A stretch of 44,788 nt of DNA from Leptolyngbyaceae cyanobacterium T60_A2020_046 (lineage in GTDB: Bacteria; Cyanobacteriota; Cyanobacteriia; Phormidesmidales; Phormidesmidaceae): assembly GCA_015272155.1 (NCBI GenBank), contig JACYME010000240.1:1-44788 (forward strand). The letters are read 5' to 3'. This document shows, piece by piece, positions 1 through 44,788 of this stretch; within the stretch, counting starts at the first letter, position 1; the number at the start of each line of letters is the position of its first letter. Under the pieces are notes generated by a model. It saw only the letters and a list, made by a program, of their open reading frames with translations. It made no database searches and had not been told where the DNA came from. The position numbers were made by a program, and so were the translations under genes.

Positions 1-151
1 TGCGGGCAGCAAGTGGATGGAGGTCGGGCAGCCCAACCGCACCTATGTGGACATTACTGAACACATCACCGAGCCCGTCACCACCAATGCCGAGGGCTGG
101 GGCGAGTTTGGCTGTCCGGCGGGTTCGGTGTCGGTGTGGGTGCCGCGTTGA
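1..151 (+). CDS. Alpha-amylase family protein, C-terminal end (5' cut by window)
   Basis: The open frame from base 2 to the TGA at 149-151 encodes about 49 residues. They contain SKWMEVG, a Tyr-Val-Asp-Ile segment, GWGEFGCPAGS and the ending SVWVPR. This is the C-terminal beta-domain pattern of bacterial cytoplasmic GH13 alpha-amylases, which act on starch or glycogen-type glucans. The catalytic barrel lies outside the window, so the family is assigned only from the tail. The next gene starts about 100 bases downstream on the same strand. Confidence 0.7.
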   Translation, partial: AGSKWMEVGQPNRTYVDITEHITEPVTTNAEGWGEFGCPAGSVSVWVPR

Positions 152-256
152 GCAACGGGTTGACCGTGTCGGTTTGGCAAAGCAATGCAGGCGACCAAGC
201 GATCGCCGATCATCGGCTATCCTACCCGTAGCAGTTGCGCCAAACCCGCATGGCCG

Positions 257-1243
257 ATGAATGATTCTCTCTTTCAGCATCAACCGATTCCCGATCTGCA
301 CCTTGATCCCCTGCGGCCTTTAAAGGGGGTGATCGTCGGGGCAGGACAGGTGGGCATGGCCTGTGCCTATGCGATGGTGATCAAAAACCTGTTTGATGAG
401 CTGGTGATTGTGGATATCAATCGCGACAAGCTCGACGGCGAGGTGATGGACCTCCAACACGGAATGTCCTTTGTGGAGCCGACGACCATCACCGCCGGGA
501 CGCTGGCTGATGGGGCCGGAGCTGACATCGTGGTAATTACGGCTGGGGCAGCCCAGCAGCCGGGGGAAACTCGGCTGGCTCTGGTGCAGCGCAATGTCAA
601 AATTCTTCAGTCGTTGACTCCTGAGGTGGTGGCCCACTGCCCGAATGCGATCGTGCTGATGGTAGCGAATCCGGTGGATGTGCTGACCTATGTGGCGTGG
701 AAGCTGTCGGGGCTGCCCAGTGCTCGGGTGATTGGCTCGGGGACGGTGCTGGATACGGGGCGTTTTCGGTATCTGCTGGCCCAGAAGTTTGGGGTGGATC
801 CGCGTAGCCTGCACGCCTACATCATTGGGGAGCATGGGGATAGCGAGGTGCCGTTTTGGAGTCAGGCCACGATCGCGGGGACGCCGCTGGCTCCGCCGGA
901 TCTCCCCGCCACGGAAAAGGCCGCTCTGGACGACATTTTTTATCAGGTGAAAAATGCGGCCTATGAGATCATTCGCCGCAAGGGCTACACCAGCTATGCC
1001 ATTGGGCTGGCGGTGGCGCAAATTGTGCAGGCGATCGCCCGCGACCAAAACCGCGTCCTCACCGTTAGCTCGCTGATTAATGGAATGCACGGGATCGATG
1101 ACGTGTATCTGAGTCTGCCCGCTGTGGTGAACCGCATGGGCGTGACGCGGGTGATGAAGGTGAAGCTCAGCGATCGCGAGCGCGACAGCCTACAACAGTC
1201 TGCCGCGACCCTGCGATCGGTGATTGACCAAATCCAGTTTTAG
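257..1243 (+). CDS. ldh: L-lactate dehydrogenase
   Basis: NAD-dependent cytosolic enzyme interconverting pyruvate and L-lactate; 328 residues from ATG 257, close to the usual 310-330. The Rossmann motif GAGQVG is at residues 28-33. The segment QQPGETR has the Gln typical of lactate rather than malate specificity, plus the mobile-loop Arg. NPVDVLTYV and [12 protein letters not shown] follow, and GEHGDSE carries the catalytic His at about residue 193. The frame is open back to 185, but the extra 24 residues do not look like the family, so 257 is preferred. No clear Shine-Dalgarno is visible. L-LDH is not universal in cyanobacteria and may indicate fermentative metabolism in the dark. A malate dehydrogenase is the main alternative, made unlikely by the Gln. 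Confidence 0.93.
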
Positions 1244-1300
1244 CGCGGTCGCCCCATCGGGTTAGCTCCATCAGGTTGCTTGAAAACCCACGGGGCTAGG

Positions 1301-2632
1301 TTAGCGATCGCCCGACCGATCCTCGAGGCGCTTGAGCCATTCTGCATCAAGCTTGTCGCGCTGCTCATATTCCTGCTCGGTGAGGTCTTTTTCGGTGGTG
1401 TAAGCCAGGTCATCCGCACCGACAATGGTGCGCTGGGCAAACTGCTGAGCAAACCGAATTTTGTTTTGGACCTCCGGGCCAGCCTGGTTGAGGGCGATCG
1501 CCTGCTCTTGGCGCTGTTCGTTACGCCGTTCAATGCTGGCATTTTTGCGCTTCACCCAGAAGTACCGCACCGCTGGCACCCCCAAAAACGCTGTGCCATA
1601 GGCCAACAGTAGCCAAAAGATCCCATCTACAAAGGCAACCAGGCCGCCGAGGTCAGCCACAAGGGCTTGGTCTTGCAACAACCCCCCCAGGAACAACGCT
1701 CCTACAAGGTTCACCACCCCTAGGCCGATCGCGAGGGAAATTTGGCTACTCGTGGCTTCGCTGAATTTCCACGGCGATTCCTGCAGGTAGGCCGGTACTG
1801 GCGCGCGATCGCGCTGGTCTGCCATCACCTGCAATTCTGGAAAGTGGTAGATAATGTTGCCCTCAGGGCTGACCCGGGGAATGCCATTAAAGCGCGTTAG
1901 CACGGGCAGAATGTAGTCTTCATCTTCAAGCTTTTGATACCGTGCTACGTCATCTAAATACGGGGCAACTTGTTCCGCTGCGATCGCACCGCCATTGTTG
2001 CGAATCACCGTCCCAATTGTCTGCCAGCGCTTTTCTTCCAAGTCTGCATTGGGATCGCCATCGCCAAAGAGAAAGGAGAAAATCGCTTCCAAGAAGTTCA
2101 TTTCGCCAGGGGCGGCATTGGGGCGAGACGGGGGAGACGGGCGCGATCGCGAACTGCGCGGCTCATAGTGGAAAAACCAGAACAGATCCCCAATCCAGAA
2201 TCGAGGAATAAAAACCATACCGCCCATTCCCCCTCGGGAACTGCTGCTGCGGTTGTCATCTCGCTGGGAAGAACTCATCGCAATTAGCAAAATTGCGATC
2301 GCAGCAATAATCAGAACAATTGAAACCAGCAGCAAAATCCCAAAGGAAATGCGAATCAGGTAAAACAACACATTCCAAACTTTCGCCCAGGTTTCTTGCA
2401 AACGAATGCGCCAATATTTGTTGCGCAAAATGGCACGAAAGTTCTTTGGGAACGCATAGGCAATTTCGCCCGCATCCGACACCTGCAAGTGAGCCTGGGT
2501 ATCCGCAGCTAGGGCATTCAACCCCTGTTGCGCAACATTGAGATCAAGACCGGCCCTGGCGGCCACGTCTCCCACCGTGACACGATAATCCAGCGACTCA
2601 ACCGCCTTCATCACCGCCGCATTCTGTGTCAT
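1301..2632 (-). CDS. Conserved cyanobacterial membrane protein, unknown function
   Basis: A 443-residue protein starting at ATG 2632, preceded by GAGG about 8 bases upstream. Residues 1-80 look like a winged-helix or small helical domain (VTVGDVAARAGLDLNVAQ), followed by RNKYWRIRLQETW. A strong transmembrane segment lies near residues 90-120. Then come a Ser/Arg/Pro-rich linker, a second globular part (GTVIRNNGGAIAAEQVAPYL), and two hydrophobic segments near residues 320-385. The charged C-terminus reads like a coiled coil. The architecture resembles a family shared by cyanobacteria and plastids (plant At5g03900-like); I infer this from memory of the pattern. The role is unknown. It is convergent with ldh, with 57 bases between the stops. 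Confidence 0.75.
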   Translation of the reverse strand: MTQNAAVMKAVESLDYRVTVGDVAARAGLDLNVAQQGLNALAADTQAHLQVSDAGEIAYAFPKNFRAILRNKYWRIRLQETWAKVWNVLFYLIRISFGILLLVSIVLIIAAIAILLIAMSSSQRDDNRSSSSRGGMGGMVFIPRFWIGDLFWFFHYEPRSSRSRPSPPSRPNAAPGEMNFLEAIFSFLFGDGDPNADLEEKRWQTIGTVIRNNGGAIAAEQVAPYLDDVARYQKLEDEDYILPVLTRFNGIPRVSPEGNIIYHFPELQVMADQRDRAPVPAYLQESPWKFSEATSSQISLAIGLGVVNLVGALFLGGLLQDQALVADLGGLVAFVDGIFWLLLAYGTAFLGVPAVRYFWVKRKNASIERRNEQRQEQAIALNQAGPEVQNKIRFAQQFAQRTIVGADDLAYTTEKDLTEQEYEQRDKLDAEWLKRLEDRSGDR

Positions 2633-2906
2633 AGGATTCCTCAAACCGTGGACAGGATTGGTTGGCCCGCGATCGCCATCGCCAGCCTCATTCCGACAAG
2701 GCGATAGTCCTACCGACAGGCAAGACGCAGCATCAAAACAATACGCCCGTCTTGCATTCATCGGCCCGCACTACATTACCTAGTATAAGAAGGACGCCCC
2801 CCGCCCAACCGCTAATAACAAAGCCCGGTAGGGTTCGGAAAACCCCCTACCGAGCCAAGGCTGAGATCGCGATCGACCCCCAGCGCATCACCACCAAGAT
2901 CAGCGG

Positions 2907-3335
2907 TTAACCACGCCGCCCCAACACTTGCTCCTTCAGCGAGTTGAGGTTACTCAGCAACTCTTGACGGTTGGCATCGCGCAGCAGAAAGCGATAGACA
3001 AACCAGCCGCTATAGCCCAACCCAATCAACTCAAAGGTTGGAGCTAGGAGGGGAATTTCGTTGACTGCGCCCAACACCGCCAGCAGCAGCTTCACGGAAA
3101 CCACCGCTCCCAAAATCAACCCCACCGTAATCAGCGGACGCTGATATTCTTTGAAAAAATCGGTGACATAGTCAGGTAGATCGGCCAGTAGGCTAGAAAC
3201 TTTGCCCCACACCGCTTGCAATTGCTCGGTAATCTCCCCACCAGTTGATGAGGCCGACACACCACTGACATTGCTGTTGACGGTGTTGTCTGGTTCGGGC
3301 ATCGTGGCTTCGGATTTAAAATCTGTGCTCATCAT
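2907..3335 (-). CDS. CAAD-domain / CURT1-like thylakoid membrane protein
   Basis: A 142-residue protein from the ATG-ATG pair at 3335/3332. The frame extends to a TTG at 3344 that looks less likely. The first 45 residues are polar and Ser/Asn-rich. An amphipathic stretch (LPDYVTDFFKEYQRP) follows, then two hydrophobic helices (about residues 68-88 and 94-118), then a basic tail with YSGWFVYRFLLR. This two-helix plus amphipathic-helix layout is the CAAD domain. It is found appended to some cyanobacterial aminoacyl-tRNA synthetases and in CURT1 proteins, which bend thylakoid membranes. Here it stands alone. The curvature role is inferred from the family. Confidence 0.82.
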   Translation of the reverse strand: MMSTDFKSEATMPEPDNTVNSNVSGVSASSTGGEITEQLQAVWGKVSSLLADLPDYVTDFFKEYQRPLITVGLILGAVVSVKLLLAVLGAVNEIPLLAPTFELIGLGYSGWFVYRFLLRDANRQELLSNLNSLKEQVLGRRG

Positions 3336-3839
3336 ATTTACCAAGGGGAACTCACCACCCGGAACAACATCTTATCGGGGGCTGTTCTCTTTGGCGCACC
3401 GCAGTTGCAGCGATCGCGGCAATCTGTCAAGTGCCTGCGAGAATCAGCCTTGCTTAGCCACGGCCAAGCAATATGGAGAGTTATAATCTGAAACCGTGCA
3501 ATTTTCAAATCTAACGAACCGTAAACTTACGGCGCAATGGCGGAACATCCACCTCAGCCGACACAACGCCCTGCGGGGATCAGAGCCAGATGATTTCACC
3601 CTCCCCCCCGCCGTTTAGCATGGTTCAGGAGTACTAAAAATTAACACAGCGATCGCGCTGCCTGTGTCCATACGTGGGGCGATCGAGGGGAGCTTGGGGA
3701 ACTGTCGCCTCTGGCTAACGCCCCGCAGCGGATGTTCGTCGTCTCCTTCCCGCAGGATGGGGATCATATATTGCCCTAGGGTCGTTCTAAATCGCTCGTG
3801 GGTCAAAAGTAGGGCGATCGCCACCTTTTCCATACGGAC

Positions 3840-4034
3840 TTACCCCCGCAAAATCGCGCGATATTCTTCATAGTGGAACGGTAGGGGCTCGGTGCGGCAC
3901 GCCATCGTCCAACTGTTGCGCCGTCGGTCGAGGACGCTGAGACTGAGTCCCCTTCTCTCATTGGCCATCGGTGCGGCGATCGCGCCTTTCGCCGCCATCG
4001 CCCGCTCCAGATCCTTGAACAAAGTTCGTATCAT
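3840..4034 (-). CDS. Possible small protein, unrecognised
   Basis: From ATG 4034 (a GTG at 4043 is also in frame) this encodes 64 residues, ending in PFHYEEYRAILRG. AGGGTGG lies just upstream of the ATG. I do not recognise a family. The frame stays open after the TAA at 3840-3842, with an ATG two codons later and another 72 codons to 3615. It could therefore be the front half of a gene broken by one stop, or chance. Codon use does not settle it. Confidence 0.25.
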   Translation of the reverse strand: MIRTLFKDLERAMAAKGAIAAPMANERRGLSLSVLDRRRNSWTMACRTEPLPFHYEEYRAILRG

Positions 4035-4146
4035 CGCCGCCACCCTGGGATTGGCAAAACGGCGCGCTCATGGCGCATCTCCCAGGTTTGGCAGTGAACT
4101 TAGTCTCTACATAGACTCGCGAGCGCGATATCTTGCACAGCAGGTT

Positions 4147-4152
4147 GGAGGA
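4147..4152 (+). promoter_or_regulatory. Shine-Dalgarno of clpB
   Basis: GGAGGA, 8 bases before the ATG at 4161. It fixes the start, and most genes here lack such a site. Confidence 0.75.
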
Positions 4153-4160
4153 ACGTATCT

Positions 4161-6779
4161 ATGCAGCCCACAAATCCGAACCAATTTACCGAAAAGGCTT
4201 GGCAGGCCATTGTGCGCACGCCAGAAATTGCCAAGGAAGCCAAACATCAGCAAATTGAAAGCGAGCACCTCATGAAGGCGCTGCTCGAACAGGATGGGCT
4301 GGCAACATCGGTGTTGACCAAGGCTGAAGTGAACCTCCAAAATTGGCGCGATCGCACCGCCGAGTTCATCAACAAACAGCCCAAAATCAGCAACGCCGGG
4401 GGGTCAGTCTACCTAGGGCGCAGCCTCGACCAATTGCTCGATCGCGCTGATGCCCACCGCAAAGACTTTGGCGACGAATTCATTTCCGTTGAACATTTAC
4501 TCCTGGCCTTTCTCAAGGACGATCGCTTTGGACAAGCGCTGTTTCGAGAATTTGGCCTGGACGAAACCAAACTAAAAACCCTGATTCAAACTGTGCGAGG
4601 CAGTCAAAAAGTGACCGACCAAAATCCTGAAGGTAAGTACGAAGCCCTCGAAAAATATGGCCGCGACCTGACCGAGTTGGCGCGCCTTGGCAAGCTTGAT
4701 CCGGTGATTGGCCGCGATGACGAAATTCGCCGCACGATACAAATTCTCTCTCGCCGGACGAAGAATAATCCGGTGCTGATTGGAGAGCCTGGGGTGGGGA
4801 AAACCGCGATCGCAGAGGGACTGGCCCAGCGCATCATCAGTAAAGATGTGCCGGAATCCTTGCGCGATCGCCGCATCATTGCCCTCGATATGGGCGCACT
4901 CATCGCTGGGGCAAAATATCGCGGTGAATTTGAAGAACGCCTCAAAGCGGTTCTCAAAGAAGTACAAGATTCCGAAGGGCAAATGGTGCTCTTTATCGAC
5001 GAAATCCACACCGTTGTCGGTGCAGGAGCCACCCAAGGCGCAATGGATGCGGGTAACCTACTGAAGCCGATGTTGGCGCGGGGCGAACTACGCTGCATTG
5101 GTGCGACAACCCTCGATGAATACCGCAAATACATCGAAAAAGATGCTGCCCTAGAGCGTCGCTTCCAGCAGGTGTACATCGATCAGCCCTCCATTGAAGA
5201 TACGATTTCTATCCTGCGTGGCCTTAAGGAACGGTACGAAGTTCACCACGGCGTCAAAATTTCCGATACTGCCCTCGTTGCAGCGGCGGTGTTGTCCACG
5301 CGGTACATTAGCGATCGCTTTTTACCGGACAAAGCCATCGACTTGATCGACGAAGCTGCCGCTAAATTGAAGATGGAAATTACCTCCAAACCGGAGGAAC
5401 TTGACGAAATTGATCGCAAAATTCTTCAGCTCGAAATGGAGCGTCTTTCCCTCCAAAAAGAAACGGATCTTGCGTCGGTTGATCGCCTCGAGCGCATTGA
5501 AAAAGAACTCGCGGATCTCAAGGAAACTCAGTCGGCACTGAACGCGCAGTGGCAGGCTGAAAAAGACATCATGGAGGCGATTCAAAAGCTGCGTGAAGAA
5601 CTTGATCACGTCAATGTTGAAATTCAGCAGGCCGAACGAGACTACGACCTCAACCGCGCTGCTGAGCTGAAATACGGCAAGCTCACGAACCTTCAGCGCC
5701 AGCTTGAAGAGGCGGAGCAAAAGCTATCCAACGCTCAAACCAGCAGCCAGTCGCTCCTACGAGAGGAAGTCACCGAGGGCGACATCGCCGAAATTATTTC
5801 CAAGTGGACGGGCATTCCGGTGAGCAAGCTGGTGGCGTCGGAAATGGAGAAGCTGCTCCATCTGGAAGATGAGCTACACCAACGGGTGATCGGGCAAGAG
5901 GAAGCGGTGACCGCTGTGGCCGATGCCATTCAGCGATCGCGAGCGGGTCTTGCTGACCCCAATCGCCCCATCGCCAGCTTCATCTTCCTTGGCCCCACTG
6001 GGGTCGGCAAAACGGAACTCGCTAAGGCGCTGGCCTCCTATATGTTTGACACCGAGGATGCGATCGTCCGCATCGACATGTCGGAATACATGGAGAAACA
6101 CGCCGTCGCCCGCCTGATTGGAGCGCCTCCGGGCTATGTCGGCTTTGAGGAGGGTGGCCAGCTCACGGAGGCGATCCGCCGTCGCCCCTATGCGGTGATC
6201 CTGTTCGACGAGATCGAAAAGGCCCATCCCGATGTATTTAACATCATGCTGCAAATCCTCGACGATGGCCGCCTGACAGATTCCCAAGGGCGCACGGTGG
6301 ATTTTCGCAACGCCGTGGTCATCATGACTAGCAACATTGGGTCGCAATATATTCTCGATCTCGCTGGAGATGATACGAAGTACGATCTGATGCGCGATCG
6401 CGTCATGGAAGCCATGCGTGCCAATTTCCGCCCCGAATTCCTCAATCGGGTGGATGAGCTGATTATCTTCCACAGTCTGCGCCAGGAACAGCTTCGCGAA
6501 ATCGTGAAACTGCAAATCCAGCGACTAGAACAACGCCTGAGCGATCGCAAAATGTCCCTTACGCTGTCGGAGGAAGCGCTGGATTGGGTCGCCCAAGTCG
6601 GCTTCGATCCCGTCTATGGGGCGCGCCCCCTCAAGCGGGCGATCCAGCGTGAGTTGGAAACCCCAATTGCCAAGGGCATTCTACGCGGCGAGTTCCAAGA
6701 TGGCGATCGCATCTACGCCGATGTGGAGCTAGAACGCCTCGTCTTCAAACGCCTCTCCCCCGAACTCGCCACGGTGTAG
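4161..6779 (+). CDS. clpB: ATP-dependent disaggregase ClpB
   Basis: Hsp100 chaperone that, with DnaK, pulls polypeptides out of aggregates in the cytosol. The 872 residues match full-length ClpB. The N-terminal double Clp-N domain covers about 1-145. AAA+ module 1 has Walker A GEPGVGKT at 208-215 and Walker [11 protein letters not shown] long coiled-coil middle domain spans roughly 400-530, rich in Glu/Lys/Leu heptads, which separates ClpB from ClpA and ClpC. AAA+ module 2 has Walker A GPTGVGKT at 611-618, then [17 protein letters not shown] and [13 protein letters not shown]. No ClpP-binding tripeptide loop is apparent, as expected. The start is supported by the GGAGGA site. Cyanobacteria often have two clpB genes (general and heat-induced); I cannot tell which this is. 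A perfect hairpin follows the stop by 11 bases. Confidence 0.97.
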
Positions 6780-6790
6780 CACCTCGAAAA

Positions 6791-6821
6791 GAACCCCGGC
6801 TTCTCGAAGAAGCCGGGGTTC
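6791..6821. repeat. Hairpin repeat, copy 1 (possible clpB terminator)
   Basis: Perfect inverted repeat with arms GAACCCCGGCTTCT and AGAAGCCGGGGTTC (14 bp) around a 3-base loop. No T-run follows, so a Rho-independent terminator role is uncertain. A near-identical hairpin lies at 7504-7536 on the other side of the transposase remnant. That pairing is how REP-type hairpins are arranged around their RAYT transposases. Confidence 0.8.
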
Positions 6822-6882
6822 TGAGCATGTGACACCTGCTAAGGGCAACCTGAAAACAGGATGCATCCCTCAGAAACCCACC

Positions 6883-7499
6883 ATGCCACGCCGCAAAATC
6901 ACCTTCGTTCCTGGCAGCTACTACCACCACCTCTATAATTGCGGCCACAATTATAATTGCGGCCACAATCGCCAAAACATCTTTCTTGAAAGAGAAAACT
7001 ACTTATTTTCCTCACCCAATTTCGGCGCTATTTCATCGACAACGAAACCTTAGAAGTCATCGCCTACTGCTTGATGCCAAACCATTATCACTTTTTAGTG
7101 CGGCTGCAAAAAGATGACCTCTCCTTCAATATGCAACGATTCACGCTGTCCTACGCCAAAGCAATGAATCGGCGGTACGAACTCTGTGGTTCCTTCTTTC
7201 AGGGCCGATTCCAAGCCATTCTGGTTGAGCAAGCCGATTATTTGCTGACCCTCACCCGCTACATTCATCTGAACCCAGTTAAAGCCGGATTCGTTGATCG
7301 CCCCGAAGACTGGGAGTTTTCCAGCTAGCTCGAATACGTCGGCCTGCAGCAAGGCACCCTACCCAAACTGGATGCACTTGGTCAGCAATGGCGATTGTCC
7401 TTCGGACAGGCTGCGCCAACGCCCTCCGCCTATCGAGCCTTTATGGCAGACACGGAAGTTGCCTCTCCAACTGTCCTGAATTTGATGCTAGATGTGTAA
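6883..7499 (+). pseudogene. REP-associated tyrosine transposase (RAYT, Y1 family), broken
   Basis: The frame begins MPRRKITFVPGSYYHHLYN, the usual start of IS200-like RAYT proteins, and later gives AYCLMPNHYHFLVRL, which carries the HUH motif (His-Tyr-His). Then come GSFFQGRFQAILV, RYIHLNPVKAG and RPEDWEFSS. Three lesions are visible. An 18-base in-frame tandem duplication at 6934-6969 repeats YNCGHN. One base is missing near the T-run at 7006-7009, shifting the frame. A TAG at 7326-7328 stands where the family has Tyr (FSSYLEYVG). After that stop the frame continues to a natural end at 7497-7499. The family normally mobilises or maintains REP hairpins in single-stranded form. This copy should be inactive. 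Confidence 0.88.
6934..6969 (+). repeat. 18-bp tandem duplication inside the RAYT remnant
   Basis: TATAATTGCGGCCACAAT occurs twice back to back (6934-6951, 6952-6969), with both copies identical. It inserts six residues in frame and looks like replication slippage. Confidence 0.95.
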
Positions 7500-7503
7500 A
7501 AGA

Positions 7504-7536
7504 AGAACCCCGGCTTTTTCAAACAGCCGGGGTTCT
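7504..7536. repeat. Hairpin repeat, copy 2
   Basis: Arms AGAACCCCGGCT (7504-7515) and AGCCGGGGTTCT (7525-7536) form a perfect 12-bp stem with a 9-base loop. The stem shares the core GAACCCCGGCT with the hairpin at 6791-6821. The two copies bracket the transposase remnant at nearly equal distance. No T-run follows. Confidence 0.85.
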
Positions 7537-7963
7537 GGGCAAATCTTGGCTAAGTGGCAAAATTGAGAAAACCCCGGCGAAGTCATTATCACGAAAGCTA
7601 GCAGTACCAAGATATAAGATGAACGGCGATCGCCCCTAGCTCCCCAAGCAACCCATGACTGTCAACAAGCACCACGCCTCATTTACCTCCGAGGAATATT
7701 TGGAGATTGAGCGTATCAGTCCCATCAAGCACGAATATGTGCAGGGGCAAATTGTGGCAATGGCGGGTGCCAGTAAAGCTCACGTCATCATCACGGGGAA
7801 TCTCTCGGCGCTGCTCATCAACCATCTCAGAGGTTCGGGGTGCTTGGCCTACGCTGCCGATATGAAGGTGTGTTTGCCGCAGTTGAATCTTTTTTACTAC
7901 GCTGACCTGGCCGTGACGTACGATGAACGCGACCGCCGCTCTGACGAAGCATTTATATCCAAA

Positions 7964-7977
7964 ACTCATTACTCATT
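7964..7977 (+). repeat. 7-bp tandem duplication in Uma2 remnant
   Basis: ACTCATT twice in a row. Removing one copy and restoring a TA upstream recovers the family frame ([10 protein letters not shown]). Confidence 0.85.
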
Positions 7978-8099
7978 ATCGAGGTGTTGTCTGACTCCAC
8001 AGAGGCATTTGACCGAGGCGACAAGTTTGCCGACTATCAGTCCAATCCAGCTCTTGAAGAATACGTATTGATGCATCAGAAGCAGATTCTAGTCGAGCG

Positions 8100-8149
8100 G
8101 TTTCAGCGCAAAGCCGATAATCTCGTTTCAGCGCAAAGCCGATAATCTC
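8100..8149 (+). repeat. 25-bp tandem duplication in Uma2 remnant
   Basis: Two identical 25-base units (8100-8124 and 8125-8149), each beginning GTTTCAGCGCAAAGCC. Deleting one unit joins [10 protein letters not shown] directly to [10 protein letters not shown] in frame, so the duplication is secondary damage. Confidence 0.95.
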
Positions 8150-8274
8150 TGGGTTCCTGAAGTCTTTCGAGAGGGCGATCGCGTAGAACTTGCCAGCATC
8201 GGTTTCGCCTGCAATATTGCTGATTTTTACGAGAACGTGGATCAGCAAGGGAAGTAGAACTGTCTCTTGCAAAA

Positions 8275-8346
8275 CTGGGGTGCTAGGATTCGAACCTAGG
8301 AATGGCGGGACCAAAACCCGCTGCCTTACCGCTTGGCGACACCCCA
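8275..8346 (-). tRNA. tRNA-Gln (anticodon UUG)
   Basis: Read on the minus strand this is a 72-base cloverleaf. The acceptor pair is TGGGGTG with CACCCCA, and the discriminator is G. The D-arm has AAGCGGTAAGG. The anticodon arm GCGGG-TTTTGGT-CCCGC has anticodon TTG. The T-arm CCTAG-GTTCGAATC-CTAG contains TTCGAAT. The weak U1-A72 pair is the known identity mark of glutamine tRNAs. CCA is not encoded. It lies between the Uma2 remnant and the hydrolase gene. Confidence 0.96.
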
Positions 8347-8409
8347 TCACTTAGATTTTATAAGATTAACAGTTTGTATCCTAGCTTTGTCAATACCCTG
8401 ACCCGAGAA

Positions 8410-9360
8410 TTACGACAAGCGGCGGCGCGATCGCCCAAACTCTTCCACCAGCACCGATCCCTCCACAAACTGGCGAATTTGGTCGGCTAACGCCTTGCTC
8501 TGCTCCACCATCGCCAGATGGCCACATTCCGGCAAAATCACCACATTACTCTCCGGCGAATCAAACAGCCAATGAAAGCTCGCCAGATGGCGCACATATT
8601 GCTCCGCCATCACCGTGTCATTGCCACCCGCAATGAAATACACAGGCTGCTGCAAGCTTGCCACCACCTGCGGCAAACGATGCACCTCTTCTTCCGTCGT
8701 GGAGTCCAGCAGGGCTCCGACCGCGGCCTCAGGGTGTGCCGCCAGCAAATCCACCAGCCGCTGCTTGCCCCACACTCGCTCAATGGAAGCATGCACCATC
8801 ATCCGCGCCAGGGCCACATCCATCAGCGGCATCGACTTCCACCAGGGCGATCGCCAGCGCACAATTTGCTGCCCCGCCTGACGAAACTTCTGGAACTCCT
8901 CCGGCAGATAAACGCCGCCCCCGGCATTCACACAGATCACGCCCTGCACCCACTGCGGAAAGAGCTTCGCTGCCCATAGCGCAATGCTGCCGCCCAGGGA
9001 ATGCCCCACCAGCCAGACCCGCTCTAGTCGCAACTGACGCAGCAATTCGCCCAGATCCTGGGCATAGGCCGCCAAACTATAGGGCGAAACGCGATCATCC
9101 TCCAAAATGGGCTGTAGTGATCCCTCGGGGCCAACTTCGCGATCGCCGATCGCGATCGCCGACTTCCCAAACCCGCGCAAATCATAGGTTAAGCATGAAA
9201 ACTGTGCCCCCAAACCGTCGAGCACAGGCCGCCAATAGCACTGGCTCAGCATCCACCCGTGAATAAACACCACACCCTCACGACTCATCTCCGATGGCGT
9301 CGAGAGCTGATACTCATGGGGGACGTTAAACACTGAGATCTGAGGCATAGCTAACATCAT
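8410..9360 (-). CDS. Alpha/beta-hydrolase fold protein
   Basis: A 316-residue soluble hydrolase. FIHGWMLSQCYW supplies the oxyanion-side HG motif and YDLRGFGKS follows. The nucleophile elbow is GHSLGG (Ser near residue 119). AGGNDTV is near the acid position, and the catalytic His is in LPECGHLAMVEQ. This is the complete Ser-Asp-His set of the esterase/peroxidase-like subfamily. The substrate cannot be read from sequence. There are two start choices: ATG 9360 or 9357, close after AGGGGG, or ATG 9348 (MPQISVF). The upstream pair fits the Shine-Dalgarno only loosely. Confidence 0.88.
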   Translation of the reverse strand: MMLAMPQISVFNVPHEYQLSTPSEMSREGVVFIHGWMLSQCYWRPVLDGLGAQFSCLTYDLRGFGKSAIAIGDREVGPEGSLQPILEDDRVSPYSLAAYAQDLGELLRQLRLERVWLVGHSLGGSIALWAAKLFPQWVQGVICVNAGGGVYLPEEFQKFRQAGQQIVRWRSPWWKSMPLMDVALARMMVHASIERVWGKQRLVDLLAAHPEAAVGALLDSTTEEEVHRLPQVVASLQQPVYFIAGGNDTVMAEQYVRHLASFHWLFDSPESNVVILPECGHLAMVEQSKALADQIRQFVEGSVLVEEFGRSRRRLS

Positions 9361-9499
9361 AGCCCCCTAACATCAGCGAACCCTAGAGGAATGTCTGGAC
9401 GGTTTTATCCGGCCAAACCCCTTCAAAACCCTGGGAAAGAGAGCTTCGCCGCACCCCCGAGCCGCCCGCCAAGTTTCGCAACGCTGCCTTGCCGAACCT

Positions 9500-10225
9500 C
9501 TAGAGCCGATTTCCGAGGAGACGATAGCGCACACCCTCTGCAATTTTCTGGCCCAAATATTCGGGGATCAGGCTTTCATTTGGCCCCAGTAAATACAGGA
9601 TTAGCCGCGTGCGCCCCCGCCACACCAGCAGGTTGGCATTTACCACCAGCAAATCTTCCTGCCAAATCGCGTACATCACCTTGTAGAACAGCCCCGGCTG
9701 GTTATCCGCCTCAATCAGCAAAGCCGGGAGATGGAAAACCGGATCCACATAAAATTCCGTTTCCACCTGCTCTAGCCCCGCGTCAAGGTTAAACTCAACC
9801 GTCAGCATTTCCTCCACTTCAAAGTGCCCGGCCAGCGCTTCTCGAATGGCGCGGCACACGTTATCTGCAGTTTTGGTAGGCAGTGCCTTGCCCCCCCGAG
9901 ACACCACAAGCTTGATAAACACCAGCATGGGCGGATAAATCTGCCCATACAGGCTGAGATTGTGGATCGTGAGGCCATAGGCGGCCAGCACGCCAAAAAT
10001 ATCGCTCAGCAAAAACGACTGATTGCGATAGGCAAAATGCAGAGCACTCCGATTGCCTTCGGGCTTCAGCTCAATCACGGCCTTTCGGGTTTTGTAGAGG
10101 TGATAGGCCAAGCGCAGGTTTTGCAGTTGGATCTCACTACTGACAAACTGCTCATAAAACTGTGGGAAAGCCCGGTTGAACCGTTTGAGCAGCTCTATGG
10201 TGGATGTTTTCAAGCCAGCAGCCAT
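9500..10225 (-). CDS. Protein with two ACT-like domains, possible small-molecule sensor
   Basis: A 241-residue soluble protein. After a helical N-terminus (about 1-45), residues 48-115 (KAVIELKPEG, SFLLSDIFGVLAAYGLTIHN) read as an ACT-type fold. Residues 165-215 (ALLIEADNQPGLFYKVMYAI, then VVNANLLVWRGRTRLILYLL) read as a second one. The domain order recalls the regulatory end of GlnD uridylyltransferase, but there is no nucleotidyltransferase or HD domain. ACT domains usually bind amino acids. No ligand or target can be deduced. It reads toward the hydrolase, with 139 bases between them. Confidence 0.72.
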   Translation of the reverse strand: MAAGLKTSTIELLKRFNRAFPQFYEQFVSSEIQLQNLRLAYHLYKTRKAVIELKPEGNRSALHFAYRNQSFLLSDIFGVLAAYGLTIHNLSLYGQIYPPMLVFIKLVVSRGGKALPTKTADNVCRAIREALAGHFEVEEMLTVEFNLDAGLEQVETEFYVDPVFHLPALLIEADNQPGLFYKVMYAIWQEDLLVVNANLLVWRGRTRLILYLLGPNESLIPEYLGQKIAEGVRYRLLGNRL

Positions 10226-10482
10226 AACCAGAGGAGTTGCAGTTTACACCAGCATTTAGAGCGCTCGATTCAAATCCCTTAGCGTCTCACACACTGAACC
10301 TTGCTCTCAGGCAAAGTGCGCAGGGATTTTTGCCTTTTATAGTCTGCCTTTAAAAGGTGAATTGGGATATTACTGAGCCATCCCGTCAATTTGTCCTGGC
10401 GCTACCGTGCAAGGCGCGTCTGACCAGATATATTAGTCTAATAGATTGACGCTGCTACCTTACTGATATCACCCAAACCTTT

Positions 10483-11004
10483 ATGGGGTTCTGGAAAAGT
10501 CTATTTACGGGCACTGAGGCAGGATCGATGGGTACTTCGGATCCAGCATCAATGGTTCTTGCCGAAGTCACCAACCGCGATCGCACTAGCCGAATTTTTT
10601 TTAGCACCGATCGCGACATTGACCTCTACGAGCTAGAAGAACTGTGTGATGCGGTGGGCTGGGCGCGTCGTCCCATTCGCAAGGTGCGAAAAGCCATCCA
10701 AAACAGCTTCCTTGTCGTCTCGATGTGGGAGCAAAAGGGGAACCGCAAGCGCTTGATTGGGTTTTCTCGGGCTACCTCTGATCATGCCTTCAACGCCACA
10801 ATCTGGGATGTGGTGGTTCATCCCGACTATCAAGGCAAGGGGTTGGGCAAAACCCTGATGCATCATTTGATCAAGAAGCTACGCAGCGAAGACATTAGTA
10901 ACGTCACGCTGTTTGCCGATCCCCATGTGGTGGATTTCTACCGCAATCTGGGGTTCATGCCCGATCCAGAGGGCATCAAGGGCATGTTCTGGTATCCCGA
11001 TTAG
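10483..11004 (+). CDS. GNAT-family N-acetyltransferase (Ycf52/plastid GNAT-like)
   Basis: A 173-residue protein with the acetyl-CoA-binding signature [20 protein letters not shown] (motif A, about residues 109-128) and the C-terminal [20 protein letters not shown]. The N-terminal half ([27 protein letters not shown]) matches cyanobacterial and algal-plastid Ycf52-type acetyltransferases. Their plant relatives (GNAT2/NSI) acetylate chloroplast proteins. The acceptor here is unknown. It is convergent with the SNF2 gene, separated by 182 bases that hold a strong palindrome. Confidence 0.9.
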
Positions 11005-11126
11005 GGGCTGTCCTTCGTACCAGCCAGGATCCCCGTCATCATCGGGACGATTGATCGCGCAGCGCCCGCGATCGCGACAATATCTGACCGCGCTCCTTGT
11101 ATCTCATGACTAGGTCAATGAGTTCT

Positions 11127-11161
11127 CGATCCAACGGGCAGCGACGCTGCCCGTTGGATCG
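11127..11161. terminator. 35-nt perfect palindrome, likely bidirectional terminator
   Basis: Arms CGATCCAACGGGCAGCG and CGCTGCCCGTTGGATCG (17 bp) flank a single central A. It lies between the convergent ends of the GNAT and SNF2 genes, the usual place for a shared terminator, but it lacks T-runs. Immediately to the right is GGGGGTTCAAATTCCC, which resembles a tRNA T-arm. No matching acceptor strand is found upstream. Confidence 0.6.
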
Positions 11162-11186
11162 GGGGTTCAAATTCCCTTGTGTCGTC

Positions 11187-14100
11187 CTAGCTGGCGTCGT
11201 CAATGATGGCGGAGCGATCGAGGAGCAACAGGTTGCGCAGAGCATCGGTATCGAGTTCGGTGAGCCAAGTTTCTCCGGCACCAACGACCTGTTCCGAGAG
11301 GGCTTTTTTGGACTCGATCATGTCGTGGATTTTTTCTTCGAGGGTGCCGGTGCAGACAAATTTGTGCACCTGGACGTTGCGGGTTTGGCCGATGCGGAAG
11401 GCGCGATCGGTGGCTTGGTTTTCAACGGCGGGGTTCCACCAGCGATCGAAGTGGAACACGTGGTTGGCGCGAGTGAGGTTGAGGCCTACGCCGCCCGCCT
11501 TGAGGGACAGGATGAACAGCCGGGGGCCGCTGGGGTCATGCTGAAAGCGATCGACCATTTCTTCGCGCTTGTCCTTGCTCGTGCTGCCGTAGAGAAACAG
11601 GGTGTCTTGCTTGAAGGTGTGCTCTAGGTGGGTTTGCAGGCGTTTGCCCCATTCGGCAAATTGGGTGAAGATGAGGGCGCGATCGCCCTCATCCAGCAGT
11701 TCGGCCACCATCTCATCAAAGCGCTGGAGCTTGGCCGATCGCCGCGCCTCCACCGGCACCGCTTCATTCAAAAACTGGGCCGGGTGGTTGCAGATTTGCT
11801 TGAGCTTGGTGAGCAGGCCCAAAATCATGCCGCGCCGCTGCACCCCATCGGAGGATTCGATGTCACGCAGGGCTTTTTCGACGGTGGCTTGATACAGTTC
11901 GGCCTGCTCGGCGGAGAGGCCACAGAAAATCGCCATTTCCTGTTTTTCGGGCAGGTCTTGAATGATGGTGCGATCGGTTTTGAGGCGGCGCAGGATGAAG
12001 GGTTGCACCAGCGATCGCAGGGTTCGCAAAGACGCCGTATCGCCGTATCGCTCGATGGGGGTCGCAAAGCGGCGCTGAAAAAAATTCTTGGGGCCGAGAT
12101 AGCCAGGATTCAAAAAATCCATAATTGACCACAGTTCTGCCAAGCGGTTCTCGACGGGCGTCCCCGTGAGGGCAATGCGAAACTGGGCCTCAATTTGGCG
12201 CACGGCCTTCGACTGCTTGGCGTCGGGGTTTTTGATGTTTTGGGCTTCGTCGAGCACAATGCCCTGCCATTCCACCCGCTCAAAATCCTTCAAATCTCGC
12301 TGCACCAGGGCATAGCTGGTGAGCACCACCTGGGTAGATTTCGCCTTGCGGGCAAAGGCAGCCCCATGCGATCGCTGATTGCCGTGATGCAGCAGCACTG
12401 CCACACCGGGCGCAAACTTCCGAATTTCGCGCTCCCAGTTGCTCAGCACCGAGGTCGGGCACACCAGCAGCGTCGGCCCATCTAGCAGGTCACGCTGCTT
12501 CAGATGCAGCAAAAACGCAATGAGCTGAATGGTTTTCCCCAAACCCATGTCATCGGCCAAGCACGCCCCCAGGCCCCACTGTTCCAGAAAGGACAGCCAC
12601 GACACCCCCCGCGCCTGATAGGGGCGCAGGGTACCCTGAAAGCCGTCAATGTCGCTGACGGGCTCTAGGGTTTGGTTGCCCTGGGTGAGGATGGTGATCA
12701 GCTCTTGCAGCACGCCGGATGCCTCAAAGCTGACGACGGGCAGCTTGTCGATCATTTGGGCGTCGCCCGTACTCATGCGCAGGGCATCTTCCACGTTGAG
12801 GGCGATGGGCTCCTGACGCTTTTGAAAAAACTCGCGGGCGGCGCGAATGTCTTGGGGGCGCAGCTCGACCCATTGGCCGTCAATTTCTACTAAGGGTGTT
12901 TCGAGGGCGACGAAGCGCTCAAAGTCTTTTTGGGAGACGGTTTTGCCCGCTAGGGACAGATCCCACTTGACGTTGAGCAAACTTTTGAGGCCAAGGCGTT
13001 GGCGCTGTTTGCGATCGGGGGCAGCGGCTTCCAGGCGGATGCCGAGACGGCTGGCGGTGCCTTGGGAACTGAGTCCCGGTGGCAGTTGCACCCCAAACCC
13101 GCTATCTTGCAAGCGATCGACCGTCGCCTTGAGAAACACATAGGTCTGGGCCGGATCCAGCAGGCAGTGGGTGGGGCGGGGATCCTGCAAACTGTCGCGG
13201 ATGGGGTCGCTGAGGCGGGCGGCTCGGCCTAGCCCGGCCAGTAGGGTTTCCTGGGGCGCGTGGATGGGGCGACCCTGGATCACCGCCTGCTCTAGGGGAT
13301 ATTGCCAGAGGGTTTCGGCGGCGATGCAGAAGTTGGCGTCGTCGCGCGATTGCAAAAGATATCTCACTGACCAGTGGACTTGACCATCGGTGGGCGGTTC
13401 CAGGCGAAAACACACGCGAAAGCGGTTGGCATCAGTGAGGGCGTTGGCTTGGAGGGGGGCCGTCCAGGTGGTGAGGGCCTCGCGCAGGCGCACGATCGCG
13501 AGCGCGCCGCCTTCACCCGTAACCGTATTGTTGGGCTGATTGAGGGCGGTGAGCCAATCGCGCACGGGCAGTTCAGAACTCAGCACATCGGAGCCCGAGA
13601 GGGGTGCAGGGGCGTGCGATCGCACCTGGGCATCCACCAACGCATCAATAAAATGAATCACCCGATCGGATCTGGATGTGGGTAGGGCAATGGCAGGCGC
13701 GACCGCCGCTGCACGTTTAGGTTCTGGCCCTTGGTCTGCGCCACAGGCCAGGGGCATGGTGTGCTGAAACCGCCGCAGCCGTCCCGCATCCACTTCGCTG
13801 TCGAGCACGGGCTGCCAGTGGGCCTGGGCTCCCTGGGCCGAAATGTCGATTTTTGGCAAAAACTTGCCCCGCGCCAGCAAGTCCAAACTCCAACGGGCCA
13901 GGTGCGACCAATAGCGCAGATCACTGCCCACCGATGCCGTGGGCAGGTCGAGATAGCCGAGGGGCAAGCTCTCCAGCAGGTGCGCTGTTTCGGCAGGGGT
14001 TAGCCAGACCCCCGTCACCCACCAGGGATACAGGGCAACGTCTGCGATCGCGGTGTCTTCCTCCCCCGCGCCGCCCGAGTGGAGCGGAAACGGGCGATCG

Positions 14101-14384
14101 CCATCCATCACCGTTGGCAAAGCCATGAGCCGCGTCCAGCCTCGTTCTGAGGGGGCGGCTTTGGGGCGCTTCCCCTGGGCCGAGGTGGGAATCCACACTG
14201 CCTTGGGCACCCGCGAGCCCAGCCGTTGCAAGGCATCCAACAGGGGTTGGCCGCTCAAGCTGTAGGGGTGGGGCGCGATCGCGAAGGGCTCCGGTAACTG
14301 ACTGGCCTCAATCCGCTGCCATGCCTCCACCCAAAGGAAGAACCGCCGTTCTTCGACCACCCAGCTACCGTGTAGGATTGCCAT
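11187..14384 (-). CDS. SNF2/HepA-family DNA-dependent ATPase (helicase-like)
   Basis: A 1065-residue protein. Residues 1-480 form a family-specific N-terminal region. A SNF2-associated segment (about 380-560) precedes the motor. The ATPase has DDMGLGKTIQLIAFLLHL (Walker A around 611-618), TSYALVQRDL, the DEAQ box at 712-715 and ALTGTPVENRLAELWS. The second RecA lobe has LIFTQFAEWGKRL, LFILSLKAGGVGLNLTRAN, HFDRWWNPAVENQATDRAFR and IGQTR. This full Swi2/Snf2 motif set indicates ATP-driven translocation on duplex DNA, remodelling or displacing bound proteins. Bacterial members of this long type are common in cyanobacteria but poorly characterised. The ATG at 14384 is 46 bases from the divergent GNAT start, so the two share a promoter region. 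Confidence 0.93.
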   Translation of the reverse strand: MAILHGSWVVEERRFFLWVEAWQRIEASQLPEPFAIAPHPYSLSGQPLLDALQRLGSRVPKAVWIPTSAQGKRPKAAPSERGWTRLMALPTVMDGDRPFPLHSGGAGEEDTAIADVALYPWWVTGVWLTPAETAHLLESLPLGYLDLPTASVGSDLRYWSHLARWSLDLLARGKFLPKIDISAQGAQAHWQPVLDSEVDAGRLRRFQHTMPLACGADQGPEPKRAAAVAPAIALPTSRSDRVIHFIDALVDAQVRSHAPAPLSGSDVLSSELPVRDWLTALNQPNNTVTGEGGALAIVRLREALTTWTAPLQANALTDANRFRVCFRLEPPTDGQVHWSVRYLLQSRDDANFCIAAETLWQYPLEQAVIQGRPIHAPQETLLAGLGRAARLSDPIRDSLQDPRPTHCLLDPAQTYVFLKATVDRLQDSGFGVQLPPGLSSQGTASRLGIRLEAAAPDRKQRQRLGLKSLLNVKWDLSLAGKTVSQKDFERFVALETPLVEIDGQWVELRPQDIRAAREFFQKRQEPIALNVEDALRMSTGDAQMIDKLPVVSFEASGVLQELITILTQGNQTLEPVSDIDGFQGTLRPYQARGVSWLSFLEQWGLGACLADDMGLGKTIQLIAFLLHLKQRDLLDGPTLLVCPTSVLSNWEREIRKFAPGVAVLLHHGNQRSHGAAFARKAKSTQVVLTSYALVQRDLKDFERVEWQGIVLDEAQNIKNPDAKQSKAVRQIEAQFRIALTGTPVENRLAELWSIMDFLNPGYLGPKNFFQRRFATPIERYGDTASLRTLRSLVQPFILRRLKTDRTIIQDLPEKQEMAIFCGLSAEQAELYQATVEKALRDIESSDGVQRRGMILGLLTKLKQICNHPAQFLNEAVPVEARRSAKLQRFDEMVAELLDEGDRALIFTQFAEWGKRLQTHLEHTFKQDTLFLYGSTSKDKREEMVDRFQHDPSGPRLFILSLKAGGVGLNLTRANHVFHFDRWWNPAVENQATDRAFRIGQTRNVQVHKFVCTGTLEEKIHDMIESKKALSEQVVGAGETWLTELDTDALRNLLLLDRSAIIDDAS

Positions 14385-14430
14385 GCAACACTAAAATCGC
14401 TCTACGACACTTTCATCAAATCTTAGACCC

Positions 14431-14982
14431 GTGGATTTACCGCATCCGTTTCAGCTCAAGGATGGCACTCCCGTTGCCCTCGCCCCCATGCAGCCCACAG
14501 AGGGGGAAACCGTGCGCAACCTGCTCAACGCCGTCATTCTAGAGGGGAGCAGCTATCCCCAGCGCGAACCCCTCACCCCCGACGGGTTTGCCGACTATTG
14601 GCTCAAGGCAGATGCGTTTGTGGTGCGTCGTCTGGCCTCCAACCCAGCCACAACCTGTCCAGAAATTGTGGGTGCGTTTTACCTCAAGCCCAACTTCCCG
14701 GGGCGGTGCAGCCACATCTGCAATGCTGGGTTTATTGTACCGCCTGAGGTTCGCGGCCAAGGGATTGGGCGATTCATGGGGGAAGCCATGCTCAGCCTCG
14801 CCCGCGATCGCGGCTACCGCGCCGTCATGTATAACCTGATTTTTGACACCAACCTCGCCTCGTTGGCATTGTGGCGATCGCTGGGCTTCCAAGAAATTGG
14901 CCGCATTCCCCAGGCCGTCGCCCTACCGGATGGAGCATTCGTAGACGCCATCATGCTCTACAAATCCCTGGTCGAGGAATAA
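14431..14982 (+). CDS. GNAT-family N-acetyltransferase
   Basis: A 183-residue protein starting at GTG 14431. VPPEVRGQGIGRFMGEAML (about residues 103-121) is the acetyl-CoA pyrophosphate-binding loop, and YNLIFDTNLASLALWRSLGF is the usual motif B region. The N-terminal QREPLTPDGFADYW resembles a subfamily also found in fungi. The substrate is unknown. It is unrelated in detail to the other GNAT at 10483. It is transcribed divergently from the SNF2 gene. Confidence 0.87.
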   Translation: MDLPHPFQLKDGTPVALAPMQPTEGETVRNLLNAVILEGSSYPQREPLTPDGFADYWLKADAFVVRRLASNPATTCPEIVGAFYLKPNFPGRCSHICNAGFIVPPEVRGQGIGRFMGEAMLSLARDRGYRAVMYNLIFDTNLASLALWRSLGFQEIGRIPQAVALPDGAFVDAIMLYKSLVEE

Positions 14983-15015
14983 TCCCGCGATCGCTTACGC
15001 CACCCTTACACAACC

Positions 15016-15822
15016 CTACTCCTCCGGCAACGGAATCCACTCCGTCTCTTCCGGCACCTTGGGAAAGCGATCGCGCCTCCAGTCCTCCTTTGCCTGATCA
15101 ATGCGGGTCTGGCGGCTAGAGACAAAATTCCACCACTTGATGCGGGGGCCGACGGAGTCGCCCCCGACGATGATGCAGCGGGCGGGCTGATCTGCCGCGA
15201 TCGCAACCGGAGCGTCGGCCGCCAACACCGGCCGCTCGGCTACCGTCGTCGGCACCGTAATTTCTCCCCCCGCCTCAAGCTGCACGTCCAAATACAGCAT
15301 GGGCGAAAAGGTCTTCACCGGAGAGGAAGTATCACCCACATCGCCTGCAATCAGCTTGATCTGCGCACCCGATTCCGTCCAAGTGGGCAGGGTCGTAGCG
15401 GGATGATGCTTAAACCAGGGATCCGTTTCTTCGTGGGCTTCGGGGAGCGCCACCCAGGTTTGAATGCCGTGCAGCCGCGTTTCCTGCGATCGCGCCCAGG
15501 CAGGCGATCGCTCAGAATGCACAATGCCGCATCCGGCGGTCATCCAGTTCACCGCGCCGGGCTCAATTTCTTGGATGCTGCCCAAACTATCGCGGTGGAG
15601 AATCACCCCCTCAAATCAATAGGTCACCGTCGCCAGGTTGATGTGGGGATGGGGGCGTACGTCGATGCCCTGCCCCGGTGGAAAGGTCGCTGGCCCCAGA
15701 TGGTCAAAGAAAATAAATGGCCCCACCATGCTCAGCCCATCGTTGGGCAACAGACGACGGGCTTCAAAGCCGCCCAAGTCTTTGACATCGGGGGCAAGCA
15801 TGTGGCGAATCAAGCTAGACAT
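15016..15822 (-). pseudogene. Pirin-family cupin protein with one internal stop
   Basis: Read from ATG 15822, the frame encodes a pirin: FIFFDHLGPATFPPGQGIDV, then RPHPHIN with two metal-binding His. It then meets TGA at 15616-15618 (codon 69), directly after TVTY where the family continues Leu-Phe-Glu-Gly. The same frame goes on without further damage as FEGVILHRDSLGSIQEIEPG, GCGIVHSERS (the remaining His and Glu ligands), and to a natural end at 15016. Pirins are iron-binding cupins, some with quercetinase activity. A single base change restores the gene. Possibilities are a recent nonsense mutation, read-through, or a sequence error. Internal GTG or ATT codons could restart translation but would lose the first two ligands. 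Confidence 0.85.
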
Positions 15823-15977
15823 GACACTTCAGCGGTGAGGGACAGAAACGCGGTCAGCCCTCTTAGGATAGGCCCATGCTGGCCAAAACAGGCTCGCTGT
15901 CACCGCCGCCGACTGCCCCAGCATCAGCCTTCCGCCATGTTGAATTTTGAACTTCTAATTTTGAATTTTCCCAGAAC

Positions 15978-17093
15978 CTAGACCGGGGAACTCTGAAAAC
16001 TCCACGGCGCATCCCAGCCAGAACCGCCGACCTCCAATCCGGCGAGGGTGCTGGTGGCTTGGAGATCAGGGGCATCCTCTGCCGCGATCGCCCGTTGCCC
16101 CGGCGATCTCGTCCAAAGGGTAACGCTGAGCTGGCCGTTGGTGGTGTCCCAGCAGGCGAACTTGAGGCCCTCGCGGGTGGGGACACGCACCTGAGCAGGT
16201 GGGCGATCGCAGATGCCCACAATTTCGATGCGGTGGCGGTGATTTTCGGCGGTGATGTGCCACTGGCCCCAGGGCTCAACGCGCCAGGTGAGGCGATCGC
16301 GCAGGGACGCAAACGCGATGAACTGTCCGTTGAGATGCAGGCCAATGAGCCCCACCGTTTCAAGCCGATCCAGCACGGAGCGATAGGCTCCGGCTACGGT
16401 GATCGTCAGGTCGGGGTGCGCAGCAAAGGCATTGCACTGGAGCCAAAACCAGCGCTGAGGGAAGGCTCCGCCCCAGTTTTTTTCCGCATAGGCGGGGCAG
16501 CGTTGCAGATCGTAACGATCGCCCTGCCACTCAATCCACCCCGTCGCTCTGCCGTGGGCCATCAAAACCTGCCAGCCCGGTTCAAAAACGGGCAGGTAAG
16601 ACCATAGGCCGCCGGTGGGCTGCGGTGGCTCAGCAACGGAACCCCAGCCATAGACGGGCTCGATGGTGTAGTTCCAGCGGGCGATCGCGCCCGTTTCTCG
16701 ATCTCGCAGCGCGCCCTGATGATGGTGAGCCGTGGCCTGATACCCCAAGGCAACCTGCTCAGAAAAAGCATCGGCACTCAAGTATCGGGGGCGATCGCCC
16801 GTGGCCTCGCCCCAGTGCCCCAACCCCAGTCCGTTGCGCCAGGCCCAAAAGCGGTCGGTCGCCGGGAGAGGACAGTAGAGATAATCCTCCCGTGGCCCCA
16901 AAATCTGCGCTGCTCCGCCGCTGAGGTCGCTGTTGCCCTTGGGATCATCGATGGAATACATGAACGCAAAGGACTGCGCCTGATCGGGCACCGTCACCCG
17001 AAAGTACCAGCCTTCAAAAAAGCGATCGCCCCAGCCTGGCCCGTGGTAGCCGCTGTGGGGCGTCCAAAACACGCGGTTCATCGCCTCATTCAT
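15978..17093 (-). CDS. Tocopherol cyclase
   Basis: A 371-residue enzyme, matching the cyanobacterial Slr1737/plant VTE1 family that closes the chromanol ring in vitamin E synthesis. Diagnostic stretches are PHSGYHGPGWGDRFFEGWYF near the N-terminus, SFAFMYSIDDP, GGLWSYLPVFEPGWQVLMA, CPAYAEKNWGGAFPQRWFW and FACWDTTNGQLSVTLW. These aromatic-rich beta motifs are characteristic. The start ATG 17093 overlaps the upstream gene's stop as ATGA, so translation is probably coupled. No other tocopherol genes are in the window. Confidence 0.92.
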   Translation of the reverse strand: MNEAMNRVFWTPHSGYHGPGWGDRFFEGWYFRVTVPDQAQSFAFMYSIDDPKGNSDLSGGAAQILGPREDYLYCPLPATDRFWAWRNGLGLGHWGEATGDRPRYLSADAFSEQVALGYQATAHHHQGALRDRETGAIARWNYTIEPVYGWGSVAEPPQPTGGLWSYLPVFEPGWQVLMAHGRATGWIEWQGDRYDLQRCPAYAEKNWGGAFPQRWFWLQCNAFAAHPDLTITVAGAYRSVLDRLETVGLIGLHLNGQFIAFASLRDRLTWRVEPWGQWHITAENHRHRIEIVGICDRPPAQVRVPTREGLKFACWDTTNGQLSVTLWTRSPGQRAIAAEDAPDLQATSTLAGLEVGGSGWDAPWSFQSSPV

Positions 17094-17857
17094 CGCCCAT
17101 CAACCCAACCGGGAACAAACTTCCAAGCCTGCTTGAGGTCTGCCCGGACGCGATCGTAGGTCGGGCAGTGCAGGGCCACCAACTCCCAAAACGCGGGGGA
17201 ATGATTCATGTGGACGGTATGACACAGCTCATGGATCAGCACATACTCCACCAGAGGCGGCGGCAAAAACAACAGCTTGTAGTTCAAGCTAATGGACTGG
17301 CGCGACGAACAACTGCCCCACCGACTGGTCTGCCCCCGCACCGACACCCGACTAAAGGACAAACCGCATCGCTGGCTGAGTTCGCGCAGCCAGGGCGCAA
17401 ACTCCGACCGGGCTTTGCGCTGGAGCCAGCCCCGCAGCAGTTCTTGGCCTAGGTCGGGCGCAGCGTCGTAGGCTCCCGAAAGGGTCAGCGTGTGCGGAGC
17501 AGCTTGGGCCAGGGTGATGGCGGTGGAGCCAGGGGCATAGTGAACGTGCCAGATTTCGTTGCGCGATCGCAGGGCAAGCTGGGTGGGGCGCTCTTCCAAG
17601 TGCTCCGGCGGCAGGGCTTGGCGCTGGCCTTCAATGCGCTTCAGGGTTTTCGCGATCCAGTCGCGGCGGCGCTCCAGAATGTCCGGGATTTCGCGCGGGT
17701 CAAAGCCTCGGGGCACCACCACCTCTAGGGCACCCTGGAAGGAAATTTTGAGGGAAACGTGGCGGGCGCGGCCACTTTCGCGCACCTGATAGTCGGGCAA
17801 GGGCGTTTGATGCTGCTCCACAGGAAAGAGGGTGAGTTGTTGGAAGTCTGCTGTCAT
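17090..17857 (-). CDS. YgjP/SprT-like zinc metallopeptidase (M48-like, DUF45)
   Basis: A 255-residue protein from ATG 17857; an upstream TTG at 17908 would add 17 residues. The C-terminal half has VRGQTSRWGSCSSRQSISLN followed by VEYVLIHELCHTVHMNHSPAFW. The HELCH sequence is the HExxH zinc-protease motif, with the downstream HSPAFW typical of the YgjP family. The N-terminal part (about 35-120) is a variable beta-rich region. Substrates are not established. Its stop overlaps the start of the tocopherol cyclase by four bases (ATGA), suggesting a two-gene operon, though a functional link is not obvious. Confidence 0.9.
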   Translation of the reverse strand: MTADFQQLTLFPVEQHQTPLPDYQVRESGRARHVSLKISFQGALEVVVPRGFDPREIPDILERRRDWIAKTLKRIEGQRQALPPEHLEERPTQLALRSRNEIWHVHYAPGSTAITLAQAAPHTLTLSGAYDAAPDLGQELLRGWLQRKARSEFAPWLRELSQRCGLSFSRVSVRGQTSRWGSCSSRQSISLNYKLLFLPPPLVEYVLIHELCHTVHMNHSPAFWELVALHCPTYDRVRADLKQAWKFVPGWVDGR

Positions 17858-18072
17858 GGGGCGATCGCGCAGAAGCCGCTCATCAGTGTAATGCCAAGCT
17901 GGGGGCAAAACCAGACAAAATTCAGTTCAAATGTATCATGGTCAATCCAAAATCTCAGACGGTTGCTCGCCCGGTTCTCCCTTGGTATTGCCATCGGCCA
18001 AATCTGTCCAGCGAGGCTACCCTATAGCCTAGGGGGCGTCGCTGTCCCCATGCCGCCATCGGTGCGATTCCC

Positions 18073-18912
18073 ATGCGTTTATTTGTGATTGCCGCTCTCG
18101 CGATCGCCTTTTTGGCGATTTTGTTTGCCCTACAAAACACCAACCCCGTCACCATTCAACTGGTGATCTGGGACTATCGCCAATCGCTGGCGTTGGTGCT
18201 GCTGGGAACCCTCGCGATCGGCGTCATCGTTGGGCTGCTGGTGTCAATTCCGGCCATCATCCGCCGGGGCTGGCAGGTGGCGCGGCTGCACAAACAAACC
18301 GACAGCCTGACTGAACAGATCACCGCCAAAAATCAGGATCTAGACACCTCAGCCCAGAAAATCGCCGCCGTGCGCCATAGCTACCAAACCATGCTGGATG
18401 CCCTGGGGCTAATCGAGCCCCACACGGGCCTCTTGCCCCTCAAGGTCTTGCCGCAGGTATTGGGCTGGCTCCTCCATCACCTGCTGAATGGGACGGGCGA
18501 TCACCCCGTCACCAGCCTCAGCCTCTTGTTGTTCAAGGTCACGCCCCAACCCCACGATGGTTTGAACCTTGGGAAACTGTGGGCCGCGATCGCCCAACAC
18601 CTTCACGCCCACGGCTCCGCCCACACTTGGTTCTATAGCGACGGCGCGGGCCTCTTTGCCGCCACAGTGCCCAACCTCGACGCCACCGCCACCAACCGCT
18701 ACGGCGAAACCCTCCAAGCCACATTATTGGAACAGATGCCCAGCCTGCTTCAGGGCGTCGCAGTGGACGCGGAGATCAGCGTCGGGGGCGCGATCGCCAC
18801 CCGCGACACCCCCGTCGATGCCCAACACCTCCTCAGCACCGCCCAAGCCGCCCTCGACCAAGCTCAGCAACGCGGTCGAAATCGCCTAAGATTCTTATCG
18901 GCTTCGGTCTAA
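18073..18912 (+). CDS. LapA-domain (DUF1049) membrane protein with degenerate GGDEF-like C-terminus
   Basis: A 279-residue protein. The N-terminal 100 residues are a classic LapA/DUF1049 unit. TM1 is about 3-21 and is followed by [19 protein letters not shown]2 is about 37-60 and is followed by [19 protein letters not shown] (coiled coil). The remaining residues 112-279 follow the diguanylate-cyclase layout: [41 protein letters not shown] where GG(D/E)EF would be, [10 protein letters not shown], and [13 protein letters not shown]. The catalytic GGDEF residues are missing, so it cannot be an active cyclase, although a binding or structural role is possible. The GGDEF assignment is my reading of the fold pattern. 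Confidence 0.78.
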
Positions 18913-18935
18913 TGCGCCGCTGCCACCAGCCCCCC

Positions 18936-18972
18936 ATTCCGTGTCAGGAGACTTTCTCCCATTTACGCCCGT
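18936..18972 (+). repeat. Upstream duplicate of the recR initiation region
   Basis: A 37-base segment that matches 19009-19045 at 34 of 37 positions, with all differences being transitions. It contains GTGTCAGGAGA, hairpin arms GGAGA/TCTCC around CTT, and an ATT TAC GCC CGT. Reading from that ATT gives only 13 codons before TGA at 19000-19002. Confidence 0.93.
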
Positions 18973-19008
18973 GGCGGGATACCGAAAGCGTCTGCTTATT
19001 GAGTGGAA

Positions 19009-19045
19009 ATTCTGTGTCAGGAGGCTTCCTCCCATTTACGCCCGT
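19009..19045 (+). promoter_or_regulatory. recR translation-initiation region in a hairpin (second repeat copy)
   Basis: Holds AGGAGG (19019-19024), 9 bases before the ATT at 19034, which is optimal Shine-Dalgarno strength and spacing. GGAGG (19020-19024) can pair with CCTCC (19028-19032) across a CTT loop, hiding the site. In the upstream copy the corresponding arms are GGAGA and TCTCC, so both changed bases keep the pairing. Confidence 0.7.
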
Positions 19046-19627
19046 CCCCTCGCTCGACTGATCGAAGAACTTCAGAAACTCCCTGGCGTTGGCCCCAAAA
19101 CCGCCCAGCGCCTCGCCCTACACCTGCTCAAACGACCCGATAGCGAAGTTCAGGCATTGGCCCAGGCGTTGGTGGATGCCAAGTCTCAGATTGGCTACTG
19201 TTCCATCTGCTTTCATCTCTCTGCGGAGCCCGTCTGCGACATTTGTCGCTCCCCCAGCCGCGATGCCCAAACCATCTGTGTTGTGGCCGACTCTCGGGAT
19301 GTCATCGCCTTGGAAAAAACCCGCGAATACAAGGGCAAGTATCACGTTTTGGGCGGCCTCATATCCCCGATGGATGGCATCGGTCCCGAGCAGCTCAGCA
19401 TCGGTCAGTTGGTTCACCGCGTCAATAAAGACAAGATTCAAGAGGTGATCATCGCCATTAGTCCCACCATCGAGGGTGACACCACGACGCTCTACGTTGG
19501 GCAACTGCTGAAGCCCTTTACACGGGTGACGCGCATCGCCTTTGGGCTACCGATGGGCGGTGATCTGGAATATGCCGATGAGGTGACCCTCGCCCGCGCC
19601 CTTGAAGGTCGTCGCGAGCTGGACTGA
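19034..19627 (+). CDS. recR: Recombination mediator RecR (probable AUU start)
   Basis: RecR helps RecF/RecO load RecA at gaps and collapsed forks. From ATT 19034 it is 197 residues, the family length. The order is helix-hairpin-helix ([20 protein letters not shown]), zinc finger [16 protein letters not shown], Toprim ([14 protein letters not shown]), and the C-terminal [20 protein letters not shown]. Family members start Met-(Val)-Tyr-x-Arg-Pro-Leu-Ala. Here the equivalent codon is ATT followed by YARPLARL, and a near-perfect Shine-Dalgarno sits 9 bases before it. The only other in-frame start is GTG 18941, which would add 31 residues unlike the family. AUU initiation is known for infC, so the ATT start is my preferred but inferred call. 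Confidence 0.93.
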
Positions 19628-19771
19628 TCAAGGCATCGGGTGAAACCCCCAATCTTGCCCCGCGATCGACATCCTGAAGCCCGCTCCCCAAAAAGCAAGG
19701 AGGCCGCGATCGCGACCTCCCCAGCAGTACCTCACCTACCTCGTTTGGGCAGGCTTGGGCAGCCTACTTCA

Positions 19772-19943
19772 ACGTCAGTTCGGGTTGAGCCATTGGCCCG
19801 GATTTTCTCCTCCTAGGGAGGGGTGTCCGCAGGACAGGGTGGGAAACCCCAGCGGTAAACCGACCCCTGGCCCCTCCGAGGAGGGTAAAATCTCTGGCCA
19901 CGAATCGGTCTTATGCAATTGAGGACTTAACCCGAACTCAGGT
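19772..19943 (-). mobile_element. Non-coding MITE-like element, copy A
   Basis: A 172-bp element, read on the minus strand as ACCTGAGTTCGGGTTAAG to AACCCGAACTGACGT, with imperfect inverted ends (AGTTCGGGTTRAG). It is flanked by the direct repeat TACTTCA (19765-19771 and 19944-19950), a 7-bp target duplication. A homologous copy in opposite orientation lies at 42899-43071, roughly three quarters identical by eye. The inside has GC-rich hairpins such as CCTCCTCGGAGG and no reading frame. It inserted within the stop codon of the adjoining response regulator gene. Confidence 0.85.
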
Positions 19944-20476
19944 TACTTCAGCTTTTGCTTGATAAACGCCAGAATCTTGGCTGTCTGCGCCTTCAGCGCC
20001 GCAACCTCAGCTTCTAGCTTGGCAACCTTCGCCTTCAGTGCCGCAACCTCAGCCGCATCCCCCGCAGAACTGGCGCTTGCCGCCGCCGCAGGTCGAGGCT
20101 TCCGGGCCTTTGCCATTGCCCCTTTAATCGCCTCAATCAGTTCCTTTTGTTCAAAGGGCTTTTGAATGAACTCGAAAAACTCAAAGGGCTCAGAAATCTT
20201 TTCCGTCACCTCTTCGCGGCGACCCGACATGAGCACGAGGGGAATGTGCTGCAAGTCAGGCTGAGCCTGAATTTCTTGAAAGACTTCCCAGCCACTCATG
20301 CGCGGTAATAAAAAGTCCAGCATGATCAGGTTGGGGCGCTGCTCGCGAATGGCATTGAGCCCTTCGACCCCATCCTTTGCCTCTAAAACTTCAAAGTTGC
20401 CCTGGGGTAGCATGTCCCGCACGCGCATCCGAATCACGCGGCTGTCATCAATAACCAGGATTTTGTGCGTGGCCAC
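19943..20476 (-). CDS. Single-receiver response regulator with C-terminal coiled coil
   Basis: A 177-residue protein. The CheY-like receiver (1-125) has acidic pair Asp10-Asp11, phosphoacceptor Asp54 in IMLDFLLPRMSG, the Ser of LMSGRREE, and the conserved Lys in QKPFEQ. After it come an Ala/Pro-rich linker and a regular heptad helix built of AALKAKVAKLEAEVAALKAQ (about 142-170), likely for oligomerisation. There is no DNA-binding or enzymatic output domain, so it should act by protein contact. No sensor kinase is nearby. The last base of its TAA stop belongs to the MITE-like element. Before insertion the codon would have been TAG. Confidence 0.92.
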   Translation of the reverse strand: MATHKILVIDDSRVIRMRVRDMLPQGNFEVLEAKDGVEGLNAIREQRPNLIMLDFLLPRMSGWEVFQEIQAQPDLQHIPLVLMSGRREEVTEKISEPFEFFEFIQKPFEQKELIEAIKGAMAKARKPRPAAAASASSAGDAAEVAALKAKVAKLEAEVAALKAQTAKILAFIKQKLK

Positions 20477-20897
20477 AACGAACTCCTCTGGTGGTAGCGA
20501 TGCAATGGCTAGGACGCAACCTCGGCAGGTGGGTTACGACAGAAACGACTCTCACAGAACCCCCACAGGGAACACGCGAGCCGCAGCTTAGCGATGCCCA
20601 CGGGGCAAGTGCCGTAAGGCAAATGGTAGCGGAGTTTCGCCCAAGTGGGACGGTCTTCACCTAGAATTCCCGCAGATTTTATGGGGGATGGCGATGGCAA
20701 CGCCTGGGATACGGCTCAGAGGACTCCGATCGCCCGATTGCACCGCGCACCCCAATTCAATCGCGCGATCGCCGCACCACAATTCAGCTTTTAGAATGAG
20801 GGCAACATGCCTAGCCTGGTTGCCATCAGTATGCCCTAGACCGGCATTCTGGTATCGTCTGGGCGGTGCTCTTCCGTGCTTTTTCGACCCTGACGCC
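20477..20897. other. Divergent intergenic region between response regulator and lipA
   Basis: About 420 bases. The lipA frame is open through the second half (an ATG at 20688), but the encoded 70 residues are unlike LipA, so I treat it as untranslated or promoter DNA. I see no RNA gene or clear operator. Confidence 0.4.
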
Positions 20898-21785
20898 ATG
20901 CCCCAAACCTCCTCACCGCTGACGCCATTGCCGCCGTGGCTGCGCCCCGCCATCGGTCGGGCCAGCGAGATCTCGACGGTACAGCGCATCATCAAACAGC
21001 GCGGCATCCACACCATTTGTGAAGAGGGGCGGTGTCCCAACCGGGGGGAATGCTACGCTAACCAGACGGCCACGTTTTTGCTGATGGGGCCAACCTGCAC
21101 GCGGTCGTGCGGATTTTGCCAGGTGGATAAGGGCTACGCACCCATGCCCCTGGATCCTGAGGAACCGCAGAAGGTGGCGGAGTCGGTTGCATTGCTGGGG
21201 CTGCGCTATGTGGTGCTGACCTCGGTGGCGCGGGATGATTTGCCGGATAAAGGGGCGAGCTGGTTTGCGCAGACGATCGCGGCCATTCGCGATCGCCAGC
21301 CTGGTACTCAAGTCGAGGTGCTGACGCCAGACTTTTGGGGCGGGGATGGGGCGGCAGTACAGCAACGGCAGCGTGTGGCGACCGTGGTTGCTGCAGGGCC
21401 GGCCTGCTATAACCACAATGTTGAAACGGTGGCGCGGTTGCAGGGGCCGGTGCGCCGAGGGGGGCGCTATGACCGATCGCTGGCGGTGCTGCAACAGGTG
21501 AAAGCCCTGGCTCCTCACATTCCTACCAAGTCGGGGCTGATGGTGGGGCATGGCGAAACGGAGGACGAAATTATTGCGACTTTGAAGGATTTGCGCGCGG
21601 TGGCCTGCGATCGCGTCACCATTGGCCAATACCTGCGCCCATCCCTCGATCACTTACCTGTGCAGCGCTACTGGACGCCAGAAGAATTTAATCGCCTCGG
21701 CGCGATCGCGCGCGACCTGGGCTTCAGCCATGTGCGATCGGGGCCGCTGGTGCGCAGCTCTTACCACGCGGGAGAATCGCCCTAG
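20898..21785 (+). CDS. lipA: Lipoyl synthase
   Basis: Radical-SAM enzyme inserting two sulfurs into protein-bound octanoate to make the lipoyl cofactor of 2-oxoacid dehydrogenases and glycine cleavage. It is 295 residues from ATG 20898, the usual length. The auxiliary cluster motif is [12 protein letters not shown] and the radical-SAM motif is [55 protein letters not shown] and the C-terminal VRSSYHAGE (RSSY) are all present. Cyanobacteria often have two lipA genes. Its stop TAG shares the palindrome CTAG with the stop of the convergent permease gene. Confidence 0.96.
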
Positions 21786-22609
21786 TCTTGCTGGTGAGAG
21801 AACTGATACGCCCCAATGAAGGACAGCACAATCGCGATCGCCAGCAAAATCGGGAAGCTATACCAAGGAAACTGGCTCAGGGGCTGATAAGCCGCAGCCC
21901 GCAGCCCAACCGTGGCATAGGTCAGCGGCAGGAGATACACAATACCCTTGAGGGCCAGGGGCAGGGTCGCAGGATCGAAAAACGTTGCCCCGAGGAAGGA
22001 CATCGGCACAATCAAAAAGTTATTGAACAGGCCCACGCTTTCTAAGGATTTGACGTTCAATCCCACAATCACGCCCAATCCCGCAAAGACGGCACAGTTC
22101 AGCACCAGCAAACCCAGGAATAGCGGATTAATAAAGCTCCAGAGCTTGCCCGTGAAGAGCACCGCCACCACAATCACCGAGGCTGCGGTCATCATGCCGC
22201 GCACCACGCCCGCCAGCATCTTGCCCAGGTGCAGCGCCAGGGGATGCACCGGGTACAGCAGCATCTCTTCAAAGGTTTTGGTAAACAGGCGATCGCCACA
22301 AATGGAGAACGTAGTGCCCCCAAAGCTAATTACCATCGACGATAGGGCGACCATCCCCGGCAGGATAAATTCTAAGTAGCTGTCGCCAGCAGTGGGCTCA
22401 CTGATGCGATCCAGCGAACTCCCCAGCCCCAACCCAAAGGCCAGAATGTAAATCAGCGGCGACACCAGGCCCGAAGCGGCAACCTGGGGAATGCGAACGC
22501 GAAGGTCTAACCAGTCTCCCCAAAAGACAGTGAGGCTATCACTCACTAGGGTCTGCAACGAATTTTGGGGACTTGCGGCGGCGCTACGACGGGGAATTTC
22601 AGCTTCCAC
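21782..22609 (-). CDS. ABC-2 type transporter permease
   Basis: A 275-residue integral membrane protein starting at GTG 22609. There are about six hydrophobic segments. [18 protein letters not shown] is the entry helix, then [30 protein letters not shown], and near the end [20 protein letters not shown], the typical ABC-2 membrane signature. It resembles NodJ/DrrB-like exporters. It needs an ABC ATPase, which is not adjacent, so its partner is encoded elsewhere. The substrate is unknown. Confidence 0.88.
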
Positions 22610-22791
22610 AATGGACTGCGCAATGTTTGTTTACAACTGTTCCTATCTTATCCCGATGTGGAGCTGCACAGTAGGGGCGATCGCGTCTGTTCTCAGCGGG
22701 TCGTGCCTGGGTAGGGTCTTGCCAACCCATCGTCCTTCATCAAACCGCAATCCTAGCCTCTGACCGCCTTGCCCAACATCTCCGCACGCGG

Positions 22792-24645
22792 TTAGGGCAC
22801 CGGAACCTCATCATGGAAGGGCAAAATTTCTGAGACGACCTCCGCTTCAATGATTTGCCCCGGCTGGATCGTCACGACCTGGGGTGTCACCGCGTAGGCA
22901 CTGGCCGCGCCCAACGCTGCGCCGCCCAACAGGCCAACCCCCGTAAACCCAGACAGTACTGTCACCGTTGCAGCTCCGATGCCAGAGTTGATGATCACGT
23001 TTCTGCCGTTGGGCTGGGGACGCCCCACCAACCAATCAGACTCGGCCAAAATCGGCTGGCGATCGCGACCCTGCAGCACAACCTGCGTCACAAACCGTCG
23101 GCCACTGTCATCAAAGCCTTCAAAACGACCCAGCACCGGTGTTCCTGCTGGCAGCACCACCTGATTAGTGCGGGGGTGGCGGACATCCTCCGCCACCAGC
23201 AATACCTCATACCAAGGCTCAGTTTCGCTCAAGGTGATGGGTTCCGCGCCGGGATATTGCAGCACAAGGCGCGTCCCCACCGGAATTGCGGCACTCAGCT
23301 CATCCTCCACCGCAGGCGGCACCACCGCCGCCACCGCTGCGCCATCTGAAACGGCTTTCGCGCGATCGGGTAACGGAGTGCCAAAGGGAATTATGGTGTC
23401 GGTGGGGATGGGTGGCGGGGGCGGAATGGTTTGCCGCTCAGGCAGCGGCGGCGCGGTTGGCGGCGCCGCCGGTTCTAGAAAGGGTGGTGGCACCGTGACA
23501 TTGCCCTCGGCAGCAGCCACCGCAGGCGGATCGGTCACTGGCGGGCGAGCTTGGGAGGGGGCACTCGGCACCGGGAGATCGGGTGGCGGCACCACCGACA
23601 GTTCCACCGCATCCGGCTCGAGGTTGGGCAGTGGCGGTGTGACGGCAATGTCAGCGGGCTCCCGGCGCGTGGGCGGACGTTCCGTTGGGGGTAAAGGGGG
23701 CGTCGCCGGGGGCCGAGTCGTTGATGGGGATGCCGTGGGGGGGTGCACCTCGGGTATATCAGGGCTCTGGGCGATCGCGGCGGGGGGTTCCGGCACGGCT
23801 GGTACTTGGGCCACCGGCAGCACCGAAACCGCAGGGGCCGAAGCGGCGGGCGCAGAACTGCCCCCTGCTAACGGCGGTACGCTCACCACCTCACCCGACC
23901 CCGCAAAGGGATCAACCGGCAGGGTGTCGGGGGGGCTGTCCGATAACGTGCCATCGTTTTCCAGCGCGCGGGCATCGGTGCGAATGCCGTCCGCCGTGGG
24001 GGTATCATCCGCCGCGATCGCAGCCTGGGCCGCCCCCGACGCTGCCGAAAATGCGGTATCGGGCAGGGTCGGCAGCGTATCGGCAAATTCTTCAGCGGTT
24101 TGGGGTGGGGGCGTCGCCGGGGCTGGGCTGGGCAATGCCGCCGCAACTGGGGCCGCCGGACTGGCGACCACCGGAGCTGTGCCCGCATCCACCACCAAGG
24201 GCCGCAGCACCCAGCGATTGCCTCCCTCTGCCGGGGTCGAGGCTAGCTCGGCATGGCGCGGGTCGAGGACGGTATTGGGGGCAAACTCAATCACGACTCG
24301 GCTGGCATTGGCCCCAAATTGAGAGACGCGAATGTTGCGGATCGCGCCGCTGTACTGCCGCTCTGGAGTCACATTTCCTAAGGTGATGTTGGGCAGTTCC
24401 AGCACAATGCGGGCGGGCTCGGCCAGTAGAAAGTAGCTGGGCGTGACGCCGCTGGGCAAGGTCAGCACCAGTTCGCGGGTATCAGGATTAAAGCTCCACC
24501 CTTGTAGGGTGGCCGCTGTCGCTGCTGGAAACGGAGCCGCGACGATTGCGATCGCCCCCATAAGCCCCCAGGCAATTCCGTCTTGCCAGGAGAAAAATCC
24601 ATATCTAGGTTGATGTCGTCGTTGGGGAGCCATCACCCACCTCAT
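22792..24645 (-). CDS. AMIN-domain envelope protein with Pro-rich linker and VirB10/TrbI-like C-terminus
   Basis: A 617-residue protein from ATG 24645, with AGGGG 5 bases upstream; the frame is open back to 24720. Residues 24-42 form a signal or anchor segment. Residues 47-150 (LQGWSFNPDTRELVLTLPSG, EPARIVLELPNITLG) are an AMIN domain, which targets proteins to peptidoglycan or septa. About 155-455 is a low-complexity Pro/Ala/Thr linker able to span the wall. The end (GTRLVLQYPG, VVLPAGTPVLGRFEGF, a Gly/Ala-rich helix, VVTIQPGQIIEAEVV) recalls the beta-barrel of VirB10/TrbI proteins. No secretion genes are nearby. The C-terminal assignment is tentative. Confidence 0.75.
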   Translation of the reverse strand: MRWVMAPQRRHQPRYGFFSWQDGIAWGLMGAIAIVAAPFPAATAATLQGWSFNPDTRELVLTLPSGVTPSYFLLAEPARIVLELPNITLGNVTPERQYSGAIRNIRVSQFGANASRVVIEFAPNTVLDPRHAELASTPAEGGNRWVLRPLVVDAGTAPVVASPAAPVAAALPSPAPATPPPQTAEEFADTLPTLPDTAFSAASGAAQAAIAADDTPTADGIRTDARALENDGTLSDSPPDTLPVDPFAGSGEVVSVPPLAGGSSAPAASAPAVSVLPVAQVPAVPEPPAAIAQSPDIPEVHPPTASPSTTRPPATPPLPPTERPPTRREPADIAVTPPLPNLEPDAVELSVVPPPDLPVPSAPSQARPPVTDPPAVAAAEGNVTVPPPFLEPAAPPTAPPLPERQTIPPPPPIPTDTIIPFGTPLPDRAKAVSDGAAVAAVVPPAVEDELSAAIPVGTRLVLQYPGAEPITLSETEPWYEVLLVAEDVRHPRTNQVVLPAGTPVLGRFEGFDDSGRRFVTQVVLQGRDRQPILAESDWLVGRPQPNGRNVIINSGIGAATVTVLSGFTGVGLLGGAALGAASAYAVTPQVVTIQPGQIIEAEVVSEILPFHDEVPVP

Positions 24646-24761
24646 CAAGTCCCCTTTCGCCTCAAGGATAGGCAGAATTTTCAGAAATGCAAGTTTTTGG
24701 CAGAGCCGTATCCAGAACACTAAATTTGGATGGGTGAGGGGGTGGATGGGTTTGAGAGTAG

Positions 24762-24775
24762 AGGAATTAATTCCT
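24762..24775. repeat. Perfect palindrome in intergenic region
   Basis: AGGAATTAATTCCT is a 14-bp perfect palindrome, extendable by GTAG/CTAC with bulges to 24758-24780. It lies between two minus-strand genes, downstream of the DUF389 gene, and may help end its transcript. Confidence 0.5.
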
Positions 24776-24804
24776 CCTACTGCTTAAACGCGACTACTCC
24801 CTAT

Positions 24805-24832
24805 CCTTACCCCCGCTTACTCTCACACCCTC
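24805..24832 (-). repeat. 28-nt G-rich repeat, copy 1
   Basis: On the minus strand it begins GAGGGTGTGAGAGTAAG and matches 36676-36703 at 25 of 28 positions. It is followed on the plus side by short TCACACCC tandem units. Its function is unknown. Confidence 0.65.
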
Positions 24833-24846
24833 ACACCCTCACACTC

Positions 24847-25950
24847 CTAATCCCGCCGTATCTGCAACCGATTCTGGTTTGGGGCCGTGTGTGACTCTTG
24901 GCGGCCTGGGGGTGTCTCATCATCGCCTTCCATCAACTGCACCTCTTGATTCGTCACCGTGCTCAGTTGGCTTACCTGAAAGACCAACTGAAAGGGGCGG
25001 CCCATTTCCCGAGCCAAAAACTCCTCCAATAGCTCGACCTGCACAGGGGTCACTTCAGAATTGGCGTAGACGGTGAGGTTCACCTCGGGCGGATTTTTGA
25101 GCCAGTTGGTTTCTAGCGAAACGAGGCGTAGGCGCTGAAAGGTCACGGTTCTGTCAAGCAGGGCGCGGCGCAGATTGGCTTCCAGATAGTTTTGTCGCCA
25201 CAGTTGCAGGCTGCTATAGCCGAGGGGAATCGCCAGCAGTAGCGTCAAAAGCAGGGTGGTGCGCAGAGGGCGATGCACTTGGTGAATGGGCACATAGCCC
25301 GATAGCCAAAAGGCCACCATACAGGACAGGGTGATCCCCAGCAGGTTGGTGGCATAGAGCAGCAGAGCGTTGAGGGCATTGACGATTTCCCACTGGGCCA
25401 ACCACAGGCCCGCCACGCACAGGGGCGGCATGAGGGCCACGGCGATCGCGGTGCCCGCGAGCGAATTGGATATTTTGGGTTCAACCTTAGCGACACCTGC
25501 CAGTGCGCCAGCGGTGATGGCAATGCCCAAGTCCAGCAGGGTGGGGCGCGATCGCGCCAGCACTTCACTGCCGTATTCCACCGCGAAGTTGGCGGAAAGG
25601 CTGAGCAACGCCGATACCGCGATCGCTGCCGCCGTGCCTAAACTCAGCGATCGCGCCCCCGTCCGAATCAATGGCGGACTCGCCCCCAAAATGCCAAAGG
25701 CCACCCCGCGAATGGGCAGCATCAGCGGCGCGATCAACATGGCCCCAATGATCACCGCCGCACTGTTGGACAACAGGCCAAAGGTCGCGATGATGCACGA
25801 TCCCAGGATCAGAATAAAAAAATTGGTATCTGGCACCGACTCATCCAGCAGGCTATCGTGCATGTGCTGAAGCGCCAGGCCAGACACCCGGCGACCTGAG
25901 GAAAAGTACTTTTTCCGTAGCCTGGTTAGCGTTTGGAGGAGTGAGTTCAT
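24847..25950 (-). CDS. DUF389-family membrane protein
   Basis: A 367-residue protein from ATG 25950; the frame is open upstream but the extra residues are atypical. About eight hydrophobic segments occupy residues 45-250, containing the family pattern NSAAVIIGAMLIAPLMLPI and AGALAGVAKVEPKISNSLAG, then ALMPPLCVAG. The soluble C-terminus (about 260-367) has LRLVSLETNWL and NLTVYANSEVTP. DUF389 proteins are conserved in bacteria, and their transport substrate is not established. It is divergent from ligA, with 225 bases between the starts. Confidence 0.88.
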   Translation of the reverse strand: MNSLLQTLTRLRKKYFSSGRRVSGLALQHMHDSLLDESVPDTNFFILILGSCIIATFGLLSNSAAVIIGAMLIAPLMLPIRGVAFGILGASPPLIRTGARSLSLGTAAAIAVSALLSLSANFAVEYGSEVLARSRPTLLDLGIAITAGALAGVAKVEPKISNSLAGTAIAVALMPPLCVAGLWLAQWEIVNALNALLLYATNLLGITLSCMVAFWLSGYVPIHQVHRPLRTTLLLTLLLAIPLGYSSLQLWRQNYLEANLRRALLDRTVTFQRLRLVSLETNWLKNPPEVNLTVYANSEVTPVQVELLEEFLAREMGRPFQLVFQVSQLSTVTNQEVQLMEGDDETPPGRQESHTAPNQNRLQIRRD

Positions 25951-26010
25951 GGCAATCGCGCGGCAATCCAGAGCAAACAAAGTTGACCCACCCCCTACAC
26001 TACCCGCTGA

Positions 26011-29224
<3,214 letters not shown>

Positions 29225-29406
29225 GGAGGGAAGGGGATGGTAGGACAGTCGGTGGGATAGTCGTTTTTACGGTAGCGGAATCTTGGGGAAGGGTGAGGCG
29301 CGGCCCCAGCGATCGCGCCCGGACGATGCCCACTGCGCCCACGGTGCTCCAGGGACGGCCCAATGACGGATCGTATCGCGGGCTCCAAGGGTGCGGAGAT
29401 TGATGT

Positions 29407-29412
29407 TATGCT
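29407..29412 (+). promoter_or_regulatory. Candidate -10 box of the SRP RNA gene
   Basis: TATGCT, about 6-7 bases before the inferred 5' end of the RNA. No clear -35 box is seen. Confidence 0.4.
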
Positions 29413-29418
29413 GAAAAT

Positions 29419-29512
29419 GACCTGGACCCATGCGGTCGCAACGCCCAAACCATGTCAGGACCGGAAGGTAGCAGCATTACGGGATGCTTGTGACAGGCGT
29501 GGTCTCCGGGTC
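29419..29512 (+). ncRNA. ffs: Signal recognition particle 4.5S RNA
   Basis: A roughly 94-nt hairpin RNA. The terminal stem pairs GACCTGGACCCATGC at the 5' end with GCGTGGTCTCCGGGTC at the 3' end. The apical domain IV has the invariant sequence CAGGACCGGAAGGTAGCAGC with the GGAA tetraloop and the Ffh-binding asymmetric loop (AGCAGCATTACGGGA). A run of six T follows at 29515-29520 and would terminate it. With Ffh it directs membrane proteins to the translocon. The exact ends are estimated from pairing. Confidence 0.95.
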
Positions 29513-29520
29513 TCTTTTTT
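29513..29520 (+). terminator. T-run terminating the SRP RNA
   Basis: TCTTTTTT directly after the GC-rich closing stem of the RNA, so the RNA's own helix acts as the terminator hairpin. Confidence 0.75.
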
Positions 29521-29717
29521 GGAAGCTTTTTCCCCGCGATCGCACCCCTTCGCTACAGCCTGCGATCGCAGCAACAACATCTGGTAGGCCGTACCATCAT
29601 CGTCCGCATTTTGCACTGTTTTGCCGCAAGGGTTGGGCAAAATCAGACCGTGGGATTCCCTTGCGAGAGGGTAAGGCGATCGCGGCGCTTTGCCCAATAT
29701 GTCTCGGAAGTTCTGCC

Positions 29718-30677
29718 ATGTCGATGCCCGATGCGTCCACCCTGGAACGACTCCACAGAATTTTGTGTACCTACCTCGACACCGATGGTCAGGCTGACTC
29801 TCGGCAAGACCTGCGATCGCTGGTGGGAGCGATGCTGGCCCTAGAAGCCAAAGCCGATCGCATTGCGGCCCATGGGCTCGAACTCGAAAGCTGGGTGAAG
29901 GCGGTGGTGCAGAGCTTTGACCCAGCGGCAGCGGCGGCTGGGGCAGACGCAGAGGACTATGGGGAGATCGCGGCCCACATCCGCACCTGGCGCGAAGCCC
30001 TCGCCGTCAAAGCCAAGGCCACCCTCGACGCCTCCGTGCAAAAACACGCCCCCAACCTAGCCACCGCGCAGGTGCCCCAGGTGTTGCTGACTATCCTGCC
30101 CCTCGTCGAAGAGGCGCAAATCACCCGCGCCGAAGCCGAGCGCGTGCTGGGCGAAGTGATGCAGCACTTCATTCCCCAAGATGCGCAGCAGCACGTAATC
30201 GATAGCCACTGGCTGATGTTGGCCGACAAGGTGCGCGACTGCCTGCAACATGACTCCCTCGAAGCTGCGGTGATTGACGTGGTGCGCGCCTACGCGCCAG
30301 AGGTCAAGCCTGACACGACGGCATGCACCGACGACCTGGTCGCCACCGCCCTGAATGCCGTCCTCAACTATCCCGGTCATTTGGCGAATCTTGGGGTGGA
30401 TGTTGACCTCGACCTCAACGCCGAAACCCAGCGTTTGGTGGTGCAGCAGGTGACCTTTAAGCTGCACTTGGCCGCCGCCGCGCCCCCCTCCAAAACTGCC
30501 CGCGACATTGCCCAATAGCTCGATCAGGCGGTGGCGGAGTATCGCGCGGCCCAAGGGCGCGATCGCGTCAGCTACATTCCCACCCCCGTCATCCAGACCG
30601 TCGGCGATGAAGATGCCTCCTCCCTCGGGGGCGCGATGGAAATTGGCATCCCCCTCACCCCCAAGCCCGAAGGCTGA
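29718..30677 (+). pseudogene. Cyanobacterial protein of unknown function, interrupted by one TAG
   Basis: From ATG 29718 (or 29724) the frame encodes a soluble, helix-rich, Ala/Asp/Glu-rich protein (TLERLHRILCTYLDTDGQ, LESWVKAVVQSF, VLLTILPLVEEAQITRAEA). I recognise no domain. TAG at 30516-30518 (codon 267) follows DIAQ, but the same frame continues cleanly for 53 more codons (LDQAVAEYRAAQGRDRVSYI, IGIPLTPKPEG) to TGA 30675-30677. Composition and codon use are unchanged across the stop. The simplest reading is CAG to TAG by one transition. The 266-residue product could still be made and partly functional. It follows the SRP RNA by about 200 bases. Confidence 0.65.
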
Positions 30678-31176
30678 CGCCCGAAACCCGCGAAAATCTA
30701 TCATTCTTTACAAAGCCCAGCGGGGCCTGTGATCCCCGCTGCGGGAATGGCGCGATCGCTCCGTCTGGCGCTTCCTAGCCTGCCCTAGCGCCTGCCCTAG
30801 CCGCCATCCCAGCAGAACAATCGTGGGCGATCGCAGTTTTGTCTTTTGATCTGAATTCTATAAATCTGGTTATCCAATTTTAGTTGAGTCAAATTTTTGA
30901 GGCTCTGAAGTGTCAGGGGTAATTTTGAACTGTTCAAGGATTTCAGACGATTAAATACTTCAGAAAACGGCCCGAACCAATTCCCACCCCCCCTTACATT
31001 TCTCGGCGGTGGCTCCTAGGCTGGTCATCAAGCCGAAAACCTCCGCTGCCTCCGTGCAGCTTGCTCGATGGAGCACTAGGGGTAGCGATCGCTGCCCCTC
31101 CCCCTTCTCTTTACCGCTGCGAGGTTCCGCAAATCCGAGCCCCAGCAGCCGACGCACTCCCTAGGAGACTCTCCCT
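30678..31176. other. Leader/intergenic region upstream of chlL
   Basis: About 500 bases without a supported gene. The middle (30840-30960) is clearly AT-richer than its surroundings, the most promoter-like stretch here. The left part has two near copies of CCTGCCCTAGC. Light or redox control of chlL would act here, but I see no defined operator. Confidence 0.4.
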
Positions 31177-32040
31177 GTGAAACTCTCTGTTTACGGCAAA
31201 GGTGGCATTGGCAAGTCCACCACCAGTTGCAACATCTCCGTGGCCCTTGCCAAACGCGGCAAAAAAGTCCTGCAAATCGGGTGCGACCCCAAGCACGACA
31301 GCACCTTCACCCTGACGGGCTTTCTAATTCCCACCATCATCGACACCCTGCAAGAAAAAGATTTTCACTACGAAGACATCTGGCCCGAAGACGTGATCTA
31401 CAAGGGCTACGCCGGGGTGGATTGCGTTGAAGCCGGTGGGCCTCCCGCTGGGGCAGGCTGTGGCGGCTACGTCGTGGGCGAAACCGTCAAACTCCTCAAG
31501 GAACTCAACGCCTTTGACGAGTACGACGTGATTCTGTTTGACGTGCTGGGGGACGTGGTGTGTGGCGGGTTTGCCGCCCCGCTGAACTACTCGGACTACT
31601 GCATGATCGTCACGGACAACGGCTTTGATGCGCTCTTTGCGGCCAATCGCATCGCCGCCTCCGTGCGCGAAAAAGCCCGCACCCATCCCCTGCGCCTGGC
31701 AGGGCTGATCGGCAACCGCACCTCAAAACGCGACCTAATCGACAAGTACGTTGAGCATGTGCCCATGCCTGTGCTGGAGATTCTGCCGCTGATTGAAGAT
31801 ATTCGCGTGTCGCGGGTGAAGGGCAAAACCGTGTTTGAAATGGCGGAAATGGATCCGTCCCTAGACGCGGTGTCGCAGTATTACCTCAACATTGCCGACC
31901 AAATCCTGGCGCAGCCCGAGGGCGTGGTGCCCCGAGATGCCCAGGATCGCGACCTGTTTGCACTACTGTCGGACTTTTATCTGAATCCGCCCGGAGGGAT
32001 GCCCCAGGATCAACCCAAGCCAGATTTGGTGATGGCCTAA
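31177..32040 (+). CDS. chlL: Light-independent protochlorophyllide reductase, iron-sulfur ATP-binding subunit
   Basis: ChlL is the NifH-like dimer that passes electrons from ferredoxin, with ATP hydrolysis, to the ChlN-ChlB complex, allowing chlorophyll synthesis in the dark. It is 287 residues. The P-loop GKGGIGKST is at about 7-15. Cluster ligands are Cys95 (AGAGCGGYV) and Cys129 ([11 protein letters not shown]). CDPKHDST and [13 protein letters not shown] are also present. The start is GTG 31177, with AGGAG (31163-31167) 9 bases upstream. chlN follows two genes later, and chlB is not in the window. Confidence 0.98.
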
Positions 32041-32060
32041 GCGCGCCGCTGCGCCCCAAT

Positions 32061-32084
32061 TGCTGACGAAAGTGCTGACGAAAG
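32061..32084 (+). repeat. 12-bp tandem duplication downstream of chlL
   Basis: TGCTGACGAAAG occurs twice in a row in the 158-base gap between chlL and the DUF5331 gene. No function is evident. Confidence 0.85.
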
Positions 32085-32198
32085 ACTCGGAAATCGCAAC
32101 GGTAACCTAGGCAACACAACCTTGCCGCGAAATTCTCTCATTTTCGGAAGATTTCTTCTATTATGAGGCGTTCGCAAGCAACGGATTGAGGCAGAGCT

Positions 32199-32549
32199 AT
32201 GGCCTTCTTCGATAACTTCGTATCGGTGATTCGCCAAAAGTGGTTGGACTATGTGCAGGCCAACCGAGCTTGGCTAGAACTGCAAATGCGCCAAACCGCC
32301 GTCAGAACCCCGGATGGGGGGCGTCGCCCGTCGTCGTTTCTGATCTTGGGGGTGGTGAATGCCCTAGAACCCAAGTTAGGCAATCTGATGGTGCCGTTCT
32401 ACCAGCTCAATTCCGATGAAGATGCGCTGGTGGAGGTGCTGGGCCTAAATTTTGACCCAGAAATGGCGTTGGATAACGGCAGTATGTCGCCCACCATTGA
32501 GGCGAAAAATTCTGACGAGACGCCCCTGCTGCCCGATTCGGATCTATAA
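32199..32549 (+). CDS. DUF5331-family small protein
   Basis: A 116-residue soluble protein beginning MAFFDNFVSVIRQKWLDYVQ, with LGVVNALEPKLGNLMVPFYQ in the middle and an acidic tail. Proteins of this kind are known between chlL and chlN in many cyanobacteria. This is the same position and strand, so a role in dark chlorophyll synthesis or complex assembly is a guess from context. There are no catalytic motifs or cysteines. Confidence 0.85.
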   Translation: MAFFDNFVSVIRQKWLDYVQANRAWLELQMRQTAVRTPDGGRRPSSFLILGVVNALEPKLGNLMVPFYQLNSDEDALVEVLGLNFDPEMALDNGSMSPTIEAKNSDETPLLPDSDL

Positions 32550-32649
32550 GCCTGGACGCGAGGACAGGAGGTGGGCGCGATCGCAGTGACTTTAGCGAGT
32601 CGCGATCGCGCCCGACCCCGCCCCCTCACCCCGTTGCGGTTTCCCCTGA

Positions 32650-34095
<1,446 letters not shown>

Positions 34096-34124
34096 ATTCT
34101 CATCAGTGCTAAGCCCAAGCTGCT

Positions 34125-34155
34125 GCCCCAATTGTCTAAACAATTGGGGCTTTTT
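34125..34155 (+). terminator. Rho-independent terminator after chlN
   Basis: A perfect 11-bp stem GCCCCAATTGT / ACAATTGGGGC around CTAA, followed by TTTTT. It lies 29 bases past the chlN stop and is the clearest terminator in the window. Confidence 0.92.
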
Positions 34156-34212
34156 GTCGTGCGATCGCAAAACCTCCCCACCCCCTCGATAACCCACCTC
34201 ACCACGGCGGCA

Positions 34213-36150
34213 TTACACCCGCGTTTCTTCGCCGACCCAGGGCAGCTTCACTAAGTCCTCAAAGGTGGTTTGACGTTCTTTTTCGAGTTCGGCGATGCGG
34301 CGTTTTTCCGCACAGATCTGATGTTGATAATAGGTGTGTTGTTCGGGGCTGGCGGTGCAGTCGCTCTCGCTCCAGAGCTGAAGAAAATGGCGATAGCGCT
34401 TTTCACAGAGCGCTTTTTCGATGCAGGCGGCGGCGGCGCGAATGATCAGCGGGCCGCGCAGGACGTCGCGCTGACTCTTTTCATCCAAATAAAAGAGGTG
34501 CTGGGTTTGGGCAAGGGTGAGGGATTCGGCGGCGCGATCGCGCAACCACTCCACCAGCGGCGGCAAGTTGACCTCCGTTTGGGCCGCCTTTTCCCAGGTT
34601 TGCAGATCGCGCCATAGCGCCCGATGGTGGGAATAGCTGAACTGGAGGTCGCGGTTTTCGAGCATTTCGACGATGGCCGCGCGCTGCTCAGCGGCATGGA
34701 TGTAGAGCCGCAGCAGCATCGCCTCCGCCTCTTCCAGGTTGCTGGTCTGGGTAAAGGTGAGGGTGGGGCGAGTGGGGGCGGTGTCTGGCGATCGCCGTCG
34801 CCGCCGCACCTGCACCATCAAATTTTCGATCAGCAACGGCATCAGCCGTGCATCGCCGTGGCTAAAGAGTTCTGCACAGTGGCGCACATAGTGGGTGCGG
34901 GTGTCGGCGTTGGCAATTTCGCTAAGCAACTGCACGATCGCCTGCGATGCCGCCTGAAACTGATCCGCCTGGCGTAGGTCGCGCCCGGCCACCGTTTGCT
35001 GAATCTGCCAGTCGAGCCAGAGGGGGGCGGCATCCAGCAGGGCAACGTATTCCTCCACGGGATGGGTTTTGAGGAATTCGTCCGGGTCTTTGCCAGCGGG
35101 AATGTTGAGGACGCGCAACTGTACATCGCCGCGATAGGCCATCGCCTCCGCCTCGCCGATCGCGCGCTTCGCCGCCTTTACCCCCGCCGCATCGGCATCA
35201 AAGTTGAGAATCACCTGCTTCGATTCGGTGTAGCGCAGCAGTTGCCGCACCTGGGCAGCGTTGAGGGCCGTGCCCAGGGCGGCGACCGAGTTCGTCACCC
35301 CCGCTGCGTGCAGGGCAATCACGTCGAAGTAGCCTTCGACCACCACAGCACGATCGGCCTTCGCGATCGCCGCCCGGGCCTTATCTAGCCCAAAGAGGGT
35401 CTGGCCTTTGTCAAACAGTTCGGTGTCGGGGGAGTTGAGGTATTTGGGTTTGTCCGCATCGCTCAGCGATCGCCCGCCAAAGGCAATCACCCGTCCTCGC
35501 CCGTCGTGGATAGGAATCATCAGCCGATTGCGAAAGCGATCGTAATGGCCGCTGCCCCCATTGCGTGGCACAATCAGCCCCGCCTGCTCCACCAGCGCCA
35601 CGGGATAGCGCTTTTGCTCCACCAAATAGCCATAGAGGGTTTGCCAGCCCCCCGGCGCATAGCCCAGTTGAAACTGCTGGATGGTAGACTCCACCAGCCC
35701 CCGCTGCTGGGTGAGGTATTGCAGCGCCGCCGCGCCATCCGTCTGTCGCAGGGCGTGCTCGTAGAACTTGGTGGTGACGGCTAAAATTTCGTAGAGCTGT
35801 TCCCGCAGGGTGAGCTGGCGCTGAAGCTCCTGGCGCTGGTTGGGCTCTAGGGTGAGCACGGGCACCTGGTAGCGTTTCGCCAGATCTAGCACCACGTCTG
35901 AGAACGATCGCTTGCCCAGCTCCATCAAAAACTTGAAGGCGTTGCCCCCCGCCCCACAGGAAAAACAGTAATAGAACTGCTTGCCCGGGCTGACGCTAAA
36001 GCTCGGCGATTTGTCATCGTGGAAGGGGCACAGCCCGACAAAATCCTTGCCCTGCTTTTTCAGCACCACATGCTCAGACACAATATCCACAATGTCGGCG
36101 CGATCGCGCACGGCACTGATCGTATCGGGGTGTAAGCGGGGCGTATCCAT
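34213..36150 (-). CDS. dnaG: DNA primase
   Basis: Makes RNA primers for replication. It is 645 residues. The CHC2 zinc-binding domain has Cys41, His44, Cys62 and Cys65 (LCPFHDDKSPSFSV, YYCFSCGAGGN). The catalytic core has PIHDGRGRVIAFGGRSLSD, the Toprim acidic motifs VVVEGYFDVIALH and ILNFDADAAG, and KDPDEFL. The C-terminal 200 residues are helical, consistent with the DnaB-binding region, with LYIHAAEQRAAIVEMLENRD inside. ATG 36150 gives the standard family start. It reads toward chlN, convergent across the terminator. Confidence 0.96.
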   Translation of the reverse strand: MDTPRLHPDTISAVRDRADIVDIVSEHVVLKKQGKDFVGLCPFHDDKSPSFSVSPGKQFYYCFSCGAGGNAFKFLMELGKRSFSDVVLDLAKRYQVPVLTLEPNQRQELQRQLTLREQLYEILAVTTKFYEHALRQTDGAAALQYLTQQRGLVESTIQQFQLGYAPGGWQTLYGYLVEQKRYPVALVEQAGLIVPRNGGSGHYDRFRNRLMIPIHDGRGRVIAFGGRSLSDADKPKYLNSPDTELFDKGQTLFGLDKARAAIAKADRAVVVEGYFDVIALHAAGVTNSVAALGTALNAAQVRQLLRYTESKQVILNFDADAAGVKAAKRAIGEAEAMAYRGDVQLRVLNIPAGKDPDEFLKTHPVEEYVALLDAAPLWLDWQIQQTVAGRDLRQADQFQAASQAIVQLLSEIANADTRTHYVRHCAELFSHGDARLMPLLIENLMVQVRRRRRSPDTAPTRPTLTFTQTSNLEEAEAMLLRLYIHAAEQRAAIVEMLENRDLQFSYSHHRALWRDLQTWEKAAQTEVNLPPLVEWLRDRAAESLTLAQTQHLFYLDEKSQRDVLRGPLIIRAAAACIEKALCEKRYRHFLQLWSESDCTASPEQHTYYQHQICAEKRRIAELEKERQTTFEDLVKLPWVGEETRV

Positions 36151-36376
36151 CCACCAAAACCTCAGAAATCTCGTCTATCCCAGGCCTTCGCTCGGCCATG
36201 AGCCCTGGCACCCTGGCCGCCCCTCATCAGCGTGGGGAAACGGCAGCAGGCCACGAACCGCGATATCTAGCGTCCGGTGTCTGAATTTTACCTGAACTCC
36301 CCCTAGGGCGCGCCATCCATTTAAGCGAGAACTCTTCAGGGGTGAGCAGGGCCGTGCCCTAGGGCTGATTCCTTAG

Positions 36377-36589
36377 TGGGAGAAATGGGAGAAAACCCTT
36401 GAGACTCCCATTCCTGGTTGCCTGACACATTTCTGGAAACCCTTGATTTTTCGTTGAGAGTCTATACGCAAAAGGACGCTAACCCAAGGCTTTCAGCCCT
36501 AGAGTTCGAGATTCCAGCTCCAGATGTGAAACAACTGAATATCAATGCTTTGAGGCGCTTGTGTCAGGCAGTCAGCTCCCATTCTCCCA
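36377..36589. repeat. Older hairpin split by the 162-bp element
   Basis: The left arm TGGGAGAAATGGGAG (36377-36391) and right arm CTCCCATTCTCCCA (36576-36589) are complementary apart from one extra A. Removing the inserted element and one target duplication brings them to a loop of 13 bases, a strong hairpin of REP or terminator type. Confidence 0.6.
36414..36575. mobile_element. 162-bp MITE-like element
   Basis: The left end CTGGTTGCCTGACACA and the inverted right end CTGACTGCCTGACACA agree at 14 of 16 positions. Direct repeats of CTCCCATTC flank it exactly (36405-36413 and 36576-36584), a 9-bp target duplication. The interior has no domain-bearing frame. It lies between the dnaG start and the ABC-F stop. 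It is unrelated in sequence to the pair at 19772 and 42899. Confidence 0.72.
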
Positions 36590-36675
36590 TTGTCACATCG
36601 CTCCTGTTTTGGCGGTCAACGAGATAACGGGACTCCAGGCATTTTCCCCTTCTTAGAGAATCGACCTTCGGGTAT

Positions 36676-36703
36676 GAGGGTGGGAGAGTAAGAGGGGGTG
36701 AGG
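36676..36703 (+). repeat. 28-nt G-rich repeat, copy 2
   Basis: Begins GAGGGTGGGAGAGTAAG; 25 of 28 positions match the minus strand at 24805-24832. In both places it lies close to the 3' end of a minus-strand gene. Confidence 0.65.
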
Positions 36704-36777
36704 GTATGAGTGTGTGAGGGACTGGATTCACCCGGTCACTCCTCCGTCCAGTCATCCCTCCACCCGCACCCATTCCC

Positions 36778-38706
36778 CTACTCCGCCCGTTCCGCTAGCT
36801 CCAGCCAGCGCTCTGTCGCCGTATCGATCGCGCTAGTCAGCTCTGCTAACCGTTCTGAAAGCTGCTGCACTTCGCTATAGCCGCTGGGGGGATTGCCGTA
36901 GAGCGTGGTTTCGATCGCGGCCTTCTCAGCCTCCAGTTCTGGGATTTGGGCTTCGAGCTGTTCGTATTCGCGCTTTTCCTTGTAGGACAGTTTCTTGGCC
37001 TTAGGGGCCGAGATCGCGGTCTGTGGTGACGCCGCTGTCGCCGTGGGGGAGGCGCTGGCGGGTTTTTCGGCCTTGGGTTGGGCGCGATCGACCTCGTCCG
37101 CCGCCTGCCGATAGTCCAGATAGACGGAATAGTTGCCGGGATATTGGCGAATGTGGCCGTCGCCCTCAAAGGCAAAAACCGTTTCGACGGTGCGATCGAG
37201 GAAATAGCGATCGTGGGACACGACAATCACACAGCCGTTAAAATCCTCCAAATACTCTTCTAAAACCGCCAGGGTTTGCACGTCTAGATCATTGGTCGGC
37301 TCGTCCAAAATCAACACATTGGGAGCCTGCATCAACACTTGGAGCAGGAATAAGCGCCGCCGTTCACCGCCCGATAATTTGTGGATCGGCGCATATTGTT
37401 GATTGGGCGGAAACAAAAATCGCTCCAGCATTTGCGAGGCGGTGATGACGCTGCCGTCCACGGTTTTGACCAGTTCCGCCGTTTCTTTGAGGTATTCAAT
37501 GACGCGCTGATTAGGATTTTTGATCACATCTTCAGAGTGCTGATCAAAGTAGCCAAAGTGAATGGTGTCGCCAATTTCAACGGTGCCTGCGTCGGGCTGA
37601 ATGCGGCCCGTAATCAGGTTCATCAGCGTGGATTTGCCCACCCCGTTGGGGCCAATAATGCCGATGCGATCGCGGGGATTAAAAATATAGGTAAAGTCGC
37701 GAATCAAGATGCGATCGCCGTAGCCCTTCGTCACCCCCGCCAACTCGATCACCTTTTTGCCAATACGGCGACCAGCGGTGGAAATTTCGACCTTGCCGAC
37801 GGCCTCCTTAAACTCGCGATTCTGCATCTCATCAATGCGTTGAATGCGCGCCTTTTGCTTGGTGCTGCGGGCCTTGGGGCCACGCTTGAGCCATTCCAAC
37901 TCGCGGCGCAGCACCCCGGCGTGTTTCCTTTGGGTGCTGGCGTCCGAGGCTTCAGCGTCGGCTTTTTTCTCCAGGTAATAGCTGTAGTTGCCCCCGTAGC
38001 CCAGCAAATCCCCGCGATCGACTTCCAAAATTCGATTCGTGACCTGATCCAAAAAATAGCGATCGTGGGTAATCAGCAGCAGCGCGCCCCGAAAGCCGTT
38101 GAGATAGCTTTGCAGCCATTCCACAGACTCGGCATCCAGGTGGTTGGTGGGCTCGTCCATCAGTAGCGCGTCCGGATCGGCCAGCAGCGCCGCCGCGATC
38201 GCCACCCGTTTGCGATAGCCCCCTGACAGATCTCCCACCCGCGCGTCAAAGTCCTCGATGCCCAGCTTGCTAAGCACCACCTTGGCGCTGGTCTCCAAAT
38301 CCCAGGCTCCGGCGGCCTCGATCTGCTCCGTCAGCCGCGACAGCCGCGACAGCAGCGCATCCATGTCGCCCTGCCCCCGCGCCAGGTGATGGGAAACGGC
38401 CTCGTATTCGCGAATCAGGGCCATTTGCTCGCCCGCATCGGCAAACACCTGTTCGAGGACGGTGCGATCGCCCTCAAACTCGGGCTGTTGGGGCAGATAC
38501 ACGATGTTTGCCCCGGCATTGCGCCAGATTTCGCCGCCGTCAATGGGTTCGAGACCCGCAATCATCTTCAACAGGGTCGATTTCCCAGAACCGTTGGTGC
38601 CAATCAGCCCCACCTTGTCGCCTTCTTCCAGGCTGAAGCTGGCATCGCGCAGGATTTCCTTGATGCCAAAGTCTTTCTTGACGGATTTCAGCGTCAGCAG
38701 CGTCAT
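36778..38706 (-). CDS. ABC-F family ATPase (Uup/EttA-like)
   Basis: A 642-residue soluble protein with two ABC domains and no membrane part, as in ABC-F ribosome-associated factors. Domain 1 has Walker A GTNGSGKS (36-43), signature LSGGYRKR and Walker B ALLMDEPTNHLD. The linker (about 245-320) has the charged P-site-tRNA-interaction motif region LKRGPKARSTKQKARIQR. Domain 2 has Walker A GPNGVGKS (352-359), LSGGERRR and VLILDEPTNDLD. An Ala/Pro linker leads to a C-terminal coiled coil (KLSYKEKREYEQLEAQIPEL), the Uup-type DNA/ribosome-binding tail. Such proteins relieve translational stalling. The exact subtype is inferred from the tail. Confidence 0.94.
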   Translation of the reverse strand: MTLLTLKSVKKDFGIKEILRDASFSLEEGDKVGLIGTNGSGKSTLLKMIAGLEPIDGGEIWRNAGANIVYLPQQPEFEGDRTVLEQVFADAGEQMALIREYEAVSHHLARGQGDMDALLSRLSRLTEQIEAAGAWDLETSAKVVLSKLGIEDFDARVGDLSGGYRKRVAIAAALLADPDALLMDEPTNHLDAESVEWLQSYLNGFRGALLLITHDRYFLDQVTNRILEVDRGDLLGYGGNYSYYLEKKADAEASDASTQRKHAGVLRRELEWLKRGPKARSTKQKARIQRIDEMQNREFKEAVGKVEISTAGRRIGKKVIELAGVTKGYGDRILIRDFTYIFNPRDRIGIIGPNGVGKSTLMNLITGRIQPDAGTVEIGDTIHFGYFDQHSEDVIKNPNQRVIEYLKETAELVKTVDGSVITASQMLERFLFPPNQQYAPIHKLSGGERRRLFLLQVLMQAPNVLILDEPTNDLDVQTLAVLEEYLEDFNGCVIVVSHDRYFLDRTVETVFAFEGDGHIRQYPGNYSVYLDYRQAADEVDRAQPKAEKPASASPTATAASPQTAISAPKAKKLSYKEKREYEQLEAQIPELEAEKAAIETTLYGNPPSGYSEVQQLSERLAELTSAIDTATERWLELAERAE

Positions 38707-38790
38707 AGGTGCGGGGGTGAGGCATGAACTTGGGACAGCCCCTAGTCTAGCGCCCCGGCTGGGGGCAATTCCTGGCGGGGGATGTCAGGA

Positions 38791-40446
38791 CTATGCAGGG
38801 CGAGGAGCGGACTGGGGGACGGCTCCGGGGGTGGCTTCGACGACCCTCACGGGGATGGAACTGGCAGTGAGCACCGCCTGCGAGACCGAGCCGAGCCACA
38901 CCTCTGTGAGGGGGCGGTGGCCCCGCTTGCCAAGGATAATTTCGTCCACGTCCTCGGCTTTGGCAGTGTGCAGGATGGTTTCGGGGATGGCCCCTTCCCG
39001 GGTGATCCAGCGGTGATGAACATCGGCGAGGTGTTGTGAGACGTGCTGGCGCAGGGCGGCGATCGCGGCGTTGGTGTCGGGTTGCACCACATGGAGCACC
39101 AGCACTTCGCCCTCGCTGCGGCGGGCTTGGTCGGCGGCGTGGGCTAACACCCGAGGGGCCAGGGCCGAGGTGTCCACGGCGGCAAGAATTTTAATTGGGC
39201 GGGCGATCGCCACCTTGGTGGGATCAACTTCGCCCCGCTCTAACAGTTTGGGCGCAAAGGTGGGAATCGCCCATGCTCCCAGGGGTGCAGTGACCAAGAT
39301 GGACAGGGCGGCGATCGCCAAAATCGTCTCGCCCCCAGCGATCCCCTGGGCCAGGGGAATCGCCCCGATCGCGGCCTGCACCGTTGCCTTGGCAGAATTT
39401 CCAGGCAGGAGAAAGAGGCGCTCCTTCAGCGTCCAATTGCTGCCCCAGGTGGCCAAAGCCCAGCCCAGCGATCGACCCACCAGCGTCCCCACGGCGAGCA
39501 GCAGCAGCCCTGGCCCCAGCACGGCCCCCAGGCGATCGAGGTGAATGCTGGCCCCGAGCAGCACAAACAAGACAATTTCCGCGATCGTCCACAGGGCTGC
39601 AAATCCGCCCCGCAGCCGCCGAGCCAAGGGCGCATCGCGCTCAATCAGGAAAAAGCCCGTCGCCATTACTGCCAAGTAGCCAGAAAAGACAGGTACCTGA
39701 GCCGCGATCGTCACCAGCGCCAAGGCCACCCCCGCCGCCACCAAGGTGTCTTGGGTGACGGTTTGCGTCCAGTTTTGGCGGGTGAGCAGCATCTCCAGTC
39801 CATAGGCCGCCAACCACCCCACCGCCACCCCACCGCCGATCTGAACCACGACCTGCACAGGCAAGAGTGCTGCACCGCTGAGGGTGACGCCACCGGGTAG
39901 ACTAAGGCCCGCTGTTGCCCCCTGGGACAGATAGGCCAACATCAGGCTAAACACCAGCAATAGCAACACATCCGACAGGCCGCTGCCGGTCAAAATGGCG
40001 TCGGGAATGCCCTTACCCACGCCCCAGCCCAGGCTTTTGAGGCGCAGCATTCCCGGCACAATGACGGCGGGAGATTCTGCCCCCACGACGCAGCCTAGCA
40101 GCAGCCCAGTGGCCCAGTCGAACTGAAACAGCACCACCGCCGCGATCGCCACCACCAGGGCTTCGCCCAGGGCAGGCAAAACGCCCAGCCGGAGCGCCAC
40201 CGAGCCCTGTTGCTGGAGTTTGTCGCGATCAAGCCCCAGCCCAGCCCGCATCAAAATCACCATGACTGCGATCGTGCGCAGCCCATCCGCAGCCGCCAGC
40301 ACGCCGGGATGGAGGACGTTGCCGACCTGCGGCCCCAGCGCGATGCCCACCAGCACCATGCCGACCAGGGCTGGCCCTCGCAGCCGCCGTACAACCTGAC
40401 CACCGAAAAATCCCAGCAGTAAAATTCCGATCCAGCTTGCAACCAT
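38791..40446 (-). CDS. Cation:proton antiporter (CPA2-like) fused to a universal stress protein domain
   Basis: A 551-residue protein from ATG 40446, with GGAG just upstream. Residues 1-385 hold about twelve transmembrane segments of the sodium/proton exchanger type (LGFFGGQVVRRLRGPALVGM, VVGAESPAVIVPGML, LTGSGLSDVLLLL, FLLPGNSAKATVQAAIGAIP). Residues 415-550 are a UspA domain: IKILAAVDTSALAPRVLAHA, EVLVLHVVQP, and the ATP-binding loop GKRGHRPLTEVWLGS, which fits G-2X-G-9X-GS exactly. The cytosolic domain may gate transport by ATP or stress. Ion specificity is not readable. Confidence 0.88.
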   Translation of the reverse strand: MVASWIGILLLGFFGGQVVRRLRGPALVGMVLVGIALGPQVGNVLHPGVLAAADGLRTIAVMVILMRAGLGLDRDKLQQQGSVALRLGVLPALGEALVVAIAAVVLFQFDWATGLLLGCVVGAESPAVIVPGMLRLKSLGWGVGKGIPDAILTGSGLSDVLLLLVFSLMLAYLSQGATAGLSLPGGVTLSGAALLPVQVVVQIGGGVAVGWLAAYGLEMLLTRQNWTQTVTQDTLVAAGVALALVTIAAQVPVFSGYLAVMATGFFLIERDAPLARRLRGGFAALWTIAEIVLFVLLGASIHLDRLGAVLGPGLLLLAVGTLVGRSLGWALATWGSNWTLKERLFLLPGNSAKATVQAAIGAIPLAQGIAGGETILAIAALSILVTAPLGAWAIPTFAPKLLERGEVDPTKVAIARPIKILAAVDTSALAPRVLAHAADQARRSEGEVLVLHVVQPDTNAAIAALRQHVSQHLADVHHRWITREGAIPETILHTAKAEDVDEIILGKRGHRPLTEVWLGSVSQAVLTASSIPVRVVEATPGAVPQSAPRPA

Positions 40447-40888
40447 TTCGCTCCGCTTTGTTGTGTCGGTGAACAACGCGGCTCGGGGTCGAAGCAGGTG
40501 AATTGCGAAAAACTTGCGCGATCGCCCCTACCCTTCCACAACGAGCCAGAATAGTAGGAGCCATCAGCCCGCTTGGCTTGGGTCAGGTCAGTGCTGACGT
40601 GCCTAGGGCGGTTGTGGCGAGCTCCATCGCCCTCCTTCCCACCCTACCGCAAAATAATGTTGATTCCCAAGCCCCAACCCCACGATCGCAGGGTCGAATC
40701 CCTGGAAATCAGGCCCCTCTTGTTTCACCGCGCCACGTCACAGCACCGCGCAAAGTCTGGAAGAACGCGAATTTGCATCAGGATGTGATGGCCTAAACGG
40801 CAGCACTATCTTGCACCAAGGCACCCTGCTATCGTGACGAACAAGCCACTATATTAAAGATGGCTTTCTGTTGCAAGCATCACACGCT
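40447..40888. other. Intergenic region between antiporter and pspA-like gene
   Basis: About 440 bases shared by two divergent genes. CACTATATTAAAG near 40850 could be a -10 region for the pspA-like gene. CGCAGGGTCGAATCCCTG near 40685 looks like a tRNA T-arm, but no cloverleaf surrounds it. Confidence 0.35.
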
Positions 40889-41578
40889 ATGGGACTGTTT
40901 GGGCAATTGGGGCAGGCAATTCGGGCTCAGATCAATGACTGGGTGCGGGGTGTTGAAGATCCTGAGCAACTCCTCGATCAGGCACTGGTCGAGATGCATG
41001 CCGACTTGGTGCAGTTGCGGCAAGCGGTGGCCCAAGCGATCGCTACCCAAAAGCGCACGGAACGCCAACACGAACAAAACCAAGCCCTTGCCCAAGAATG
41101 GTACAACCGCGCTCAGCTTGCCCTCCAGGGGGGCAATGAAGCCCAAGCCCGAGACGCCCTAGCGCGTCGGCAAACCTATCAACAAACTACTCAACAACTG
41201 GAGAAGCACCTTGTGCAGCAGCGAGACATCATTGCCCAGCTCAAGGAAAATATGCGCACCCTAGAACGGCAAATTGTTGAGGCGCGCACCCGTCGCGACA
41301 TGTATATCGCCCGAGCGCGATCGGCGGAAGCCTCTCAGCGGATTCAGGTCTTGATGGATCAGGTTGGCCCGCGTCAAGATTTTGGCGTCCTTGGTCGCAT
41401 GGAAGAACGGGTGTTGGAATTGGAAGCCCAGGCAGCCGCGATCGCGGAGTTAAGTGCTGACCGCCAAGCAAACACCATCGAGGCGAGATTTGCAGCCCTT
41501 GAAAGCGGAGAATCAACTATTGAGGCTGATCTTAAAGCCCTGAAAGAAACTCTGCACCAGCCACCACCCGCTTCTTAA
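40889..41578 (+). CDS. PspA/IM30-family membrane-stress protein
   Basis: A 229-residue protein from ATG 40889 (MGLFGQLGQAIRAQINDWV). It is almost entirely helical and coiled coil: the amphipathic membrane-binding first helix, EDPEQLLDQALVEMHADLVQ, and long Gln/Arg/Glu-rich helices to the end. ESCRT-III-like PspA/Vipp1 proteins form rings that protect or shape membranes. The C-terminal extension of thylakoid Vipp1 (normally about 260 residues) is absent, so this is closer to PspA, and a second family member probably exists elsewhere. A TTG six codons upstream is possible but atypical. Confidence 0.9.
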   Translation: MGLFGQLGQAIRAQINDWVRGVEDPEQLLDQALVEMHADLVQLRQAVAQAIATQKRTERQHEQNQALAQEWYNRAQLALQGGNEAQARDALARRQTYQQTTQQLEKHLVQQRDIIAQLKENMRTLERQIVEARTRRDMYIARARSAEASQRIQVLMDQVGPRQDFGVLGRMEERVLELEAQAAAIAELSADRQANTIEARFAALESGESTIEADLKALKETLHQPPPAS

Positions 41579-41844
41579 ATTCATCCACTCACAAAATACG
41601 TAATTCCAAAAAGTAAAAAACGACACCCCAAGCACGATTGTCGAATCTTTTTTCCGCTGTCACCATTTAGTTAGGAAATATTATGTGCATCCTAAAACTT
41701 CTCCGGATACCCCTATCAAGCTGTGTCTAGAGGAGCAATGGGTGTGAAAGTTACAGCGTATTGATTGAGACTTTTCTACTCGTCTCAGGCTGTTAAGTAA
41801 GGTTAAGGTTCATTCTCCCCCCCATGAAGGGTGATAGAGTGATC

Positions 41845-41889
41845 AACTACGCTATAAATACGCAGTAGTTTAACCATGATCCCTGCGTA
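41845..41889 (+). promoter_or_regulatory. Promoter-like element with nested inverted repeats upstream of the comFB-like gene
   Basis: TATAAAT (41853-41859) is a good -10 candidate. Around it AACTAC (41845-41850) can pair with GTAGTT (41865-41870). Alternatively TACGCAG (41859-41865) pairs with CTGCGTA (41883-41889). The two pairings are mutually exclusive, which could be an operator or an RNA switch. No known riboswitch consensus was recognised. Confidence 0.4.
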
Positions 41890-41993
41890 GCTTTCAGGAA
41901 TCACGGGGTAATCAGGGACAGTCATCATGTGTCGAATTGAAGGCGGCAACCGCCGCATATGATATCTCCAGATTTTGGGGTGGAACAGCGATT

Positions 41994-42587
41994 ATGGGCA
42001 ATGTCAAGCCAATTTCTCACCAGACAGCCTATGTCAATGTGATGGAGCTTCTTGTAAATGAAGAAGTCGATCGTCAGTTGAAAAAGCTGCCAGAGCGGGT
42101 GCTGAAATATGTCAAACGGCAGGAGGTTGAGACCTATGCCCTCAATCGGCTTCCGGCCCTGTACGCCTCAAGTGAAAAGGGTCTTCAGCATCAGTATGAG
42201 CGGGCTCAACATGAGATGAGAGCAAAGATCCAAGGTGCAGTGCGGCAGGCACTTGCGGCGGTTCAAGTTGATCCCATCCGTCTATCCCAGCCGATTCAAG
42301 TCTATGAACCAGATGATGGTTCCCAAGCAGTACTCCAATTTCTGCGGGAGTGGTTACGGATTCCAGACCTAGATTGGAAAACTGCTCTGCTCAAAATTCG
42401 TCAAATTCAACGACGTGGCAATTTAGTTCAGAGTGGAACTGTGACGGCATCCACAACACCACAAACGAGCCATTCCTGGCGGCCTGGCACCTATGGCAGT
42501 CAGGTGGCTTGGAAGCCGCGATACCCCTCCGCGCTTGCGAGCAGCGCATCAGAATTTGACTGGGAAGATAGTCGCTATCGTCAGTAG
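41994..42587 (+). CDS. ComFB-family protein
   Basis: A 197-residue protein from ATG 41994, with GGGGTGGAA upstream. Residues 10-75 (AYVNVMELLVNEEVDRQLKK, VETYALNRLPALYASSEKG) are the ComFB domain, in the late-competence family. Cyanobacterial members have been linked to cyclic-dinucleotide signalling, pili and DNA uptake. The rest contains a helical DIQ-like segment (QAVLQFLREWLRIPDLDW) and an unstructured Ser/Thr/Trp tail. No Cys-rich zinc motif is visible. An upstream TTG at 41937 is less likely. The 415-base leader carries the inverted repeats listed at 41845. Confidence 0.8.
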   Translation: MGNVKPISHQTAYVNVMELLVNEEVDRQLKKLPERVLKYVKRQEVETYALNRLPALYASSEKGLQHQYERAQHEMRAKIQGAVRQALAAVQVDPIRLSQPIQVYEPDDGSQAVLQFLREWLRIPDLDWKTALLKIRQIQRRGNLVQSGTVTASTTPQTSHSWRPGTYGSQVAWKPRYPSALASSASEFDWEDSRYRQ

Positions 42588-42898
42588 TTCTCATCGTCAA
42601 GAACGAGCATCTAGGATGATGTGAAACATCCGCCCAGTGTTGCGTAAAACGTTAGGGGCTGTACCCGTAAGCTAGGTTAAGATACAGGCTTTCACGGTGC
42701 AGCCCTGAATAGTCTTTGGTAAAAGTCTCCCGTCCTCAACCGCACCGACTTGATCTCAGGCTTGACCCACTTTCACTGATGGGAAGCTTTTCAATGCTAA
42801 GTGTGGTTAATTAAGCGGATTTGATATAGGGGGTAAGAGATGAGTTCGTTAAAACGGACTTCTGCGATGAGCCAAGACAATTGATGGCCTAGCGGATA
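42588..42898. other. Gene-free region before MITE-like copy B
   Basis: I see no gene, tRNA or clear terminator in these bases. The last nine, TAGCGGATA (42890-42898), are the left target duplication of the following element. Confidence 0.4.
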
Positions 42899-43071
42899 AC
42901 CTAAGTTCGGGATAAGTCGTCCATTATGCAAGTCCGATCCGTTGCCAGAGGATTTCTCCTCCTCGGAGGGGTCGGGGGTGGGTTTGTCGCTGGGTTTCAC
43001 CCATCCCGTCCTGCGGACGCCCCTCCCCACGAGGGGAAAAGACTGGCCAGTGGCTTAACCCGAATCGACGT
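42899..43071 (+). mobile_element. Non-coding MITE-like element, copy B
   Basis: A 173-bp element starting ACCTAAGTTCGGGATAAG and ending AACCCGAATCGACGT. The inverted ends share TTCGGGNTAAG. It is flanked exactly by TAGCGGATA (42890-42898 and 43072-43080), a 9-bp target duplication. It is homologous over its whole length to the reverse complement of 19772-19943, including internal blocks CTCCTCGGAGGGG and GTCCTGCGGAC. It has no reading frame, so movement would need a transposase supplied elsewhere. Confidence 0.87.
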
Positions 43072-43263
43072 TAGCGGATAGGTCGTGATGAAGCTGGTGA
43101 CGGCTATGCTTCTCGATTAGTGAGATGCAAGTTCGGTCTGAAATCGCTGTATCGCCAAGGTTTTCTGGATTTTGCGGCACTTCATGGGAACAGGAACCGC
43201 TGTATCTCACAGCATGCTGGCTCACGAAACCTCAATCCGCGATCGCGCTTGCCCCAAATACGC

Positions 43264-43296
43264 AAATCGCCCCCGCACACAGGGCGGAGGCGATTT
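43264..43296 (-). terminator. Hairpin downstream of psbC
   Basis: On the minus strand AAATCGCCTCCGC pairs with GCGGGGGCGATTT (13 bp, one G-T) around a 7-base loop, 37 bases past the psbC stop. There is only a weak T-rich tail. It probably ends the psbDC transcript or stabilises its 3' end. Confidence 0.65.
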
Positions 43297-43333
43297 CGGA
43301 CATTGAGACTAAACGCTCACGAGTGACAGGAGA

Positions 43334-44716
43334 CTAGTCCAGTTCAGGCATCGAGAGCACGGGTTCGGACTCGCGATCGATTCCCTTCTCAAAACCAGCC
43401 TCAGCAGCACGAGCACGGCCCGCATGCCACAGGTGACCAACCAAGAAGAAGAACCCAAGCACAAAGTGAGACGTTGCCAACCACTGTCGGGGGTTAACAA
43501 AGTTCACCGAGTTGATCTCCGTGATGATGCCACCCACAGAGTTGATGGAAGCGTTGGGGGCGTGAGTCATGTACTCAGCCGCACGCCGAACTTGCCAATC
43601 TTGGATATCATTCTTCAGCTTATCGAGATCCAAGCCATTGGGGCCGCGCAGAGGCTCCAACCAAGGGCCTTGGAAGTCCCAAAAACGCATAGTTTCACCG
43701 CCGAAGATGATTTCACCCGTCGGGGAGCGCATCAGGTACTTACCGAGACCCGTAGGGCCTTGTGCAGCACCGATATTGGCACCCAAGCGAAGGTCACGAA
43801 CCAAGAAAGTCATGGCCTGAGCCTGAGACGCCTCAGCATTCGTGGGGCCGTAGAACTCAGAGGGATAAGCGGTGTTGTTGAACCAGACCATACAGGAGGC
43901 CACAAACCCCATGAGGGAAAGGGCACCCAAACTGTAGGACAGGTAAGCCTCACCCGACCAGATCAGAGCGCGACGTGCCCATGCGAAGGGCTTAGTCAAA
44001 ATGTGCCAGATGCCGCCGCCGATGCAGATCAAGCCAACCCAGATGTGGCCACCAATGATGTCTTCCATGTTGTTGACACCAATGATCCAGCCCTCACCCC
44101 CGAAGGGAGAGCCGACCAGATAGCCAAAGATCTTGACCGGGCTCAGCGTGGGGTTAGTAATGACACGAACATCGCCACCACCAGGAGCCCAGGTGTCATA
44201 AACACCACCCAGGAAGCAAGCCTTAATCACCAGCAAGAACGCACCCAAGCCTAAGAGGATGAGGTGAATGCCAATGATGGTAGTCATCTTGTTCTTGTCT
44301 TTCCAGTCGTAGCCGAAGAATGCGGAGTATTCTTCCAACGTCTCGGGACCACGAACTGCGTGGTAAACACCACCCAAGCCCAGAACAGCAGAGGAAACAA
44401 GGTGAAGTACACCTACCACAAAGTAGGGGAAGGTGTCGATGATTTCACCACCGGGGCCAACGCCCCACCCCAATGTGGCTAGGTGGGGCAGAAGAATGAA
44501 GCCCTGCTCATACAGAGGCTTTTCAGGAACAAAGTGCGCAACCTCGAACAAGGTCATCGCACCAGCCCAGAATACGATGAGGCCAGCGTGGGCGACGTGT
44601 GCGCCCAGCAGCTTACCGGAAAGGTTGATCAAGCGTGCGTTACCAGACCACCAGGCAAAGCCGGTAGATTCTTGGTCGCGCCCACCGATGTAGGAATTAC
44701 TAGAGAGCGTTACCAC
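43334..44716 (-). CDS. psbC: Photosystem II CP43 chlorophyll-binding protein
   Basis: Core antenna protein of photosystem II in the thylakoid, binding chlorophyll a and helping ligate the manganese cluster. It is 460 residues from GTG 44716 (Met-Val-Thr-Leu-Ser-Ser), the standard psbC start, with GAGG 9 bases upstream. Six membrane helices with paired His are present ([39 protein letters not shown]). The large lumenal loop has the cluster-ligand motif [14 protein letters not shown]. The ending is [19 protein letters not shown]. The frame is open upstream to 44743, but that part belongs to psbD. Confidence 0.99.
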
Positions 44717-44788
44717 GGGGCAGTACCTCTTCGGGGAATACAAACTTCTCGTGGGGCTGGTCGGTCGGAGCCATCCATGCCCGGATAC
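44700..44788 (-). CDS. psbD: Photosystem II D2 protein, C-terminal end (5' cut by window)
   Basis: Minus-strand frame from the window end encodes [20 protein letters not shown] followed by VLPRGNAL and TAG at 44700-44702. This is the invariant C-terminus of D2, the reaction-centre partner of D1. It overlaps the psbC GTG by 17 bases in another frame, the classic conserved psbD-psbC overlap, so the two are cotranscribed and translationally linked. Confidence 0.97.

Follow-up and report, generated by a model that had tools for sequence, protein, structure and literature searches.

The 162-bp element at positions 36414-36575 (+ strand) of the window, which is the whole stretch of 44,788 nucleotides from Leptolyngbyaceae cyanobacterium T60_A2020_046 that was analyzed, is a MITE, non-autonomous and non-coding, and a DDE transposase from the IS10 subgroup of the IS4 family very probably mobilised it in trans. 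The discrete inverted-repeat element put forward from the sequence was confirmed at these positions: its 16-nt terminal inverted repeats (left, 36414-36429, + strand; right, 36560-36575, - strand) match at 14 of 16 positions (88% complementary), and the exact 9-bp direct repeat CTCCCATTC stands on either side (36405-36413 and 36576-36584, both on the + strand). The insertion had also been proposed to be recent, and the window copy is young enough for this duplication to survive intact. No open reading frame of the ORF list (at least 100 aa) lies inside the element, which thus combines short length and lack of coding capacity with inverted ends, and Rfam at gathering thresholds gave nothing there. 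A conserved subterminal box, GGAAACCCTTGATTTTTCGT, is located at 36435-36454 (+ strand). Some copies have a tRNA-like interior (GGTTCGAGTCC), and scanning three loci with ARAGORN returned no tRNA.

The element is repeated in its own genome, a draft assembly of 4.2 Mb in 250 contigs. The search for other copies, suggested as a check in the original prediction, found 12 full-length ones together with two 58-bp end fragments; the full copies share 89–100% identity with the window copy and 93.8–100% with one another (mean 96.5%, gap columns left out). Given 12 full-length repeats in the genome, the element is not a chance pattern. These dispersed copies carry target duplications: the 9-bp duplication is exact in nine of them, matches at 8 of 9 positions in two and is absent from one (L008), and the duplicated sequences differ from copy to copy and are unrelated. 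The copy on contig C238 splits a gene, since the 61-aa product read across the joined flanks matches pieces on either side (residues 1–44 and 39–61), and this gene is intact in an own-genome paralogue (C220) and in 6 of 38 other genomes searched. The 9-bp duplications and the split gene therefore indicate insertion with target duplication, and together with the many copies they bear out the view of a mobile element. Another copy (L007:1501-1662) sits in a frame that, judged by eye, reads IS4-type transposase-like once its flanks are joined.

Matches to the 162 bp were found in 5 of 59 genomes of relatives and in 33 of 388 genomes class-wide (own genome included in both counts), the latter mostly through one end alone. 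Full-length relatives occur in G258 (80% identity) and G313 (77%), while the 32 matches in G058 include 22 near-full copies (91–100%) of a 161-bp sister MITE; an exact 9-bp duplication flanks 19 of the 25 complete elements read there. Sister MITEs with exact 9-bp duplications are also present in G258, G254, G245, G165 and G148, and an 83-bp form with an exact 9-bp duplication was found in G038. The alignment of 14 copies from 11 genomes showed that both ends and the left subterminal box are kept, and the MITE's leftmost 41 bp are conserved across genera; the family extends over several cyanobacterial families. At E 1e-5, plasmids and phages gave nothing similar to the 162 bp, a 24-base pattern was absent from viral_contigs, and the lack of matches in all three sets argues against spread by phages, plasmids or viruses. 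A second MITE type was seen at L074:442-580 (G000:C239:26941-27079), with ends CTGATTGACTGACAAAA and TTTTGTCAGCCAGTCAG and flanked by a 17-bp duplication, GGGCCTGTGGTGACCGC, rather than a 9-bp one.

The candidate helper was found in G058, where a 1315-bp IS beside a MITE half encodes an intact 395-aa transposase. Both ends (IS ends CTGACTGCCTGACA) were found in 9 of 12 IS loci examined, giving lengths of 1312–1319 bp, and five of these nine have an exact 9-bp duplication. The accessible text of De Palmenaer 2008 (PMC2266710) gives D(60-110)D(100-150)E plus YREK as the motif of the IS4 family, and 1200–1350 bp, CT ends and 9-bp repeats as features of the IS10 subgroup. The candidate helper agrees with this description in length, CT ends and 9-bp repeats, and its transposase, which matches Pfam DDE_Tnp_1, has DDE spacers of 62 and 101 and the full YREK motif (YALRFRVEELFLDSK, that is Y(2)R(3)E(6)K), whereas the window element lacks any such gene. 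Thus the helper is likely an IS4-family element of about 1.3 kb in the IS10 subgroup, an assignment made by description from size, ends, repeats and motifs, with the NCBIfam IS4_2 model (NF033591) scoring 115.9 bits, below its cut-off of 152, and a phmmer search of the transposase against PDB giving no match at E<=1.

The ends of the MITE resemble the opposite ends of this IS. The left repeat (ATCT-type) corresponds to the IS right end (IS right ends CTGACTGCCTGACACATCT) and the right repeat (AAGTG-type) to the IS left end, the clearest match being that of the G213 IS left end with the MITE right end (84% over 44 bp). Ends in common with the MITE were found for the IS in G213, G254, G308, G234 and G174, and the own-genome copy on C157 was also counted, as a decayed relative; it is 85% identical in part, has lost its 3' end and contains one TGA and two TAG codons and a frame break. 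The own genome yielded no intact transposase of the helper type, and the helper is therefore either missing from the 250-contig draft or gone. A transposase match of at least 52% identity was present in 9 of the 33 genomes with MITE-end matches (own included) vs 19 of the 355 others (Fisher p=1.7e-4). This tally is rough, since the end matches include some IS ends and lone boxes and the genomes are related to one another. The helper transposase also occurs on plasmids (86 records).

From these sequences we infer that an IS10-type IS would supply the enzyme. Its transposase would bind the CTGRYTGCCTGACACA ends of the MITE, cut out or copy the MITE and insert it after cleaving W-S-N7-S-W sites with a 9-bp stagger, and gap repair would leave the 9-bp duplication. 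It is unlikely that another transposase, IS4-like or from an unrelated IS, makes these 9-bp duplications and moves the MITE. The genus-spanning left 41 bp, which the sampled IS ends match only over the first ~19 bp, would be in line with such a source, as would a second IS4-like gene in the own genome (C209; 33% identical, with stops), but the two ends agree with an IS10-like element, as do the left/right asymmetry between them and the length of the duplication.

The left subterminal 20-mer is absent from the sampled IS ends compared, so simple deletion of one of these ISs did not give rise to the MITE. Sister MITEs of different genera retain most of the box, TCTCTGGAAACCCYTGATTTYTCGT, and five other genomes have it again as a 20-mer (<=2 mismatches), away from the ends of this MITE. 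On this basis we consider, as a doubtful further reading, that the MITE lineage may be a separate, long-lived cyanobacterial parasite and not a recent IS deletion, that the box may bind a host or transposase factor and that MITE ends may pair with an IS end. If so, the putative factor site in the left box might let the MITE outcompete its parent's own ends, and pairing of a MITE end with an IS end may move IS-MITE fusions. The 20-mer without MITE ends was seen at L011 and L214-L218 (G019, G118, G083, G241 and G363; GGAAACCCTTGATTTTTCGT with <=2 mismatches), and in G019, G241 and G363 it comes after a TGAGACARCC motif, a context that suggests another element family sharing the box.

A fusion of this kind was found in G058, in which the left 104 bp of the MITE are fused to the IS, and the 9-bp left flank of the fused unit, CTTCTGGTC, is identical to the one on the right of another IS copy. 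The fusion may have arisen when a MITE end moved together with an IS end and recombination then took place. At four loci of G058 (L020, L027, L098 and L101), left MITE halves of 104–105 bp are joined, all at one internal position, to an IS or to a second MITE.

The element lies between dnaG (34213-36150, - strand; TIGR01391, 450 bits), its downstream neighbour, and an ABC-F family gene (36778-38706, - strand), its upstream neighbour. Removal of the element and one repeat was predicted to restore a stem, and it does: TGGGAGAAATGGGAG (36377-36391, + strand) pairs with CTCCCATTCTCCCA (36576-36589, + strand), the latter including the right target duplication, over 14 pairs with one bulged A and a loop of 13, and the left duplication copy can replace the first 9 bases of the right arm. 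The bulge-tolerant score of this stem is 12, and the hairpin is more than chance since only 2 of 400 random positions reach at least 11. It is single-copy in the own genome and has no T-run. A search for the empty spacer in other genomes, in 80 loci kept of 238 dnaG relatives, found no strong match to the ABC-F gene near dnaG; the ABC-F matches in those loci were weak and partial, at no more than 52.5% identity over short stretches.

Target choice was assessed at 37 sites with a clear 9-bp duplication (11 own, 19 from G058 and 7 from other genomes) against 400 random positions in the same loci, taken irrespective of intergenic location. Left out were the own-genome copy L008 (no duplication); in G058, L082, L091, L092, L097 and L104 (no duplication), L009 (8/9) and the partial copies L098-L101 and L105; and, listed under other genomes, L199, L202, L207, L010 and L074 (no clean 9-bp duplication), L208 (8/9, different ends) and L212 (contig end). 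Also outside the 37 were the IS duplications of L227, L228, L231 and L234. The short symmetric signature W-S-N7-S-W, in which a W precedes and follows a 9-bp duplication that begins and ends in S, was present at 21 of the 37 sites vs 5.2% of the controls, and the window site, ACTCCCATTCT, fits it. IS10 uses a short symmetric 9-bp target.

It had been suggested that the element seeks hairpins or terminators, which we now regard as highly improbable. A genuine bulged stem of 14 bp does stand at the window site, and one G058 site (L078) lies within a 9-bp perfect stem, but the bulge-tolerant stem score averaged 4.77 at the 37 sites vs 4.75 at the 400 controls (Mann-Whitney p=0.62) and reached at least 9 in 2 of the 37 vs 1.75% of controls. 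Gapless scoring gave the same picture, with scores of at least 9 at 1 of 11 own sites and 1 of 19 G058 sites and site means equal to those of random positions. Insertion sites are thus not enriched in inverted repeats over the controls, the window hairpin is single-copy, and a scan of the element-interrupted sequence gave no terminator-like match in 36151-36777. We infer that the window hairpin was hit by chance and is incidental as far as the 37 sites show, though a weak bias may exist at this sample size. Selection of the copies as RNA or DNA structural elements such as mRNA hairpins, rather than parasites, is equally hard to credit. The element folds better than its shuffles (z=-3.77), but its inverted ends make up most of the fold, a folding gain is expected of any MITE and two-sided compensatory change occurred in 0 of 19 predicted pairs. 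Conserved RNA structure was rejected, there being no compensatory change among the 14 sequences.

The 162-bp element is also distinct, as had been stated, from the window's other repeat. This repeat of ~101 bp occurs at 19845-19945 (+ strand) and 42897-42997 (- strand), has 31 own-genome matches of 78–100% identity, and is probably the other element family of the original prediction. Elsewhere in the window, a 39-nt hairpin-like repeat has two copies that are 85% identical (6789-6827 and 7503-7541), and Rfam identified a tRNA (8275-8346, - strand), the small SRP RNA (29419-29515), a fluoride riboswitch (40548-40640, - strand) and the IsrR antisense RNA (44119-44305).

Nezha is a cyanobacterial MITE, and by description the window MITE is like it in being short and multi-copy with inverted ends. 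The same likeness, again by description, holds for the MITEs of Anabaena sp. 90, for which the available portion of the report (PMC3542288) gives 147 elements of 77–541 bp, mostly intergenic. That portion describes type I MITEs as sharing ends with an IS and calls the Anabaena 90 elements type II, their ends having no clear resemblance to those of any IS of that genome, whereas the window MITE shares its ends with an IS. Compared with prokaryotic MITEs generally, as far as the accessible text of PMC10969869 covers them, the anatomy and the presumed trans-mobilisation are the same and nothing essential is different. In literature outside subscription journals, the string TGCCTGACACA occurred only in papers whose titles or abstract openings concern neither cyanobacteria nor transposons, and nothing joined MITE, Leptolyngbya and insertion sequence.

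Hairpin targeting, the more surprising story, fails, and what was a suspected hairpin-seeker becomes a MITE family with clear bounds, for which a candidate helper can be named and a target signature measured. It could serve for studying how MITEs persist in a genome with a decayed helper.
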